From: Aliarcobacter thereius LMG 24486 | GTDB lineage: Bacteria; Campylobacterota; Campylobacteria; Campylobacterales; Arcobacteraceae | Assembly (NCBI RefSeq): GCF_004214815.1 | Contig: NZ_CP035926.1 | Span: 372,001 to 436,000, forward strand | Length of the DNA: 64,000 bases | Reading direction: 5' to 3' | Shown: positions 1-64,000 of the stretch, piece by piece | How positions within the stretch are numbered: position 1 is the first letter of the stretch | How the letters are laid out: each line of letters starts with the position of its first letter | Notes under the pieces: model-generated | Seen by the model: only the letters and a program-made list of their open reading frames with translations | What the model was told of the DNA's origin: nothing | Databases searched by the model: none | Translations under genes and position numbers: made by a program

Positions 1-182
1 GTAATAATACTATCACCAATAGTATTTGCAAAAACTTCTTTATTAAAAGCTATAGTTAAAATAAAACTATAATAAACTACCAGCATAAAAATAGCTAGTT
101 TAATAGCAAAAGAACTTCTTTTAGAAATTAACTCTTGATACTTTGGATTATTTTTAATCCGTTCTACTAATTTTTGATCCAT
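1..182 (-). CDS. DUF485 (YjcH-like) membrane protein, partial
   Basis: The 5' part of a gene that runs off the left edge of the window. The translation begins MDQKLVERIKNNPKYQELI and then enters a hydrophobic segment (about residues 25-45), which is the pattern of the small DUF485 inner-membrane proteins. Family members are usually encoded beside an acetate-type sodium:solute symporter and are thought to accompany it. The ATG is preceded by AGGAG at good spacing. A hairpin at 281-308 separates it from the exonuclease gene upstream, so it probably has its own promoter and may head a second symporter operon to the left. The family call is moderately sure; only about 60 residues are visible. Confidence 0.7.
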   Translation of the reverse strand, partial: MDQKLVERIKNNPKYQELISKRSSFAIKLAIFMLVVYYSFILTIAFNKEVFANTIGDSII

Positions 183-280
183 TTTTTCTCCTAAAATAAG
201 ATTAACTGAAATCTTAAAGTATTTTAGTTGCAAAAAGATAGCATTTGAATAAAGATATAGATAAATTGTGATTATTTGTA

Positions 281-308
281 CAAAAGCCCTAATTCTTAGG
301 TGCTTTTG
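281..308 (-). terminator. rho-independent terminator after the exonuclease gene
   Basis: On the minus strand this is a stem AAAAGC / GCTTTT continued by CCTAA / TTAGG around a GAA loop, with one bulged A. It lies about 30 bases past the exonuclease stop and before the DUF485 gene, so it should end the leftward operon. Confidence 0.6.
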
Positions 309-335
309 ATAGTTTAAATTTATAAGATTTTATAT

Positions 336-940
336 TTAAATATGTTTTTTTAACTTTAAAAATATCATTGCAGTCATAATTGCATCATTTAAAGCATCAT
401 GTTTTCCAAGAGTTGGAATATTTAAATTCTTCATAATAGTGTCAAATTTGAGATCTATAAAACCATAATTATCAATAGTTTTTTTACTATCATAGTAAAT
501 AGAAGATACTTCAAATTTTTTGTTTGGTAAGCTTATTCCAATTAGTTTTTTTGTATATCTTGAAATTATTGATATATCAAAATCTATATAATAACCAACA
601 ATTGGTCGTGAACCTATAAAATTTAAAAGCTTATAAATAGCTTCATCAGCATCTAAAGCATTTTTTAAATCAATCTCTCTTAAATGATGAATTTTTATGG
701 ATTCAATATTAATACTTTTTGATGGTTTAATATAAATACTAAAAGTATTTCTTGCTAATACTTTATTTCCTTTTATAATTACTGCACCAATTGATAAAAT
801 TTCATCTTTTTTTGGATTTAAACCACTAGTTTCACAATCCAAACTTACATACTCATCTTGTGGCGACTCATCAAATAAAAAATCAAATCTTTTATCTAAT
901 AGTTTTTTTCTTTGCCAAGTTTTTTTATATTTCTAAACAT
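336..940 (-). CDS. DnaQ-like DEDDh 3'-5' exonuclease, 5' end apparently frameshifted
   Basis: A 3'-5' exonuclease of the DnaQ/epsilon superfamily. The motifs visible are ExoI DCETSGL, ExoII around YYIDFDIS and ExoIII KHDALNDA (DEDDh type). The open frame extends upstream of ExoI through residues reading TWQRKKLLDKRFDFLFDE, yet it contains no ATG or GTG before a stop at 933-935; the only start codon is a TTG inside ExoI itself. An ATG at 938-940 sits one base after the stop of the DUF294 gene, ideal for translational coupling, but it is one base out of frame. Adding one base to the seven-T tract at 920-926 (seven A in the mRNA) would join them. So the gene either carries a one-base deletion or the sequence has a homopolymer error. 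A DUF294 plus exonuclease pair is a known neighbour set of acetate metabolism genes in other proteobacteria. Confidence 0.8.
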
Positions 941-941
941 A

Positions 942-2762
942 TTAATAGAACTTATTTAGCTTGAAGATATAGCTAATATTATTTTTAAACTCATTTACAA
1001 TTTTAAAACTCTCTTTTAGTAAATCTCTCTCTATTTTTCCTAAGTTTTGCATATCAATATTATTATTTAGCATACTATTTTGTTGTAAAAGTTCTATTTG
1101 ATGCTTTAATCTAATATTATTTGCTATCTCAAAAGCTTCAACCAACTCAGCACTTATTTGACTATCTAATATATTCTTTTGTTTTAATATTTCAATTCTT
1201 TTAACAGTAGTTGTCTCTTTTATTCCATATTTTAATGCTAAGCTTCTAATTCCATGAACTATTGGAAATATTGCAGCTTTTTTTATATTTATTAGATCGT
1301 TTTTATTCATAAAGCTTGATAATGTAGCTGGAGTTTCAAAAGATGTTATAGATTTTGCAAAGTATGCTAAAAATATATCATTATGCTGTTTATTGTATAA
1401 AATATTTTTAAGTTCTATTAACATATTTTTATCTCCTGCAACAGCAAAAGAGTCTATGAAAATTGCTAAATCTAAAAAAGTTTTCATATCAGAAGTATTT
1501 TCTAACCAAGAGTTTATATCTCTTCTAAATTGGCTAAAAGATTTACACCATGTAGGATTTGAAACCATGATATTTCCTTTACAAGGTGGATAACCTAAAA
1601 ATATTAAAGAATCTGTGATTTTTTGCATATAATTTGTATATAAGTTTATATCAATACCATCTTTTACTATTAAAGCATTATCTTGATCATTTTTTATAAT
1701 TTGTTCATTTCTTCCTTCACTTCCCATTACAAATAAACAAGCATTATCTTGTAACTCTTTTGGCAAAATTAGTGAGTAAACTTTTTGATAAACTTTTGTA
1801 TTTAATTGACCAATTAAATTTGAAATATGATGAATTTTTACACCTTTTGCTTGAAGACTAGTAATAATATCCATAAAATCTTTACTAGCATCTTTTAAAT
1901 CTTCTATATTTTTTGCTTTACTTATTTTTGATTCTATTACATAAGTATGATTTGCAAAGTGAGATAAGATATCTATTTGTTCTAAAATACCAAGCATTTC
2001 GCCACTATTATTTACAACACCAACTCTTTTTATATTTTTTTTAACCAATATTGTAAGTGCTTCAAATAAATAATCATCATTTTTAATTGTTAGAAGAGGG
2101 AAAATAGCAATATCTTTTACAGGAATAGATAAATCTCTACCTTCTAAAAGGACTTTGACTTTTAGTAAAGAATCAGTGATTATTCCATACTCATTATCTT
2201 CTCCTTCTACGATAATTGTTGAGGTTTTAAATTTCATAGATTTATCTATTGCTTCAATAAGTTTTGTATCTTTTTGCACAATACAAGCTTCTCGGATTAA
2301 AGTATCTTCAACTTTTGCAATCATAAAAGATGAAAGTTGTGAAGCATTCTCTTTCTCTTTAAGAGTTCTTAACTTATTTACTAAATCTTTTAAGAAGAAA
2401 TCTTTAAAAGCTTGATTTTTTTCAATTAATTCTAGAAATATCTTTTTATCAATTTCATAACAAATTAGCTCTTCATTTACTTTAAAACTATTTTCACATT
2501 TATCATAAATAAGTGAATTAGAATCAAATGTATCTTCACTTTGATAATCCATAACAACAATATTTTCATTATTGTATTCAAAAACAGAACCTTTTATGAT
2601 AATAAAAAAACTCTTTGGAATATTGTCTGGGCTTATTAACACTGTCCCTTTAGGATAATAAGCTATGTCCATACTTTCTAAACATCTTGCCATTTGGCTT
2701 GGGCTTAATAGTTCAAATGGATGAATCTTTGATAAAAAAACCTCTTGATCTTGAATACTCAT
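942..2762 (-). CDS. DUF294 regulator: cNMP-binding, CBS pair and nucleotidyltransferase-like domains
   Basis: A 606-residue soluble protein of four parts. Residues about 12-110 look like a cyclic-nucleotide-binding barrel (ILISPDNIPKSFFIIIKGSV). Residues about 150-265 form a CBS pair. The DUF294 nucleotidyltransferase-like domain follows (GSEGRNEQIIKNDQDNALI, the G-S-x-x-R-x-E...D-x-D motif), then its helical C-terminal domain. Such proteins are taken to be ligand-controlled nucleotidyltransferases; the substrate is not known. The ATG has AAGGAA upstream and the gene begins 20 bases after the symporter stop, so they should be co-transcribed. The exonuclease gene follows without a gap. A role in regulating the organic-acid uptake locus is inferred from context. 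Confidence 0.85.
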   Translation of the reverse strand: MSIQDQEVFLSKIHPFELLSPSQMARCLESMDIAYYPKGTVLISPDNIPKSFFIIIKGSVFEYNNENIVVMDYQSEDTFDSNSLIYDKCENSFKVNEELICYEIDKKIFLELIEKNQAFKDFFLKDLVNKLRTLKEKENASQLSSFMIAKVEDTLIREACIVQKDTKLIEAIDKSMKFKTSTIIVEGEDNEYGIITDSLLKVKVLLEGRDLSIPVKDIAIFPLLTIKNDDYLFEALTILVKKNIKRVGVVNNSGEMLGILEQIDILSHFANHTYVIESKISKAKNIEDLKDASKDFMDIITSLQAKGVKIHHISNLIGQLNTKVYQKVYSLILPKELQDNACLFVMGSEGRNEQIIKNDQDNALIVKDGIDINLYTNYMQKITDSLIFLGYPPCKGNIMVSNPTWCKSFSQFRRDINSWLENTSDMKTFLDLAIFIDSFAVAGDKNMLIELKNILYNKQHNDIFLAYFAKSITSFETPATLSSFMNKNDLINIKKAAIFPIVHGIRSLALKYGIKETTTVKRIEILKQKNILDSQISAELVEAFEIANNIRLKHQIELLQQNSMLNNNIDMQNLGKIERDLLKESFKIVNEFKNNISYIFKLNKFY

Positions 2763-2781
2763 ATTTTTTCCTTGTGATAAA

Positions 2782-4365
2782 CTAAACTCTTTTATTAAAT
2801 ATAAATTTTGAACAAAAAAATGATATTAAAATACTTAAAACTCCTATAATAACTCCTATTGCTTCAGGTCTTATAAAAAAATTAAAATAATCATAAATAA
2901 AAGTATAAGAGATAATTAAAATTAAAGAGATTAATAAAGCATAATAGATAGAATTTTTATCAATCTTCTTAAACATTGTTAAAAATAAAATTGGAAAAAT
3001 AGTTGCTGCACTTATGCTAAAAGATAATATAACAATCTTTAAAATTGTGAAATCTTTAAAATTAAAGAATGTAGCAAATATTATAATTATTGCCAAAAGA
3101 AAATTCAATATAAATTTATTTGGCTTTTTATCTTTAAAAATAAATTCATTTGCTAAAGTAGATTTCAAAAGAATTATTAGTGCAGTCATTGTTGATAAAG
3201 TTGCTGCAAGAGCACCAGAAATTACAAGAGCAATAATCCAATTAGGCATATTCGCTATTTCACTATTTATTAAAAAAATAGTATCAGGGTTAAAATCTAA
3301 TTCATTTAAAGCAATATTTTTATCATTATTTAAATCTTTAAATAACACAAGAGAAGTATCTTCCCAAGTTTTAAGCCACTTACCATTTTTATGGATACTG
3401 TTTTCATCTATATAATTATCTTGAATATAAGTTTCATAATTAGTATTTGAAATATTTTTAGAAAAATTAATAGCTGATAATCCAGGTAAACTAACAATAA
3501 AAGAGTAAATAATAGTTACAAAAAATAGTCCCCAAAGAGCACTTTTTTTACTATTTTCTATATTTGATGTTACAAAGAATTTTATTAAGATATGAGGTAA
3601 AGTAGCAACTCCAAATGCAACAGTAATAGCAAGTAAAATATTGTTTATTAAACTATTTTCTTCAATAATATTAAATTCTAAAAAGCTATCTTTAATTGCT
3701 ACTAGGAACTCTTGATTATTTTCTAAAGATGAAAATATTAAGAGTTGAGGAAAATAACTGTTTGTTAAGTTAAGAGTTAAAAATATTATTGGTGTTGCAA
3801 TTGATATAAATACAATAATATATTGAAATATGAATGCATAACTAATATTTCTTCTTCCAGAAACACTTGCATAAAAAAGGGCAATAAAAAGGGCAATAAA
3901 AAGAGCTTTATCAAAAGTGATTTGGAAAATTCTTGATAAGATTATTCCACTTGCTTTTAATTGAGCATTTAAATATAAGAAAGTAATTAATAAAACTATT
4001 ATAGCTGTAAGATTAGTTAAAATTGGACTTTTATATTTCTTATTAAAATACGTAGGAATAGAGAACTCAGCCTCTTTTCTTAGTTTTGGAACAATTAAAA
4101 ATGATAAAAGTAAAAAACCAAAAATAACACCAAAGATAAAATAATTTACAATAGAGTAAGAGTATAAAAATAAACCAGCAAAAGATAAAAAAGTTGCTGC
4201 ACTAATAAAATCAATAGCAATAGATATCCCATTTAAACTAGGATGATTTAAATCTTTTACAATATAAAAATCTTTTGTTGAACTAGCTTTTGTCCATAAA
4301 GCTATACTAAAATAAATTGTAAATGATATAGAAACAAAAAGATAGATTAATGATTGTAGTTCCAT
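2782..4365 (-). CDS. sodium:solute symporter (SSS family, acetate-type)
   Basis: A 527-residue integral membrane protein with about 13 hydrophobic segments and SSS-family features: an N-terminal region with STKDFYIVKDLNHPSLNG and a conserved stretch around GVATLPHILIKFF. A non-membrane insertion (about residues 300-370, containing LVLFKDLNNDKNIALNELDF) lies between two transmembrane helices, as in the VC_2705-type subfamily rather than classical ActP. The likely job is sodium-coupled uptake of acetate or a similar small carboxylate; the substrate cannot be read from sequence. It lies between a two-component system and the DUF294 gene, all leftward. A 12-bp direct repeat at about 3876-3902 encodes a duplicated IALF in one membrane helix. 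Confidence 0.85.
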   Translation of the reverse strand: MELQSLIYLFVSISFTIYFSIALWTKASSTKDFYIVKDLNHPSLNGISIAIDFISAATFLSFAGLFLYSYSIVNYFIFGVIFGFLLLSFLIVPKLRKEAEFSIPTYFNKKYKSPILTNLTAIIVLLITFLYLNAQLKASGIILSRIFQITFDKALFIALFIALFYASVSGRRNISYAFIFQYIIVFISIATPIIFLTLNLTNSYFPQLLIFSSLENNQEFLVAIKDSFLEFNIIEENSLINNILLAITVAFGVATLPHILIKFFVTSNIENSKKSALWGLFFVTIIYSFIVSLPGLSAINFSKNISNTNYETYIQDNYIDENSIHKNGKWLKTWEDTSLVLFKDLNNDKNIALNELDFNPDTIFLINSEIANMPNWIIALVISGALAATLSTMTALIILLKSTLANEFIFKDKKPNKFILNFLLAIIIIFATFFNFKDFTILKIVILSFSISAATIFPILFLTMFKKIDKNSIYYALLISLILIISYTFIYDYFNFFIRPEAIGVIIGVLSILISFFCSKFIFNKRV

Positions 4366-4457
4366 GTATAAAAAAACCTTTTAATTTATGCAAAATAAAA
4401 GCACTAAAAATTTGGAGATTATATTAGAAATTTATAGCAAGGAAGTAGCATTAGGAC

Positions 4458-5120
4458 TTAGATAGAATAATATCTATCTATTTTATAGCCAAGACCTCTT
4501 ATATTTTTTATAAAATCTTCTTTTAAAGATTTTTTTAATCTTGAAATTTCTGCCCTAATTGTTGGATTATCAATATTTTCTCCATCCCAAACATCCATTC
4601 TAAAATGTTCAAAATCTACAATCATATTTATATTTAAAGCTAAAATATGAATAATTTCTAACTGTTTTTTTGTAAGATTTTGTGGTTCTCCATTAAAGTA
4701 TAAAACTTGTTTATCTTTAGAATATGAGTAGTTTTCTGAAAATTTTATGTGAGAAGTGTCTCTTTGTTCTTTTTTTAAAATTAAATTTATTTTTATACCT
4801 AACTCTTCAAGATGAAATGGTTTTTTTAGATATTCTCTTGCACCTAAAGAGTAAGCTTTTGTAATATCATCAATATCACTTTGAGCAGATATAAATATTG
4901 TAGGGATATGAATTTTTCTATTATTTAATTCATCTAGAATTCCAAAACCATCGATAGTAGGGACATTTACATCAAGTATTAATAAATCATATTTATTTTC
5001 AATATTATTTAAAACTTCTTTACCATCAAAAAAGCTATCAACCATATGACCAATGCCTTTTAAGTACTCTGTAATAGTACTGTTTAGCATTATTTCATCT
5101 TCAAGTAGTAGTATCTTCAT
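4458..5120 (-). CDS. OmpR-family response regulator
   Basis: A 220-residue two-component response regulator. The receiver domain (about residues 1-115) shows the acidic pair LLLEDE, the phospho-acceptor in DLLILDVNVPTIDG and the conserved lysine in YLKKPFH. A winged-helix DNA-binding domain follows (about 130-218, ending in IRGLGYKID). Its start overlaps the end of the histidine kinase gene by 20 bases, so the two are translationally coupled and form a cognate pair. The symporter gene begins about 90 bases downstream on the same strand and is the obvious candidate target, which is inference. Confidence 0.93.
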   Translation of the reverse strand: MKILLLEDEIMLNSTITEYLKGIGHMVDSFFDGKEVLNNIENKYDLLILDVNVPTIDGFGILDELNNRKIHIPTIFISAQSDIDDITKAYSLGAREYLKKPFHLEELGIKINLILKKEQRDTSHIKFSENYSYSKDKQVLYFNGEPQNLTKKQLEIIHILALNINMIVDFEHFRMDVWDGENIDNPTIRAEISRLKKSLKEDFIKNIRGLGYKIDRYYSI

Positions 5121-6684
5121 TTAATTTAAACCTATAAATAAATTTTGTATCTTTATTATCTGACAAGACTTTTATTATAACTAAGTTTTTATCACAAATC
5201 TCTTTTACTATTTTTAAACCTAGTCCAAAGCCACCTCTTGCACTATTTTCTCTATAAAAATCTTCAAATATTTTATCAATATAATCAATTTTTTTAGAGT
5301 GAGTTGAGATTGAAAGTTCAACTTCATTATCATCTACATAAAACAATTTGATGAAAATTGGAGATTTAGCAAAAGAGTATTTAACAGCATTTGAAAGGTT
5401 ATTGTCTATAACTCTTTGAAGTTCTAGAGAATTAAATTTAATATAAACATCTTCTTCAATATTTTTTATAATATAAAGATTATTTGATTTTACTATTTCT
5501 TCGAAGAAATTTAATCTTTTTTCTAAAAAATCACTAATATTTAAATACTCTTTCTCATAATTTACTCTATCTTTTTTTATTAAGAATGATAAATCATCAT
5601 AAATATATTGAATGATTTTTGAACCAGCTTCAATATTTGTAATGTAATTATTGTGCTCAATTTTTGTTTTTAGTAAATCTAAATTTGTACGAATAATAGC
5701 TAAAGGAGTATTTATTTCGTGAACAGAGTTTTTAATAAATTGTTTTTGAGATTCAAGTAGTTCTGAAAGCTCTTTTGTTTTTGATTCAACTTTTTCTTCT
5801 AGATTTTTATTTAATCCAATCAGAACATTTGATCTTAAATTCATATTAGTCATAGCATCAAAAGCATAATTTGCAATAACTTTAAATTCTCCAAACATAA
5901 ATCTACTTTGATTTATAGGATCATTCTTTTCTTGAGCTTCTTTAAAATATTTACCTATTTCTTTAACATCTTTTACAATTAAAATAGTTGCATTTTTATA
6001 TATAAAAACAGAGTAAAGAATTAGTAAAATTGTAAGAGAAGTTATTTGAAGTGTATAATTTGATATTTTTTCAATATACTCTTCCTCTTTTTCTTTAATA
6101 AGTCTATCTATTTCATCAAGATATACACCTTTTCCAATAGTCCATGAAAGAGCTTCATATGAAGCTACAAAAGATATTTTATTTGTCTCTTTTGTAATTT
6201 CTGGTTTTGTCCAAAAATAGTTTACGAAACCACCATTTTTCTCTTTTGATACATCAATAAGTTCTTTTATTACCTCTTTTTTATTAAAGTCTTTAAAATT
6301 TAAGAAATTTTGACCAATTCTACTTTTATCATGTGAATTATCAACTAAATTTCCATTAAAGTCATAAATAAAAATATAATCATTATTACTTGAATTTAGG
6401 TTTATTTTATTAAGAGCATATATTATCTCTTTTTTAATCTCACTTATTGATTTTTTATCCTTATTTTCTAAATAAAAATAATCAATTAGTTTAATAGTAC
6501 TTCTTATTTCATTTTCTAAAAAGGTTTTTTGATTGTTTGAATAGTCTTCTTTCAAATTTACTATTTTTTCTTGTAATTCATCGTGAGCATTATTTATTAT
6601 AATAAATGTAAAAAAAGATATAAGTATAATAATGAAAAATATACTATAAACTATTAGATGATATAAACTTTTTGCTTTTAACAT
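5101..6684 (-). CDS. membrane sensor histidine kinase with a Cache-like periplasmic domain
   Basis: A 527-residue sensor kinase. A transmembrane helix at about residues 10-30 and another at about 208-228 bracket a periplasmic region with a single-Cache look (NDYIFIYDFNGNLVDNSHDKSR, then SWTIGKGVYLDEID). Cytoplasmic parts are a linker, a coiled coil, the dimerisation helix with the phospho-histidine in NSVHEINTPLAIIRTN (H about 325), an N box (NNLSNAVKYS) and a G box (GGFGLGLKIV). Cache kinases of this type often bind small carboxylates, which fits the symporter downstream, but the ligand is a guess. It overlaps the regulator gene by 20 bases. The tRNA array lies immediately upstream on the same strand, with no strong terminator seen between them. 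Confidence 0.9.
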   Translation of the reverse strand: MLKAKSLYHLIVYSIFFIIILISFFTFIIINNAHDELQEKIVNLKEDYSNNQKTFLENEIRSTIKLIDYFYLENKDKKSISEIKKEIIYALNKINLNSSNNDYIFIYDFNGNLVDNSHDKSRIGQNFLNFKDFNKKEVIKELIDVSKEKNGGFVNYFWTKPEITKETNKISFVASYEALSWTIGKGVYLDEIDRLIKEKEEEYIEKISNYTLQITSLTILLILYSVFIYKNATILIVKDVKEIGKYFKEAQEKNDPINQSRFMFGEFKVIANYAFDAMTNMNLRSNVLIGLNKNLEEKVESKTKELSELLESQKQFIKNSVHEINTPLAIIRTNLDLLKTKIEHNNYITNIEAGSKIIQYIYDDLSFLIKKDRVNYEKEYLNISDFLEKRLNFFEEIVKSNNLYIIKNIEEDVYIKFNSLELQRVIDNNLSNAVKYSFAKSPIFIKLFYVDDNEVELSISTHSKKIDYIDKIFEDFYRENSARGGFGLGLKIVKEICDKNLVIIKVLSDNKDTKFIYRFKLNEDTTT

Positions 6685-6753
6685 AAAAATAAAACCTTGA
6701 TTTAAAATAATTTAATAGTAGCTATATTTATATAATAAAGAGTTAAAATAAAA

Positions 6754-6830
6754 TGGCGCGGCCAACGAGACTCGAACTCGCGACCTCCTGCGTGACAGGC
6801 AGGCATTCTAACCAACTAAACTATGGCCGC
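6754..6830 (-). tRNA. tRNA-Asp (GTC), copy 1
   Basis: Cloverleaf on the minus strand with acceptor GCGGCCA/TGGCCGC, anticodon GTC in CCTGTCACGC, T-loop GTTCGAGTC and an encoded CCA. It is the last gene of the eight-tRNA array and is identical to the copy at 7132-7208. Confidence 0.96.
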
Positions 6831-6842
6831 ACCAGAAAATGA

Positions 6843-6918
6843 TGGTGGTCGATAAAAGACTCGAACTTTTGACATCTACCTTGTAAGGGTAGCGCTCTAC
6901 CAACTGAGCTAATCGACC
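6843..6918 (-). tRNA. tRNA-Val (TAC), copy 1
   Basis: Cloverleaf with acceptor GGTCGAT/ATCGACC, anticodon TAC in CCCTTACAAGG, and an encoded CCA. It is identical to 7221-7296, and the 12-base spacer to tRNA-Asp is also identical in both array copies. Confidence 0.96.
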
Positions 6919-6948
6919 AAATAGGGAGAAAATATTGTAAATTTATCT

Positions 6949-7023
6949 TGGTGACCCCTAGGGGATTCGAACCCCTGTGGCATGGATGAAAACCATGAAT
7001 CCTAACCGTTAGATGAAGGGGCC
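6949..7023 (-). tRNA. tRNA-Glu (TTC), copy 1
   Basis: Cloverleaf with acceptor GGCCCCT/AGGGGTC (one G-U pair), anticodon TTC in GGTTTTCATCC, and an encoded CCA. The gene matches 7315-7389, but the spacers on both sides differ between copies. Confidence 0.96.
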
Positions 7024-7044
7024 AAGATTAAATAACAATAAAAG

Positions 7045-7120
7045 TGGTGACCTGTGATGGATTCGAACCATCGGCCTCCTCATTAAAAGTGAGATGCTCT
7101 ACCGACTGAGCTAACAAGTC
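7045..7120 (-). tRNA. tRNA-Lys (TTT), copy 1
   Basis: Cloverleaf with anticodon TTT in CACTTTTAATG, T-arm GATGGTTCGAATCCATC and an encoded CCA. It begins the second half of the transcript and matches 7403-7478. Confidence 0.96.
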
Positions 7121-7131
7121 AAAAAATAAAA

Positions 7132-7208
7132 TGGCGCGGCCAACGAGACTCGAACTCGCGACCTCCTGCGTGACAGGCAGGCATTCTAACCAACTAAACT
7201 ATGGCCGC
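7132..7208 (-). tRNA. tRNA-Asp (GTC), copy 2
   Basis: Identical in sequence to the tRNA-Asp at 6754-6830, displaced by 378 bases. It closes the first Lys-Glu-Val-Asp unit in transcription order. Confidence 0.96.
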
Positions 7209-7220
7209 ACCAGAAAATGA

Positions 7221-7296
7221 TGGTGGTCGATAAAAGACTCGAACTTTTGACATCTACCTTGTAAGGGTAGCGCTCTACCAACTGAGCTAATCGACC
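7221..7296 (-). tRNA. tRNA-Val (TAC), copy 2
   Basis: Identical to the tRNA-Val at 6843-6918, again displaced by exactly 378 bases and with the same 12-base spacer to tRNA-Asp. Confidence 0.96.
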
Positions 7297-7314
7297 GTTT
7301 GTATATTTTAGCCT

Positions 7315-7389
7315 TGGTGACCCCTAGGGGATTCGAACCCCTGTGGCATGGATGAAAACCATGAATCCTAACCGTTAGATGAAGGGGCC
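7315..7389 (-). tRNA. tRNA-Glu (TTC), copy 2
   Basis: Same gene as 6949-7023, displaced by 366 bases because the neighbouring spacers differ in length. CCA is encoded. Confidence 0.96.
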
Positions 7390-7402
7390 AAGATATACAA
7401 AA

Positions 7403-7478
7403 TGGTGACCTGTGATGGATTCGAACCATCGGCCTCCTCATTAAAAGTGAGATGCTCTACCGACTGAGCTAACAAGTC
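7403..7478 (-). tRNA. tRNA-Lys (TTT), copy 2
   Basis: First gene of the array in transcription order, about 55 bases downstream of the consensus -10 box at 7533-7538. It matches 7045-7120, and CCA is encoded. Confidence 0.96.
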
Positions 7479-7532
7479 ATTTTATATCTTTAAATTTACA
7501 AATAAAAATTCATAAACTCAAAATGGACTGGA

Positions 7533-7561
7533 ATTATAGTGCAATTAAAATTAATTGTCAA
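7533..7561 (-). promoter_or_regulatory. consensus sigma-70 promoter of the tRNA array
   Basis: On the minus strand TTGACA (7556-7561) is followed after exactly 17 bases by TATAAT (7533-7538). Both boxes match the consensus perfectly, unusual in a phylum where -35 boxes are generally weak. The -35 box lies within the last sense codons of pncC (CTT GAC AAT) and the spacer covers its stop codon. Confidence 0.85.
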
Positions 7562-8057
7562 GAGTTTTATTGATAAATTTAAGAATTTTTTTTAAAGATG
7601 TTTTTGCAGCCTTTTTTTGAATAGTTTCTCTACAACCTTTAAACATATATGTTTTTATATTATTTTTACCAAATTTATTTGAAATACCAATTACAACTGT
7701 TCCCACAGGTTTATTTTTTGTTCCACCGTTTGGACCAGCAATTCCTGAAATTGCTATTGCATAATCTGCATCAAATTTATAGATTACACCATCTAGCATC
7801 TCTTTTACAGTTTCAATACTAACTGCACCAAAGTTATTTAAAGTATCATACGAAACATTTAGCTCTTTATGTTTTATTTCATTTGAGTAACTTACTAAAC
7901 TTCCATTAAAAATTTCACTTGAACCAGATATCTTTGTTATCATACTAGCTACTAAGCCACCTGTACAAGATTCAGCACAAGTTATAGTTTTTTTTGATTT
8001 TTTTAGAATATTTTGAAGATTTAACATGTTTTTTTTTGTAAATATTTTTTTTTGCAT
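7551..8057 (-). CDS. pncC: CinA C-terminal domain family, nicotinamide-nucleotide amidase
   Basis: A 168-residue protein made only of the CinA C-terminal domain. Conserved features are ITCAESCTGGLVASMIT (catalytic Ser region), a GSLVSYSNEIKHKEL segment and AIAISGIAGPNGGTKNKPVGTVVIG. Members deamidate nicotinamide mononucleotide to nicotinate mononucleotide in pyridine-nucleotide recycling; the full-length competence protein CinA has an extra N-terminal domain that is absent here. The chosen ATG has AAGGAA eight bases upstream. The 3' end carries the -35 box of the tRNA promoter. The gene stands alone after mqo, which is followed by its own hairpin. Confidence 0.88.
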   Translation of the reverse strand: MQKKIFTKKNMLNLQNILKKSKKTITCAESCTGGLVASMITKISGSSEIFNGSLVSYSNEIKHKELNVSYDTLNNFGAVSIETVKEMLDGVIYKFDADYAIAISGIAGPNGGTKNKPVGTVVIGISNKFGKNNIKTYMFKGCRETIQKKAAKTSLKKILKFINKTLDN

Positions 8058-8109
8058 GATTGTTCCTTAGTTATATAATACTAGGTAAATACGATTTAAG
8101 TTTTAATGT

Positions 8110-8140
8110 AAACTATGAATAAATTTCTTATTCATAGTTT
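8110..8140 (-). terminator. hairpin after mqo
   Basis: A perfect 13-bp inverted repeat (AAACTATGAATAA with TTATTCATAGTTT, five-base loop) lies between the mqo stop and the pncC start. It is A/T-rich, as other terminator-like hairpins in this window are. Confidence 0.55.
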
Positions 8141-8159
8141 ATAGATATTAAAATATATA

Positions 8160-9518
8160 CTATTTATTATCTGTAAAATCAGCTAAGAACTTATCTTCAT
8201 AGAAAGTTTTTCCAAGATATTGCGTAACTAACTTTATATCTCTTTCTGCATTTCCTAAACAAGAAGTAGCACCAGGAGAGGGAGTCATATTATAAATAAT
8301 TCCAGCTTCTTCAGTAATTGAAGCTTCTCCTAGCATTAGTTTTTTCTCATTTTTATTTAAAACTTGTGGTCTTACTCCACCAAAGTTTTTTGCATACTCA
8401 ATATCATCAGCACTTAATGAAGGAACTATTTTTTGTGCATCTTTTACAAATAATTTTTTGTTTATTCCTGGAATTTCAAATAAGAAGTTTTTGAAAATAT
8501 AGTTTCTAATATCGCTATCTTTTAACAGATCCCAGAATATTTTTAAAATACTTCCATCAAAATTTAAAGTTTTTAAGCATTGGAAGAAAGATTTTCCACC
8601 TTTATATCTTTCTAAAACAAGAAGAGCTAGAGCTGTTGGTCCAAATCTTGTTTTTCCATCACATAAAATATCTGGATCACCATGAAGAGCAGCAAATGGT
8701 AATTTATCATTTTGTACCATATAAACTTTACCATTTAAATATGTTCCATTTGTAATATAAAATGAACCAGCCATAGATAGTGAACCCATATGTTTTCCAT
8801 GACCCATTTTGTGAGCTAAATATAATGAGTGAGCACCAGCATTTACAACAACAAAATCAGCTGTATAAACTGTACCATTTTTAGTAGTTATTTTAAATTT
8901 ATTATCAATTTTTTCAATTTCATCAACTTCTGAGTTAAAAAAGACATCAGTAGTTTTATTTGAATCAGCTTCAGTAGCAGCTTTTACAAGTTCTTTAGTC
9001 ATAGCACCAAAATCAACAGTTGTATATTGGTCATTTGTTCCCATTGCGATAATTGGTTCAGGTCTTTCTACAGTTCTATTTTTATCTGAATATACTAAAA
9101 GAGGTTCTTTTTCTTTTAAAGCTTCTTTATCCCAAAGTTCTAAATATGGGAAAATTTCTTTAAATTGATTATATCTATTTGTTATAAATTCAACTTCTTT
9201 TTCACCAACACCTAAAGCCATTTTTTGATGTTTGAACATAATTTTATCTTGAAGATTATACATTAAGTTAAACTTCTCAATCATTTTTGCTGTTCTTTTT
9301 GTGATTTTAGCTTTTTCAAAAGTATAGTTTGTCTCAATATCTCCAACGTGGATTGTTTGAGAGTTGCTTGTTCCTTTTGAATTCAAAGTTGCCAAATCTT
9401 CATATTTTTCTAATAGACAAATATTGTTAATATCTGAATATTTTGCTAACTCAAAAAATAGAGCTGCTCCAGAAATTCCACCACCTACAACAATTACTTC
9501 ATAGTGTTTTGCACTCAT
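8160..9518 (-). CDS. mqo: malate:quinone oxidoreductase
   Basis: A 452-residue FAD-dependent oxidoreductase. The N-terminal dinucleotide-binding motif is VIVVGGGISGAALFFELAK, followed by GTSNSQTIHVGDIETNY, and near the end PSPGATSCLGNAERD. The length fits the short Mqo form of Campylobacterota (about 450 residues) rather than the 550-residue enterobacterial enzyme. It oxidises malate to oxaloacetate and passes electrons to menaquinone at the inner membrane, replacing NAD-linked malate dehydrogenase in the TCA cycle. The ATG is preceded by AGGATAGGAAA. It is transcribed divergently from ileS. A class I fumarase, which supplies malate, lies at the far right of the window. Other FAD-dependent 2-hydroxyacid oxidases are the main alternative. 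Confidence 0.85.
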   Translation of the reverse strand: MSAKHYEVIVVGGGISGAALFFELAKYSDINNICLLEKYEDLATLNSKGTSNSQTIHVGDIETNYTFEKAKITKRTAKMIEKFNLMYNLQDKIMFKHQKMALGVGEKEVEFITNRYNQFKEIFPYLELWDKEALKEKEPLLVYSDKNRTVERPEPIIAMGTNDQYTTVDFGAMTKELVKAATEADSNKTTDVFFNSEVDEIEKIDNKFKITTKNGTVYTADFVVVNAGAHSLYLAHKMGHGKHMGSLSMAGSFYITNGTYLNGKVYMVQNDKLPFAALHGDPDILCDGKTRFGPTALALLVLERYKGGKSFFQCLKTLNFDGSILKIFWDLLKDSDIRNYIFKNFLFEIPGINKKLFVKDAQKIVPSLSADDIEYAKNFGGVRPQVLNKNEKKLMLGEASITEEAGIIYNMTPSPGATSCLGNAERDIKLVTQYLGKTFYEDKFLADFTDNK

Positions 9519-9657
9519 TTTCCTATCCTATATTAATGTAAAAAAATTTTGCAAAGATTCTAACATATAAACTTTTTAATTAAGATAAAGTATAAAATAA
9601 AATTATAAATTTAAGAAAGCAATACTCCTTATAAATTTAATTTTAAAACTTTTTGGA

Positions 9658-9663
9658 TATAAT
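9658..9663 (+). promoter_or_regulatory. -10 box of ileS
   Basis: TATAAT in a T-rich context, about 37 bases before the ileS start, with no clear -35 box. This is the usual promoter style of the phylum; the call rests on the hexamer and its position only. Confidence 0.5.
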
Positions 9664-9699
9664 CTTCGATTTAGTAAATAATATTTTAAGGTATGAATT

Positions 9700-12429
9700 A
9701 TGGATTATAAAGAGAGTTTACTTCTTCCAAAGACAGATTTTCCAATGAGAGGAAATCTTCCTAACAATGAACCAATAAGGTACAAAAAATGGGATGAAGA
9801 AAAAATATATGAGAAAATGAAATCAAATAGAGTTGGATGTGAGAGTTTCACACTTCACGATGGACCACCTTATGCAAATGGAAATATTCACATAGGTCAT
9901 GCACTAAATAAAGTTTTAAAAGATATTATAAATAAGTATCACTATTTTAATGGAAAAAGTATAAGATATACTCCAGGATGGGATTGTCACGGGCTTCCAA
10001 TAGAACAAAAAGTTGAAGAAAAAATAGGAAGCCAAAAGAAAAAAGAGCTTCCAAAATCAAAATTAAGAGAACTTTGTAGAGAACATGCTACAAAATTTAT
10101 TGATATACAAAAAGGGGAGTTTAAACAATTAGGAGTAATTGCTGATTGGGAAAACCCATATTTAACAATGGATTTTAAATTTGAAGCAAATATATATAGG
10201 GAACTTTGTGAAATTGCAAAACAAGGATTACTAGTTCAAAGAAGTAAGCCTGTATATTGGTCGTGGGCTGCTCAAACAGCTTTAGCAGAAGCAGAAGTTG
10301 AATATGAAGATAAAATATCTCCATCTATTTATGTCGCATTTAAACTTCAAGATATTGATGCAAGTGTTATTATTTGGACAACAACTCCTTGGACTTTACC
10401 AGCAAATCAAGCAATAGCTTTAAATAGTGAAGAAGAGTATGTAATAACTAGTGATAAATTTATTGTTGCAAAAAAATTATATAACTCTTTAATAGAGCAA
10501 GAGATTATCTCTGGAAATATTGAAAAAACTATTGATATTAAATCTTTAGAAAAAACAAAAGCAATAAATCCACTTAATGGAAGAGATTCTTTAATTATTT
10601 TTGGTGAACACGTGGAAATGAGTTCAGGTTCTGGTGCAGTTCATACAGCACCAGGACACGGAGAAGATGATTATAAAGTATCATTAGAATATGGAATTGA
10701 AGTTATTATGCCTGTTGATTCATATGGAAAATATGATGAAACAATTATTAGAGAAAAACTATTTAAAGATACAGATAAATATCTTGGAATGAATGTTTTA
10801 AAAGCAAATGATTTAATTCTTGAAGATTTAGGAAGTGCACTACTTAAAAAGGTAGATATAAAACACTCTTACCCACACTGTTGGAGAACACATACTCCAA
10901 TTATTTTTAGAGCTACAAAGCAGTGGTTTATCTCTATTGATGATAAATATGGAAAACAAGATAAAACATTAAGACAAAATGCACTTGAAACTATTGAAAA
11001 TCTTACATTCTATCCAGAGTGGGGAAGAAATAGATTAAGATCAATGCTTGATGGAAGACCTGATTGGTGTATTTCAAGACAGAGAGATTGGGGAGTTCCA
11101 ATAGCATTTTTCAGAAATAAAAAAACAGATGAGATAATTTTTGATGAAAAAGTTTTAAATTTTACAGCTATGATTTTTGAACAACATGGTTGTGATGCTT
11201 GGTATGATATGGAGATTAAAGATTTACTATATCCAGGAAGTGGATTAAATCCTAATGATTTAGAGAAAACTTTAGATATTTTAGATGTTTGGTTTGATAG
11301 TGGAAGTACACAAAATGCTGTTTTAAGAAGTGGAAACTATGATGCTGGAACTTTTCCTGCTGATATGTATCTTGAAGGAAGTGATCAACATAGAGGTTGG
11401 TTCCAATCTTCACTTCTAACAACACTTGCTTCAAGTGAAGTTGCACCATATAAAGCTATTTTAACTCATGGATTCACTGTTGATGAAAAAGGTGAAAAAA
11501 TGAGTAAATCAAAAGGTAATGTTGTTGCTCCTGATAAAGTTTTAAAAGAGTATGGAAGTGAAATACTAAGAGTTTGGGTTGCTATGAGTGACTATCAAGG
11601 AGATCTTAAAATTTCTGATAATATTTTAAAACAAAATGCTGAACTATATAGAAAAATTAGAAATACAATAAGATTTTTACTTGCAAATATTGATGGACTT
11701 GAAACAGTAGTTGATGTTGATAAAATGGGAGTTTTAGATAAATGGATTTTATCAAAAGCAAAAAGAGTTTTTGATGAGATAGAATCTTCATTTAAGGTTT
11801 ATGAATTTTCAAAAGGTTTAAATAAATTAAATAATTTCTTAGTTGCAGATCTTTCAGGAATTTATCTTGATGTTTGTAAAGATAGATTATATTGTGATGA
11901 TAAAAATGATATTCATAGAGTTGCATCTCAAAGTGCTATGGCAATGATTACTAAAAAACTAATTAGTACATTAGCTTGTATTTTAACTTATACAATGGAT
12001 GAATTATTAGATTTTGCACCAACAATTATTAAAGGAGATGCAAAAGATATATATGATTTTGAAAAATTTGATTTACCAGAAGTTAAATCAGATATAAATG
12101 ATGAGTTATTTATTGAAGCGAAAGAGAAGTTTTCTGAGATAAAAGATGCTTTAAGCAAAGAGAAACTTATAAAATCTACTTTAGAATTAGAAATATTTAC
12201 AAATAGTAAAGAGTTCTTATCTTTAGATGAAGTTGAGGCTAGTGATTGGTTTTTAGTTAGTAAGCTTTCAAACTCTAGTTCAAATAGTGAACTTGTAGGG
12301 AGCTTTAAACTTGAAGAAAATGAGTTTAAAGTATTTAAAGCAAGTGGACACAAATGCCCAAGATGTTGGAAATTTACTTCAAAATCTATTGATTCATTGT
12401 GTTCAAGATGTGAAGAAGTGGTTAAATAA
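9700..12429 (+). CDS. ileS: isoleucyl-tRNA synthetase
   Basis: A 909-residue class I aminoacyl-tRNA synthetase that charges tRNA-Ile. The HIGH signature is in [11 protein letters not shown] (about residue 64), the editing (CP1) domain carries [18 protein letters not shown], and the KMSKS loop is [10 protein letters not shown] (about residue 603). The C-terminal zinc finger has the CPRC...CSRC pairs (about residues 886-905). Length and domain order match the bacterial, mupirocin-sensitive form. The next small gene overlaps its stop codon (TAATG), so a translationally coupled string follows: small membrane protein, NifU-domain protein, unknown protein and murE. Confidence 0.97.
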
Positions 12430-12542
12430 TGTTTGAGAATCCACCAACACTTACATTTATATTTCAAACAATAGCAGTAGTTTTAATACTATCAGCTATT
12501 GGAATATATTTTGTAAAGAGATATGAAAAAAAGGAAAAATAG
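12429..12542 (+). CDS. 37-residue single-pass membrane protein
   Basis: A short gene whose ATG overlaps the ileS stop (TAATG) and whose stop is two bases before the next start. It reads [20 protein letters not shown], continues hydrophobic for about ten residues and ends in the basic VKRYEKKEK, so it has one transmembrane helix (about residues 9-29) with a positively charged tail that should face the cytoplasm. No family is recognised. Tight spacing on both sides and a clean protein-like composition argue that it is translated. Confidence 0.65.
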   Translation: MFENPPTLTFIFQTIAVVLILSAIGIYFVKRYEKKEK

Positions 12543-12544
12543 AG

Positions 12545-12820
12545 ATGTTTCCATTTACAGATGAAGATTTACAAGAGCCAGTAAAAAATATAATTACAAA
12601 TAAAATTTCACCAATGCTTGCAAGAGATGGTGGAGCAATTGAGTTATTAAATATAAAAAATGCAAAAGTTTATATACAGCTACAAGGTGCCTGTGTAGGA
12701 TGTAGTGCAAGTGGAAGCACTTTAAAATATGTAGTTGAAAAAGAGTTGAAAAGTGCTATTCATCCTGATTTAAAAATAATTAATGTTCCTATTGGAAAAT
12801 CTGATTATTTAGAGGATTAA
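12545..12820 (+). CDS. NifU C-terminal (Nfu) domain iron-sulfur protein
   Basis: A 91-residue protein consisting of the Nfu domain. Conserved parts are MLARDGGAIELL and the cluster-binding GACVGCSASGSTLKYVVE with its CxxC. Nfu proteins carry and deliver 4Fe-4S clusters to apo-enzymes. The order Nfu protein / small unknown protein / murE matches the Campylobacter block as I recall it (Cj1639-Cj1641), supporting the assignment. The start is an ATG with GAG just before it, inside the coupled string after ileS. Confidence 0.88.
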   Translation: MFPFTDEDLQEPVKNIITNKISPMLARDGGAIELLNIKNAKVYIQLQGACVGCSASGSTLKYVVEKELKSAIHPDLKIINVPIGKSDYLED

Positions 12821-12821
12821 A

Positions 12822-13418
12822 TTGCTAAACGAAAATAGATTATTTAATGATGCTAACTCACTATTTTTCCAAAAAAAGTTTAAAGAAGCTTTAGTTTTAT
12901 ATTCTGAATTATGTTTTCATTTTCCACAAAAAGATGAATATAGAATCTATGCTTTGCTTTGTGATATAGCTTTTGAAGATGTTAATAAAGCAGTCTCTTT
13001 ATATGATTATTTTTCAATTTTAAAAGAAGAAAATAAAGAAGAAGCTATAAAATATGTAGAAGATACAATTGATGCATATGATGGAAATATAGAAAAAATG
13101 ATGAATATTTTAAAAGACATAAGTGATTCAACAGTTGAACAACTTGATGCTATAAAATATGAAGAGTTTAAAAAAATAATTGAAAAAAGAGGTTCTTTTA
13201 AAAGAGCCTTTGAAGATATTATGTTTTCAACAAAAGTAGCAATAAATAGTAAAGTAGATTTTTATGATTTTGTAAACAATCTAATAGACAATGGGTTTGA
13301 TACAACTGCTTATACATATTTAGAGGGATTTAACGAGTATTTTTCTTTTGACAAAGAGATAGAAGAACTATTTAAAAAACTTGAAAAGAGACAAAATGAA
13401 GTTAATCATAAAAGATAA
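12822..13418 (+). CDS. conserved Campylobacterota protein, TPR-like
   Basis: A 198-residue helical, soluble protein of unknown function. The first 50 residues (NDANSLFFQKKFKEALVLYS) look like one tetratricopeptide-type helical hairpin, and the rest is acidic and helical. It starts with TTG two bases after the stop of the Nfu gene, with an AGAGGA ribosome binding site overlapping that stop. It overlaps the start of murE. The position between an Nfu protein and murE is kept in Campylobacter, so it is a genuine conserved gene; no role can be assigned. Confidence 0.75.
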   Translation: MLNENRLFNDANSLFFQKKFKEALVLYSELCFHFPQKDEYRIYALLCDIAFEDVNKAVSLYDYFSILKEENKEEAIKYVEDTIDAYDGNIEKMMNILKDISDSTVEQLDAIKYEEFKKIIEKRGSFKRAFEDIMFSTKVAINSKVDFYDFVNNLIDNGFDTTAYTYLEGFNEYFSFDKEIEELFKKLEKRQNEVNHKR

Positions 13419-14676
13419 AATATTTACAGATAATACAAATGACTTAGAAAAAGATAGTATATTTGTTGTTTCAAAACAAAATTCAAAGTTCGAAAATATT
13501 GCAAAAGATGGTGGATTTAAAACTATATCTTCTAATGAACTAAAAAACTATTTAGATATGAGTAGTATAAAAATCATTGGAGTAACTGGAACAAATGGTA
13601 AAACAACAACAGCTACTACAATATATAATATATTTTTAGCTCTTGGATGTAAAGTTGCATTACAAGGGACTAGAGGATTTTTTATCAATGGAGTGCAAGA
13701 AGAAGAATATTCTTTAACAACTCCTGTGCAAATTGGAAATTTTCTTAATATTCAAAAAGCAATAAACAAATCTTGTGAATTTTTCATTATGGAAGTAAGT
13801 TCTCATGCAATTGAACAAAATAGAATTGAAGGTTTAAAATTTGCATTAAAAATTCATACAAATATAACAAGAGATCATCTTGATTATCACAAAACAGTAG
13901 AAGAGTATATAAATATAAAAAATCTCTTTTTAAGTGATGAATCTTTGAAACTTGTAAATATAGATGATAAAGTTCTAAAATATAATCCTAAAAATGCTTA
14001 TACTTATTCAATAATTAGTAGTTCAAATTTTAAAGTAGATTCATACAATCTTGAAAATATGATGAAAGTTGAATTTATAAATGAAAACAAGAAATATAAT
14101 TTTTCATCAAAAATGTTAGGTGTTTTTAATATCTATAATCTTATGGCATCAATTTCTGCTGTAAAAATACTTACAAAAAATAGTTTTGAAGAAATTTGTG
14201 AAACTTTAAAAAACTATGGTGGAGTTAGTGGAAGAGTAGAAATTGTATCTTTAAATCCACTTGTAATTTTAGATTTTGCTCATACTCCAGATGGAATGGA
14301 AGAGGTTTTAAAAAGCTTTCCAAATAAAGATATTATTTGTGTTTTTGGTGCAGGTGGAAACCGAGATAGTGCAAAAAGACCACTTATGGGAGAAATTGCA
14401 GAGAAGTATTCTAAACACATAGTTGTAACAAGTGATAATCCAAGATTTGAAGACCCCAAAGATATCATAAAAAATATTTTATCAGGAATCAAAAATAAAA
14501 TAAATGTTTTAGTAGAAGAAAATAGAAAAGAAGCTATAAAAAAAGCTATATCTTTGGCAAATGAAAATAGTGTTGTATTAGTTTTAGGAAAAGGTGATGA
14601 AGCAACACAAATTATTGGGAATGAGAAGATACATTTCTCAGATAAAGAGGAGATATTAAATATTTTAAATAAATAA
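13396..14676 (+). CDS. murE: UDP-MurNAc-tripeptide ligase (meso-diaminopimelate adding)
   Basis: A Mur ligase of about 426 residues that adds meso-diaminopimelate to UDP-MurNAc-L-Ala-D-Glu in the cytoplasm. It has the ATP loop IGVTGTNGKTTTATTIYN, the carbamylated-lysine region EVSSHAIEQNRIEGLKF, and the DNPRFEDP motif whose DNPR reads out diaminopimelate rather than lysine. The frame is open upstream to a TTG at 13381, but the ATG at 13396 is preferred because a purine-rich AAGAGA lies just ahead and the protein then begins MKLIIKDK. It overlaps the preceding gene by 23 bases. It is somewhat shorter than E. coli MurE because of a compact N-terminal domain. Confidence 0.93.
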   Translation: MKLIIKDKIFTDNTNDLEKDSIFVVSKQNSKFENIAKDGGFKTISSNELKNYLDMSSIKIIGVTGTNGKTTTATTIYNIFLALGCKVALQGTRGFFINGVQEEEYSLTTPVQIGNFLNIQKAINKSCEFFIMEVSSHAIEQNRIEGLKFALKIHTNITRDHLDYHKTVEEYINIKNLFLSDESLKLVNIDDKVLKYNPKNAYTYSIISSSNFKVDSYNLENMMKVEFINENKKYNFSSKMLGVFNIYNLMASISAVKILTKNSFEEICETLKNYGGVSGRVEIVSLNPLVILDFAHTPDGMEEVLKSFPNKDIICVFGAGGNRDSAKRPLMGEIAEKYSKHIVVTSDNPRFEDPKDIIKNILSGIKNKINVLVEENRKEAIKKAISLANENSVVLVLGKGDEATQIIGNEKIHFSDKEEILNILNK

Positions 14677-14892
14677 AAGATATTTTCACATTTTTTTAAT
14701 AATCCTATCTAGATTTCCTTAGGATATCTTTTTAGTTCTTGGTAAAACTACAATTTCTTTAAAAAGAAAAACTTCTTAATATAAAATAAATAAAAATATT
14801 CAAATAATAAAAAATTATAAGATATATAACTAAAAGTTAAAATTTCTGATACAATTTTCTTCGTAGGTAGATTAGATATAAGGGAGGATAAA

Positions 14893-15267
14893 GTGTCGAA
14901 AGAAGTTAAATTTGGTAAAGATATAATCTTTGTAACAGAGACAGATGAAAAAGGCATTATTATCTTTGCAAATGATGATTTTTGCAAAGTATCTGGTTAT
15001 TTATTAAATGAGTTAGTTGGCAATCCACACAATATTGTTAGGCACGAAGATATGCCTAAAGATGTTTTTGCTAACTTGTGGAAAACAATAAAAAGTGGAA
15101 AAATATGGAAAGGAATAGTTAAAAATAAAACAAAGAATGGAGATTATTATTGGGTCAATGCTACAGTATATTCTTCAAAAAGTATAAATGGAGGGGTAAG
15201 ATATGTTTCTGTTAGGGTAAAACCAACTGATCAAGAGATATTAGAAGCTAATAAATTATATTTATAA
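14893..15267 (+). CDS. PAS domain signalling protein (Aer/CetB-like)
   Basis: A 124-residue protein that is almost entirely one PAS domain: [20 protein letters not shown], then [20 protein letters not shown] and [15 protein letters not shown]. This is the Aer-type PAS signature associated with FAD-based redox sensing. Translation starts at GTG with a strong GGGAGGA site upstream. The chemoreceptor gene follows after 13 bases, so the pair looks like a split energy-taxis receptor similar to CetB/CetA in Campylobacter jejuni. A possible promoter TACAAT with an upstream TG is at 14847-14855. FAD binding is inferred from the family. Confidence 0.88.
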
Positions 15268-15280
15268 TAAAGGAGATAAG

Positions 15281-16519
15281 ATGTTTTTTGGTAGAGAAAA
15301 AAGATATGTTTTACAAAAATTAAGTGAAATTGAATTATATTTAAAGAATGAAACAAATTCTTTAACGATTGATGAAAATGAAACTTGTGACAAAGAGATA
15401 AAAAATAAGATAGATTCAATACTAAATATATTAAATAAAAAACATGATGATGAGCTTTTAATATATGGTGAAATCATGCTTATTTCAGAAAAAATTGGCA
15501 AAGGTATTATAGGAGATAAAATTTTCCATACAAATACTTCTAATATAAAGCTAAATTATATAGCTAAAACTATAAATAATTTGGTCTTAACTCTTCAAGA
15601 TAAGATTGATAAAATCATAAGTATTCTTTGTGAATACAGTAAATATAACTATATTAATAGTTTAAATTCAGATATAGAAAATAATGATTTTAAAAAGTTA
15701 TTTGAAGGTATAAATATCCTTGGACAAACTATTACAGAAATGTTACTTGAAAGTAGTTCAAATGGAACTATTCTAGAAAATAACTCTAGAATTCTTCTAT
15801 ATAATGTTGATATTTTAAATTCGTCTTCAAAAGAAGCAGCTTTAAATTTAGAAGAAACATCAGCAGCCTTAGATGAGATTACAAGTCAAGTAAGAAATAG
15901 TACGGATAATATTTTGAAAGTTTCAAATTTATCAAAAAATGTTAGAAAATCTTCAAGTGATGGAGAAAATTTTGCAAATCAAACAGTATTATCTATGGAA
16001 GAGATTAATAATCAAGTTGCTTTAGTAAATGAAGCAATTAGTATAATAGATAATATTGCATTTCAGACAAATATTCTTTCATTAAATGCAGCAGTAGAAG
16101 CTGCAACAGCAGGTGAAAATGGAAAAGGTTTTGCAGTTGTTGCAAGTGAAGTAAGAAATCTTGCAATTAGGAGTGCAGAAGCTACTAAAAAGATAAAAAG
16201 TATAGTAGAAACTGCAAATAAAAAAGCACAAAATGGAAAGAACATAGCTAATAATATGATTATTGGATATAAAGAGTTGAATAAAAATATTATTCAAACA
16301 ATAGAACTAATAGAAGAGATTCAAGCAGTTTCAAAAGAACAACTTTTAAGAATAGAGCAGATAAATGATTCTGTGTCTGTACTTGATGAACAAACTCAAA
16401 AGAATGCTAGTGTTGCTTCTCAATCAAAAGAAGTTGCTATTACAACTGATAATATCTCAAAATTAATTGTAAATAGTGTAAATTCAAAAGAGTTTACAGG
16501 AAAGAAAAAAGTATTGTAA
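15281..16519 (+). CDS. methyl-accepting chemotaxis protein without membrane segments
   Basis: A 412-residue chemoreceptor. The signalling hairpin tip is unmistakable ([21 protein letters not shown], then [15 protein letters not shown]). The N-terminal 150 residues are helical and charged, with no hydrophobic stretch long enough to cross the membrane and no clear HAMP domain, so it should be cytoplasmic. It probably takes its input from the PAS protein encoded just upstream and passes it to CheA/CheW. This differs from CetA of C. jejuni, which is membrane anchored. A 32-bp palindrome directly follows the gene. Confidence 0.9.
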
Positions 16520-16523
16520 TAAA

Positions 16524-16555
16524 TGTAATCTATCTTAAATTTAAGATAGATTACA
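16524..16555 (+). terminator. perfect 32-bp palindrome after the chemoreceptor gene
   Basis: TGTAATCTATCTTAAA is followed directly by its exact reverse complement with no loop spacer, five bases after the stop codon. In RNA it would form a long A/U-rich hairpin and probably ends the PAS/MCP transcript. There is no T tract, so termination efficiency is uncertain. Confidence 0.5.
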
Positions 16556-16614
16556 ACTCTCATTTATCATTCAGTAAAAATTAAACAAATCTTAAAATTA
16601 TTTTAGATAGAATC

Positions 16615-16721
16615 ACGGTTCTATTTTTAAAATTAAATTTAGAAACCTCACATGTGTCAATCCTTGCTCGGGTTGTATTAAGATTTTCTTAATATTAAGG
16701 GATACAGAGGCTAAACCCTAG
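16615..16721 (+). promoter_or_regulatory. foldable leader of rpsB-tsf, possible S2 autoregulatory element
   Basis: The 200 bases before rpsB hold several pairings: GGTTCTA with TAGAAACC (16615-16646 region), TATTAAGA with TCTTAATA around a TTT loop (16676-16694), and GGGTT (16670-16674) with AACCC (16714-16718), extended by CT/AG. The last encloses the second, giving a branched structure ending about 20 bases before the ribosome binding site. S2 autoregulates through its leader in gammaproteobacteria; that this element does so is inference. Confidence 0.35.
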
Positions 16722-16759
16722 AAAAAAATAAAAACAAACATAATTCAAGGAGAATTACC

Positions 16760-17560
16760 ATGGTTACAATGAAAGACCTATTAGAATGTGGAGTACATTT
16801 CGGACACCAAACAAGAAGATGGAATCCAAAAATGAAAAAATTCATTTTCGGAGTTAGAAAAAACATCTATATTATAGATTTACAAAAAACTCTAAGATAT
16901 TTTAGATATACATACAATGTTGTAAAAGATAGAGCTGCTGAAGGTCAAACAATGATTTTTGTTGGTACTAAAAAACAAGCTAGTGAAACAATAAAAAAAG
17001 CTGCTGAAGCTTGTGGAATGCCATATGTAAACCATAGATGGTTAGGTGGGATGCTTACAAACTTTGGAACAATTAAAAAATCAATTAGAAAATTAGAAAT
17101 TATTAAAAAAATGAGAGAAGAAGGGCAATTAGACCTTTTAACTAAAAAAGAAGCTTTAATGCTTACAAGAAAAGAAGAGAAACTAGAGCTATATCTTGGT
17201 GGAATCAAAGAGATGCATAAACTTCCAGATATGATGTTTGTTCTTGATGCTGTTAAAGAAAAAATTGCTATTGCAGAAGCTAGAAGATTAGGAATTACAG
17301 TTATTGCACCATTAGATACAAACTGTGATCCAGATGTTGTTGATTTACCAATTCCAGGAAATGATGATGCTATTAGATCAATTCACTTATTCTGCAACGA
17401 AATGTCTGCTGCTATGAATGAAGGTAAAGCAATTTTAGCTGAGAATAATGGTGAAGAAGTAGTTGAACCAGTATCTCAAGCTGAGCAAGATGAAGTTTTA
17501 GCTGAAGCTGTTGCAGAAGGTGAAGCTGAAGGAATTAATGTAGAAGGAGAAGAAGCATAA
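16760..17560 (+). CDS. rpsB: 30S ribosomal protein S2
   Basis: A 266-residue S2 protein. It opens with [22 protein letters not shown] and contains [19 protein letters not shown], both hallmarks of the family, with an acidic, alanine/glutamate-rich C-terminal tail. S2 binds late to the 30S subunit and is required for S1 attachment. AAGGAG stands at ideal spacing before the ATG. Its stop overlaps the tsf start (TAATG), the near-universal rpsB-tsf operon. The long structured leader upstream may control the operon. Confidence 0.98.
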
Positions 17561-18606
17561 TGGCAGGAGCAACACCACAACTAATCAAGGAGTTAAGAGA
17601 ACTTACTGGTGCTGGTATGATGGATTGTAAAAATGCATTAAATGAGACTGGTGGAGATATTGAAAAAGCTGTTCAGGCTTTAAGAGAAGCAGGACTTGGA
17701 AAAGCTGCTAAGAAAGCTGGAAATGTAGCTGCTGAAGGACTTATTGCTATTGAAATCAATAACAATAATACAAAAGCTGTTATTTTAGAGTTAAACTCGC
17801 AAACAGATTTTGTTGCAAAAAATGATAACTTTATTAATATTACAAAAGAGATTACAGCTCATGCTTTAAACTCAAATATTTCTGATGCTGAATCATTAAA
17901 TAATTCAACTATTGCAGGGCAAGAGTTTCAAACATATTTAGCAGAAAAAATTGCAACTATTGGTGAAAACTTAGTTGCTAGAAAATTGGATTCAGTTGAA
18001 GGTAATGTTGTAAATGGTTATGTACATGTTACAGGAAGAACAGGAGTTATCTTAGCTGCTAAATGTGATGAAGCTGCAAAAGAAAAAACAGCTGCTCTTT
18101 TAAGAAACATTGCAATGCATGCATCTGCTATGAAACCAACAGTTATTTCATATAAAGATTTAGATCCTGCATTTGTTGAGTCTGAAAATAGAGCTATTAG
18201 AGCAGAGATTGAAGCTGAAAACGATGAGTTAAGAAGACTTGGAAAACCTCAAAAGAAAATTCCAGACTTTGTTTCTAAATCACAATTAACAGATGAAGCA
18301 ATTGCAAGTGCAAAAGCTAGATTTGAAGAAGAGTTAAAAGCTCAAGGGAAACCTGAAAAAATCTGGGCAAATATTATACCAGGACAAATTGAGAGATTTA
18401 TCACTGATAATACTCAATTAGATACAAGATTTGCTCTTTTATCACAAGCTTATGTAATGAATGATAAACAAACAGTAGAACAAGCAATTGCTGAAGTTGA
18501 TGCTTCTATTGAAATTACATCTTACATCAGATTTGAACTTGGTGAAGGTATTGAGAAAAAAGAAGAAGATTTTGCAGCTGAAGTTGCAAAACAAATGGGA
18601 AAATAA
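17560..18606 (+). CDS. tsf: elongation factor Ts
   Basis: A 348-residue EF-Ts, the nucleotide exchange factor for EF-Tu. The N-terminal UBA-like domain reads LIKELRELTGAGMMDCKNAL and the core has LNSQTDFVAKN, the conserved TDFVAKN motif. The protein is longer than the roughly 283-residue E. coli EF-Ts, because of extra sequence in the second half (around PQKKIPDFVSKSQLTDEAIA) as in other Campylobacterota. It is translationally coupled to rpsB. A small hairpin (18609-18628) just after the stop separates it from the ABC ATPase gene. Confidence 0.98.
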   Translation: MAGATPQLIKELRELTGAGMMDCKNALNETGGDIEKAVQALREAGLGKAAKKAGNVAAEGLIAIEINNNNTKAVILELNSQTDFVAKNDNFINITKEITAHALNSNISDAESLNNSTIAGQEFQTYLAEKIATIGENLVARKLDSVEGNVVNGYVHVTGRTGVILAAKCDEAAKEKTAALLRNIAMHASAMKPTVISYKDLDPAFVESENRAIRAEIEAENDELRRLGKPQKKIPDFVSKSQLTDEAIASAKARFEEELKAQGKPEKIWANIIPGQIERFITDNTQLDTRFALLSQAYVMNDKQTVEQAIAEVDASIEITSYIRFELGEGIEKKEEDFAAEVAKQMGK

Positions 18607-18608
18607 TC

Positions 18609-18628
18609 TTATAGTTACTTAACTATAA
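18609..18628 (+). terminator. small hairpin after tsf
   Basis: TTATAGTT and AACTATAA with an ACTT loop, followed by AAAA rather than T. It may be a weak terminator or an mRNA-stabilising stem that lowers expression of the ABC ATPase gene relative to rpsB-tsf. Confidence 0.35.
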
Positions 18629-18641
18629 AAAAGGGGATGCA

Positions 18642-19325
18642 GTGAGTGAAAATTTGAAAAATAGTGAAACTCCTGCATCTTTACTACTTGAAGCAAAAAA
18701 CATATCACACAATTTTGATTATGAACTTTTTAAAGATATAAATTTAAAAGTAAATTCTAAAGAATCAATTGCAATTATTGGTACTAGTGGAAGTGGAAAA
18801 TCTACATTTTTAAATATTTTGTCTTCACTTTTAAAGCCAACAACTGGAAATGTTGTTTTTAAAAGTAAAGATATATATTCACTAAAACAAAATGAGATAT
18901 TAAATATAAGAAGAGAAGATTTTGGAATTATTTTTCAAGCACATTATCTATTTAGAGGATTTAGTGCAGAAGAAAATTTGGAAGTTGCAAAATATTTAAG
19001 CAATAAAGAGATAGACTATAATTTTTTAAAAGAGCTTGATATAGCTCATGTTTTGAATCAAGGAGTTGGAGAGCTTAGTGGTGGACAACAACAAAGATTA
19101 TCTATCGCAAGAATTCTTTTAAAAAAACCAAAAATTATTTTTGCAGATGAACCAACAGGAAATTTGGATAAAGATACAGCACTTTTGGTTATGAATGCTC
19201 TATTTAAATATGTAAAAGAACAAGATGCTGCTTTAGTACTTGTAACTCACGAAGAGAGTTTAGCTTTTATGTGCGATAGAGTTTTAAAACTTGAAGAGTT
19301 TAATTTAAAGGAGATAAAAGAGTGA
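18642..19325 (+). CDS. LolD/MacB-type ABC transporter ATP-binding protein
   Basis: A 227-residue ATPase subunit with Walker A GTSGSGKST, Q-loop IIFQAHYLFRGF, signature LSGGQQQR, Walker B KIIFADEPTGNLD and the switch histidine in LVTHEE. The EPTGNLD form and the LSGGQQQR signature place it with the LolD/FtsE/MacB group, which powers lipoprotein or other extraction from the inner membrane. No permease is encoded nearby; its partner must be elsewhere. It starts at GTG with GGGGA upstream and overlaps the acidic-protein gene by four bases. Confidence 0.85.
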   Translation: MSENLKNSETPASLLLEAKNISHNFDYELFKDINLKVNSKESIAIIGTSGSGKSTFLNILSSLLKPTTGNVVFKSKDIYSLKQNEILNIRREDFGIIFQAHYLFRGFSAEENLEVAKYLSNKEIDYNFLKELDIAHVLNQGVGELSGGQQQRLSIARILLKKPKIIFADEPTGNLDKDTALLVMNALFKYVKEQDAALVLVTHEESLAFMCDRVLKLEEFNLKEIKE

Positions 19326-20161
19326 AACTGCTTTTGATTTGTAATACAGCAATTATAGAGCATATTTTTAATCTAGTTTGTAAAAGATTAAGTATAGATT
19401 TAATTATTGAAAAAAATACTAAAATAAAAGATAAATATGATTTTATAGTAGTGGATCAACCTTTTATTGGAAATGACTCAGCAAGTTTAAGAAAACTTGC
19501 AAAAATGTTATTGTTTATTAGCTCAGAAGAGATAGATTATAACTTGCAAAAAGATTACTTAATTCCAAGACCTTTTTTACCAACAAAACTTGAAGCAATT
19601 TTAAAAGAACAAATTGAAATATTAAAACAAAAAATAGAAAATAATCATAATCTAGTAGATTTTGTAGAAGAAACTAAAGTTAATTTGGATTCTAAGAATA
19701 GTGAAATAGTAGAAGATAAAGAAGATGAAACATTAAGTGAAGATTTTTTTGAAACTTTAATTGATGATGATTTCGATAGTAGTTTTTTTAGTGATGATAA
19801 AAATAGCGATGATGAGAGTATAATTTCACTTGATAGCATTAGACAAGGTGGAGTTTTAGATGCGAATGAAATTAAAAAGATAAATAATGTTTTAAATGAA
19901 GATTCTGAAAGTACTGAAGAAGTTGAAGTAAAAGTTATAGATGATTCAGATTGGAAAGATATATCTGAAATAATAGATGATGCTTTAGAAGAGGTAAAAG
20001 AGTTTGAATTTGAAATAAGTAAAGAGGATTATCATTTAATATTAAATAGACATAAAATGGATGATATAAAACCACTTTTATTAAAATTAAATCAAGACTT
20101 AATTGATAGATTAACAAGAAATGAAACAATAAATTTGAAAATATCTTTAAAGGAGTCTTAA
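19322..20161 (+). CDS. highly acidic protein of unknown function
   Basis: A 279-residue protein with an ordered first third (MKLLLICNTAIIEHIFNLV, about 100 residues with alternating hydrophobic strands). A long acidic stretch rich in Asp, Glu and Ser follows (about 115-200), then a short helical C-terminus (YHLILNRHKMDDIKPLLLKLN). GTG start, overlapping the upstream stop by four bases. A 'highly acidic protein' next to gmk and an ABC ATPase is a known arrangement in Campylobacter jejuni as I recall it (Cj1177-Cj1180), so this is likely its counterpart. The function is unknown. Confidence 0.75.
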   Translation: MKLLLICNTAIIEHIFNLVCKRLSIDLIIEKNTKIKDKYDFIVVDQPFIGNDSASLRKLAKMLLFISSEEIDYNLQKDYLIPRPFLPTKLEAILKEQIEILKQKIENNHNLVDFVEETKVNLDSKNSEIVEDKEDETLSEDFFETLIDDDFDSSFFSDDKNSDDESIISLDSIRQGGVLDANEIKKINNVLNEDSESTEEVEVKVIDDSDWKDISEIIDDALEEVKEFEFEISKEDYHLILNRHKMDDIKPLLLKLNQDLIDRLTRNETINLKISLKES

Positions 20162-20162
20162 A

Positions 20163-20783
20163 ATGTATGAAATAAAAGGTGCTATTTTAATTGTTTCAGG
20201 ACCAAGTGGATGTGGAAAATCAACTCTTTTAAGAGATGTTTTCAAAAATATTCCAAATAGCTATTTTTCTATTTCAACAACAACAAGAGCCCCAAGAGAT
20301 GGAGAAATAAATGGTATTGATTACTTTTTTGTAAGCAAAGAAGAGTTTGAAAAAGATATCAAAAATGCAAATTTTTTAGAGTATGCAAAAGTTCATGATA
20401 ATTATTATGGAACTTCTTTAAAGCCTGTTATTGAAGCATTAAATGAAGGAAAACTAGTTGTTTTTGATATAGATGTTCAAGGTCATAAGATTATTAGAAA
20501 AAAACTACATAATGTAGTGACTTCTGTTTTTATAACAACACCAACACTAAAAATATTAGAGCAAAGATTAACTTCAAGAGATACAGATAGCCAAGATATT
20601 ATTGAAAAAAGAATTAAAAATGCAAAAAATGAAGTAGAAGAATTTTTGGATTATGATTATTTAATTATAAATGAAAAACTTGATAAAGCTTCAAATGAGT
20701 TAGTTTCAATAGCCAGAGTTGCTAGAATTAAATCAAAATTATTTGAAAAAGATGAAATTTTAAATAGTTGGTTGGATTTATAA
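20163..20783 (+). CDS. gmk: guanylate kinase
   Basis: A 206-residue P-loop kinase that phosphorylates GMP to GDP. It has the P-loop VSGPSGCGKSTL, the GMP-binding STTTRAPRDGEINGIDYFFV, and VVFDIDVQGHKIIR with the catalytic Asp region. Length and order match bacterial Gmk. It starts one base after the acidic-protein stop, with GGAG upstream, so it is the end of the coupled ABC ATPase / acidic protein / gmk string. A hairpin shared with the convergent EAL gene follows. Confidence 0.96.
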   Translation: MYEIKGAILIVSGPSGCGKSTLLRDVFKNIPNSYFSISTTTRAPRDGEINGIDYFFVSKEEFEKDIKNANFLEYAKVHDNYYGTSLKPVIEALNEGKLVVFDIDVQGHKIIRKKLHNVVTSVFITTPTLKILEQRLTSRDTDSQDIIEKRIKNAKNEVEEFLDYDYLIINEKLDKASNELVSIARVARIKSKLFEKDEILNSWLDL

Positions 20784-20790
20784 AAAGAGA

Positions 20791-20828
20791 AGAAGATAAT
20801 TTAAACTAATAACTTAAATTATCTCTTC
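20791..20828. terminator. bidirectional terminator between gmk and the EAL gene
   Basis: GATAATTTAA (20795-20804) pairs with TTAAATTATC (20814-20823), extended outward by GAAG and CTTC. It covers the stop codon region of the convergent EAL gene and serves both directions. Confidence 0.5.
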
Positions 20829-22433
20829 AAAAGTTAAAGGCATATCGAAAAAATATCCTTGAGAACAATCTATATTTAGCTCATTTACTTTATGATAAAT
20901 ACTTTCAGTTGCCACAAATTCTGCTACTGTTTTTATGCCAAAGTTCTTAGCAATACTTACAATTGTTTTTACAATTACCTCTAAATCTTTTGAATTATGA
21001 ACATCTTTTATTAAAGAACCATCAATTTTTACAAAGTCTATTGCTAGTTTTGATAATATATGGAAATTTGAGTAACCAGCACCAAAATCATCAATTCCTA
21101 CTATGCAACCATATTTATAAACATTAGATATAAAATTTTTAATAAGATTAAAATCAGATATCTCTTCAGATTCTAAAACTTCAAATTCAAAACTATTTGC
21201 ATATTTTTTATTTGTCTCTAAAAAATCATAAATATATTTTGTAGTTTTTTCATCAATTAAATCAATATAAGATATATTTACAGATACTTTTTTATTTTTC
21301 TCTTTTATAAGTTTTAATGAATCATCAAGAATTACTTTTATTATATTTGGATACATTTTTGTTTTTTTTGCAACTTCTAAAAACTCAAATGGACCATGAA
21401 CTTTACCACAAGGAGCGATATATCTGATTAGTGCTTCATATTTCAAAACTTCTTTTGATTTTGTATCTACAATAGGTTGAAAATAAGCTTTTAAAAGATT
21501 CTCTTTAAATCCTATTTTTAACTGCTTTATCCAAGTAATATTATCTTCAAATGATTTATGAATATTATAAGAATCATCATAAATCATAATCTTTTGGAAT
21601 TTTTTTCTAGCATAGTTTATAATTCTTTTTGTATATTTATATGCTTGTTCGCCTTTTCCATTTGCTAAACCTATTGTTATGTTTACATCAATTTCATTGT
21701 CATCAATTAAAAAAACATCATTTTCTATTTTTTCTAAAAACTCTTTACAAATAGCAAAAAAAGTCTCTATTTCTAAATAGTCTTTTGGAACAATTGCGAA
21801 TTTATCTGATTCAATTCTATATAATAAGAATTTACTTTGAGAAAAAAATTCTCTCATTTTTTGAGAAAATAAAATTAAGATTTTATCTCCAATTGCTTCA
21901 CCAAAAAGATCATTTGTCGCTACAAATTCATCTAAATCAACTAAAGCCATAAGATCACTATTTGTATTATTAAAATCTCTTAGAAGTTTATTCTTATTTG
22001 CAAGATTTGTAAGATTGTCTGTATATAAATCTTTTAATTCATGATAATTTAATGATTGATTCATAGCTTGAATAAGTTTTGAAATATCAACAGGTTTTAA
22101 AACATATTTATCTACACCAATATTTATAGCTTCAAGTAAATACTCTTTATTTGAAAAAGCAGTTGTGATAATAATAGGAATCTTCTTATTTATCTTTTTA
22201 ATTTTTTTGATCATATCCATACCATTTAAATGAGGCATATTTATATCAGTTATTATTAAATCAATATTATCTTGATGTTCCAAAAATAGATTAAAAGCTT
22301 CTTCACCATTTGAAGCTATATATTGTGCTTTTGTAAATGATTTTAAAAAACCAGCAGTAATATCTCTTAACTCTTTTTCATCTTCAGCATATAAAACTGT
22401 AATATTTTTTAGTGTTTCTATCTCTTTATTCAT
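20814..22433 (-). CDS. response regulator with degenerate GGDEF and intact EAL domains
   Basis: A 539-residue three-domain regulator. A CheY-like receiver (about 1-125) has VLYAEDE and the phospho-acceptor in LIITDINMPHLNG. A GGDEF-fold domain (about 135-290) has RIESDKF where the catalytic GGDEF should be, so cyclase activity is very unlikely. An EAL domain (about 300-539) keeps YEALIRY, FEVLESEEISD, DDFGAGYSNF and the KIDGSLI region, so c-di-GMP hydrolysis is plausible. The degenerate domain may serve as a GTP-sensing or dimerising part. The gene stands alone, convergent with gmk and divergent from ccoI. Expected output is lowered c-di-GMP on phosphorylation, which is inference. Confidence 0.9.
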   Translation of the reverse strand: MNKEIETLKNITVLYAEDEKELRDITAGFLKSFTKAQYIASNGEEAFNLFLEHQDNIDLIITDINMPHLNGMDMIKKIKKINKKIPIIITTAFSNKEYLLEAINIGVDKYVLKPVDISKLIQAMNQSLNYHELKDLYTDNLTNLANKNKLLRDFNNTNSDLMALVDLDEFVATNDLFGEAIGDKILILFSQKMREFFSQSKFLLYRIESDKFAIVPKDYLEIETFFAICKEFLEKIENDVFLIDDNEIDVNITIGLANGKGEQAYKYTKRIINYARKKFQKIMIYDDSYNIHKSFEDNITWIKQLKIGFKENLLKAYFQPIVDTKSKEVLKYEALIRYIAPCGKVHGPFEFLEVAKKTKMYPNIIKVILDDSLKLIKEKNKKVSVNISYIDLIDEKTTKYIYDFLETNKKYANSFEFEVLESEEISDFNLIKNFISNVYKYGCIVGIDDFGAGYSNFHILSKLAIDFVKIDGSLIKDVHNSKDLEVIVKTIVSIAKNFGIKTVAEFVATESIYHKVNELNIDCSQGYFFDMPLTFEEII

Positions 22434-22515
22434 TAAACCACTCTTTGAAAATTAATAAGATATAATACTAAAAGTTTTTTATAGCAAGTTGAATTATTAT
22501 ATAGGAGATATATTT

Positions 22516-24942
22516 TTGTCAAAAATAGTATGTAATCACTGTCATTTATCATTTGAAGAAAGTGTTATGATAAAAGATGGTGATATGAATTTTTGTTGTG
22601 GTGGCTGTCAAACTGTTTTTCATATATTAAAAGAAGAAAATCTTGACTCTTTTTATGAAAAGTTAGGAAATAAAAGTATAAAAGCACCTTTACAAGTATC
22701 AAATAGAGATTTAGAAAAGTTTGATTCACAAAATTTCCTAAATAACTATACAACAAAAACAAAAGATGGATTTACTCAAATTGACCTTATTCTTGAAGGT
22801 ATTCACTGTGCAGCCTGTGTATGGCTAAATGAAAAGATTTTATATGATACAAAAGGTGTTGTAGAAGCAGATATAAATTTTACAACAAATAAAGCTAGGG
22901 TTATTTTTAATAGAGATTTAATAAATTTAAGCCAAATTATAAAAAAGATTAGAAGTATAGGTTACAACGCTTATGCTTATGATTCAACTCTTGCAAATGA
23001 ACAAGCAAATAAAGCAAAACAAGACTTCTTCGTAAAAATTATGGTTGCAGTTGTTTGTACTATGAATATTATGATGCTTAGTGTTGGTAAATATACAGGA
23101 TTTTTTACTGGAATGAGTAATGATGTAAAAGATATGATACATTTTGCAGAGTTTATTCTTACAACACCTGTACTATTTTATAGTGGATTTGTATTCTATA
23201 AAGGTGCATACTATGGAATAAAAAATCGTATAGTAAATATGGATTTACTTGTAAGTACTGGTGCTAGTTTAACTTATCTTTATTCTTTGAGTGTTTTATT
23301 TGGAGCAAAAGGAGAGAGCTATTTTGATTCTGTGGCTATGATTATTACTTTTGTATTAATTGGAAAATATCTTGAAGTAATTGGTAAAAAATCAGCAATT
23401 GATACTTTAGATAAAATAAAATCAACATTACCACTTGAAACAACAGTTGTAAAAGATGGAATAAAAGAGATAAAAGCTTTAAATGAGATAGAAATAGGTG
23501 ATATTGTTGAGATTAAGATTGGAGAAAAAGTACCAGTTGATGGAAAAATAGTTTTTGGTTCATCATCTTTTGATGAATCAAGTTTAACAGGAGAATCTAT
23601 TCCAGTTTATAAAAAAACTGGAGATACTTTATATAGTGGAACAATTATTTTAGACTCTTTAGTTCATTATGAAGTTACAAAAGATTTTAAAAATTCAACT
23701 TTTTCATCTATTGTTACACTTTTAGAAGATTCATTAAATTCAAAACCAAAAATTCAAACTTTGGCAAATCAACTTTCAAGAGGATTTAGTCTAATTATTC
23801 TATCTATTGCATTTGCTACATTTTTAGTTTGGTACTATTTTGGTCTTGATTTAGGATTCTATTTTGAAAATACAAATCAATTTGAAAGATCATTTATAAC
23901 AGCTGTTTCAGTAGTTGTTATTGCGTGTCCTTGTGCTTTAGCTCTTGCAACTCCAATGGCAAGTTTAGTTGGAATTAGTGAATTAGCAAAGAAATCTTTA
24001 CTTTTTAAAGAGGCAAAATATATTGAAACTTTGGCAAATGCAAATCTTGTAGTTTTTGATAAAACAGGAACTCTCACAAAAGGAGAACTAGAAGTAAGCC
24101 ATGTAGATTTTTTCTCTAAAGAGCAAAAAAACATTGATATTCTTTACTCTTTACTTGATAGTTCAACTCATCCAGTTAGTCTTGCAGTTAAAAGATATAT
24201 TGAAGATAATTTTGAAATAAAAACTCAAGTTTTATTAGAAGAGATTCAAAATGTTGAAGCAAAAGGATTAAAAGCAAAATATGAGGATATTGAAGTTTTA
24301 GGTGGAAATCAAGCTTTAATAGATGATTTTAATATAGATTTTAATAGTGAAACAAAAACTACACAATATATTTTTGCTATTGGTAATAAAGTTATTGCAA
24401 ATTTTGAATTAAAAGATGAGATAAAAGATGATGCAAAAGAGTTAATAGATTATTTAAAATCACAAAATATTGATATTATGATGCTTACAGGAGATAATGA
24501 TTTTGTAGCAAAAAATGTTGCAAATAGTTTAGAGATAAAAAACTATAAAGCACATTTAAGTCCAAAAGATAAAGCAGAATTTATAAAATTACAAAAAGAT
24601 AGTGGAAAAATTGTTGTTATGGTTGGTGATGGAGTAAATGATAGTGTTGCTCTTAGTTTTAGTGATGTTGCAATAGCTATGGGAAATGGAGCAGATGTTT
24701 CAATGATGGTTTCAGATATTGTTTTATTAAGTTCAAAATTAAAATCTCTAAAAGATGCATTTATAATCTCTAAAAAGACATATAAGCATATAAAACAAAA
24801 TTTATCTTTCTCTTTGATTTATAATGCACTTACAATCCCAATAGCAATGAGTGGATATATAATCCCACTGTTTGCAGCACTTTCAATGAGTTTAAGCTCT
24901 TTGGTGGTAGTATTTAATTCACTAAGAATAAGATTAAAATAA
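22516..24942 (+). CDS. ccoI: copper P1B-type ATPase for cbb3 oxidase assembly (CcoI/FixI)
   Basis: An 808-residue P-type ATPase. It has an N-terminal Cys-rich region typical of CcoI (CNHCHLSF, then CCGGCQTVFHIL), a metal-binding domain with GIHCAACVW and eight transmembrane helices. It also has the CPC motif VIACPCALALATPMA, phosphorylation loop DKTGTLT and hinge GDGVNDS. CcoI exports copper needed to build CuB of the cbb3 cytochrome oxidase. The frame is open to a TTG at 22489, but the TTG at 22516 has AGGAG nine bases upstream and gives MSKIVCNHCHLSF. ccoS follows after ten bases, the classic pair. The oxidase genes ccoNOPQ are not in the window. Confidence 0.92.
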   Translation: MSKIVCNHCHLSFEESVMIKDGDMNFCCGGCQTVFHILKEENLDSFYEKLGNKSIKAPLQVSNRDLEKFDSQNFLNNYTTKTKDGFTQIDLILEGIHCAACVWLNEKILYDTKGVVEADINFTTNKARVIFNRDLINLSQIIKKIRSIGYNAYAYDSTLANEQANKAKQDFFVKIMVAVVCTMNIMMLSVGKYTGFFTGMSNDVKDMIHFAEFILTTPVLFYSGFVFYKGAYYGIKNRIVNMDLLVSTGASLTYLYSLSVLFGAKGESYFDSVAMIITFVLIGKYLEVIGKKSAIDTLDKIKSTLPLETTVVKDGIKEIKALNEIEIGDIVEIKIGEKVPVDGKIVFGSSSFDESSLTGESIPVYKKTGDTLYSGTIILDSLVHYEVTKDFKNSTFSSIVTLLEDSLNSKPKIQTLANQLSRGFSLIILSIAFATFLVWYYFGLDLGFYFENTNQFERSFITAVSVVVIACPCALALATPMASLVGISELAKKSLLFKEAKYIETLANANLVVFDKTGTLTKGELEVSHVDFFSKEQKNIDILYSLLDSSTHPVSLAVKRYIEDNFEIKTQVLLEEIQNVEAKGLKAKYEDIEVLGGNQALIDDFNIDFNSETKTTQYIFAIGNKVIANFELKDEIKDDAKELIDYLKSQNIDIMMLTGDNDFVAKNVANSLEIKNYKAHLSPKDKAEFIKLQKDSGKIVVMVGDGVNDSVALSFSDVAIAMGNGADVSMMVSDIVLLSSKLKSLKDAFIISKKTYKHIKQNLSFSLIYNALTIPIAMSGYIIPLFAALSMSLSSLVVVFNSLRIRLK

Positions 24943-24952
24943 GGAAACAATA

Positions 24953-25177
24953 ATGATTGATGATACACTATTTTTTATGTTAATGGTAGGTTTAGCAGTT
25001 TCTGGACTGATGCTTTTACTTTTTATTTGGGCTGCAAAATCAGGACAGTTTGATGATTCAAGTAAAGTTACTCAAGGTTTACTTTTTGATAGTGAAGATG
25101 ATTTAAATGATGCCGTAAAAAAAGAGAACTCTATAAAAGAAGCAAAATCTCAAATAAATAAAAAGGGGAAAGAGTAA
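24953..25177 (+). CDS. ccoS: cbb3-type cytochrome oxidase assembly protein CcoS
   Basis: A 74-residue small membrane protein with one N-terminal transmembrane helix (LMVGLAVSGLMLLLFIWAAKSGQFDD). The W-A-x-K-S-G-Q-F-D-D motif just after the helix is the CcoS hallmark. It is needed for cofactor insertion into cbb3 oxidase. It follows ccoI by ten bases. The C-terminal half is charged and probably disordered. The terminator hairpin overlaps its last codons. Confidence 0.92.
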   Translation: MIDDTLFFMLMVGLAVSGLMLLLFIWAAKSGQFDDSSKVTQGLLFDSEDDLNDAVKKENSIKEAKSQINKKGKE

Positions 25178-25193
25178 AACTCTCTCCCCTTTT
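25161..25193. terminator. bidirectional terminator between ccoS and the cytochrome c gene
   Basis: AAAAGGGGA...AGAG and CTCT...TCCCCTTTT form a stem with a TAAAA loop and one bulged base on each side, the strongest GC-containing hairpin in the window. It overlaps the ccoS stop. A and T tracts on each side suit termination from both convergent genes. Confidence 0.75.
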
Positions 25194-25216
25194 AATAAAG
25201 ATAAATAATCTTTAAA

Positions 25217-25507
25217 TTATTTACCCATATAGTCAGCTAAAGCTTGGATATCAGCATCTGATAATCTAGCAACTTGACCTTTCATAAGACCTTTTAAAGG
25301 ACCACCATAAGAACCATCTTTATAACCATTTAAAGCTTTTACGATTTCCGCTTTTGTTTGGTTAGCTGGAATATGAGATTTATTTTGAGTAGTGATATTT
25401 GTTTCACCTTTAACACCATGACATGCTTTACACGCATTATATGCAGCTGGGGCAGCAGCAAATGCAAAACCTGCTAAAGCAACTGTAGCTAAAACGATTT
25501 TTTTCAT
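25217..25507 (-). CDS. periplasmic monohaem cytochrome c (c553-like)
   Basis: A 96-residue exported cytochrome. The signal peptide MKKIVLATVALAGFAFAAA is cleaved after an alanine-rich site, giving a mature protein of about 78 residues with one haem site CKACH and candidate axial Met residues in LKGLMKGQVARLSDADI. The ending IQALADYMGK is typical of class I cytochromes. It likely shuttles electrons from the bc1 complex to cbb3 oxidase or peroxidases in the periplasm. It is convergent with ccoI-ccoS; the shared theme of cbb3 respiration supports the role. Confidence 0.9.
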   Translation of the reverse strand: MKKIVLATVALAGFAFAAAPAAYNACKACHGVKGETNITTQNKSHIPANQTKAEIVKALNGYKDGSYGGPLKGLMKGQVARLSDADIQALADYMGK

Positions 25508-25675
25508 TTTTCATCCTTAATTTTTAATAAGCCGTATCTTAACTTATTTTTCTTTTTATTTATCTTAATAAAGATAAGATAATATATAAGAAAATCTTAA
25601 TTTAGCTATCTTATATATATTAGGAATAAAGCCTATATTTAATATATTACAAAATAAAATAAAAAGGAAATTTCT

Positions 25676-26269
25676 TTGAATGATTTTGTTTTAGATATAA
25701 AAAATCTTAACTTTGCTTATAAAAAAAATCATCTAATATTTGAGAATTTTAATTTAAATATAAAAAAAGGTGAATTAAAAACAATTTTAGGAAAAAGTGG
25801 AAGTGGAAAATCTACACTTTTTGAACTTATTTTAGGAAATTTAAAAGCACAAAGTGGAGAGATAAATAAAAAATCTGTATCAATTATTTTTCAAGATCCA
25901 TTTTCATCATTTCATCCAACATATACAATTTATGAACAGATAAAAGATGTATTAAAAAGAGATTTTAAAGACGAAGTTGATACTATTTTGCCAAAATTAA
26001 AACTAGAAGATAGTTTTTTATATAAAAAACCGTTTGAACTAAGTGGTGGACAACTGCAAAGATGTTCAATCTTAAGAGCAATTTTACAAAAGCCAGATTT
26101 GATTTTACTTGATGAGCCGACTTCTGCACTTGATAATATAACAGCTTATGAAACAATGAAGTTGATTTTAACTTTGCTTGATAGTTGTGCAATTTTATTG
26201 GTAACTCATGATTTAGATCTGGCTTCTTGGTGTAGTGATAATATTATAAGGTTAGAAAATGGAAAATAA
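25676..26269 (+). CDS. orphan ABC transporter ATP-binding protein (peptide/nickel type)
   Basis: A 197-residue ATPase with Walker A LGKSGSGKST, Q-loop IIFQDPFSSFHPTYTIYEQI, signature LSGGQLQR, Walker B LILLDEPTSALD and LLVTHDLDLAS. The QDPFSSFHP stretch and the region around the signature resemble Dpp/Opp/Nik-type subunits, but the protein is short for them and lacks the usual C-terminal oligopeptide extension. It starts at TTG with AAGGAAA upstream; a nearby ATG is out of frame. It overlaps hemH by 11 bases, implying coupled translation. No permease or binding protein is in the window, so its transporter partner is unknown. Confidence 0.8.
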   Translation: MNDFVLDIKNLNFAYKKNHLIFENFNLNIKKGELKTILGKSGSGKSTLFELILGNLKAQSGEINKKSVSIIFQDPFSSFHPTYTIYEQIKDVLKRDFKDEVDTILPKLKLEDSFLYKKPFELSGGQLQRCSILRAILQKPDLILLDEPTSALDNITAYETMKLILTLLDSCAILLVTHDLDLASWCSDNIIRLENGK

Positions 26270-27194
26270 GAAAAAAGCTTTGGTTCTACTAAATATGGGT
26301 GGAGCAAGAAATAAAGATGAGTTAAAGATGTTTCTTAAAAATATGTTTAATGATAAAAATATTTTAACAATAAATTCAAATTTTTTAAGAAAGTTAATAG
26401 CTTTTATAATCACAAAAAGAAGATTAAATGAAGCTTGGAAAAACTATGAATTAATTGGAAATCAATCTCCTATAAATCCTTTGACAGAAAAACTTGTATC
26501 AAAATGTAATGAAGAGATAAAAGATTTTAAAACTTATCAAGCTATGAGATACACTCCACCTTTTGCAAAAGATGTTATAAAAGAGATATTAGAAGATGGA
26601 ATAGAAGAGATAGTTTTACTTCCACTTTATCCACAGTTTTCAACAACAACTACAAAATCATCTGTTGAAGATTTTATAGATTATTTACCATATAGTTTTG
26701 GACAAAATATAAGATATATAGATAATTTTTATAAAAATGAAGTTTTTAATTTATGTATTGTAAATGAGATTAAAAGAAATATAGAAGAAAATGAAGATTA
26801 TAGTTTAATATTTTCAGCTCACGGTTTACCACAAAAGATAGTTGATAAAGATGATCCTTATGAGGAACAAATGAAAGAGCATGTAGCGATATTATCACAA
26901 ATGCTTAAAGAAAAAGGATTGAACTTTAAATCAATTAATCTTGCATATCAATCAAAAGTAGGACCAATGAAATGGCTTGAACCATCTTTAGATGAAAAGC
27001 TAAAAGAGTTTAAAAATGAAAAAGTTTTAATCTATCCACTCTCTTTTATAGTTGATAACTCTGAAACAGATTTTGAATTAGCTATTGAATACAAACATAT
27101 TGCAGATAATTTAGGAATAAAAGAGTATAAAGTTTGTAAGTGTGTGAATGATAGTAAGGCTTTTATAGAAGCTATAAAAGATATTATAAAATAG
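26259..27194 (+). CDS. hemH: ferrochelatase
   Basis: A 311-residue ferrochelatase, the last step of haem synthesis, inserting ferrous iron into protoporphyrin. Family motifs are ALVLLNMGG near the start, AMRYTPPFAKDVIKE, LPLYPQFSTTTTKSS, the catalytic histidine in IFSAHGLP, and YPLSFIVDNSETDFELAIEY near the end. It starts inside the ABC ATPase gene and is convergent with the YkgJ-type gene. Its product feeds the cytochromes encoded nearby. A 12-bp inverted repeat straddles its stop codon. Confidence 0.95.
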   Translation: MENKKKALVLLNMGGARNKDELKMFLKNMFNDKNILTINSNFLRKLIAFIITKRRLNEAWKNYELIGNQSPINPLTEKLVSKCNEEIKDFKTYQAMRYTPPFAKDVIKEILEDGIEEIVLLPLYPQFSTTTTKSSVEDFIDYLPYSFGQNIRYIDNFYKNEVFNLCIVNEIKRNIEENEDYSLIFSAHGLPQKIVDKDDPYEEQMKEHVAILSQMLKEKGLNFKSINLAYQSKVGPMKWLEPSLDEKLKEFKNEKVLIYPLSFIVDNSETDFELAIEYKHIADNLGIKEYKVCKCVNDSKAFIEAIKDIIK

Positions 27195-27207
27195 ATTATA
27201 ATATCTT
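27178..27207. terminator. hairpin spanning the convergent hemH and YkgJ stop codons
   Basis: AAGATATTATAA (27178-27189) and TTATAATATCTT (27196-27207) form a perfect 12-bp stem with a six-base loop. The two genes end one base apart, so the hairpin lies partly within both coding regions. Confidence 0.5.
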
Positions 27208-27762
27208 ATAGTTTTTTAAATTTTTTAAAGATTTTTTATGATAAGTCAAATATCGTGAAGAATCTTTTCCAATATATTTATAAAAATCAATAGCTTTTAT
27301 TGTAAATACTTTTTTAAAATCATTTTTATTTAAGTTTTCAAATAAATAGTGAGTTTCAATATATTTATCTTGATAATTTTTAAAATCATAATTTAAAAGT
27401 GTTATTTTATTCTCTCCTTTATAAACTTCAGGACAAGAGTTATCAATATATATTTTATTGTCTATATTTGGACTAAATGGGTAGTTTTTACATACCTTTG
27501 GTCTATTTTTATAAATACTACAAATATTGTTTTTAAGATAGAAACAAGAGTTAAAACCATCTGATAATAAAATAACAGGTTTTAAAAAATTTAAATTTCC
27601 AAAAATAAAAAGAATAGGGAAAATTTCATATAAAGTTTCAAACTCTTCTTTAAGTATTTGTGAAAATATTGTTCCGTTTTCTCCTTTGCAACATTTTGCA
27701 TCACAATTTTCACAAGAACCAAAATTTATGGAATTATTATCTATTTGAATAAAGTTTTTCAT
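27196..27762 (-). CDS. YkgJ-family cysteine cluster protein
   Basis: A 188-residue protein with the zinc/iron chelating cysteine pattern of the YkgJ (CxxCxxxCC) family: SCENCDAKCCKG near residue 16, then CFYLKNNICSIYKNRPKVCKNYPF and a later DNSCPEVY. The cysteines probably bind an iron-sulfur cluster or zinc; the enzymatic role is not established. No clear Shine-Dalgarno sequence precedes the ATG. It is transcribed divergently from the inositol-phosphatase gene. Confidence 0.8.
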   Translation of the reverse strand: MKNFIQIDNNSINFGSCENCDAKCCKGENGTIFSQILKEEFETLYEIFPILFIFGNLNFLKPVILLSDGFNSCFYLKNNICSIYKNRPKVCKNYPFSPNIDNKIYIDNSCPEVYKGENKITLLNYDFKNYQDKYIETHYLFENLNKNDFKKVFTIKAIDFYKYIGKDSSRYLTYHKKSLKNLKNYKIL

Positions 27763-27826
27763 TTTGAAATATTACATATTTTTTGCTTGAATTAGATAAA
27801 ATAGATAAAACTTATAAGGGAAAATT

Positions 27827-28600
27827 ATGAAAAAAAGATTAATCAAAATAGTAAAAAAAGCTGGAAAAATTTTAAAAAAAGGCTATTACTCTGATAAGTC
27901 TGTAAGATTTAAAGCAAAAAAAGATTTAGTAACAATTTATGATTTAGCTGTGGAAAAATATTTAAAAAAAGAGTTTAGTAAATATTTTAAAGAGTTTAAT
28001 ATAATAGCAGAAGAATCAAACAACAATAACATAGAGTTTGGAAATTCAATAATAATAGATCCAATAGATGGAACTACAAACTTCGTAAATAAAGTTCCAC
28101 ATACTGCAATAAGTGTAGGAGTTTATAAAGATAAAAAACCTTATATGGCTATTGTTTATAATCCTATTTTAAATGAACTTTATTATGCAAAAAAAGATCA
28201 TGGAGCTTTTTTAAATGGAAAAAGAATAAGTGTAAGTAAAGAAGATGATTTACAAAAATCACTTCTAGCAACAGGTTTTCCATATAGTAGTGGAGAAAAT
28301 GTAGATGATTTAAATGATGTTGTAGGAAAAATAAAAAATGTTTTACCCCATTGTCAAGATATAAGAAGACTAGGAAGTGCTTCAATAGATCTTTGTATGG
28401 TTGCAAAAGGTGTTTTTGAAGGATATTATGAGATGAATTTAAAAGCTTGGGATGTAAGTGCTGGAATTTTAATTTTAAGTGAAGCTGGTGGAAAAGTTAC
28501 AAATATAAATTCAGAAGAGTATAAACTTTTTGAAGATAAATATATAGTTGCTACAAATTCATATATTCATGAAAAACTACTAAATAAACTTGATATTTAG
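27827..28600 (+). CDS. suhB: inositol monophosphatase family protein (SuhB-like)
   Basis: A 257-residue metal-dependent phosphatase. Metal-binding motifs are NIIAEESN, IIIDPIDGTTNFVNKVPH and LKAWDVSAGILILSEAGG, all conserved in the IMPase family, which acts on inositol phosphate, fructose-1,6-bisphosphate or 3'-phosphoadenosine phosphates. Length is right for SuhB; CysQ-type activity cannot be excluded. AAGGGA precedes the ATG. The gene stands alone before glmS. Confidence 0.88.
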   Translation: MKKRLIKIVKKAGKILKKGYYSDKSVRFKAKKDLVTIYDLAVEKYLKKEFSKYFKEFNIIAEESNNNNIEFGNSIIIDPIDGTTNFVNKVPHTAISVGVYKDKKPYMAIVYNPILNELYYAKKDHGAFLNGKRISVSKEDDLQKSLLATGFPYSSGENVDDLNDVVGKIKNVLPHCQDIRRLGSASIDLCMVAKGVFEGYYEMNLKAWDVSAGILILSEAGGKVTNINSEEYKLFEDKYIVATNSYIHEKLLNKLDI

Positions 28601-28671
28601 TAATTTTTAGCTATTATCTTAGCTTTTAATAAATAAAATTCTTAATAAAAATATATGTAAGGGAAATAAAT

Positions 28672-30474
28672 ATGTGTGGAATTGTTGGATATATTGGTAA
28701 ACAAGATAGTTGTAAAATTCTACTTGATGGATTAAAAGAGCTAGAATATAGAGGATATGATAGTGCAGGAATTGCAGCTTTAAATGATAAAGGGATAGAT
28801 GTATTTAAAGCAGTTGGTAAACTTGTAAATCTTGAAGATAAAGTTAATGAATCTAAAAATGGTATTTATAATCTTGGAATAGGGCATACAAGATGGGCAA
28901 CTCATGGTAAACCAACAGAAGTGAATGCTCATCCACACCTAGGCGAATACTCTTATGTTGTACATAATGGAATCATTGAAAATTATAAAGAGCTAAAAGA
29001 CGAGCTTTTATCTTTTGGACATAAGTTTATATCTCAAACTGATACAGAAGTTATAGTTCATCTTTTTGAACACTATAATAACAGTTTAAAAGATTCAAAG
29101 AAAGCTTTTCAAGAGACTATAAAAAGGCTTGAAGGTGCTTTTGCAATACTTTTAATTACAAAAGATGAACCAGAAAAGATATTTTTCTATAAGCTAGGAA
29201 GTCCTATGATTGTAGCTCGAGGATTAGAAGAAAATGAAGTGTTATTTGCTTCATCAGATTCAGCTTTAATCGGACTTGCAAGTGATGTTGTATATCTTGA
29301 TGATAGAGTTGGTGGAATTGCTACAAAAAACAATATTGAGTTTTTTTCACAAAATATTCTTTGGTCAAAACTTCCAAGTTCAAAACAAACTGCTCAGAAA
29401 AATGGTTTTAGATATTTTATGGAGAAAGAGATTTATGAGCAAAGTGTCGTTGTAAGCGATACAATGTTAGGTCGAGTAAAAGATAGTGAAATAAATTTTG
29501 ATGAGATAAATTCAACTATTCTTGAAGGAATTACAGAGATTAAAATTTGTGCTTGTGGTACTTCATATCATGCTGGTTTAGTATCTTCATATCTTTTTGA
29601 AAGAGTTGCAAAATTAAAATGTTCTGTTGAGGTTGCAAGTGAATTTAGATATAAAGAACCTCTTTTAACAAAAAATACACTTTTTATAGTAATTTCGCAA
29701 AGTGGTGAAACAGCCGATACTCTTGAAGCTTTAAAAATGGCAAAAGAGGCTGGACTTAAAACATTAGTAATTTGTAATGTTGATAACTCATCAATGACAA
29801 GAGTTGCAGAACATACAATTTTAACAAGAGCAGGTATTGAAAAAGGTGTGGCTTCGACTAAAGCATTTTCTACTCAGACTGTTGTTTTATGGATGTTAAG
29901 TCTTTATTTTGCAAAACTTAAAAATAGTATTTCTAAAGAGTTTTTAGAAAAAGAGATTCAAACTTTAAGAGAAGTTCCAAAAGCTTTAAAAGTTTATGAA
30001 AGTATTCATGAAAAAGCAAAAAGATTATCAAAAAGATATCTTCATGGACATGGGTTCTTCTTTATAGGAAGAGATGTGTTTTATCCTTTAGCACTTGAAG
30101 GAGCTTTAAAATTAAAAGAGATATCTTATTTACATGCTGAAGGTTATCCAGCTGGTGAGATGAAACATGGTCCAATTGCTCTTGCTGATCCAGAACTATT
30201 TACAATTGCTTTAATGCCAAAAACTATGTTGTATGATAAAATCAAATCAAATGTTGAAGAACTAAGTGCAAGAGATAGTACAATTTGTGCAATCTCTCCA
30301 CTTGATTTTGAATTAGCAGATGATTTTATAAAAATTAATGATTGTGAACATTATATGCTAGAGTTTTTTGAAATGCTTATTGCTTTACAGCTTTTATCAA
30401 TGGAAATTTCAATTAGACTTGAAAATGATGTTGATATGCCAAGAAATTTAGCAAAATCAGTAACTGTTGAATAA
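28672..30474 (+). CDS. glmS: glutamine:fructose-6-phosphate aminotransferase
   Basis: A 600-residue enzyme making glucosamine-6-phosphate for peptidoglycan and LPS. The N-terminal glutaminase begins MCGIVGYIG with catalytic Cys2, followed by LEYRGYDSAG and GHTRWATHGKP. Two SIS domains follow (ICACGTSYHAGLVSSYLF; FIGRDVFYPLALEGALKLKE), and the C-terminus DMPRNLAKSVTVE is diagnostic. No ribozyme-like leader is present in the 70 bases upstream. A strong A/T hairpin ends the transcript. Confidence 0.98.
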   Translation: MCGIVGYIGKQDSCKILLDGLKELEYRGYDSAGIAALNDKGIDVFKAVGKLVNLEDKVNESKNGIYNLGIGHTRWATHGKPTEVNAHPHLGEYSYVVHNGIIENYKELKDELLSFGHKFISQTDTEVIVHLFEHYNNSLKDSKKAFQETIKRLEGAFAILLITKDEPEKIFFYKLGSPMIVARGLEENEVLFASSDSALIGLASDVVYLDDRVGGIATKNNIEFFSQNILWSKLPSSKQTAQKNGFRYFMEKEIYEQSVVVSDTMLGRVKDSEINFDEINSTILEGITEIKICACGTSYHAGLVSSYLFERVAKLKCSVEVASEFRYKEPLLTKNTLFIVISQSGETADTLEALKMAKEAGLKTLVICNVDNSSMTRVAEHTILTRAGIEKGVASTKAFSTQTVVLWMLSLYFAKLKNSISKEFLEKEIQTLREVPKALKVYESIHEKAKRLSKRYLHGHGFFFIGRDVFYPLALEGALKLKEISYLHAEGYPAGEMKHGPIALADPELFTIALMPKTMLYDKIKSNVEELSARDSTICAISPLDFELADDFIKINDCEHYMLEFFEMLIALQLLSMEISIRLENDVDMPRNLAKSVTVE

Positions 30475-30487
30475 TAAAATCTATATC

Positions 30488-30524
30488 AAAGAAAAAGTTT
30501 GTTAAAGTTACAAACTTTTTCTTT
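30488..30524 (+). terminator. terminator after glmS
   Basis: A perfect 15-bp inverted repeat (AAAGAAAAAGTTTGT with ACAAACTTTTTCTTT) around a TAAAGTT loop, ending in a T-rich run, 14 bases past the glmS stop. Confidence 0.7.
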
Positions 30525-30596
30525 AAATTTTAATATTTTTAGAAAAAATAATTCTTTATATTTTATTTTAGTTTCTTAATAAAAGAACTTTTTAAA

Positions 30597-30660
30597 TGGA
30601 AAACAAAGGATGGAAAACAATTCAAGCAAAAGCTTGTGGAAAACAAAGGATGGAAAACAA
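30597..30660 (+). repeat. direct repeats flanking a hairpin in the metK leader
   Basis: Two identical 24-base copies (30597-30620 and 30637-30660) flank a 16-base segment holding the hairpin CAAGC-AAAA-GCTTG. Each copy itself is TGGAAAACAA, AGGA, TGGAAAACAA, so the ten-base unit occurs four times just ahead of metK. Each AGGATGG carries a Shine-Dalgarno-like AAAGGA and an overlapping ATG. Confidence 0.85.
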
Positions 30661-30661
30661 A

Positions 30662-31870
30662 ATGGAAAAAAAATCACAATATTTATTTACAAGTGAAGTA
30701 GTAAGCCCTGGTCATCCAGATAAGTGTGCAGATATAATTGCAGACTCAATAGTTGATAGGCTAATAATAGAAGATAGTAATAGCAGAGTTGCTAGTGAAG
30801 TTTTTGTTGCTGGAAGACATGTTGTTATTGGTGGAGAAGTTAAATCTAAGGCAAATTTATCACAAAGTGATTATGAGAAAATTGTTAAAGATGCTTTAGC
30901 AAAAATTGGTTATGATGGAAAAGGTGCTTTTTCAAAAGAACAAGCACTTCATCCTGATGATGTAAAAGTTCAAGTATTATTAAACCAACAAAGTCCAGAT
31001 ATAAGCCAAGGTGTTGATCAAACAACGGGAGAGATTGGTGCAGGAGATCAAGGTATTATGTTTGGTTTTGCTTCAAATGAAGCAGATGAATATATGCCAG
31101 CAGCAATTGTTTATGCTAGAAAATTAAGTGATACAGTTTATGACTATGCACTTAAAAATAAAGATAAATTTGGAGTTGATATTAAGACTCAGGTTACAAT
31201 AGATTATGGAACGAAAGAGAATTTTGAAAATGGAATTCCAAAAAGAATTCATACAATAGTTGTATCAGCACCAAGCGTTGAAAGTATGAAAATAGAGGAA
31301 GTTAGAGCTATTATTCAAGATTTAATAGATAAATCAGGCTTACCAGAAAATCTATATAATAAAAATAATACAATAATACATATAAATCCAACAGGAAGAT
31401 ATGTAAATCACTCATCTTTACATGATAGTGGATTAACAGGAAGAAAACTAATAGTTGATAGTTTTGGTGGATATGCACCAATTGGTGGTGGAGCACAAAG
31501 TAGTAAAGATTATACAAAAGTTGATAGAAGTGGATTATATGTAGCAAGATGGATCGCAAAACATATTGTAGCTTCAGGCTTAGCAAAAAAAGCTATTGTA
31601 CAAATATCTTATGCAATTGGTGTTGCTAAACCAACATCAGTAGCAGTTGATACAATGGGAACATTTACAAAACACAATGATGATGTTTTATCTGAGTTTG
31701 TAATGAACAGTTTTTCTTTAACACCAAAATGGATTACAGATAAATTTAAACTGGATAAACCAAGTATTGATACATTTTTATATGCTGATGTAGCTGCAAG
31801 AGGACAAGTTGGTCAAGCTTCATATCCTTGGGAAAAATTAGATGAATTGGATAAGTTTAAAAACATTTAG
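30662..31870 (+). CDS. metK: S-adenosylmethionine synthase
   Basis: A 402-residue enzyme that makes S-adenosylmethionine from methionine and ATP. Motifs: FTSEVVSPGHPDKCADIIAD at the start, GAGDQGIMFG, and GGGAQSSKDYTKVDRSGLY (family GAFSGKD loop variant). The frame stays open to an ATG at 30596 through a repeated segment reading MENKGWKTIQAKACGKQRM, which looks like translated repeat rather than protein. The ATG at 30662 gives MEKKSQYLFTSEVV, the usual length, though the next-best AAAGGA is somewhat far upstream. Alternative in-frame ATGs at 30596 and 30650 could also be used. Confidence 0.96.
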   Translation: MEKKSQYLFTSEVVSPGHPDKCADIIADSIVDRLIIEDSNSRVASEVFVAGRHVVIGGEVKSKANLSQSDYEKIVKDALAKIGYDGKGAFSKEQALHPDDVKVQVLLNQQSPDISQGVDQTTGEIGAGDQGIMFGFASNEADEYMPAAIVYARKLSDTVYDYALKNKDKFGVDIKTQVTIDYGTKENFENGIPKRIHTIVVSAPSVESMKIEEVRAIIQDLIDKSGLPENLYNKNNTIIHINPTGRYVNHSSLHDSGLTGRKLIVDSFGGYAPIGGGAQSSKDYTKVDRSGLYVARWIAKHIVASGLAKKAIVQISYAIGVAKPTSVAVDTMGTFTKHNDDVLSEFVMNSFSLTPKWITDKFKLDKPSIDTFLYADVAARGQVGQASYPWEKLDELDKFKNI

Positions 31871-31917
31871 TAATATTTATATATAATAACACTTTAGAAA
31901 AAGAAGGAGAATAGGTC

Positions 31918-32784
31918 GTGGATTTAAAAAATCTATTTAGTAAAATTTCATTTGATAATACAAGTAAAGAGCAAGCTAAAAAAAGTGAAGCTCCAAGCCA
32001 CTGGATTAAATGTACTAGTTGTAGCTCTTTAATGTTCATTAAAGAGATTGAAAATCAAGATAATGTATGTCCAAAATGTGGATATCACTTAAGAATTGGT
32101 GCAAAAAGAAGAATAGAGATATTAGCAGATGAGAACACTTTTGCTGAGTTTGATACAAATCTAAAACCAAATGACCCTTTAAAATTTGTGGATAAATTAT
32201 CATATAAAAAGAAAGTCGAAGATGCTCTTGCAAAAACAGGAAGAGTTTCAAGTGTTATTAGTGGTGAATGCACAATAAATAGTATCCCAGTTCAACTTGT
32301 AGTTTTTGATTTTGCTTTTATGGGTGGAAGTTTAGGTTCTGTTGAAGGTGAAAAAATTGTAAGAGCTGTAAATAGAGCTATTGAAAAAAGAGAAGCAGTT
32401 ATTATTGTATCAGCTTCAGGTGGAGCTAGAATGCAAGAATCAACTTTTGCTTTAATGCAGATGGCAAAAACAAGTGCAGCATTAAAAAAACTTGATGATG
32501 AAAAATTACCATATATCTCAATATTAACTGACCCAACATTTGGTGGGGTTTCTGCATCTTTTGCTTTATTAGGAGATATAATTATGGCTGAACCAGGAGC
32601 TTTAATTGGCTTTGCTGGACAAAGAGTTATTAAACAGACTATTGGAGCTGATTTACCAGAGAACTTCCAAAGAGCAGAATTTTTATTAGAAAAAGGTTCT
32701 ATTGATATGGTTGTAAATAGAAGAGATATGAAAAAAACAATTAGTGATTTACTAAGTATTTTTGGACAAAAGAAAATTAGCTAA
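31918..32784 (+). CDS. accD: acetyl-CoA carboxylase carboxyltransferase subunit beta
   Basis: A 288-residue subunit that, with AccA, transfers the carboxyl group from biotin to acetyl-CoA to form malonyl-CoA. The N-terminal zinc ribbon shows CTSCSSLMF and CPKCGYHLRI, and the crotonase-type core has SASGGARMQESTFALMQMAK and DPTFGGVSASFALLGDI. GTG start with AAGGAGA seven bases upstream. The ThiE-like gene follows immediately. Confidence 0.97.
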   Translation: MDLKNLFSKISFDNTSKEQAKKSEAPSHWIKCTSCSSLMFIKEIENQDNVCPKCGYHLRIGAKRRIEILADENTFAEFDTNLKPNDPLKFVDKLSYKKKVEDALAKTGRVSSVISGECTINSIPVQLVVFDFAFMGGSLGSVEGEKIVRAVNRAIEKREAVIIVSASGGARMQESTFALMQMAKTSAALKKLDDEKLPYISILTDPTFGGVSASFALLGDIIMAEPGALIGFAGQRVIKQTIGADLPENFQRAEFLLEKGSIDMVVNRRDMKKTISDLLSIFGQKKIS

Positions 32785-32785
32785 A

Positions 32786-33391
32786 ATGCTTTCAAACTTA
32801 GAAAAATCTTTGGGCTTTTTGCTCAATGATTTTAACTACTTATATATTTTATGTGACTACGAAACACTTCAAAAAAGAGATATAACTTTAAAAGACTTTG
32901 TTAAAAAAGTTCAAAACAGTAATGCGAAAATAGTTCAATATAGAGATAAAATTTCAGATGAAAATATGATTATAAATAATCTTAAATATCTTAAAGAAAA
33001 TTTAAATATTCCTATAATTATAAATGATAGATTAGAATTAATTGATTTTGCAGATGGACTTCATTTAGGACAAGAAGATATTCATAAAATACATAAAGAT
33101 AAAAAAATAGCGATAAAACTTTTAAGAACAAAAATAAGAAATAAACTTCTTGGAATATCAACTCATAATGAGATAGAAATACTTGAAGCAAACTCTTTAG
33201 ATATTGATATGATAGGACTTGGAGCATATAAAAATACAAGTACAAAAGATATTTCTAATATTTTAGGTGAAAAGTTATCTTATCTAGCAAAAATATCAAA
33301 ACATCCTGTTTGTGCAATTGGTGGAGTAAAAATTGATGATAAGATAGAAAATGCAAGATTTAATTGTGTTGGAAGCGATTTTTTAAATTGA
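32786..33391 (+). CDS. thiamine-phosphate synthase family protein (ThiE/TenI-like)
   Basis: A TIM-barrel protein of about 201 residues. The motif series of thiamine-phosphate synthase is present in order: IVQYRDK, IIINDR, LHLGQED, LLGISTHN, IGLGAYKNTSTKD and VCAIGGV. This suggests a catalytically competent ThiE joining the thiazole and pyrimidine moieties, though TenI-like paralogues share much of this. The ATG at 32786 begins one base after the accD stop; the frame is also open to a TTG inside accD. It overlaps the rlmH start. Confidence 0.8.
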   Translation: MLSNLEKSLGFLLNDFNYLYILCDYETLQKRDITLKDFVKKVQNSNAKIVQYRDKISDENMIINNLKYLKENLNIPIIINDRLELIDFADGLHLGQEDIHKIHKDKKIAIKLLRTKIRNKLLGISTHNEIEILEANSLDIDMIGLGAYKNTSTKDISNILGEKLSYLAKISKHPVCAIGGVKIDDKIENARFNCVGSDFLN

Positions 33392-33843
33392 AAATAAATA
33401 TCTATATAATTGCAAAAAAATCAAATGATACTTATGATAAATTAATAAATGATTTTATAAAGATGTCTAGTAAATTTGCAAATATATCTATACATTATCT
33501 ATTTAATAATGAGATATCAAAAGCTCAAAATATAAATGAAGTAGAAGCTCAAAAAGTTTATACAAAAGTTTATACACCTTATTTAAAAGGATTTAACATA
33601 GCACTTGATGTTTTAGGAAAGAAAGTTGATACTTTTGCTTTTTCTAAATTTTTAGAAGATAAGAATGAAGTTAATTTTTTTATAGGTGGAGCATATGGTT
33701 TTCAAAGAGAATTTTTACAAGCTTGTGATGAAGTAATATCATTAAGTAATCTAACTTTTGCACATAAAATTGCTACTTTGGTATTGGGTGAGCAGATATT
33801 TAGGTCTTTAAGTATTTTAAATAATCATCCGTATCATAAGTAA
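33388..33843 (+). CDS. rlmH: 23S rRNA (pseudouridine1915-N3)-methyltransferase
   Basis: A SPOUT methyltransferase of about 151 residues that methylates pseudouridine 1915 in helix 69 of 23S rRNA. The knot region is FFIGGAYGFQREFLQACDEVISLSNLTFAHKIATLVLGEQIFRS, ending NNHPYHK as in the family's conserved HPYHK. The TTG at 33388 overlaps the stop of the ThiE-like gene (TTGA) and gives MKINIYIIAKK, the expected start; an earlier in-frame TTG adds an implausible MCWKRFF. It forms a coupled accD / thiE-like / rlmH run. Confidence 0.93.
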   Translation: MKINIYIIAKKSNDTYDKLINDFIKMSSKFANISIHYLFNNEISKAQNINEVEAQKVYTKVYTPYLKGFNIALDVLGKKVDTFAFSKFLEDKNEVNFFIGGAYGFQREFLQACDEVISLSNLTFAHKIATLVLGEQIFRSLSILNNHPYHK

Positions 33844-33902
33844 TTTATAAATATTTAAGTATAATAAATTGACTAAAAAAAACAATAAAAGGAATAAAGA
33901 CA

Positions 33903-34910
33903 ATGGGTCTTAAAAATTATATCATTGCTACAATTTTGTTGATGGTTATTGTATATGCATTTGTACATAGCCTACAATTAAGTGCTTACACTCTTACTTT
34001 ATTAGGAAACTCTTGGACAATGCCAGCTGAACTTTGGATTTTAGTTCCAATGCTTTTCTTAGTTCTTTTGACATATTTACATATGGCTTTTTATACACTG
34101 GTTGAAGGGTTTAAAAGTAGATTTTTGAAACAGGATATTAAGAATATCTTTGATTTAATTAGAACAAAACTAATAGAAGATGATAAAAAAGTAGTATTTA
34201 AAACAAAAGAGTTTAAAGAGTTATCAAAAGTTGTATCTAATATAAAATTTGATTTAAAATCTACTATTGCAAATTTCTCAAATGAAGATTTAAATATTGC
34301 TATTAGAACTATAAATGATATAAATGCTGGAGCTTATATAAAAGATTTAAAAAGCAAACAGGGCACAAAGCTTTATGAGAAAAATATAAAAAATAGAATA
34401 AAAGATGATGCTGATTTTGCTGTTGAAGTTGTAAAAAGAGCAGATAAATATTCTTATGATTTACAAAAAACTGCACTTTTAAAAGTTATTGAAGATAAGA
34501 GTTTAACAACGGTTAAAAAGGCTTATGCTTATGTAAAACTTGATAAAGAACTAGTTACAGCTATACTTAAAAAAGATATAGAAACAGATGATTTCTCTTT
34601 AGGATATGAAGAAGTAATTAGAATATTAAAAGATTTAAAACTTTCAAAAGAAGATTTTGTGGAGTTTGCAAAACTATATGAAGATAGTGAAAAACCAGAT
34701 ATTTTGATTTTACTTTTTGAAAAACTTTCAAGTGAAAATGAAGATGCAACGGATGCTTATTTATATGTATTAAATAAATTTGAGATGAAAGATAAATTAA
34801 GAGAGTTTTTAATCGGTTCAGCTGATGATGAATATGTTGCATTTAAAGCACTTTTAGATTTAAAAGATGCTGGAAAATTATATAGTTTGGAAAGTATAAG
34901 TTATAAATAA
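33903..34910 (+). CDS. conserved membrane protein of unknown function
   Basis: A 335-residue protein with two N-terminal transmembrane helices (about residues 6-26 and 45-67) and a large, charged, helical cytoplasmic part of about 260 residues. Local similarity to tandem helical repeats is suggested by spaced LKDL/LYEDS-type blocks, but no domain is recognised. A TATAAT-like box (AGTATAATA) lies about 45 bases ahead of the ATG. Its stop overlaps the dus start (TAATG), so it is coupled to a tRNA-modifying enzyme. I believe homologues occur across the Arcobacter group, but could not check. Confidence 0.65.
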   Translation: MGLKNYIIATILLMVIVYAFVHSLQLSAYTLTLLGNSWTMPAELWILVPMLFLVLLTYLHMAFYTLVEGFKSRFLKQDIKNIFDLIRTKLIEDDKKVVFKTKEFKELSKVVSNIKFDLKSTIANFSNEDLNIAIRTINDINAGAYIKDLKSKQGTKLYEKNIKNRIKDDADFAVEVVKRADKYSYDLQKTALLKVIEDKSLTTVKKAYAYVKLDKELVTAILKKDIETDDFSLGYEEVIRILKDLKLSKEDFVEFAKLYEDSEKPDILILLFEKLSSENEDATDAYLYVLNKFEMKDKLREFLIGSADDEYVAFKALLDLKDAGKLYSLESISYK

Positions 34911-35842
34911 TGCAAAAAAAACTTGATTTTTCAAAACCACTTGTGGTTTTAGCACCACTTGCTGGTTATACAGATTTACCTTTTAGAAGTGTAGTAAAAA
35001 AATTTGGTGCTGATTTAACTATTTCTGAAATGATAAGTTCAAATGCACTGGTATATAAAAGTGCAAGAACATTAAAAATGGTAGAAAAATCTCCAAGTGA
35101 AGATCCATATTTTGTACAAATTGCTGGAAATAGTGTTGATTTAGTCAAAGAAGCTGTATTAATATTAAATGATGTTGAGGGAATAGATGGGATTGATTTA
35201 AACTGTGGTTGCCCAGCACCAAAAGTTTTTAATCATGGTTCAGGATCAAACCTTTTAGGAGATTTAAATAAACTTGAAGAGATATTAAGTACAGTAAAAA
35301 AATATTCTAAAAAACAATATACAAGTGCAAAAGTAAGGCTTGGAGTAAATGATAAAATTCCAGTAGAAATTGGAAAAGCAGTTGAAAATTGTGGAGTTGA
35401 TTTTGTATCTGTTCATGGAAGAACAAGAGCAGGAAAATATAAAGCTCCTGTTGATTATGATGCAATAAAGCAGATGAAAGATGCTATTTCTATACCTGTT
35501 ATTGCAAATGGAGATATAAAAGATTATAAAAAAGCAAAAGAAGTTTTAGAATATACAAAAGCTGATGGAGTTATGATAGGTCGTGGAGCTATTGGAAAAC
35601 CTTGGGTTTTTTATCAATTAAAGCATCAACTTGAAGATATTGATAATAGTATTAAAAAAGAGATTATTTTAGAGCATTATGACAAAATGTTAGAATTTCA
35701 TGGACCGTATGGTGCAATAATTTTTAGAAAACTTCTTCATGCATATTCAAAAGGTTATACAGGAGCAAATGAATTTAGAGATTTGGTAAATCAAGTAAGC
35801 GATGTAGATATTATGAGGGATTTAATAGATAGCTTTTTTTAA
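34910..35842 (+). CDS. tRNA-dihydrouridine synthase (DusB-like)
   Basis: A 310-residue FMN-dependent enzyme reducing specific uridines in tRNA D-loops. Motifs: VVLAPLAGYTDLPFRSVV at the FMN-binding start, DLNCGCPAPKV with the catalytic cysteine, SVHGRTRAGKYKAPVDYD, and DGVMIGRGAIGKPWVF. The overall order fits the DusB group, which is the usual Dus of this phylum. The gene overlaps the membrane protein gene upstream by one base. Confidence 0.92.
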   Translation: MQKKLDFSKPLVVLAPLAGYTDLPFRSVVKKFGADLTISEMISSNALVYKSARTLKMVEKSPSEDPYFVQIAGNSVDLVKEAVLILNDVEGIDGIDLNCGCPAPKVFNHGSGSNLLGDLNKLEEILSTVKKYSKKQYTSAKVRLGVNDKIPVEIGKAVENCGVDFVSVHGRTRAGKYKAPVDYDAIKQMKDAISIPVIANGDIKDYKKAKEVLEYTKADGVMIGRGAIGKPWVFYQLKHQLEDIDNSIKKEIILEHYDKMLEFHGPYGAIIFRKLLHAYSKGYTGANEFRDLVNQVSDVDIMRDLIDSFF

Positions 35843-35914
35843 TTTTAATATTAGTAAAAAGATTTTTAGATAAAATATCCAAATTTTATAAAAAGATATA
35901 AAAGGAATTTTTTT

Positions 35915-36736
35915 TTGACAAAAGAATATTTTGAATTGGAAATAAAACCAAAGAAAGATTATGAGGTTTTTTTAGACTTAATAGAATCAATTATTGATGA
36001 TACAATAGAAGAGAGTGAAGAAAAATCAATAATAATTAGAAGCGAAGAGAGTTTAGATGATATAAAAAGTGCTATTGTTAAATTTAGTGAAGCACTTAAT
36101 ATTGAGTGTGAAATATCATATGAGAAAAAAGATAGTGTAGATTGGATAAAAAACTATCAAGATTCAATAAAACCTGTACTTATAGGTAGTTTTTATATAA
36201 GACCATCTTGGGAAAAAAGTATTGATGATAAGATAAATATATTAATTGATCCTGCTTTAGCTTTTGGTTCAGGACATCATGAAACAACATCTTCTTGTAT
36301 AGAAGCTATTGATAAATATGTAAAAAAAGATGATGAACTTTTAGATGTTGGTACAGGAAGTGGAATTTTAGCAATAGCATCTTCAAAAAAAGGTGCAAAA
36401 GTAGATATTTGTGATACTGATTCAATTTGTATAGATAGTTCTATTTCAAATTTTAAAATAAATAATGAAAGAGTAAATAACTTTTGGATTGGTTCAGTAA
36501 ATAATGCAAAAAATAAGTATGATGTGGTAATTGCAAATATTATTGCAGATATTTTAGTTATGATTTCAAATGATTTAAAAACTAGTATAAAAGAAGATGG
36601 AACACTTATTTTATCTGGAATTTTAGATAAATATGAAAATAGAGTAAAAAACTCTTTTAATGATTTAGTATTAAAAGAGAGAATCCAAAAAAATGAGTGG
36701 CTAACACTTATATTTAAAAAAACTAAGGAGATATAG
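35915..36736 (+). CDS. prmA: ribosomal protein L11 methyltransferase
   Basis: A 273-residue SAM-dependent methyltransferase. The N-terminal substrate-recognition domain is followed by LIDPALAFGSGHHETTSSC, the SAM motif LLDVGTGSGILAIAS and the catalytic-side ANIIADILV, all typical of PrmA, which trimethylates ribosomal protein L11. Translation starts at TTG after AAAGGAA. ftsH follows after four bases, an arrangement I also recall from Helicobacter and Campylobacter. Confidence 0.93.
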   Translation: MTKEYFELEIKPKKDYEVFLDLIESIIDDTIEESEEKSIIIRSEESLDDIKSAIVKFSEALNIECEISYEKKDSVDWIKNYQDSIKPVLIGSFYIRPSWEKSIDDKINILIDPALAFGSGHHETTSSCIEAIDKYVKKDDELLDVGTGSGILAIASSKKGAKVDICDTDSICIDSSISNFKINNERVNNFWIGSVNNAKNKYDVVIANIIADILVMISNDLKTSIKEDGTLILSGILDKYENRVKNSFNDLVLKERIQKNEWLTLIFKKTKEI

Positions 36737-36740
36737 ATTT

Positions 36741-38759
36741 ATGAACAAACAACAAAATAATAATTCAAATAATCAAAACAACAATAATAATAACAATAAT
36801 TTTTTTAATAATAACCCAATTTTGATATTTGTAATTTTTTCACTGGTTACAATTTTTGCATTTAAAGCAATTTTCCCTGATAACAATGAAACTGGAACAA
36901 ATTCACAAATTCAAGCATTTGGAAGTAGCACAAATAAAACTGTTCCATATTCTGAACTTAAAAAGCTGATTCCAAGTGGAAAAATTGAGTATGTTGGAAT
37001 TGGTAATACTATTATTAAAGCAATTAGCAAACATGATGGTATGCAAAGAGTTACATATAATGCAAGAAGAGTTGTTCCTGATGAAACTTTAATAAAAGAG
37101 TTAGAATCTAATGGTATAGCTTATGGTGGAATAAATGAAGAGAATGTTTTATCTGATATTCTTTTTGGATGGGTTCTTCCAATATTTTTATTTTTTGCTA
37201 TTTGGATGTTTTTGGTTAAAAGAATGCAAAAATCTATGGGTGGTGGATCAGGAGGAATTCTTGGAATTGGCTCATCTAAAAAAATGATTAATTCTGAAAA
37301 ACCAAATGTAAAATTTGATGATATGGCTGGAAATAAAGAAGCAAAAGAGGAAGTAAGAGAAGTTGTTGATTTCCTTAGAGATCCAGATAGATATGTAAGA
37401 CTTGGAGCACAGATTCCAAAAGGTGTATTACTTGTAGGTCCTCCAGGTACAGGTAAAACTCTTTTAGCAAAAGCAGTTGCTGGTGAAGCTGATGTTCAAT
37501 TTTTATCAGTTTCAGGTTCTGCTTTTATTGAGATGTTTGTTGGAGTTGGTGCAAGTAGAGTTAGAGATCTGTTTGAACAAGCAAAAAAAGTAGCTCCTGC
37601 TATTATTTTTATTGATGAGATTGATGCTATTGGTAAAAGTAGAGCAAGTGGTGGTCCAATGGGTGGAAATGATGAAAGAGAACAGACTTTAAATCAACTT
37701 TTGGCTGAAATGGATGGATTCTCAACAGAAACTGCACCTGTAATTGTACTTGCTGCTACAAATAGACCAGAAGTTTTAGATCCAGCTCTTTTAAGACCAG
37801 GAAGATTTGACAGACAAGTTTTAGTTGATAAACCTGATTATGAAGGAAGAATAGAGATTTTAAATGTACATATTAAAGGTGTTAAAATTGCTAAAGATGT
37901 AGATTTAAAGGAAGTTGCAAAGATGACAGCAGGACTTGCTGGGGCTGATTTAGCAAATATTATAAATGAAGCTGCTTTACTTGCAGGAAGAGCTAATAAA
38001 AACTATGTAGAAGCAAGTGATTTTAAAGAAGCAGTTGAAAGACAAATTGCTGGACTTGAGAAAAAATCAAGAAGAATATCTCCAAAAGAGAGAAAAATCG
38101 TTGCATATCATGAAAGTGGTCATGCTTTAATGGCTGAAATTACAAAAGGTGCAAAAAGAGTAAATAAAGTTTCAATCGTTCCAAGAGGACTAGCAGCTTT
38201 AGGTTATACTTTAAATACACCAGAAGAGAATAAATATTTAATGCAAAAACATGAACTTATAGCTGAAGTTGATGTTTTACTTGGTGGAAGAGCAGCTGAA
38301 GAGGTATTTATTGGTGAAATAAGTACAGGAGCTGGAAATGATTTAGAAAGAGCAACAAATATTATTAAATCTATGGCAACAATATATGGAATGAGTGATA
38401 TTGCTGGATTAATGGTACTTGAAAGAAGAACAAATCAATTTTTAGGTGGACAAACTCAAAAAGATTTTTCAGATTCAATGGCAAAAGAGCTTGATGATCA
38501 TGTTAAAGATACTTTAAACGAAAGATATAAAGTAGTTCTTCAATCTTTAAGAGATAATAGTGAATCAATTGAACAAATGACAGCTGAGCTACTTGATATT
38601 GAAGTAATATCAGGTGAAAGAGTAAGAGAAATCATAAAAGAAAATGGTGGAACTGTTTTTGAAGATGAAGATTTACATAGTGAAGCTATAAAAGAAAAAG
38701 AGAATGAAAAAAGTAGTTCTGAAAATAAAGAAGATAGTAAATCACAAGATAAAGAGTGA
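36741..38759 (+). CDS. ftsH: ATP-dependent membrane zinc protease FtsH
   Basis: A 672-residue AAA+ protease of the inner membrane. A cytoplasmic N-tail rich in Asn and Gln (residues 3-26, mostly N) precedes the first membrane helix (PILIFVIFSLVTIFAFKAI). A periplasmic domain, a second helix (about 137-155), the AAA module (GPPGTGKT; IIFIDEIDAIG; second region of homology RPGRFDRQV) and the zinc site HESGH complete it. It degrades short-lived and misassembled membrane proteins. The C-terminus is acidic and probably disordered. A hairpin follows the stop. Confidence 0.97.
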   Translation: MNKQQNNNSNNQNNNNNNNNFFNNNPILIFVIFSLVTIFAFKAIFPDNNETGTNSQIQAFGSSTNKTVPYSELKKLIPSGKIEYVGIGNTIIKAISKHDGMQRVTYNARRVVPDETLIKELESNGIAYGGINEENVLSDILFGWVLPIFLFFAIWMFLVKRMQKSMGGGSGGILGIGSSKKMINSEKPNVKFDDMAGNKEAKEEVREVVDFLRDPDRYVRLGAQIPKGVLLVGPPGTGKTLLAKAVAGEADVQFLSVSGSAFIEMFVGVGASRVRDLFEQAKKVAPAIIFIDEIDAIGKSRASGGPMGGNDEREQTLNQLLAEMDGFSTETAPVIVLAATNRPEVLDPALLRPGRFDRQVLVDKPDYEGRIEILNVHIKGVKIAKDVDLKEVAKMTAGLAGADLANIINEAALLAGRANKNYVEASDFKEAVERQIAGLEKKSRRISPKERKIVAYHESGHALMAEITKGAKRVNKVSIVPRGLAALGYTLNTPEENKYLMQKHELIAEVDVLLGGRAAEEVFIGEISTGAGNDLERATNIIKSMATIYGMSDIAGLMVLERRTNQFLGGQTQKDFSDSMAKELDDHVKDTLNERYKVVLQSLRDNSESIEQMTAELLDIEVISGERVREIIKENGGTVFEDEDLHSEAIKEKENEKSSSENKEDSKSQDKE

Positions 38760-38765
38760 AAAATA

Positions 38766-38791
38766 GGTTTTAGAATAAAAATTCTAAAACC
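38766..38791 (+). terminator. terminator after ftsH
   Basis: A perfect 11-bp inverted repeat (GGTTTTAGAAT with ATTCTAAAACC, AAAA loop) seven bases past the ftsH stop and just before the leuA promoter, insulating the two operons. Confidence 0.65.
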
Positions 38792-38812
38792 TCTAAATAA
38801 TAAAATTTATCC

Positions 38813-38841
38813 TTGACAAAAAAGATAAAAATAAATATACT
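38813..38841 (+). promoter_or_regulatory. sigma-70 promoter of the leuL-leuA leader transcript
   Basis: TTGACA (38813-38818) and TATACT (38836-38841) are separated by exactly 17 bases. Transcription should start near 38848-38850, about 22 bases ahead of the leader-peptide ATG. Confidence 0.8.
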
Positions 38842-38870
38842 TTCGGACTTATATAAAAAAGGAGAGTAAT

Positions 38871-38945
38871 ATGAAAATATTTAATATTTCACAAAACAAT
38901 TTCATTCAAAGTGCTAACTCTCTACTCCTCTTAAAACTTCTCTAA
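38871..38945 (+). CDS. leuL: putative leucine leader peptide upstream of leuA
   Basis: A 24-codon reading frame with a strong AAGGAGAG Shine-Dalgarno sequence 5-6 bases before its ATG. The peptide begins MKIFNISQNNFIQ and ends SLLLLKLL: six Leu codons in the last seven, five of them CTA, CTC, CTC, CTT and CTC rather than the TTA that dominates this genome. Slow charging of tRNA-Leu would stall ribosomes there. It lies between a consensus promoter and leuA, the entry enzyme for leucine synthesis, as expected of an attenuator leader peptide. No GC-rich terminator is visible after it; the mechanism may use other pairings (see findings). Independent of the leader peptides of enteric bacteria by sequence. 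Confidence 0.75.
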   Translation: MKIFNISQNNFIQSANSLLLLKLL

Positions 38946-38982
38946 AATTTAATTTTAATTATTTCGTTTCAGCTTTAGTTTT

Positions 38983-39010
38983 TCTTTTTTTATAGAAAAA
39001 AAGATATAAT
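38983..39010 (+). promoter_or_regulatory. A/U hairpin and second -10 box ahead of leuA
   Basis: TCTTTTTTT (38983-38991) and AAAAAAAGA (38996-39004) can form a nine-pair stem with an ATAG loop. It is followed at once by TATAAT (39005-39010), a possible second leuA promoter downstream of the leader. Whether the stem acts in attenuation or simply reflects the T-rich upstream element of that promoter cannot be decided from sequence. Confidence 0.4.
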
Positions 39011-39037
39011 CAATTGTTAATTTAAAAGGTAAATATT

Positions 39038-40591
39038 ATGGATAAAAATAAAATTATTGTATTTGATACAACTTTAAGAGATGGTGAGCAAAGTCCTGGA
39101 TGCTCTATGAATACTGATGAGAAGATAAAAGTAGCATTACAGTTAGAGAAATTAGGTGTTGATGTTATTGAAGCTGGATTCGCAGCTGCAAGTCCAGGTG
39201 ATTTTGATGCAGTTAGTCAAATTGCAAAAATTATAAAAAACTCAACAATCTGTTCATTAAGTAGAGCAATAGATAATGATATAAAACAAGCAGGATTAGC
39301 TGTTTCTCATGCTTCAAAACATAGAATTCATACTTTTATTGCAACGAGTCCAATTCATATGCAATATAAATTAAAAATGACTCCAGATGAAGTTATTAAA
39401 AGAGCTGTTAAAGCTGTACAATATGCTAAAACTTTTGTAGATGATGTTGAATTTTCTTGTGAAGATGCAGGAAGAAGTGAAATACCATTTTTAAAAGAGG
39501 TTATTGATGCGGTTATTGAAGCAGGTGCAAAAACAATAAATTTACCAGATACAGTAGGATATAGATTACCAACAGAATTAGCTTCAATGATAAAAGAGTT
39601 AAGTGCTTATACAGGAGATAGAGCAATAATCTCTGTACATAATCATAATGATTTAGGATTAGCAACAGCAAATACTTTAGCTTCAGTATTAAATGGAGCT
39701 AGACAAATTGAAGTTACAATAAATGGATTAGGTGAAAGAGCTGGAAACTCTGCTTTAGAAGAAGCTGTTATGGCAATAAAAGTTAGAAAAGATATTTTTG
39801 GTGATTTATATACAAATATTAATACTCCTGAATTATATGCTACTTCAAGATTAGTTGCAACAATTACAGGTGTTGAACCACAACAAAATAAAGCGATTGT
39901 TGGTAAAAATGCTTTTGCTCACGAAAGTGGAATACACCAAGATGGTGTTTTAAAACATCAAGAAACATATGAAATTATGAGACCTGAAGATGTTGGTGTT
40001 ATTAAAGATAGCACTTTGATTTTAGGAAAACATAGTGGAAGAGCTGCATTTAAAGATAAAATTGCACAATTAGGTTTTGATAATGTAAGTGAAGAAGAGT
40101 TAAATAATGCATTTGAAAGATTTAAAGTTTTAGCTGATAAGAAAAAAGATATAACAGATGATGATGTAAGAATGTTAATAACTGATGAAGCTTTAAATCA
40201 TGATAAAATTTTTGATTTAGTTGGATTACAAATTAGTGATTGTTCAAATGGTTTACCAATGGCAGCTGTAACAATTAAACACAATAATGAGATTTTAAAA
40301 GATGCAGCTTTAGGTGATGGAACTATGGATGCTATATTTAAAACAATTGATAGATTAACAGGTTACTCAGGACAATTAAAAGATTATAAAGTTGTATCTG
40401 TTAGTGAAGGAAAAGACTCTTTAGCAAAAGTAACAACAAGAGTTAGTTTTGAAGAAAATAGCCAAACATTTGTTGGGCATGGATTAAGTATTGATACAAT
40501 GTTAGCAACTGCAAAAGCATATTTAGGTGCATTAAACTCATATTTATCACAAAAAGATAGACTTACAAAAAATTGTGGTCATCAAATATAG
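39038..40591 (+). CDS. leuA: 2-isopropylmalate synthase
   Basis: A 517-residue enzyme condensing acetyl-CoA and 2-oxoisovalerate, the committed step of leucine synthesis. The catalytic barrel has [16 protein letters not shown], the metal-binding HNHNDLGLA and NGLGERAGN; the C-terminal regulatory domain (about 390-517, with [17 protein letters not shown]) binds leucine for feedback inhibition. AAAAGG stands before the ATG. A putative leucine leader peptide and two candidate promoters precede it, so control at both enzyme and transcript level is likely. leuBCD are not in the window. Confidence 0.97.
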
Positions 40592-40607
40592 ATATTTGTG
40601 ATATAAA

Positions 40608-40928
40608 ATGACTAGAGTTAATAAATTAGAGGATATTAAAATTCTTTTAGAAGAAAATAGATTTATATTACTCTATTTTGGTGCAGAAAATTGTTCAGTT
40701 TGTGAAGTTTTAAGACCAAAAATTGAAGATAGTTTAAAAGAGAATTTTCCTAAAATAAAATCACTATTTATAGAAAATTTAATAGATATAAATGTAGAGT
40801 TTGGAGTATTTTCAAATCCTACAATTATCTTAATGATTGATAAAAAAGAGTTTAAAAGATATGGAAGAAATATATCTTTAAATATCTTCAATAGTGAAAT
40901 TAAAAGATTATATGATATGGTGTATTAA
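40608..40928 (+). CDS. thioredoxin-fold protein
   Basis: A 106-residue cytoplasmic protein with a thioredoxin fold: the strand ILLYFGAENCSVCEVLRPKIE carries a CxxC (C-S-V-C) active site, and a cis-proline is likely in VFSNPTIILMI. No signal peptide. The CSVC site differs from the CGPC of housekeeping thioredoxins, so its partner may be special. The gene lies between leuA and a haem-binding protein whose ATG overlaps or abuts its stop; a redox link between the last two is possible but unproven. Confidence 0.8.
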   Translation: MTRVNKLEDIKILLEENRFILLYFGAENCSVCEVLRPKIEDSLKENFPKIKSLFIENLIDINVEFGVFSNPTIILMIDKKEFKRYGRNISLNIFNSEIKRLYDMVY

Positions 40929-41351
40929 ATGATAAGAGCAATTATAATTATAATAGTAATATTTGGATTAATGCAGTTTATTAGACCTGAAAAAGTTGAG
41001 TATATTGAGAATAGTAAAAAAGAGTTAAAAACTGATTTAGAGACAATGCAAGTTTTGAAACAAGCTTGTTATGATTGTCATTCAAATAGTATAAATTACC
41101 CTTGGTATTCGCATATTGCACCTTTTTCTTGGGTTATTGCAAATCATACAAATGAAGGTGTAAAAGCTTTGAATTTCTCTTTATGGGAAGATTATACAGC
41201 AAGTGAAAAGAGTGATAAATTAAAATCAATATATAGAACAGTTTATGCATCAATGCCTTTACCTTCGTATATGTGGGCACATAAAGATGCTCAACTTACA
41301 AAAGAGCAAAGAGAGAAAATAAGAGATTGGACGGGAGTTCGTTCTAGGTGA
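40929..41351 (+). CDS. membrane-anchored haem-binding domain protein
   Basis: A 140-residue protein with an N-terminal membrane anchor (AIIIIIVIFGLMQFI) and a periplasmic domain of the Haem_bd type. The conserved block is LKQACYDCHSNSINYPWYSHIAPFSW, with a CxxCH haem site, followed by LPSYMWAHKDAQLTKEQREKIRDW. It should bind one covalent c-type haem; family members have no firm function. It starts directly at the stop of the thioredoxin-like gene and its own stop overlaps the mutS GTG start. Confidence 0.83.
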   Translation: MIRAIIIIIVIFGLMQFIRPEKVEYIENSKKELKTDLETMQVLKQACYDCHSNSINYPWYSHIAPFSWVIANHTNEGVKALNFSLWEDYTASEKSDKLKSIYRTVYASMPLPSYMWAHKDAQLTKEQREKIRDWTGVRSR

Positions 41352-44313
41352 GAATAGAGTTTGAAGAGTTATTAAAAAATAGAAATGAACTTCTAACAAT
41401 CACTTACTTTAAACTTCAAAAGTTATTTGAAGAAAGATATGGTGAAAATGCACTTGTCCTGATGGAAATAGGAACTTTTTTTGAAGTTTATGAAGTAAAT
41501 AATGATAAAGAACAAATAGGAAAAGCAAAAGAGATTGCTGAATTACTAAATATACAACTCACTAGAAAAAATAAAAATATCTTAGAAAATTCAAAAGAAA
41601 ATCCAATAATGGCTGGTGTTCCTTCAATCTCATTTGAGAAACATTTAGCAAGGATTATTGCTGAACAAAAATATACAATTGCAATAGTAAGACAAAAAGG
41701 TGTTCCACCAAATGTAAGCAGGTATCTTGATGTTGTTGTAAGTCCAGGAACAAATTTCGATTTTGTAGTTGATCAAGATGAAAATTTTATAACTTCTTTG
41801 GTAGTTGATCAAATAAGAGGAAACTACTTTCTAGGATATAGTGCTGTTGATGTAACAACTGGAAAATGCTATTACAACGAAATTTTTGGAACTTTAGAAG
41901 ATAAATTTTTTGCTTTAGATGAAGTATTTAACTATATGAATATACATAAAACAAGTGAAGTTATATTGACTATTGCAGATAAAAATATTGATACAAAAGA
42001 GATAGTTGATTATTTAGAGCTATCTATGAAAAGTTATCATATAAGAACATATAGACCAAAAATCTCATATCAAAATGAACTTTTTAAAAATATATTTAAT
42101 ATAGAATCACTTTTAACTCCAATAGAGCATCTTGATATGGAAAGAACACCACTTTGTAGTGAATCTTTAGCTATTTTGATAGATTTTATAATAGCACATG
42201 ATTCTAATATCATTCAAAAGCTATCAGCTCCAAATAGACTTGATATAAGTAAATATATCTATCTTGGGAATAATGCTTTAGAGCAGTTAAATATAATTGA
42301 TAGTTCTCATAATCCAAGTTTAATTAAACTAATAAACAATACAGCAACAGCAATGGGAAAAGACTTTTAAAAGAGAGACTTACAAATCCTGTAAAAGATA
42401 GTAAAGAACTTTTAAGAAGATATAATCTTTCAAAAGAGCTTTATGATTATCACAATCCAATAGAAAATGAATTAGCAAATATCTATGATATTGAAAGACT
42501 TACAAGAAGAATAAAGCTAAATAGACTTCACCCTTTTGAGCTTAATTACCTTTTTGATTCATTATTAAGTATTAAAGAGCTTGTAAAATTTATGGAAAAC
42601 TATAAGTTTATAACTCCTCCTTGCAGTAGCAAAGAGATAGAGGTTTTTATAGAATCTATAAACTCTACTTTTGATTTAAGTACAAGTGCTAGATTTATGT
42701 TAAAAGATATTGATACAAATATGATATCAGGTGGAATAAATCATAAGATAGATGAATTAAATAGAAAGAATATTGAACTTTTTACAAAATTAGAGATTTT
42801 AAAAGAGCATATTTCAAGTTTTTTTAAAACAGATGAAAATAGTTTTGTAACAATAAATAGATTGGATAAAGAGGGATTTTTTATCTCAATTACAAAAAAT
42901 AGATTTAATTTAATAAAAGATGAACTTCTAAAATCTCATTTGATTGTAGATGATAAACTTTTACTATTTAAAGATTTTATTATAAAAACACAAACAAATA
43001 ATGTAAAGATATTTTGTGATTTGACAAGTGATGTTTCTGATAAATATATACATAATCTTAAAAAAATAGTTGAATTAAATAAACTTGTATTTAAAGAAAA
43101 AATAGCAGAATTTGAACATAAGTTTGCAAATTTACTTCAAGAATTAGTTCTTTTTATTGCAGAGATTGACCTTACTGTTTCAAATATTAAAACATCAAAA
43201 AAATATAATTTCTCTTGCCCAAAAATAGTAAAAACTGAAGAGAATGAAAACTTCTTAGAACTTATTGAACTAAGGCATCCAATTATAGAATCAAATGAAG
43301 AAAAGGGAATATATGTTCCAAATGATATTATTTTGGGCGAATTGTCTTATGCTTCAAAAGAGTATAAAGATAATATTATAATTAAAAATTCAAATCCTAT
43401 AACTTTGCAAAGCAATAAAATGCATGGAGTTTTACTTTTTGGAATAAACAGTTCAGGTAAATCTTCACTTATGAAAGCAATTGGAATAAGTGTAATTTTA
43501 GCTCAAGCTGGTTTTTTTGTTCCTTGTAAAAGTATGAGATTTTCAATATTTGATTCTATTTTTACAAGAATTAGTGGAGCTGATAATATTGCTAAAGGTT
43601 TATCAAGTTTTGCTGTTGAGATGATGGATTTAAAAAATATTTTTAATAGAGCAGATAAGAAATCACTTATTTTAGGAGATGAAATAAGTCATAGCACAGA
43701 AACATTAAGTGGATTAAGTATAGTTGCAAGTGCTATTTTAAAATTAGCAAAGCTTGAAGCTCTTTTCGTATTTGCAACACATTTGCACCAGCTACCAAAA
43801 TTAAAAGAGATTGAAGAGTTAAAAAATATTATATGTTTACATCTAGCCGTATTTTATCAAGATGAAGAGGATAAATTAATATTTAATAGAAAACTAGCTT
43901 TTGGAAGTGGTTCATCTGTATATGGCTTAGAGTTTGCAAAATCATTGCATATGGATAATGAGTTTTTAAATATTGCAAATAGTATTAGGAAAAGATTATC
44001 AGATGATTATACAAAAGTAGAAAGAATTACTCAAAAAACAAGTTCAAAATATAATAGCAATTTATACACAAGCACTTGTACTATTTGTGGAAGGGCTTGT
44101 GATGAAGTTCATCATATAAAAGAACAAGCAAAAGCAGATGAAAAAGGATTTATTGGACATATAAATGCTAATCATAAATATAATTTAATTCCACTTTGTA
44201 AGCTTCATCATAAAATGGTACATGATGGAAAAATAAATATAAATGGTTTCGTTGCTACTTCTAAAGGACTTGAGCTACATTATACAATAGTTGATGAAGA
44301 GAACTACATTTAA
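41348..44313 (+). pseudogene. MutS7-like MutS with C-terminal HNH domain, broken by a frameshift
   Basis: Two consecutive reading frames make one MutS-family protein of about 988 residues. The first (41348-42370, GTG start) holds the mismatch-recognition domain with the FxE motif in GTFFEVYEVN and part of the core; it ends after NTATAMGKDF. The second frame continues at about 42360 with LLKERLTNPVKD, the expected sequel (family consensus T-x-MG-x-R-LLK), and runs to 44313 with Walker A GINSSGKSS, Walker B LILGDEISHS and a C-terminal HNH-type domain (CTICGRACDEVHHIKEQ...LHHKMVHDGK). One missing A in the AAAA at 42358-42361 explains the break. MutS with an HNH domain is the MutS7-type form known from epsilonproteobacteria, giant viruses and octocoral mitochondria. 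True mutation and sequencing error are both possible. Confidence 0.85.
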
Positions 44314-44375
44314 AAATTAAGAAGCTATAAATAATAATTAGTTAGAATATAATATATATTTTCAAAGGATACATT

Positions 44376-44939
44376 TTGGCATATTTCCCTGCTTTTCTTA
44401 AGTTTGATGATAAAAGAATTTTAATAGTTGGTGGTGGAAAAGTTGCTTTCGAAAAGCTAAAACATCTTTTGAATTTTTCAAATAATATTACTTTAATAGC
44501 AAAAGAATTTTCTGAAGAGATAAATAGTGAAATAGATAAAAATAATCTAAAATTTTTTATAAAAGAGTACGAAAAAGGAGATATAAAAGATTTTGATATA
44601 GTAATTGCAGCAATTGATGATTTTGCTTTACAATCAGATATTTATTTTGAGACAAGAGATTATAAAATACTTTGTAATTGTGTAGATTTAAAACAATATT
44701 GTGATTTTATATTTCCATCATATATAAAAGATGGAGATTTAACTATTGCAATATCTACAAATGGTAGTTCACCAGCTTTTGCAAAGAGTTTAAAAGAGTA
44801 TGTAAAAAGTCTTCTTCCAAAAGGAATAGATATCTTTTTAAAAGAGTTAAAAGAGCTTAGGCAAACTATGCCAAAAGGAAAAGAAAGAATGATGTTTTTT
44901 GAAGAGAAAGTAAAAGATTTTTTTAAGAATAAAGGATAA
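44376..44939 (+). CDS. precorrin-2 dehydrogenase / sirohydrochlorin ferrochelatase-like (CysG N-terminal type)
   Basis: A 187-residue protein of the siroheme-synthase N-terminal family. It opens with PAFLKFDDKRILIVGGGKVAFEK, a NAD-binding Rossmann motif, and contains CDFIFPSYIKDGDLTIAISTNGSSPAFAKSLKEY, the SAP motif region typical of Met8/SirC. It oxidises precorrin-2 to sirohydrochlorin for siroheme, and sometimes also inserts iron. Translation starts at TTG; a TATAAT box lies at 44348-44353, so it has its own promoter after the mutS gene. Confidence 0.88.
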   Translation: MAYFPAFLKFDDKRILIVGGGKVAFEKLKHLLNFSNNITLIAKEFSEEINSEIDKNNLKFFIKEYEKGDIKDFDIVIAAIDDFALQSDIYFETRDYKILCNCVDLKQYCDFIFPSYIKDGDLTIAISTNGSSPAFAKSLKEYVKSLLPKGIDIFLKELKELRQTMPKGKERMMFFEEKVKDFFKNKG

Positions 44940-44941
44940 AT

Positions 44942-45328
44942 ATGAGAAAAACTCTATTAGTATTAGCACCTATATTTATTGTTATTATTATTGGATTTTT
45001 ATTGATTAATGAAGAAAAAGAGATTAAAATAGAAGATAATAGAAATCAAAATCTTTATAAAATATTACAAGAGCATTTTCCATATACTATAAAAAAAATA
45101 GATGAAGATAACTCTGAGATAGTTTTTAAAGATGGAAGAGAGATTGAAGAGAGTTCAAATTCTCAACTATTTCATATAATTGATCAAATTGAAAAAGATT
45201 GGGCAGATAAATATCTAATACTTGATGGTACAGTATTAGTTATTTTAGATGATTATAAACAAGAAAAAAGACGAATACAGTTAAATGAAGAAGAGACAAA
45301 CTGGATAAAAGAATATTTTGGAATATAG
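44942..45328 (+). CDS. small membrane-anchored protein of unknown function
   Basis: A 128-residue protein with one N-terminal transmembrane helix (about residues 4-23) and a charged, acidic remainder that would sit in the periplasm or cytoplasm depending on topology; the N-terminal MRK favours a periplasmic body. No family is recognised. It starts two bases after the siroheme dehydrogenase stop, so it is probably co-transcribed with it and with the Sel1 gene behind. Confidence 0.6.
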   Translation: MRKTLLVLAPIFIVIIIGFLLINEEKEIKIEDNRNQNLYKILQEHFPYTIKKIDEDNSEIVFKDGREIEESSNSQLFHIIDQIEKDWADKYLILDGTVLVILDDYKQEKRRIQLNEEETNWIKEYFGI

Positions 45329-45351
45329 ATGATAAATAGTTTAGGAGATAT

Positions 45352-45852
45352 ATGAAAAAAATAGTTCTTTTACTTTTATTTTTTATTACAATCTCTTTTT
45401 CAAAAGGTGTAGATGATGGAGTTTATGCTTTAAATGATAAAGATTATAAAAGTGCATTTCAGATATTTTCTAAATATGCTAAATATAAAAACTCTTTTGC
45501 TGAATATAATCTTGGACTTATGTATTATGAAGGATTATGGGTAAAAAAAGATTTAAAGAAAGCTATTTTTTATTTTACAAATTCAGCAAATCGAGGTAAT
45601 TTAGAAGCACAAAATATTTTAGCTTTTATATATTATGAAGGAAATAAATCTTTACAAAATTATAAAAAAGCTTTATATTGGTATGAAAAAGCAAGTGCTC
45701 AAGAAGACTCTATTGCTCAATATTATCTTGCTAAATTCTATCTTCTAGGGCTAGGAGTAAAAGTGAATATCAAAAAAGCAAAAGATATGTTTGAGAAGTC
45801 TTGTGACAATGGATATGAAAAAGCTTGTATAGAAAGAGATAAATTAGATTAA
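45352..45852 (+). CDS. exported Sel1-repeat protein
   Basis: A 166-residue protein with a signal peptide (MKKIVLLLLFFITISFSKG) and about three Sel1-type repeats: AEYNLGLMYYEGLWVKKDLKKAI, AQNILAFIYYEGNK and AQYYLAKFYLLGLGVKVNIKKA. Such helical-repeat proteins act as periplasmic scaffolds; in Helicobacter the cysteine-rich Hcp proteins are relatives. This one has two late cysteines (SCDNGYEKAC), which could form the disulfide seen in Hcp repeats. The target is unknown. AGGAGA precedes the ATG. Confidence 0.82.
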   Translation: MKKIVLLLLFFITISFSKGVDDGVYALNDKDYKSAFQIFSKYAKYKNSFAEYNLGLMYYEGLWVKKDLKKAIFYFTNSANRGNLEAQNILAFIYYEGNKSLQNYKKALYWYEKASAQEDSIAQYYLAKFYLLGLGVKVNIKKAKDMFEKSCDNGYEKACIERDKLD

Positions 45853-45875
45853 TCTAACTTATCTTTGATTTAGTT

Positions 45876-46583
45876 TTATAAAATCTTAAAAGCCTCTTCT
45901 AAATCTAAAGATCCTTCATAAAAAGCTTTTCCTACAATAACCCCACCAATGTTTCCATTTTCTTTACAAGCTTTAATATCACTTATATCTTTTACTCCAC
46001 CACTTGCTATTGTATATAATTTACTTGAAAGAGCTATCTCTTCAGTAAATTCTACATTCACACCACAAAGCATTCCATCTTTACTAATATCTGTACAAAT
46101 AATAGCTTCAACACCTGCATTTGCAAACTCTTTTGCTAAAGTAGTTGCTTTCATTTTTGATACTTCAGCCCAACCTTCAACAGCAACCATTCCATTTATT
46201 GCATCAATTCCCACAGCTATTGGATACTTTTTTGCCATATCTTTCACAAATTGAGGATCTTTTACAGCAATAGAGCCAAGAATTAATCTATCAACACCAA
46301 GTTCAAGATACATTTTGATAGTTTCTTCATCTCTAATTCCACCACCAAGCTCAATTTTTAAGTTACAATTTTCTCTAATCTTTTTTATCTGTTCTAAATT
46401 TGCTGGTTTTCCTTCAAAAGCTCCATTTAAATCAACTATATGAACCCATTTACTTCCAAGTTCTTCAAATCTTTTTGCTACCATCCAAGGTTCATCAGAA
46501 TAGATTTTTGCACTATCCATAAGCCCTTTACTCAATCTTACAGCTTTCCCATCTTTTAGATCTATTGCTGGTAAAATATCCAT
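45876..46583 (-). CDS. hisA: ProFAR isomerase of histidine synthesis
   Basis: A 235-residue TIM-barrel isomerase. It begins [17 protein letters not shown] with the catalytic aspartate and contains [40 protein letters not shown] with the second catalytic aspartate, and [12 protein letters not shown]. It converts ProFAR to PRFAR. AAGGAGA lies before the ATG. It follows hisH by 18 bases on the same strand; the two products act in successive steps of the pathway, with HisF elsewhere. Confidence 0.96.
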
Positions 46584-46601
46584 ATTTTCTCCTTAATTAA
46601 A

Positions 46602-47204
46602 CTATAAATTTATAAAATTTTCTAAAATTTTTAAACCATTTTTATGTGATTTTTCTGGATGTGCTTGAAAACCAAAAATATTCTCTTTATTTACAGCACT
46701 TGTAAAACTATATCCATAATTTGTCTTTGAAATACTATAATCATCTTTTGTAACAACATGGAAAGAGTGAACAAAATATAAGTAAGGATTTTCTAAATCT
46801 TTAAATAAAGGGTTGTTTTTATTTATTGCTTTATTCCATCCCATATGAGGAACTTTTAAATTATTCATTTTAGTTTTATCAAATTGAATAACTTTACCTT
46901 CAATCAAAGCTAAGCCATTTGTATTTCCAAACTCTTCACTACTTTCAAACAAGAGTTGCATTCCAAGACAAATTCCAAGAAGAGGTTTTTTACTATTTGC
47001 AAATTTTATAATCTCTTCTTTTAAACCACTTTTTTCTAAATGCTCAATGGCATCTTTAAAAGCTCCAACTCCTGGAAGAATGAGTTTATCAAATTGTTGT
47101 ATTTCATCTGGATTTTTTACTATTTTTAAATCATTTGTAAATTTTGAACAAGCATTATAAACACTTGCTAGATTGCCCATATTGTAGTCAATTATTCCTA
47201 ACAT
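46602..47204 (-). CDS. hisH: imidazole glycerol phosphate synthase, glutaminase subunit
   Basis: A 200-residue class I glutamine amidotransferase. Catalytic Cys is in PLLGICLGMQLLFESSEE, and the His/Glu pair in FGFQAHPEKSHKNG. It supplies ammonia to HisF for ring closure of imidazole glycerol phosphate. The start MLGIIDYNMGNLASVYNA is the family's own and has AAAGGAAG upstream. It is the first gene of a leftward hisH-hisA pair, divergent from the Na/Pi cotransporter gene. Confidence 0.96.
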   Translation of the reverse strand: MLGIIDYNMGNLASVYNACSKFTNDLKIVKNPDEIQQFDKLILPGVGAFKDAIEHLEKSGLKEEIIKFANSKKPLLGICLGMQLLFESSEEFGNTNGLALIEGKVIQFDKTKMNNLKVPHMGWNKAINKNNPLFKDLENPYLYFVHSFHVVTKDDYSISKTNYGYSFTSAVNKENIFGFQAHPEKSHKNGLKILENFINL

Positions 47205-47327
47205 TAACTTCCTTTTAAAGATATAAGTATATCCTATATGATATTTGATTTAGTTAAAATTTTTTAATTGTTTAAAGAAATTAGGATAGATAGAATATAA
47301 TATATAAAATTTTTAAGGGAAAAAAGT

Positions 47328-49070
47328 ATGATAAAAAAAGTTTTATTTCCTCTGCTTTTTTTGGTATTAGCGTATTTTGTACTTAGTTATGAAAGTGCAA
47401 AAGAGATTATTGCTGGAATATCTATATTTTTAGTTGGAATGTTTTTTATGGAAGATGGTTTTAAACTATTTTCTGGTGGTTTTTTAGAAAAAATTCTTGA
47501 AAAATTTACAAATAGTATGCCAAAAGCAATTTTAAATGGTTTTTTAATAAGTTCCATAGTTCAAAGTTCATCTTTGACAAGTGTTATTATAATATCATTT
47601 TTAGGAGCTTCTTTAATAGCTTTAGAAAGTGCAGTTTATGTACTTTTAGGATCTAGTTTAGGTTCATCAACAACAGCATGGATTATTGCCTTGTTTGGAT
47701 TGAAAATTAAGATTTCTCACTATGCTATGCCTATAATTGTTTTTGGAATATTTTTCAGATTTTCAAAGAAAGAGAGATTTAAAGGTTTAGGTCATGTTCT
47801 TTTAGGATTGGGATTCATTTTCTTAGGAATATCATATATGGTAAATGGATTTTATGAATTAAAAGATAGTGTTGATTTAACTTTATATTCATTTGATGGT
47901 TTTTTAGGGCTTTTTATATTTTTTATAATTGGTGCACTTATGACTTTTGTTGTTCAATCAAGTTCTGCAAGTACTGCAATTGTATTAGTGGCTCTTGCAA
48001 GTGGGCAGATATTTTATTTGAATGCTATTGCTGCAATTATTGGTGGAAAAATCGGAAGTACAACAACAACTGTTTTAGGAGCTTTGAATTCAAATGCAAA
48101 TGGAAAAAGATTGGCTTATGCACAATTTTTATTAAACCTTATTGCAACACTTTTTGGGCTAATTTTATTTTATCCAATAGTTAATTTTATAGAGATAATT
48201 TCAAATTATTTTGAGATTACAAGTGATGCTATAAAATTATCAATATTTATTACAATATTAAATTTGAGTGCTGTTATTATTATGATTCCATTTTTAAAAT
48301 TGATTGTAAAAAAGATTCAGAAAATGTTTATTCCAAAAGTAAAATCATGGTCAAAACTTGAATTCCTTGACTCTTCATCTCTAGAGAGTTCAAAGTCTAT
48401 TGTTGTTGGAGTTAAAAAAGAGAATATAATTTTGTATGAGAATTTCTTAAAAGCTTCTAAGCATTTACTTCAAATAAATGATGAAGATTTATATTGGTAC
48501 AAGAATAATAATAAATCAAAATCTCCGCAAAACCATAAGATTGATAAAATTTATAAAGATAGATTAAGGGTATTGCATGATGAGATTTTAGATTTTTTAA
48601 GTTTTGCAAATAAAGGAATAAGTGAAAATGATTTAAAAATAATTGATAAGCAAAAAATAATTACAAAAAAAATATACTCTTTATTAAAAAATATTAGAAA
48701 TATAAATAAGAAAATAGATGAATCAAATTTTTATAGAGAAGCTATAAAAAATGAGTACATATATTTAAGAGAAATATTGACAATTTGTATAAAAGAGATA
48801 GAAAATATTATAAGTAATAAAACTTTTGATGATTTAGATAAAATTTTTAAAATAAAAACACTTCAACAAAAACTTAATTCTTTGGATAGTTTGACAACTC
48901 AAAGAGTAAAAAAGTTAATAGATGAGAAAAAAATTGATGCAAATGTATCTACAAAGATAATAAAAGATATTTCTTTTGCTATACTATTATCTCAAGAATT
49001 AATAAAATTAACTATATCTTTATATGTAGAAGATAGTATTTTAATAGAGGAAGATGAAGATGAAGCTTAA
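47328..49070 (+). CDS. Na/Pi cotransporter family protein with PhoU-like tail
   Basis: A 580-residue membrane protein. The first 340 residues have about eight to ten membrane helices with the two repeated QSSS motifs of the family (SSIVQSSSLTSVIIISF and FVVQSSSASTAIVLVAL). The remainder is a cytoplasmic helical region with PhoU-like character. It imports phosphate with sodium or, in some homologues, exports it. TATAAT at 47296-47301 is a likely promoter. A small coiled-coil gene overlaps its end by 17 bases. Confidence 0.87.
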   Translation: MIKKVLFPLLFLVLAYFVLSYESAKEIIAGISIFLVGMFFMEDGFKLFSGGFLEKILEKFTNSMPKAILNGFLISSIVQSSSLTSVIIISFLGASLIALESAVYVLLGSSLGSSTTAWIIALFGLKIKISHYAMPIIVFGIFFRFSKKERFKGLGHVLLGLGFIFLGISYMVNGFYELKDSVDLTLYSFDGFLGLFIFFIIGALMTFVVQSSSASTAIVLVALASGQIFYLNAIAAIIGGKIGSTTTTVLGALNSNANGKRLAYAQFLLNLIATLFGLILFYPIVNFIEIISNYFEITSDAIKLSIFITILNLSAVIIMIPFLKLIVKKIQKMFIPKVKSWSKLEFLDSSSLESSKSIVVGVKKENIILYENFLKASKHLLQINDEDLYWYKNNNKSKSPQNHKIDKIYKDRLRVLHDEILDFLSFANKGISENDLKIIDKQKIITKKIYSLLKNIRNINKKIDESNFYREAIKNEYIYLREILTICIKEIENIISNKTFDDLDKIFKIKTLQQKLNSLDSLTTQRVKKLIDEKKIDANVSTKIIKDISFAILLSQELIKLTISLYVEDSILIEEDEDEA

Positions 49071-49311
49071 AAAATTTCTGAAAAATGTCAAAGAGTTTTT
49101 TCAAGAGAATAAAAATGAAGAGAGAGCTTTGGAAGAAGCTTTAGAAAAATTAAGAGTAAAAAGAGCTGAAATAAAAGAGAATATATCAAATAAAGAGTTT
49201 GTAAAAGAGGATAAAGAGTCTTTGAAGAATAAGATAAAAATTGTTGATGATTTAATTGAAAAGATTATAAAAAAACAAAATAAACTTAAGATAAAAAACA
49301 ACAAAGAGTAA
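49054..49311 (+). CDS. small coiled-coil protein coupled to the Na/Pi cotransporter
   Basis: An 85-residue, highly charged protein predicted to be helical and coiled coil throughout (NEERALEEALEKLRVKRAEI...KIKIVDDLIEKIIKK), with no membrane segment and no recognised family. Its ATG lies inside the cotransporter gene (overlap of 17 bases), suggesting translational coupling; a second ATG two codons on is equally usable. Its 3' end overlaps the 3' end of the convergent ComF gene by 26 bases. Composition is largely K, E and I, so low-information frames are a caveat. Confidence 0.55.
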   Translation: MKMKLKKFLKNVKEFFQENKNEERALEEALEKLRVKRAEIKENISNKEFVKEDKESLKNKIKIVDDLIEKIIKKQNKLKIKNNKE

Positions 49312-49858
49312 TAGCAAAAAGCACATTTATCCCTTGTTTTTTTAGTATTTTTTTTGCTTCCAAAATAGTTGTTCCAGTTGTAATAACATCATCAACTAAA
49401 ATTACATCACAATTTTTTACTCCACTATAAGTAAATTTTCTTGGATTTTTTTGTCTAAATTCTAGATTCTTTCCAGCATATTTTACAATATTTGTGGCTT
49501 TTAAAGTGTTGAAAACGGGTTTTATAAAAGAACTTTTTAAATGTTTTGCCAAAATTGCAGTTTGAGAAAAATCGTGTCTTGTGTGATCATCTATTGGAAT
49601 AGCCAAAATAGGGTGGGTAAAAGTAAAGTTTGAAGCAAATTTAGCAAAGCTAAGTTTTCCTAAGATATTAAAAACTCTATCTCCATAAAAGTGATATTTA
49701 CTTTGGATTAAATCTTCCAAATCTTTGTAATCATAAAAAGAGTAGACAAAAAAATCTTTAACTAACTCTTTTTTATAAAAGTTTGGAGCAAGAAGTTGTT
49801 TTTGACAAGTTTTGCAAATAATATAAAAAGATAGTTTATCACAAGAGGTGCATTTCAT
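49286..49858 (-). CDS. ComF-family phosphoribosyltransferase-like protein
   Basis: A 190-residue protein with an N-terminal zinc-type cysteine pair set (MKCTSCDKLSFYIICKTCQ) and the PRPP-binding loop VILVDDVITTGTTILEAKKIL, the ComF pattern. In transformable bacteria ComF acts late in DNA uptake; natural competence is known in the phylum, but many ComF proteins have no proven role. AAAGGAG lies before the ATG. The 3' end overlaps the convergent coiled-coil gene. A second conserved block (RQKNPRKFTYSG) supports the family over other phosphoribosyltransferases. Confidence 0.87.
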   Translation of the reverse strand: MKCTSCDKLSFYIICKTCQKQLLAPNFYKKELVKDFFVYSFYDYKDLEDLIQSKYHFYGDRVFNILGKLSFAKFASNFTFTHPILAIPIDDHTRHDFSQTAILAKHLKSSFIKPVFNTLKATNIVKYAGKNLEFRQKNPRKFTYSGVKNCDVILVDDVITTGTTILEAKKILKKQGINVLFAITLCCFLS

Positions 49859-49891
49859 TTTCTACTCCTTTTGAATAATATGATAAGCTAA

Positions 49892-50860
49892 CTATCTCAT
49901 ATACTGATTTAAAATATTTTTAGTTTCGTTGTACTCTTTTGTATTTTTCTTGAAATTTTCTATCAAAATATCGTAAGCATTTCTTAGATTTTCTAGTCTT
50001 GCATCTGGTTCTTTTTCTTCAAATTCTTCTAAAAATACTACTCTATCTTTAAAAAAACCTATCAAAGTATCAAAAATAAAATTTTGATACTCTAAAGACA
50101 TTTTGTCATTGATATTTATATCACCTGTAAAAGTAAATTTACTTCGTTCTTCTTCTGGTTGAGTTTCTTTTAGTTCTTCAAGTTTTATTCCAAATTGACT
50201 TAGCAACTCTTGAAAAGCTGTTGGAACTTTATTTGGAAAATCTTCAAAGAAACTATCTACTAATTGTGCAGCTGTAACATTATCTAAACTATTTAAAGTT
50301 TCTAAAAAAGCTTTTTTAAGTGGTGGATTATCTATTAGATGGAAGCCGTGCTGTTTTTTATCATCATAAGCCAAAGGATAAATTGGAATTGCTTTTTGTT
50401 TTCCATAATCAAGCAACCCAGCCTTTGCATAAGTTGCTGCTCTACCTAAAGCGTCCCACTCTCCATAACCTTGTTTCATTAAGTTATCTACAAAATTCTC
50501 AAAACCTTTTGCTTCTTCATATAAGTTTCCATAGGTTGCTATTTTGCTACTTTGATACCAAGAATAGCCATTTGGGTCTAAATATTTACCTTTGGTTTCA
50601 ATAAACTCTATTTGCTGTTCTCCTAGATTGATAAAATGGTCATATACTGGTGTGTCTTTATCTATACCACTTTTTATTACATAAGCAAATCTACTATTTG
50701 ATGCAGTTACATATGGTTTTGTTTCTATATTATTTGGGTTGTCTTTGTTTCCTGCAATATTATTTTTATCTATTTTAAAAGCTTCTATTGGTAAAACATC
50801 TAGTTTTTCTCTATTTTTATGGTAGGTATTGTATAGATTTTGATTGTTTTGTATTTCCAT
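49892..50860 (-). CDS. accessory protein with the M(Q/E)IQNNQ N-terminus, type A
   Basis: A 322-residue soluble protein. The first residues MEIQNNQNLYNTYH match the starts of the proteins at 51987 and 53492, while the body (about 60-322) is unlike theirs, with a segment rich in aromatic residues (DPNGYSWYQSSKIATYGNLYEEA). It has no signal peptide or membrane helix. AAGGAAAAAAT precedes the ATG. No family is recognised. A shared short N-terminus on unrelated bodies suggests a targeting signal, perhaps for a non-Sec export route; this is inference. Confidence 0.65.
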   Translation of the reverse strand: MEIQNNQNLYNTYHKNREKLDVLPIEAFKIDKNNIAGNKDNPNNIETKPYVTASNSRFAYVIKSGIDKDTPVYDHFINLGEQQIEFIETKGKYLDPNGYSWYQSSKIATYGNLYEEAKGFENFVDNLMKQGYGEWDALGRAATYAKAGLLDYGKQKAIPIYPLAYDDKKQHGFHLIDNPPLKKAFLETLNSLDNVTAAQLVDSFFEDFPNKVPTAFQELLSQFGIKLEELKETQPEEERSKFTFTGDININDKMSLEYQNFIFDTLIGFFKDRVVFLEEFEEKEPDARLENLRNAYDILIENFKKNTKEYNETKNILNQYMR

Positions 50861-50884
50861 ATTTTTTCCTTAAAATAAATTATT

Positions 50885-50906
50885 AATACTAATAAACATT
50901 AGTATT
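50885..50906 (-). terminator. hairpin after the FISUMP-domain gene
   Basis: AATACTAAT and ATTAGTATT form a perfect nine-pair stem with a four-base loop directly after the stop of the leftward gene at 50910 and before the next leftward gene. Confidence 0.5.
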
Positions 50907-50909
50907 CCT

Positions 50910-51881
50910 TTATTGTTTTTTTATACATCTTACAGGCATTCCAGTAGCTCTTCTTTCATAGCTTTCAGAATTTCCTACTCCTAAATATGAATTTGAATAC
51001 GTAAGAGCTTTTGCCCCTAAATTATCATAAGGAGTTTGTGTCCAAAGTTTTGTATAATCCCCCTCTACTATAAGAGAGCCATTATTCCAAATCCTATATC
51101 CACTATATGGAATTTTCATTATATTAGTTACTGTATAGTAGTCTAAGGCTTCATCTGCCCACTCACTAACTGTTGGAACTCTAAAATTAGGTGGGCAAAT
51201 AGCATCATTTGCTCCTGTATCTAAATTCCAAAAACTACGCCTATTATTTCCATAAGTATCAGATGTATTTGGAACCCAATCATATCTAGGGTTATCATTA
51301 TAAGAAAATAGACTATTTGTATTTGTAAGATTTTGTAGAGTAGCTGTTGTAGTACTTGTAACTATTTGATGTCCATCTGTTTTTCTTCCCCACTGATAAT
51401 AATCTCCAAAACAAGCTCTTTGTGAATTTGCATAATCTAAGTTGGAAGAAAATTCATATCTATATTTATCACAAACTTTGGTAGCTCCTAGATTTCTATC
51501 TAGCCAAATTCTTCCTGTTTGTTGAGAAGTTATTGTTTTATATGTAAGTCCCTTAAATATTATCTCATCTTGAGTACTTAAAGTTACACTACAACTTCCA
51601 CTTGCATTTAAAATAAATCCTTGCCCTTTATTTAGTTGAGTTAAAAGTGGATAACCTGAAACAACAGCATTTATATTACGGACATAGTATTGTTCACCAT
51701 TTGGAAAATCTATATAATAGATAAAATTTACACACTTATTTTGAAAAGGTGTAAAATCTGAGATATTCTCAACAGCTCCTAGCATTTGGTCGCCATTTAC
51801 AATATTATATGTAAAGGCATTTAGATTAATTCCTAAAAATAAGAATAAGCCTTGTAATAAAGATAAAAATCTTTTTTTCAT
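50910..51881 (-). CDS. exported protein with FISUMP-type domain
   Basis: A protein of about 323 residues. The signal peptide is MKKRFLSLLQGLFLFLGI with a likely cleavage near NLNA. The C-terminal two thirds have the pattern of the Fibrobacter-type major paralogous (FISUMP) / DUF1566 group: GRIWLDRNLGATKVC, CFGDYYQWGRKTDGHQIV, CPPNFRVPTVSEWADEAL and, at the end, ATGMPVRCIKK. These are surface or secreted proteins of unknown role, related to lectin-like folds. The ATG at 51879-51881 has AAGGAAAC upstream; an earlier in-frame ATG would put extra residues before the signal peptide. It is divergent from the gene at 51987. Confidence 0.78.
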   Translation of the reverse strand: MKKRFLSLLQGLFLFLGINLNAFTYNIVNGDQMLGAVENISDFTPFQNKCVNFIYYIDFPNGEQYYVRNINAVVSGYPLLTQLNKGQGFILNASGSCSVTLSTQDEIIFKGLTYKTITSQQTGRIWLDRNLGATKVCDKYRYEFSSNLDYANSQRACFGDYYQWGRKTDGHQIVTSTTTATLQNLTNTNSLFSYNDNPRYDWVPNTSDTYGNNRRSFWNLDTGANDAICPPNFRVPTVSEWADEALDYYTVTNIMKIPYSGYRIWNNGSLIVEGDYTKLWTQTPYDNLGAKALTYSNSYLGVGNSESYERRATGMPVRCIKKQ

Positions 51882-51986
51882 TTTGTTTCCTTTGTGTAAA
51901 GTTTGCATAAACATTCTATCAAATAAAGATTATTTTTAGATAAATCTGTTTATAATTAAGGCATTTAATAAATTTTAGGGGAAAAT

Positions 51987-52757
51987 ATGCAAATACAAAA
52001 TAACCAAAATCAAAATCTTCTATACCAAAATAAAAATAAAAAGCTAGAAGAAGAAAACTCTTATAGTAATTTTGTAGTAGATACAAAAACAGCAAAAGAA
52101 GATGCAGTTTTTTTAACTAAAGATTTAATAAATTTTATAGATAAGCAAGGTGGTTTTTCATCTTTAACAAAAGAAGATGAGGCATTTTTTCGAGCTATTC
52201 TTGAAGATGATAAGATTTCAACAAGTGAAGCGAAAAATCTTAGCTATGAACAAATGGCAAAGCTAAATCAACTTTTTAAAGATTTAAATAGTGAAACTTT
52301 TTTTATAAAAGGTTTTGATGTTTTTCATAAAGCAAATGTATCAAATGATAAAAATCTTAATAAAGCTATTTTTGAAACTCTTAAAAACAAAGATGATGAA
52401 ACACAAAGAACTCTTTTTTCACTTGATTTAAAAGCAAAACTAGGATACAACAGACCTAGGCTTCCTTTTGAAAAATCAATAGATGAAGAGATAGCAGAGA
52501 GAATTGCTTTTGAAAAAGAGAAATATAAAGATTTTCCAAATAAAGATGAGATAATGGAAAACTTGATAAAAGAGCTTAAAAATTGGGAAATAATTGACTA
52601 TGGAAGTTTTATTGATAAAACTCTATTTCAACTAAGAAAAGATATTTCAAATCCAGCTATATCGCAAGATGGAAGATATAATCTTTTAAAACAGTTGCCA
52701 TATTATGAAGATTTGCAAAGAAATTATAATCAAATACAAAAAATATTTGACTTTTAA
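51987..52757 (+). CDS. accessory protein with MQIQNNQ N-terminus, type B copy 1
   Basis: A 256-residue hydrophilic protein with no signal peptide. It is a paralogue of the protein at 53492: both begin MQIQNNQ, share a central block (here GGFSSLTKEDEAFFRAILED, then LSYEQM), and a C-terminal block (KEKYKDF, NWEI.DY..FID, ending NYNQIQK). About 32 bases around the start, from TTTTAGGGGAAAAT onwards, are identical in both genes. No family is recognised. The Asn/Gln-rich disordered N-terminus would fit an export signal, for example for flagellar type III secretion, but that is inference. Confidence 0.7.
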   Translation: MQIQNNQNQNLLYQNKNKKLEEENSYSNFVVDTKTAKEDAVFLTKDLINFIDKQGGFSSLTKEDEAFFRAILEDDKISTSEAKNLSYEQMAKLNQLFKDLNSETFFIKGFDVFHKANVSNDKNLNKAIFETLKNKDDETQRTLFSLDLKAKLGYNRPRLPFEKSIDEEIAERIAFEKEKYKDFPNKDEIMENLIKELKNWEIIDYGSFIDKTLFQLRKDISNPAISQDGRYNLLKQLPYYEDLQRNYNQIQKIFDF

Positions 52758-52811
52758 AAGAAAGAGTAATTTAAAACTATTCTTTCTTATATATATTGTA
52801 CAAATTAAAGT

Positions 52812-53399
52812 TTAGTTTATGTAAACAGAATCTTTTAAAATGCTTGTATTGCTTCCACTATATACTTTTAATTCACCATCCATTTTTAGTTCAAAAATAT
52901 CTCCTGTATATTGACTAAGAGGCATTTTTCTTATAAAAAATGTATATTCTCTTCCATTAAAAACATTTCCACTAGGACTTGTGAAATCTTTTTGAGATAC
53001 AAGAGTTCCAGATACTGAATTTAACCATACGATAGGAGCTTTTTGTTCATATCCCATAACTACAATTTTTACTACTAAACCTACATAATCTTCTCCATAT
53101 GTATAATATACTTTATTACCAAACCAAAAAAAGAGTGTTTCATTTGTTATTAGATTTTCATAAGGACTTTCATAAAGAACCCCATCTATAGAAACTAGAC
53201 CTAGACCTTCAATTCTTGTAGCATCCCAACAAAATTCAAGTGGTGGAGTAGAACCATTTACATTTTGTTGAACACCATTATAATATACAATTTGACCATA
53301 TTCCCAGTATGGACATTTTGTATAGTGTTCATACTGGGCTGCATTTAAAATTGAATTAAATGTTGTAAAAACTAAGAAAATTAAAAATAATCTTTTCAT
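52812..53399 (-). CDS. exported protein of unknown function
   Basis: A 195-residue protein with a signal peptide (MKRLFLIFLVFTTFNSILNA) and a mature part rich in aromatic residues and beta-strand pattern (CPYWEYGQIVYYNGVQQN, FWFGNKVYYTYGEDYVG). Two cysteines (in TKCPYW and EFCWDA) could form a disulfide in the periplasm or outside. No family recognised. The TTTCC...TTGTGT upstream segment resembles that of the FISUMP gene, and it too is divergent from an MQIQNNQ gene. Confidence 0.65.
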   Translation of the reverse strand: MKRLFLIFLVFTTFNSILNAAQYEHYTKCPYWEYGQIVYYNGVQQNVNGSTPPLEFCWDATRIEGLGLVSIDGVLYESPYENLITNETLFFWFGNKVYYTYGEDYVGLVVKIVVMGYEQKAPIVWLNSVSGTLVSQKDFTSPSGNVFNGREYTFFIRKMPLSQYTGDIFELKMDGELKVYSGSNTSILKDSVYIN

Positions 53400-53491
53400 A
53401 CCATTTCCTTGTGTTGAATTTAAGTTTTATTTTATATTTAATTAACTTAAAATTGTGTAATATAAAAAATATTTTATTTTTAGGGGAAAAT

Positions 53492-54295
53492 ATGCAAATA
53501 CAAAATAACCAAACTACATATTATTGCTATAATCAAAATTCAAATAGTGTAAATAAAAATAGTAGCTCAAACTCTTTTGATATAAATCTTGAAAATGAAG
53601 AAAATACAAAAAAACCTACTTCAAAAATGATAGAGTATTTAGAGAGAAAAGGTAAATTTTCATCTTTATCAGAAGAAGATGAAGCACTTTTTAAAAATAT
53701 TTTAGAAGATGGAGTATTTTCTGCGAATGAGATGAAAAGATTAAGCTATGAGCAAATTCAAGTTTTTTCAGATATGGTAAATTTTGCTAAAAACTACAAT
53801 GAAGACAATCCAACTTCAAAAGATGATTTCCCACCTTATTTGCTTTCTAGCATTGGTACTTATTTGTCATCTGAAAAAACAAATAATCATAGTTTTAATA
53901 AAGCACTATATGAAACAGTTAAAAATATTCAAAATGATAAAGATAGAATGGCATATTTAGATGCAATAAATAGTGCTTTAGGTTTCAATGATAATCAAGG
54001 CTATGGACAACTTCCTAAGCATATAATTGACAATATGATAAAAGAGTTAAATAAACTAGAAAAAGAGAAATATAAAGATTTTGAAAATCCAGAAAATCTT
54101 ATAAAAGATTATAATAATTGGGAGATAAAGGATTATAAAAATTTTATTGATAATTTAAAGAATAGTTATAAAAATGCTAGTGTAAACTCTGCTTTATCTA
54201 TTGAAACAAGAGCTATGTATCAAATTTTTTATCAAAATACTCTTACTTTAGAAGAAAATTACAATCAAATACAAAAGGAGACAAAATATGCTTAA
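53492..54295 (+). CDS. accessory protein with MQIQNNQ N-terminus, type B copy 2
   Basis: A 267-residue paralogue of the protein at 51987, with the same start region, the block KGKFSSLSEEDEALFKNILED and LSYEQIQVF, and the ending ENYNQIQKE. Asn- and Ser-rich residues 8-33 look disordered. The frame is open further upstream, but the ATG at 53492 has TAGGGGAAAAT before it and gives the conserved MQIQNNQ start. It overlaps the next gene by eight bases. No recognised domain; a LEDG.FS..E stretch faintly recalls a calcium-loop motif but is too weak to call. Confidence 0.7.
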   Translation: MQIQNNQTTYYCYNQNSNSVNKNSSSNSFDINLENEENTKKPTSKMIEYLERKGKFSSLSEEDEALFKNILEDGVFSANEMKRLSYEQIQVFSDMVNFAKNYNEDNPTSKDDFPPYLLSSIGTYLSSEKTNNHSFNKALYETVKNIQNDKDRMAYLDAINSALGFNDNQGYGQLPKHIIDNMIKELNKLEKEKYKDFENPENLIKDYNNWEIKDYKNFIDNLKNSYKNASVNSALSIETRAMYQIFYQNTLTLEENYNQIQKETKYA

Positions 54296-54875
54296 TTTAT
54301 TCAAAAAAAACAGAAGTTCTTTAACTTTTAAAATTGTTATTTTAATAGGATTAGGGTTTATTTATCCTATGTTGGCAAATTCTACAAAAGATAGTTTTGT
54401 AAAAATTTTTTCAAATATATCTGAAAACAGTAACTATTTTGCAAAAATAGTAAGTAAAAAAGAGATAAGAGATAAAAAATCTACAATAAACTATGTAGTA
54501 ATAACAGGAGATATATCTTCAAAAAATAATGATTTGGATAGATTTTCTCTATCTTTAGATGAAAAATATATAACTAGCTTAAATGATTTGAGTATAAAAA
54601 TTGAAGATTTAAAAACAAAAGGTATATACAGTTGTGAAGCAAGTTTTTTAGATAAAGTTTCTCCAGATTACTCTTATCATATTCAAGTTGATATAAGCAA
54701 TAAATCTGCTAATTGTTACTTGAAATCTAAAAATAAACTAAATAGTTCAACAAAACTTGACAGTAAAGGTTTAAATAAAATAGATGATAAAAGTATTAAG
54801 ATTAAAGATAAATCACTAATAGATGAAAAAGAGTTAAAAAAATTTAAAAGAATAGAAAATCCAAATAAAGAGTAG
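54288..54875 (+). CDS. membrane-anchored protein of unknown function
   Basis: A 195-residue protein with a basic start (MLNLFKKNRSSLTFK), one membrane helix (IVILIGLGFIYPMLAN) and a periplasmic part with a hydrophilic, Lys/Asp/Ser-rich C-terminal tail. Start overlaps the MQIQNNQ gene by eight bases with AAAGGAGAC upstream, so the two are coupled and probably work together. No family recognised. Confidence 0.6.
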   Translation: MLNLFKKNRSSLTFKIVILIGLGFIYPMLANSTKDSFVKIFSNISENSNYFAKIVSKKEIRDKKSTINYVVITGDISSKNNDLDRFSLSLDEKYITSLNDLSIKIEDLKTKGIYSCEASFLDKVSPDYSYHIQVDISNKSANCYLKSKNKLNSSTKLDSKGLNKIDDKSIKIKDKSLIDEKELKKFKRIENPNKE

Positions 54876-54893
54876 TTTTTTAAACTACTCTTT
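54867..54893. terminator. bidirectional terminator between the accessory block and lepA
   Basis: AAAGAGTAGTTT and AAACTACTCTTT form a perfect 12-bp stem with a TTT loop, flanked by A on one side and T on the other. It overlaps the ends of both convergent genes. Confidence 0.7.
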
Positions 54894-56680
54894 TATATTT
54901 TTAAAACAGCCATAAAAGCCTCTTGAGGAACATTTACTTTTCCAATAGATTTCATTCTTTTTTTACCAGCTTTTTGTTTTTCAAGAAGTTTTCTTTTTCT
55001 TGTAATATCTCCACCATAACACTTTGCAGTTACATTTTTCCCCATAGATTTTACAGTTTCTCTAGCAATTATTGTATTTCCAATACTAGCTTGAACTGCA
55101 ACTTCAAAAAGTTGTCTAGGAATTAACTCTTTTAAAGCTTTTACAAACTCTCTTCCTCTTGAAACAGATCTATCTTCAGGAACAATAATAGAAAGTGCAT
55201 CAACAACTTCTCCAGCAACTCTTACATCCAGTTTCTTTAAATCACCTTCTCTAAATCCAATTGGTTCATAATCAAAAGATGCATAACCTTTTGTAGTTGA
55301 TTTTAATTTATCATAAAAATCCATAACAATTTCATTCATAGGAATATCATACTCTAAAAGAACTCTAGCACCTATATAATCCATTTTTAATTGAATTCCT
55401 CTTTTGTCATTTAAAAGTTTTATAACATTTCCCAAAAACTCATCAGGAACTAAAATTGTAGACTTTACATAAGGTTCAAAAATTGTCTCTATATAGTTTG
55501 GTTCAGGAAGTTCGCTTGGATTTTGAATAACTAATTTTTCTCCATCTTTTTTTAAAACTTCATAAACAACAGTTGGAGCAGTTGCTATTAAATCTAAATC
55601 AAACTCTCGCTCTAATCTCTCTTTTATTACTTCCATATGAAGCATTCCTAAAAAACCTGTTCTAAATCCACTTCCAAGTGCCATTGAACTTTCTGGTTCA
55701 AAAGAGATTGAAGAGTCATTTAATTTTAGTTTATTCAAAGCCTCTCTTAAATCTTCAAACTTATCAGTTTCTATTGGATAAAGTCCAGCAAAAACAAATG
55801 GTTTTGCTGGTTCAAATCCATCAATAGCTTCTTTTGTTGGAACCTTTGCATCAGTCATTGTATCTCCAACAGCTATTCCATCTAAAGTTTTAAGACCTAA
55901 AACAACAATTCCAATTTCACCTGTTTTTATCTCATTTGTATCTTCTCTTTTTAGTGGATGAGGATACATAAGATTTAGAACAGGATGCTCAACCTTTGTA
56001 TTCATCATACGAAGAAGTTGCCCTTTTTTTATACTTCCTTCATATACTCTTACAAGAGCCAAAGCTCCTAAGTAGTTATCAAACCAAGAGTCATAAATCA
56101 GTGCTTTTGTAGGGGCTTCTTCATCTCCAGTTGGAGCAGGGATTCTTTTTATAATTGATTCAATCAGATCTTTTACACCAAGACCAGTTTTTGCACTTAT
56201 TAAATTGTGTTCTGTACAATCAAGTCCAATAGCATCTTCAACTTCTCCTAAAACACGCATTGGATCAGCACTAGGTAAATCTATTTTATTTACAACAGGA
56301 AGAAGTTCTAAATCATTATCCATAGCTATATAAACATTTGCAATAGTTTGTGCTTCAACACCTTGAGTTGAATCAACAATCAGTAATGCTCCTTCAGAAG
56401 ATGCCAAAGAACGACTAACTTCATAAGAAAAATCCACGTGACCTGGAGTATCAATAAGGTTTAAAACATATTTTTGCCCATTAAGATTGTAATTTAATCT
56501 TACACTTTGAGCTTTTATTGTAATTCCTCTTTCTTTTTCTATATCCATATTATCCATAACTTGTGAAGTCATTTCTCTATCGCTAATTCCTCCACACTCT
56601 TGAATAATTCTATCTGCTAAAGTTGATTTTCCATGATCAATATGTGCAATAATACTAAAGTTTCTAATATTTTTTTGCAA
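54893..56680 (-). CDS. lepA: elongation factor 4 (LepA)
   Basis: A 595-residue translational GTPase. G motifs are [26 protein letters not shown] and NKIDLP; the LepA-specific C-terminal domain carries [25 protein letters not shown] near the end. EF4 acts on stalled or mistranslocated ribosomes. The start is TTG with AGGAAA upstream, giving [20 protein letters not shown]. It stands alone, convergent with the accessory block and divergent from csoR. Confidence 0.97.
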
Positions 56681-56810
56681 TTTTTTTTCCTAATAATTTA
56701 ATCTTTTTTCTAAAATATTGCGATTATATCTAAAAAAATGTAATTTTTGTTTAAAGTTTTTTCTCTTTTATTTTTGATTAAACTTATCTTTGCTAATATT
56801 TACAATCCTT

Positions 56811-56827
56811 ATCCCCTAGAGGGGGAT
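56811..56827 (+). promoter_or_regulatory. likely CsoR operator upstream of csoR-copA
   Basis: ATCCCC-TAGAG-GGGGAT is a 17-bp inverted repeat 25 bases before the csoR start, the only G/C-rich patch in the region. Its arms, a C-run facing a G-run across a five-base centre, match the general form of known CsoR copper operators. The promoter elements around it are not clear. Confidence 0.65.
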
Positions 56828-56852
56828 TACAAAAATAGTCTAGGAGTCTTAA

Positions 56853-57119
56853 GTGAATGAAGATAAAAAGAAAGCTTTACAGACATTAAAAATTGCAAAA
56901 GGGCAAATTGAAGCTGTCATAAAAATGCTCGAAGATGGAAGATATTGTATTGATATCTCAAACCAAATTTTAGCAGTTTCATCTTTGGTAAAAAAATCAA
57001 ATATGTTAATTTTAAAGCAACATATGAATAGCTGTGTTTTAGAAGCTGTAAATAGTGGAAATAGTAGTGAAAAGATTGATGAGATCACAAAAATATTATC
57101 AAAAATTCTTGATAAATAA
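56853..57119 (+). CDS. csoR: CsoR-type copper-sensing repressor
   Basis: An 88-residue all-helical repressor of the DUF156/CsoR-RcnR family. The copper ligands Cys-His-Cys are visible: RYCIDISNQI, then LKQHMNSCVLEA, matching CsoR rather than the nickel sensor RcnR. The GTG start follows an AGGAG. copA begins nine bases after its stop, and an inverted-repeat operator lies upstream, so copper should relieve repression of the whole csoR-copA unit. Confidence 0.88.
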   Translation: MNEDKKKALQTLKIAKGQIEAVIKMLEDGRYCIDISNQILAVSSLVKKSNMLILKQHMNSCVLEAVNSGNSSEKIDEITKILSKILDK

Positions 57120-57128
57120 AGGCTAAAA

Positions 57129-59645
57129 ATGAAATCACAAAAATTTGATATTAGAGGTATGACTTGTAGCGCTTGTTCAAATGCTGTTGATAGAAGTATT
57201 AAAAAGCTTGATGGAATAAGTGAAGTTAATGTAAATTTACTTTCTAATAGTATGATTGTTAAATATGATGATACAAAATTAAATGATGAGAAAATTATTA
57301 AAACAGTAGAAGATGCTGGATATGAAGCTATATTAGCTCAAATTGAAAATAAAAAAATAGAAAAAAAAGATAGTATTGCACAAAATGAAATGGATGAATT
57401 GAAAAATAGATTAATTATATCTTTGATTTTTGCTGTTCCACTTTTTTATATAGCAATGGGGCATATGTTAAATTGGTCACTACCATCATATTTTCTTGGA
57501 GAGAAAAATGCAATAACATTTGCATTTACTCAGTTTTTATTGGCTATTCCAATTGTTTTTATAAATATAAAGTATTATAAAGTAGGATTTAAAACACTTT
57601 TTAAAGCTTCTCCTAATATGGACTCGTTAATAGCGATTGGAACAGGTGCAGCTATGCTTTATGGAATTTTTGCAATATATAAAATAGGCTTTGCTTTAGG
57701 AATTAATGATTTAAATATGCTTCATAAATATTCAATGGATCTATATTTTGAAAGTGCAGCTATTGTTTTAACTTTGATAACTTTTGGAAAATATCTTGAG
57801 GCAAAAGCAAAAGGTAAAACTTCTGAAGCTATAAATAAACTTATGGATTTAGCTCCTAAAAAAGCTTTAGTGTTAAGAGATAATATAGAAGTTGAAATAT
57901 CAGTTGATGAATTAAAATTAAAAGATATAGTAATTGTAAAGCCAGGAGCTAGTATTCCTGCTGATGGAGTTATTATATCTGGAAATACATCAATAGATGA
58001 ATCAATGCTTACAGGTGAGAGCTTAGCTGTATCAAAAAAACTAGGAGATAGAGTTATTGGAGCTAGTATAAATAAATATGGTTCTATAAAATTTGAAGTT
58101 ACCAAAATTGGTTCAGATACAGTTTTAGCACAAATTATAAAACTAGTAGAAGGGGCTAGTTCATCAAAAGCAGCTATATCTAAACTTGCAGATAAAATAA
58201 GCTCTATTTTTGTACCAACTGTTATTTTAATTTCAATAATAGCAACTATTACTTGGATGCTTCTTGGATATGATTTTGAGTTTGCACTTGGAATAGGAAT
58301 TGCAATTTTGGTTATCTCTTGTCCTTGTGCTTTAGGATTAGCAACTCCAACAGCAATTATGGTAGGAACTGGAAAAGGTGCACAAAATGGTATTCTAATT
58401 AAAAATGCAGAAGCTTTAGAAATAGCAGAAAAAATAGATACTATAGTTTTAGATAAAACAGGAACAATAACAGAAGGAAAACCAAAAGTTACAGATATTA
58501 TTGTAAATAGTGGAATAAATGAGAAAAGACTTCTTCAAATAGCATATTCTCTTGAAAATAATTCAGAGCATCCTTTAGCTGATGCAATTATAAAAAAAGC
58601 AGAAGATGAAAAGATTGAGCTTTTAAAAGTAGAAGATTTTAAAGCACAAAATGGTTTAGGAGTTGAAGCCAAAATAGAAAATGAAACTATATTTATAGGA
58701 AATAAAAAATTCCTTGAAAATAATAATATCTTGCTTGAAGAGTTTTTTGAAAAAAGTGAAAAACTTGCAAGTAGTGGTAAAACACCGATATTTATCTCTA
58801 ATAATAAAAAAATCTTAGGACTTATAGCTGTTGCTGATGTTGTAAAAACAACAAGTAAAAGAGCAATAGAAGAGTTTTATAAGATGAATTTAGAAGTAAT
58901 AATGCTAACAGGAGATAATCATAAAACAGCAAAAGCAATAGCAAATGAGTTGAATATACAAAACTTTATATCTGAAGTTTTACCAGAAGATAAAGATAAA
59001 GTAATCAAACAACTTCAAGAAAATGGTAAAAAAGTTGCTATGGTTGGAGATGGAATAAATGATGCACCAGCTTTAGCAAGAGCAGATGTAGCAATTGCAA
59101 TCGGTGCTGGAACTGATATAGCAATAGAATCTGCAAATATTGTTTTAGTAAGAAATGATTTATTAGATGTTGTAAGGGCGATAGAACTTAGTAGTGCAAC
59201 ACTTAAAAATATAAAGCAAAATCTATTTTGGGCATTTATTTACAATATTATTGGTATTCCATTAGCAGCAGGAGTTTTTTACTCTTTATTAGGATGGAAA
59301 TTAAATCCAATGTTTGCAGGTGCTGCTATGAGTTTAAGTAGTGTTTCTGTGGTTTTAAATGCTTTAAGATTAAGCTTTTTTAAATCAACAATAGATGAAA
59401 ATCTTAAATTAGTAGAAAATAAAAATATAAAAGGAGTTAATATGACAAAAGTTTTAAAAGTTGATGGTATGAGTTGTGGACATTGTAGTGGAAGAGTTGA
59501 GAAAGCTCTTAATGCTTTAGAACAAGTTAGTGATGTAAAAGTTGATTTAGCAACAAAAGAGGTTACTATTAATTGTAAAGAAGAAGTATCAACAGAAGTT
59601 TTAGAAAATAGTATAAAAGAAGCTGGATACGAAGTAATAAAATAA
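57129..59645 (+). CDS. copA: copper-exporting P1B ATPase with in-frame CopZ domain
   Basis: An 838-residue Cu(I) exporter. It has an N-terminal metal-binding domain with GMTCSACSNAVD, eight membrane helices, CPC in ISCPCALGLATPTA, phosphorylation site DKTGTITEGKP, SEHPLAD, hinge GDGINDAP and the MSLSSVSVVLNALRL helix. After that helix, where CopA normally ends, the frame runs through a linker (about 752-771) into a full CopZ-type chaperone domain (GMSCGHCSGRVEKAL). An AAGGAG and ATG at the junction would allow separate CopZ synthesis. It belongs to the csoR operon. The fusion is real in sequence; a lost copA stop codon is the simplest origin. Confidence 0.92.
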   Translation: MKSQKFDIRGMTCSACSNAVDRSIKKLDGISEVNVNLLSNSMIVKYDDTKLNDEKIIKTVEDAGYEAILAQIENKKIEKKDSIAQNEMDELKNRLIISLIFAVPLFYIAMGHMLNWSLPSYFLGEKNAITFAFTQFLLAIPIVFINIKYYKVGFKTLFKASPNMDSLIAIGTGAAMLYGIFAIYKIGFALGINDLNMLHKYSMDLYFESAAIVLTLITFGKYLEAKAKGKTSEAINKLMDLAPKKALVLRDNIEVEISVDELKLKDIVIVKPGASIPADGVIISGNTSIDESMLTGESLAVSKKLGDRVIGASINKYGSIKFEVTKIGSDTVLAQIIKLVEGASSSKAAISKLADKISSIFVPTVILISIIATITWMLLGYDFEFALGIGIAILVISCPCALGLATPTAIMVGTGKGAQNGILIKNAEALEIAEKIDTIVLDKTGTITEGKPKVTDIIVNSGINEKRLLQIAYSLENNSEHPLADAIIKKAEDEKIELLKVEDFKAQNGLGVEAKIENETIFIGNKKFLENNNILLEEFFEKSEKLASSGKTPIFISNNKKILGLIAVADVVKTTSKRAIEEFYKMNLEVIMLTGDNHKTAKAIANELNIQNFISEVLPEDKDKVIKQLQENGKKVAMVGDGINDAPALARADVAIAIGAGTDIAIESANIVLVRNDLLDVVRAIELSSATLKNIKQNLFWAFIYNIIGIPLAAGVFYSLLGWKLNPMFAGAAMSLSSVSVVLNALRLSFFKSTIDENLKLVENKNIKGVNMTKVLKVDGMSCGHCSGRVEKALNALEQVSDVKVDLATKEVTINCKEEVSTEVLENSIKEAGYEVIK
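59442..59645 (+). CDS. copZ: CopZ-type copper chaperone, internal in-frame start within copA
   Basis: A 67-residue heavy-metal-associated domain that could be made separately from the 3' end of copA. The ATG at 59442 is preceded by AAGGAG at five bases, and the product MTKVLKVDGMSCGHCSGRVE has the length and fold of a free CopZ, which carries Cu(I) to CopA and CsoR in the cytoplasm. Whether it is made alone, only fused, or both cannot be told from sequence. Confidence 0.6.
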   Translation: MTKVLKVDGMSCGHCSGRVEKALNALEQVSDVKVDLATKEVTINCKEEVSTEVLENSIKEAGYEVIK

Positions 59646-59674
59646 AAAGTTAGAAGTAATTTACTTCTAACTTT
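59646..59674. terminator. bidirectional terminator between copA and prs
   Basis: AAAGTTAGAAGTA and TACTTCTAACTTT form a perfect 13-bp stem with a three-base loop, directly after the copA stop and before the convergent prs stop. Confidence 0.65.
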
Positions 59675-59683
59675 ATAGATTAA

Positions 59684-60616
59684 TTAAACATTAAAAATTG
59701 AGTTTACAGATTCATTATTATAAATTCTTCTAATAGCTTCACCAATTATTGAAGAAGCTGTTAAAACTGTAATATTTTTTGCATTATCTTTTGTAGGAAT
59801 AGTATCAGAGATTACAAGTTCATCTAAAACACCATTTGCAATCCTTTCATAAGCAGGACCACTTAAAACACCGTGTGTACAACATGCCATAACACTTGTA
59901 GCACCTTTTTGTTTTAAAACTTCAGCTGCTTTTACTAAAGTTCCAGCTGTATCAACCATATCATCAACTAAAATAACATCTTTACCTTCAACATCACCAA
60001 TTATATTCATAACTTGAGATTCATTTGCTTTTTCTCTTTTTTTATCAACTATTACTAAATCATATCCAAGCTTATCAGCATACATTCTAGCTCTAGCAAC
60101 TCCACCAATATCTGGACTTGCAATAATTGGATTTTTTAGGTTTTTACTTTTTATGTAGTTTACAAATAAAATTGAACCAAAAAGATTATCAGCAGGAATA
60201 TTGAAAAAACCTTGAATTTGTGCTGCGTGAAGATCTATTGTTACTATTCTATGTATTCCAGCTGCTTCAAGTAAATCAGCTACTAATTTTGCAGAAATTG
60301 GAACTCTTGGAGCTGCTTTTCTATCTTGTCTTGCATATCCATAATATGGTATAACAGCATTTATTGATTTTGCACTTGATCTTTTTAGAGCATCAATCAT
60401 AATTAAAAGTTCCATTAAATTGTCATTTGCTGGAGAACATGTTGGTTGTATTATAAAAACATCTTGACCTCTTACACTTTGTGTAATTTGTACAGACATC
60501 TCTCCATCACTAAATTTTGTTAAAGTTGCATCTGAAACCTTCATTCCTAAATAATCAGCGACCTTTTTTGCAAAGGCTGGATTGGCACTACCGCTAAAGA
60601 GCTTAAAAGTTGACAT
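59684..60616 (-). CDS. prs: ribose-phosphate pyrophosphokinase
   Basis: A 310-residue enzyme making PRPP from ribose-5-phosphate and ATP for nucleotide, histidine and NAD synthesis. Motifs: KLFSGSANPAFAKKVADYLG at the start, YGYARQDRKAAPRVPISAKL, the PRPP loop VILVDDMVDTAGTLVKAAE and DLHAAQIQGFF. Length and order match class I Prs. AAGGAA precedes the ATG. It stands alone, convergent with copA and divergent from the porin gene. Confidence 0.97.
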   Translation of the reverse strand: MSTFKLFSGSANPAFAKKVADYLGMKVSDATLTKFSDGEMSVQITQSVRGQDVFIIQPTCSPANDNLMELLIMIDALKRSSAKSINAVIPYYGYARQDRKAAPRVPISAKLVADLLEAAGIHRIVTIDLHAAQIQGFFNIPADNLFGSILFVNYIKSKNLKNPIIASPDIGGVARARMYADKLGYDLVIVDKKREKANESQVMNIIGDVEGKDVILVDDMVDTAGTLVKAAEVLKQKGATSVMACCTHGVLSGPAYERIANGVLDELVISDTIPTKDNAKNITVLTASSIIGEAIRRIYNNESVNSIFNV

Positions 60617-60792
60617 AAATATTCCTTAATATAATCTAAATTTATTTTTCAAATATTATCAAAAAAGCTCTTAAGTAAAGAAATATAAAGCAATATTTTT
60701 GCTATTAATTTTAATTTAAACTATTTTTAAGTAAAGTGTTAGCTAAAAATCTATAAAAAAGCTTTTAAATAAAGTTTAAAACAAGGAAAAAG

Positions 60793-61953
60793 ATGAAAAA
60801 AATAGGTCTATCATTAATCAGTGCATCTTTATTATTAAGTAGTTTAAATGCTGATATGCTAACAGATGCTTTAACTCATGGAGTTTATGAAGGAAGTGCA
60901 GCTGCTTATATGCAGTCACAAAATAATGATAAAAGTAAAGACAAATCTTATTTAAATGCACATGTATCACTGTTTTATAATACAGCAGATGTGTATAACT
61001 TTAGTTTAGGAATAGAAGGAAAAGGAAATCTTAAATTAGCTGAAAAGAATAGAGATGATTGGAAAAATGGTGCTGAACCAAACGGTTTAGGTTTACATGG
61101 AAACAATCTTTTAATGACTCAAGCATATTTAAAATATGAGTTACAAGAGGGATTTATTTTTAAAGCAGGAAGATATGAAGCTGATTTAGCATGGTTTAAA
61201 AATTATCAACAAGGTGCAATGATTGAAGTTAGTGCTATTCCAGATGTATTATTAACAGTAGCATATTCAGATAGACAAGCAGAATCAGGAATAGATGTAA
61301 GCGAAGATTTTCATAGTAACTATAAAGAACAGGGATTTAATAAAGGTATCTATACAATTGATATAAAGGATAGAGCAATAGAAGGATTTGATTTTAATCC
61401 ATATTTTTATCAAGTTCCAGATGCAATAAAATTCTATGGTCTTAAAACAGGATTTGATTTAGAACATGGTGGATTAAAGCTTGAATATGCAAGAAGTAAT
61501 CTTACAAGTAAATATAGAGATGCTACAAATCAATCAAATGGATATATAGCTCATGCAGAGATATTTGGAAAAGTTGAGGTTTTAAAACTTACAGCAGGTG
61601 GAATTGTAACTAGTGATAAAGGTGGTGCTACAAGTATGTGGTATTTTGGAGATACAATAACACCATTTGTAGATGCAAATCAATCATATTCTAAAGATGC
61701 TAGAACTCTTTATGGTTCTATAAATATAAATATTGAAGAGAGATTTATATTTAATGCTCTATATGGATACACAAGATATGATACTGATACAAAATCTGGA
61801 CTAGAAGAAAGAGAGCTTAATTTAGGATTGAAATATAATTTTATGGAAGAGTTAAGTGCTGAATTTAAATATGTAAATGTAAAAGCTGATTCTAAACAGA
61901 CTTTATATGGAGATTATGATAAATATATAGCTAGTATTGAGTATAAATTTTAA
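60793..61953 (+). CDS. outer-membrane porin-like protein
   Basis: A 386-residue protein with a signal peptide (MKKIGLSLISASLLLSSLNA) and a mature part made of alternating polar/aromatic strands ending in the C-terminal phenylalanine (ASIEYKF) of outer-membrane barrels. The N-terminal DMLTDALTHGVYEGSAAAYMQ resembles the OprD/Campylobacterota 'outer membrane family' porins. Repeated strand pairs such as FIFKAGRYEADLAWF and LKLEYARSNLTSKYRD suggest a 16-18 strand pore for small solutes; the substrate is unknown. AAGGAAAA precedes the ATG. Confidence 0.85.
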   Translation: MKKIGLSLISASLLLSSLNADMLTDALTHGVYEGSAAAYMQSQNNDKSKDKSYLNAHVSLFYNTADVYNFSLGIEGKGNLKLAEKNRDDWKNGAEPNGLGLHGNNLLMTQAYLKYELQEGFIFKAGRYEADLAWFKNYQQGAMIEVSAIPDVLLTVAYSDRQAESGIDVSEDFHSNYKEQGFNKGIYTIDIKDRAIEGFDFNPYFYQVPDAIKFYGLKTGFDLEHGGLKLEYARSNLTSKYRDATNQSNGYIAHAEIFGKVEVLKLTAGGIVTSDKGGATSMWYFGDTITPFVDANQSYSKDARTLYGSININIEERFIFNALYGYTRYDTDTKSGLEERELNLGLKYNFMEELSAEFKYVNVKADSKQTLYGDYDKYIASIEYKF

Positions 61954-61978
61954 ATAAAAGAGTAAACTCTTTTATTTA
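61951..61978. terminator. bidirectional terminator between the porin and DUF5718 genes
   Basis: TAAATAAAAGAGT and ACTCTTTTATTTA form a perfect 13-bp stem with an AA loop. It includes the porin stop codon and the last codons of the convergent gene. Confidence 0.65.
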
Positions 61979-62808
61979 ACTATTTGATGAAGTTTTGAAC
62001 ACTGACCTAAATATGTATCCATTCCACACATATCATTCATAATATCTTGAAAACTATGAGCGTGGGCATTGTAAAGATATACAAAAATTTCATCATCTTT
62101 TTTTAGAAAATTCTTTTTACCAAAATCTGTATATGCTGTTGCACCTGCTGCTATTACTATTCCTTTAGCTTTATGTGCATTTTGTAAAAATTGACCCAAC
62201 TCTTCTAGCGGACCACAATCCTCTTGACAATTTAAAATATCAATCATCCAATTTTTTAATTTTTCAAAAAAGTAGCTATATGATTTTACAGAGCTTGTTG
62301 TCCCATAATCATATACAATTCCATCTCTTTTTATAAAAGAAGAGATATGATATTTACTTAAAATCCCTTTTTCTGTGAAGTTATCAATAGGAATTATATC
62401 TTGAGATATTCCTTTTGTTTTCTCTCCCCAATTTTTTTTAGTACTAAGTTTACTTCCATCTTGAAATCTTAATGAACAATCATTAAAAGCACTAAAATAC
62501 TTAGGAACAATATCAACAACTTTTTCATTTTCATATACAAAATCACAAATAAGTGCAACTTCAGCCTCAACTTGTAGTTTATCATCTTCTCTTCCATGAG
62601 TTAAGACAATTTCGTCGCAAATAGGATAAGTTCCTAAAAAACTATCATGACCTTTTATATAAAAAGGAAACATACCTTTTGGAGCATTTTCTTCTTCTGT
62701 TTTAATAAGTGCAAAACCGTCAGCTTCTCCAGCTTCTCCTAAATGGTTTGCAAAGTTTCCAGCAACTGCAAAACCTAAGTAATCTTTTAAATCTTCTAAT
62801 AAATTCAT
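61972..62808 (-). CDS. DUF5718-like protein, possible fumarylacetoacetase-fold
   Basis: A protein of about 278 residues, soluble, with no signal peptide from the preferred ATG (MNLLEDLKDYLGFAVAGNFA, preceded by AGGAA). The earlier in-frame start would add an unlikely hydrophobic MVLFCFYLLGIIF. Conserved-looking parts are FPFYIKGHDSFLGTYPI, EVALICDFVYENEKVVDIVP and FVYLYNAHAHSFQDIMND. I recall similar proteins in this phylum as DUF5718, with faint likeness to the fumarylacetoacetate hydrolase fold; no reaction is known. It ends the strand before fumarase, with a hairpin between. Confidence 0.6.
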   Translation of the reverse strand: MNLLEDLKDYLGFAVAGNFANHLGEAGEADGFALIKTEEENAPKGMFPFYIKGHDSFLGTYPICDEIVLTHGREDDKLQVEAEVALICDFVYENEKVVDIVPKYFSAFNDCSLRFQDGSKLSTKKNWGEKTKGISQDIIPIDNFTEKGILSKYHISSFIKRDGIVYDYGTTSSVKSYSYFFEKLKNWMIDILNCQEDCGPLEELGQFLQNAHKAKGIVIAAGATAYTDFGKKNFLKKDDEIFVYLYNAHAHSFQDIMNDMCGMDTYLGQCSKLHQIVK

Positions 62809-62915
62809 AAATATAATTCCTAACAAATAAAAGCAAAATAGTACCAAAAAATAGTATTGAGAATGTCAAAAAAGCAATATAATCTGACTTTTTAAGTTAA
62901 ATTTAAGATAAAGTG

Positions 62916-62944
62916 ATTACAAAGAGTAAAAAACTCTTTGTAAT
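62916..62944 (-). terminator. terminator after fumarase
   Basis: ATTACAAAGAGT and ACTCTTTGTAAT form a 12-bp stem with a five-A loop, just past the fumarase stop and before the DUF5718-like gene. Confidence 0.6.
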
Positions 62945-62947
62945 AAA

Positions 62948-64000
62948 CTATTTATTTATAGTTCTCCATTTAGCAGGACCAGTTGTGTGAATAGAGTTAC
63001 CTTCTGTATCAACTGCAACAGTAACAGGCATATCTTTAACTTCAAATTCATAAATAGCTTCCATTCCCATCTCTTCAAATGCAAGAGTTTTTGCACCTTT
63101 GATTGATTGAGAAATTAAATATGCAGCTCCACCAGTTGCAATTAAATAGATAGATTTGTACTCTTTTATTAAATCGATTGTAGGTTGTTTTCTTTCACCT
63201 TTACCAATCATTCCCATAATCCCAATTTCCATCATATCTTTTGTAAATTTATCCATTCTTGTAGCTGTAGTTGGTCCAGCAGGTCCTACAACTTCACCTT
63301 TTACAGGATCAACAGGTCCTACATAGTAGATGAATTTATCTTTTAGCTCAACTCCATTTGGAAGAGGTTTTCCTGCATTTTTATACTCAACTATTTTTTT
63401 ATGAGCAGCATCACGTGCAGTTAAAATCTTTCCTGATAAAAGTAGAGTATCCCCTGATTTAAATTGAGAAAGATTCTCTTTTGTTAAATCTTCAATATTT
63501 ACTCTTTTAATAGTATCCATTGGAAGTTCAAGATCTGGCCAAATACTTAAATCTGGTTTTTCAAATTTTGCAGAACCATTTCCATCTAATTCAAAATGAA
63601 TATGTCTAGTTGCAGCACAGTTTGGAATCATAGCAACAGGTAGTGATGCAGCATGACAAGGATAATCTAAGATTTTAACATCTAAAACAGTTGTTAATCC
63701 ACCAAGACCTTGAGCACCAATTCCAAGTTTATTTATATCTTCGTAAAGTTTTAGCCTTAACTCTTCAAGAGGAGTTTGTGCCCCTCTAGCTTTTAATTCA
63801 TGAATATCAACATGACCCATTAAAGACTCTTTTGCTAAAAGCATAGATTTTTCTGGGTTTCCACCAATTCCTATACCTAAAATACCAGGAGGACACCAAC
63901 CAGCACCCATATCTTTTACATTTGCCATAACCCAATCATAAATACTATCACTTGGATTTAAAACAGCAAATTTTGATTTGTTTTCACTTCCTCCACCTTT
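62948..64000 (-). CDS. class I iron-sulfur fumarate hydratase, 5' end cut by the window edge
   Basis: The last 350 or so residues of an oxygen-sensitive class I fumarase (fused alpha-beta form), hydrating fumarate to malate in the TCA cycle. The frame runs to the window end, reading KGGGSENKSKFAVLNPSDS, a conserved class I stretch, so the real start is beyond 64000. Further motifs are GIGIGGNPEKSMLLAKE, a PNCAATRHIHFELDG block with a cluster cysteine, and the beta part GEVVGPAGPTTATRMDKF and ATGGAAYLISQSI. Some homologues act on tartrate or related acids. Its product malate is the substrate of Mqo at 8160-9518. Confidence 0.92.
   Translation of the reverse strand, partial: KGGGSENKSKFAVLNPSDSIYDWVMANVKDMGAGWCPPGILGIGIGGNPEKSMLLAKESLMGHVDIHELKARGAQTPLEELRLKLYEDINKLGIGAQGLGGLTTVLDVKILDYPCHAASLPVAMIPNCAATRHIHFELDGNGSAKFEKPDLSIWPDLELPMDTIKRVNIEDLTKENLSQFKSGDTLLLSGKILTARDAAHKKIVEYKNAGKPLPNGVELKDKFIYYVGPVDPVKGEVVGPAGPTTATRMDKFTKDMMEIGIMGMIGKGERKQPTIDLIKEYKSIYLIATGGAAYLISQSIKGAKTLAFEEMGMEAIYEFEVKDMPVTVAVDTEGNSIHTTGPAKWRTINK

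What the first reader, a model, noticed from the sequence alone, without database searches (positions are those of the whole stretch)
38813..39037. A leucine attenuator-like leader peptide ahead of leuA in a Campylobacterota genome
Seen: a TTGACA-N17-TATACT promoter, then a 24-codon frame with a strong Shine-Dalgarno sequence and an ending SLLLLKLL (six Leu in seven codons, mostly non-TTA codons), then leuA. The ribosome binding site GGAGAGT (38861-38867) can pair with ACTCTCT (38917-38923) at the edge of the Leu codons, and an A/U hairpin (38983-39004) and second -10 box lie ahead of leuA. Known: leucine operons of enteric bacteria use such leader peptides with GC-rich terminators. Inferred: here the mechanism may differ, since no GC-rich terminator is visible. 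Ribosome stalling could instead free or mask pairings, or act on translation of the leader itself.
Basis: partly seen in the sequence, partly recalled or inferred. Interest (0 to 1): 0.82.

Follow-up and report, generated by a model that had tools for sequence, protein, structure and literature searches.

The report
Leucine-sensing leader peptide before leuA
Ahead of a leucine-making gene in this Aliarcobacter-like bacterium lies a tiny leucine-rich gene, already known in its phylum and probably a leucine sensor; comparing about 135 relatives shows two undescribed features, its ribosome-binding site pairs with its own leucine codons and parts of the tiny protein are strictly conserved.

Summary
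A consensus promoter (38813-38841), a 24-codon frame with a strong ribosome-binding site (38871-38945) and a rare-codon Leu run precede leuA. The frame recurs, only before leuA, in 30 of 31 same-genus genomes; Leu-run leaders sit before leuA in about 135 of 173 upstream regions of the order. The class is not new: LeuL was reported in C. jejuni and most Epsilonproteobacteria in 2013 (PMC3847290), and its translation was confirmed by profiling in 2025 (PMC11955535). What I add concerns mechanism. (1) The leader's own Shine-Dalgarno pairs with its Leu codons; the pairing covaries between lineages (0 of 20,000 partner swaps as strong), while leuA's Shine-Dalgarno shows no such link. (2) Nearly all leaders lack an intrinsic terminator; many relatives have a C-rich, G-poor stretch instead, which fits Rho. 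(3) In six families the motif LPKIEIKN just before the Leu codons is nearly invariant while synonymous sites are near saturation (pN/pS 0.037), so the nascent chain itself is selected; the Aliarcobacter type has its own conserved block. Most likely this is ribosome-mediated transcription attenuation with Rho-type termination and a self-closing leader. An arrest-peptide role is the most novel reading not excluded.

The parts
38765..38792 (.). Hairpin between ftsH and the leader promoter, terminator-like on the minus strand
   Evidence: 12 pairs, loop 4
38813..38841 (+). P1, promoter of the leader: TTGACA-N17-TATACT
   Evidence: 11 of 12 consensus bases; found with 17-bp spacing in 34 of 35 unique Arcobacteraceae leaders
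38861..38867 (+). Leader Shine-Dalgarno GGAGAGT, 5' arm of the covarying helix
38871..38945 (+). leuL leader frame, MKIFNISQNNFIQSANSLLLLKLL (24 codons and stop)
   Evidence: conserved in 30 of 31 same-genus genomes, only upstream of leuA; C. jejuni LeuL translation shown by others (PMC11955535)
38901..38921 (+). Conserved peptide block FIQSANS (family consensus FIKSVNS) just before the Leu run
   Evidence: pN/pS 0.118 over MKIF plus FIKSVNS in 32 unique leaders
38917..38923 (+). ACTCTCT, 3' arm of the helix with the leader Shine-Dalgarno; overlaps the Asn-Ser-Leu codons
   Evidence: covariation by partner-swap test; present in minimum-energy and centroid folds
38922..38942 (+). Control codons CTA CTC CTC TTA (AAA) CTT CTC
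   Evidence: CTC is 0.7% of Leu codons in the window's long frames
38943..38957 (+). A/U palindrome starting at the leader stop codon; a hairpin in most relatives, too weak to be predicted in the window itself
   Evidence: mean z -1.85 in the family; three pairs with double-sided changes; window energy 0.0
38984..39010 (+). P2, probable second promoter: T-tract/A-tract dyad followed by GATATAAT
   Evidence: box in 35 of 35 unique leaders; dyad 92% paired but with few informative changes
39026..39029 (+). leuA Shine-Dalgarno AAGG
   Evidence: sequence; no covarying pairing with the leader
39038..40591 (+). leuA, 2-isopropylmalate synthase
   Evidence: NCBIfam NF002086 751 bits and TIGR00973 668 bits, both over cut-off; Pfam LeuA_dimer

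Best explanation
This is the Aliarcobacter form of the Campylobacterota leucine leader LeuL. RNA polymerase starting at P1 makes the leader RNA. If leucyl-tRNA is scarce, the ribosome stalls on rare CUN Leu codons at the end of the frame, covers the pyrimidine-rich stretch there, and polymerase reads on into leuA. If leucine is plentiful, the ribosome finishes and leaves, the leader's own Shine-Dalgarno pairs with the freed Leu-codon region and shuts off further rounds of leader translation, and the unprotected RNA is terminated just downstream, most likely by Rho since no intrinsic terminator is present. A second promoter P2 next to leuA gives basal, unattenuated expression. Shown here: the conserved frame and its peptide-level selection, rare codons, the covarying SD-to-Leu-codon helix, absence of intrinsic terminators, and the C-over-G bias in many relatives. 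Shown by others in C. jejuni: translation initiation at LeuL and short RNAs ending just behind its stop codon. Inferred: leucine dependence, Rho, the purpose of the helix, and P2 activity.
For: Leader with SD and Leu run ahead of leuA in about 135 of 173 upstream regions; in same-genus genomes 30 of 31, all strong matches upstream of leuA, and the exception is a contig that starts 69 bases before leuA. Rare codons: 3 of 6 Leu codons are CTC against 0.7% in the window. SD-to-Leu-codon pairing: own -10.8 to -11.1 against -9.2 to -9.5 kcal/mol with swapped partners, 0 of 20,000 permutations at 52, 29 or 22 clusters; SD with upstream codons, SD with post-stop RNA, and leuA SD with Leu codons show nothing. 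Intrinsic-terminator-like sites in 0 of 35, 2 of 51 and 4 of 39 leaders. After the leader stop, C 0.197 and G 0.048 in the LPKIEIKN group against 0.157 and 0.177 upstream. Rho is encoded in this genome. C. jejuni short leader RNAs and attenuation proposal: PMC3847290; TIS peak for LeuL: PMC11955535.
Against: In the window itself the post-stop stretch has 5 C and 6 G, so rut-likeness is weak there. The leader does not fold better than shuffles. P2 could supply leuA without passing the attenuator. No expression data for this species. About 35 of the 173 upstream regions lack a recognisable leader.
Confidence: 0.6

Rival explanations
1. LeuL is an arrest peptide: the nascent chain (LPKIEIKN in many families, a MKIF...FIKSVNS block here) interacts with the exit tunnel and helps to stall the ribosome at the Leu codons, or senses leucine or a pathway intermediate directly. 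Codon hunger is then only part of the signal.
For: 54 of 54 leaders keep L-P-K-I-E and N; pN/pS 0.037 over the 8 codons while synonymous sites differ at 0.875, so the constraint is on amino acids. The motif ends right before the Leu codons, where it would fill the upper exit tunnel of a stalled ribosome. It occurs in at least six families, only as the leuA leader. The Aliarcobacter type also shows peptide-level constraint (0.118).
Against: No toeprint or structure. The motif itself is absent in Aliarcobacter and several other families, whose leaders still keep Leu codons and the SD helix. The conserved peptide could instead act after release.
Confidence: 0.3
2. Classical attenuator with an intrinsic terminator made of A/U-rich stems.
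For: A/U hairpin at the leader stop codon in Arcobacteraceae with double-sided changes, and a T-tract further down; C. jejuni leader RNAs end shortly after the stop codon (PMC3847290).
Against: The hairpin is not followed by a U run; in the window it is not predicted at all; other families have no hairpin there (mean z 0.17 and 0.28); consensus scan finds nearly none.
Confidence: 0.12
3. Translational attenuation of the kind proposed for the actinobacterial LEU element: Leu codons sequester the leuA Shine-Dalgarno until a stalled ribosome frees it.
For: Geometry allows it, and the LEU element is a published precedent (PMC1262725).
Against: Pairing between leuA SD and Leu codons is weak and not better than swapped partners (own -4.67, swapped -4.86).
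Confidence: 0.05
4. leuA is driven mainly by P2, and the P1 leader RNA or peptide acts in trans or has another role.
For: GATATAAT box and A/T tracts directly before leuA are invariant in the family.
Against: Leaders in other families sit 45-60 nt from leuA; single copy only upstream of leuA; Leu run, rare codons and SD helix fit a cis role.
Confidence: 0.12

Closest known systems
LeuL of Campylobacter jejuni and other Epsilonproteobacteria (Porcelli et al. 2013, PMC3847290; TIS profiling PMC11955535)
   Same: Short frame with SD ahead of leuA, 20-35 aa, rare Leu codons near its end, no GC-rich terminator noted; reported for most genomes of the group with leucine genes.
   Different: The text of those papers does not describe the SD-to-Leu-codon helix, the LPKIEIKN motif or Rho; supplementary figures and tables could not be opened. 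C. jejuni also has TrpL and MetL.
leuL attenuator of enteric bacteria (general knowledge)
   Same: Leader peptide with tandem rare Leu codons ahead of leuA.
   Different: No GC-rich terminator and antiterminator; the helix involves the leader's own ribosome-binding site; parts of the peptide other than Leu are conserved.
LEU element of Actinobacteria (PMC1262725)
   Same: leuA leader with a Leu run that pairs with a Shine-Dalgarno.
   Different: There the partner is the leuA Shine-Dalgarno within a pseudoknot; here it is the leader's own, and pairing to leuA's is not supported.
Rho-dependent leaders such as tnaC, and arrest peptides such as TnaC and SpeFL (general knowledge)
   Same: Leader frame without intrinsic terminator, C-rich G-poor RNA, conserved nascent chain near the end of the frame.
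   Different: Neither Rho dependence nor stalling has been shown here; the sequences are unrelated.

Membership tests
Campylobacterota LeuL leader peptides | Short frame with ribosome-binding site directly upstream of leuA | tested here: met
Campylobacterota LeuL leader peptides | Several rare Leu codons near the C-terminal end | tested here: met
   CTA CTC CTC TTA CTT CTC; CTC 0.7%, CTA 11% and CTG 1.0% of Leu codons in the window
Campylobacterota LeuL leader peptides | Short RNA ending just behind the leader stop codon | not testable with these tools
   reported for C. jejuni only (PMC3847290)
Enteric-type intrinsic attenuator (leuL, trpL) | Tandem control codons for the pathway's amino acid | tested here: met
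Enteric-type intrinsic attenuator (leuL, trpL) | Intrinsic terminator hairpin with U run, and competing antiterminator | tested here: not met
Actinobacterial LEU element | Leu codon run pairs with the leuA Shine-Dalgarno | tested here: not met
   no Rfam match
Rho-dependent leader attenuation | Rho encoded in the genome | tested here: met
Rho-dependent leader attenuation | C-rich, G-poor RNA exposed when the leader is not occupied | tested here: inconclusive
   strong in the LPKIEIKN group, weak after the stop codon in the window
Rho-dependent leader attenuation | Loss of termination when Rho is inhibited | not testable with these tools
   needs experiment
Ribosome arrest peptides | Conserved amino acids shortly before the stall site, with free synonymous change | tested here: met
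   LPKIEIKN pN/pS 0.037; Aliarcobacter type 0.118
Ribosome arrest peptides | Stalling that depends on the nascent chain | not testable with these tools
   needs toeprinting

The most novel reading that the evidence does not exclude
LeuL is a hybrid sensor: a phylum-wide nascent-chain arrest peptide whose conserved motif (LPKIEIKN or the FIKSVNS block) primes the ribosome to stall at rare Leu codons, coupled to a leader whose ribosome-binding site is sealed by those same codons, so each leader RNA is read essentially once before Rho decides its fate.
Probability: 0.25. Interest if true: 0.78.

Novelty: new variant of a known kind. Interest (0 to 1): 0.52.

Why it matters
Leader-peptide attenuation in Campylobacterota has been proposed since 2013 but without a mechanism, since the usual terminator is missing. 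The conserved self-sealing of the leader ribosome-binding site by its own control codons and the strictly conserved peptide motif give concrete, testable parts. If the peptide acts in the exit tunnel, a textbook amino-acid attenuator and an arrest peptide would be one system.

Tried and rejected
Chance frame: rejected. Known RNA family: no Rfam match in or near the leader above threshold; no Pfam or NCBIfam match to the peptides. Translational control through the leuA Shine-Dalgarno: not supported. Intrinsic terminator: scanned in 125 leaders, nearly none. A/U dyad 38984-39003 as an RNA hairpin: pairs hardly vary, so not shown. Synonymous-codon shuffles were a weak test for single leaders (only 12% individually below 0.05) because any Leu-rich pyrimidine stretch pairs somewhat with a purine-rich SD; the partner-swap test was used instead. 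A pattern scan of public genomes mostly hit unrelated bacteria by chance but named relatives (Aliarcobacter vitoriensis, A. cryaerophilus, Campylobacter concisus). LPKIEIKN is not found in any paper of the text library.

Full report
Observation. leuA is 2-isopropylmalate synthase; upstream lies ftsH, separated from P1 by a terminator-like hairpin. The leader frame is the only one in the window with an SD and a Leu-rich end, and half of its Leu codons are CTC, which makes up 13 of 1879 Leu codons in the window's long frames.

Conservation. A search of relatives with LeuA and retrieval of upstream DNA gave 173 leuA upstream regions with a recognisable start; about 135 carry a short frame with SD and Leu run. 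In the genus, 30 of 31 genomes have one strong match to the leader profile, always directly before leuA; the exception has a contig that begins 69 bases before leuA. Relatives named by contig title include Aliarcobacter vitoriensis, A. cryaerophilus and Campylobacter concisus, so the window is from an Aliarcobacter or a close neighbour (inference).

Prior knowledge. Porcelli et al. 2013 (PMC3847290) reported LeuL ahead of leuABCD in C. [quoted passage not shown] A 2025 study saw a strong translation-initiation peak for LeuL (PMC11955535). The finding is therefore a member of a described class.

Selection on the peptide. In 54 leaders from at least six families (f4, f9, f10, f18, f20, f22) the motif LPKIEIKN stands just before the Leu codons: L, P, K, I, E and N are invariant. 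Over its 8 codons the mean pairwise synonymous difference is 0.875 and the nonsynonymous 0.032 (ratio 0.037). The Aliarcobacter type has MKIF and FIKSVNS blocks with ratio 0.118. Counts are pairwise and not tree-corrected, but saturation of synonymous sites rules out recent descent as the cause. Classical attenuation needs only the control codons, so this points to a role for the nascent chain. The motif is found only as leuA leader, and no paper in the text library prints it.

SD-to-Leu-codon helix. Examples: GGAGAGU/ACUCUCU here, AGGAGCA/UGCUCCU (L045), AAGGAGU/ACUCCUU (L047), AGGAGAGU/ACUCUCCU (L048), AGGAGUGUAC/GUACACUUCU (L275), AGGAGGAUAGA/UCUAUCCUCCU (L235). Swapping arms between lineages weakens the pairing: own -10.75, -11.07 and -10.76 against -9.47, -9.34 and -9.17 kcal/mol at 52, 29 and 22 clusters, with 0 of 20,000 permutations as strong. 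Controls with other segments, leuA SD included, give nothing. Arms are 38-81 nt apart, so a stalled or translating ribosome would keep the helix open and a ribosome-free leader would close it (inference).

Termination. Intrinsic-terminator-like sites occur in 0 of 35 (Arcobacteraceae), 2 of 51 and 4 of 39 leaders. The RNA between leader stop and leuA is C-rich and G-poor in the LPKIEIKN group (0.197 to 0.048; upstream 0.157 to 0.177) and less so in Arcobacteraceae (0.085 to 0.044); in the window it is 5 C and 6 G. Rho is encoded. Rho is thus the best candidate, not shown. RNAs trimmed back to the SD-Leu helix would end just behind the stop codon, as seen in C. jejuni (inference).

Other elements. 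Arcobacteraceae carry an A/U hairpin beginning at the leader stop codon (mean z -1.85) with double-sided changes at three pairs; in the window it is marginal. The T-tract/A-tract dyad and GATATAAT before leuA are nearly invariant and look like a second promoter of the A/T-tract type.

Verdict. Real, conserved and mostly known as a class; the helix and the peptide-level constraint are the parts that I could not find described in the texts available, and they make the missing mechanism testable.

Noticed in passing
window 6754-7478: Tandem duplication of a four-tRNA cluster, Asp-Val-Glu-Lys twice on the minus strand.
   Followed up: no
window 38943-38957 and relatives in alignment A1: A/U hairpin whose 5' arm begins with the leader stop codon, with compensatory changes in Arcobacteraceae; role unknown.
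   Followed up: partly
window 38984-39010: Nearly invariant T-tract/A-tract dyad plus GATATAAT directly before leuA, a likely second promoter downstream of the attenuator.
   Followed up: partly
LPKIEIKN-type leaders, second Leu codon of the run: This codon is only CTG (40) or CTA (14) in 54 leaders, never CTC or CTT, which SD pairing does not explain.
   Followed up: no
L055, L065 and the window: ftsH directly precedes leuA also in another family and in a family member without the leader, so the gene order may be older than the leader form seen here.
   Followed up: no
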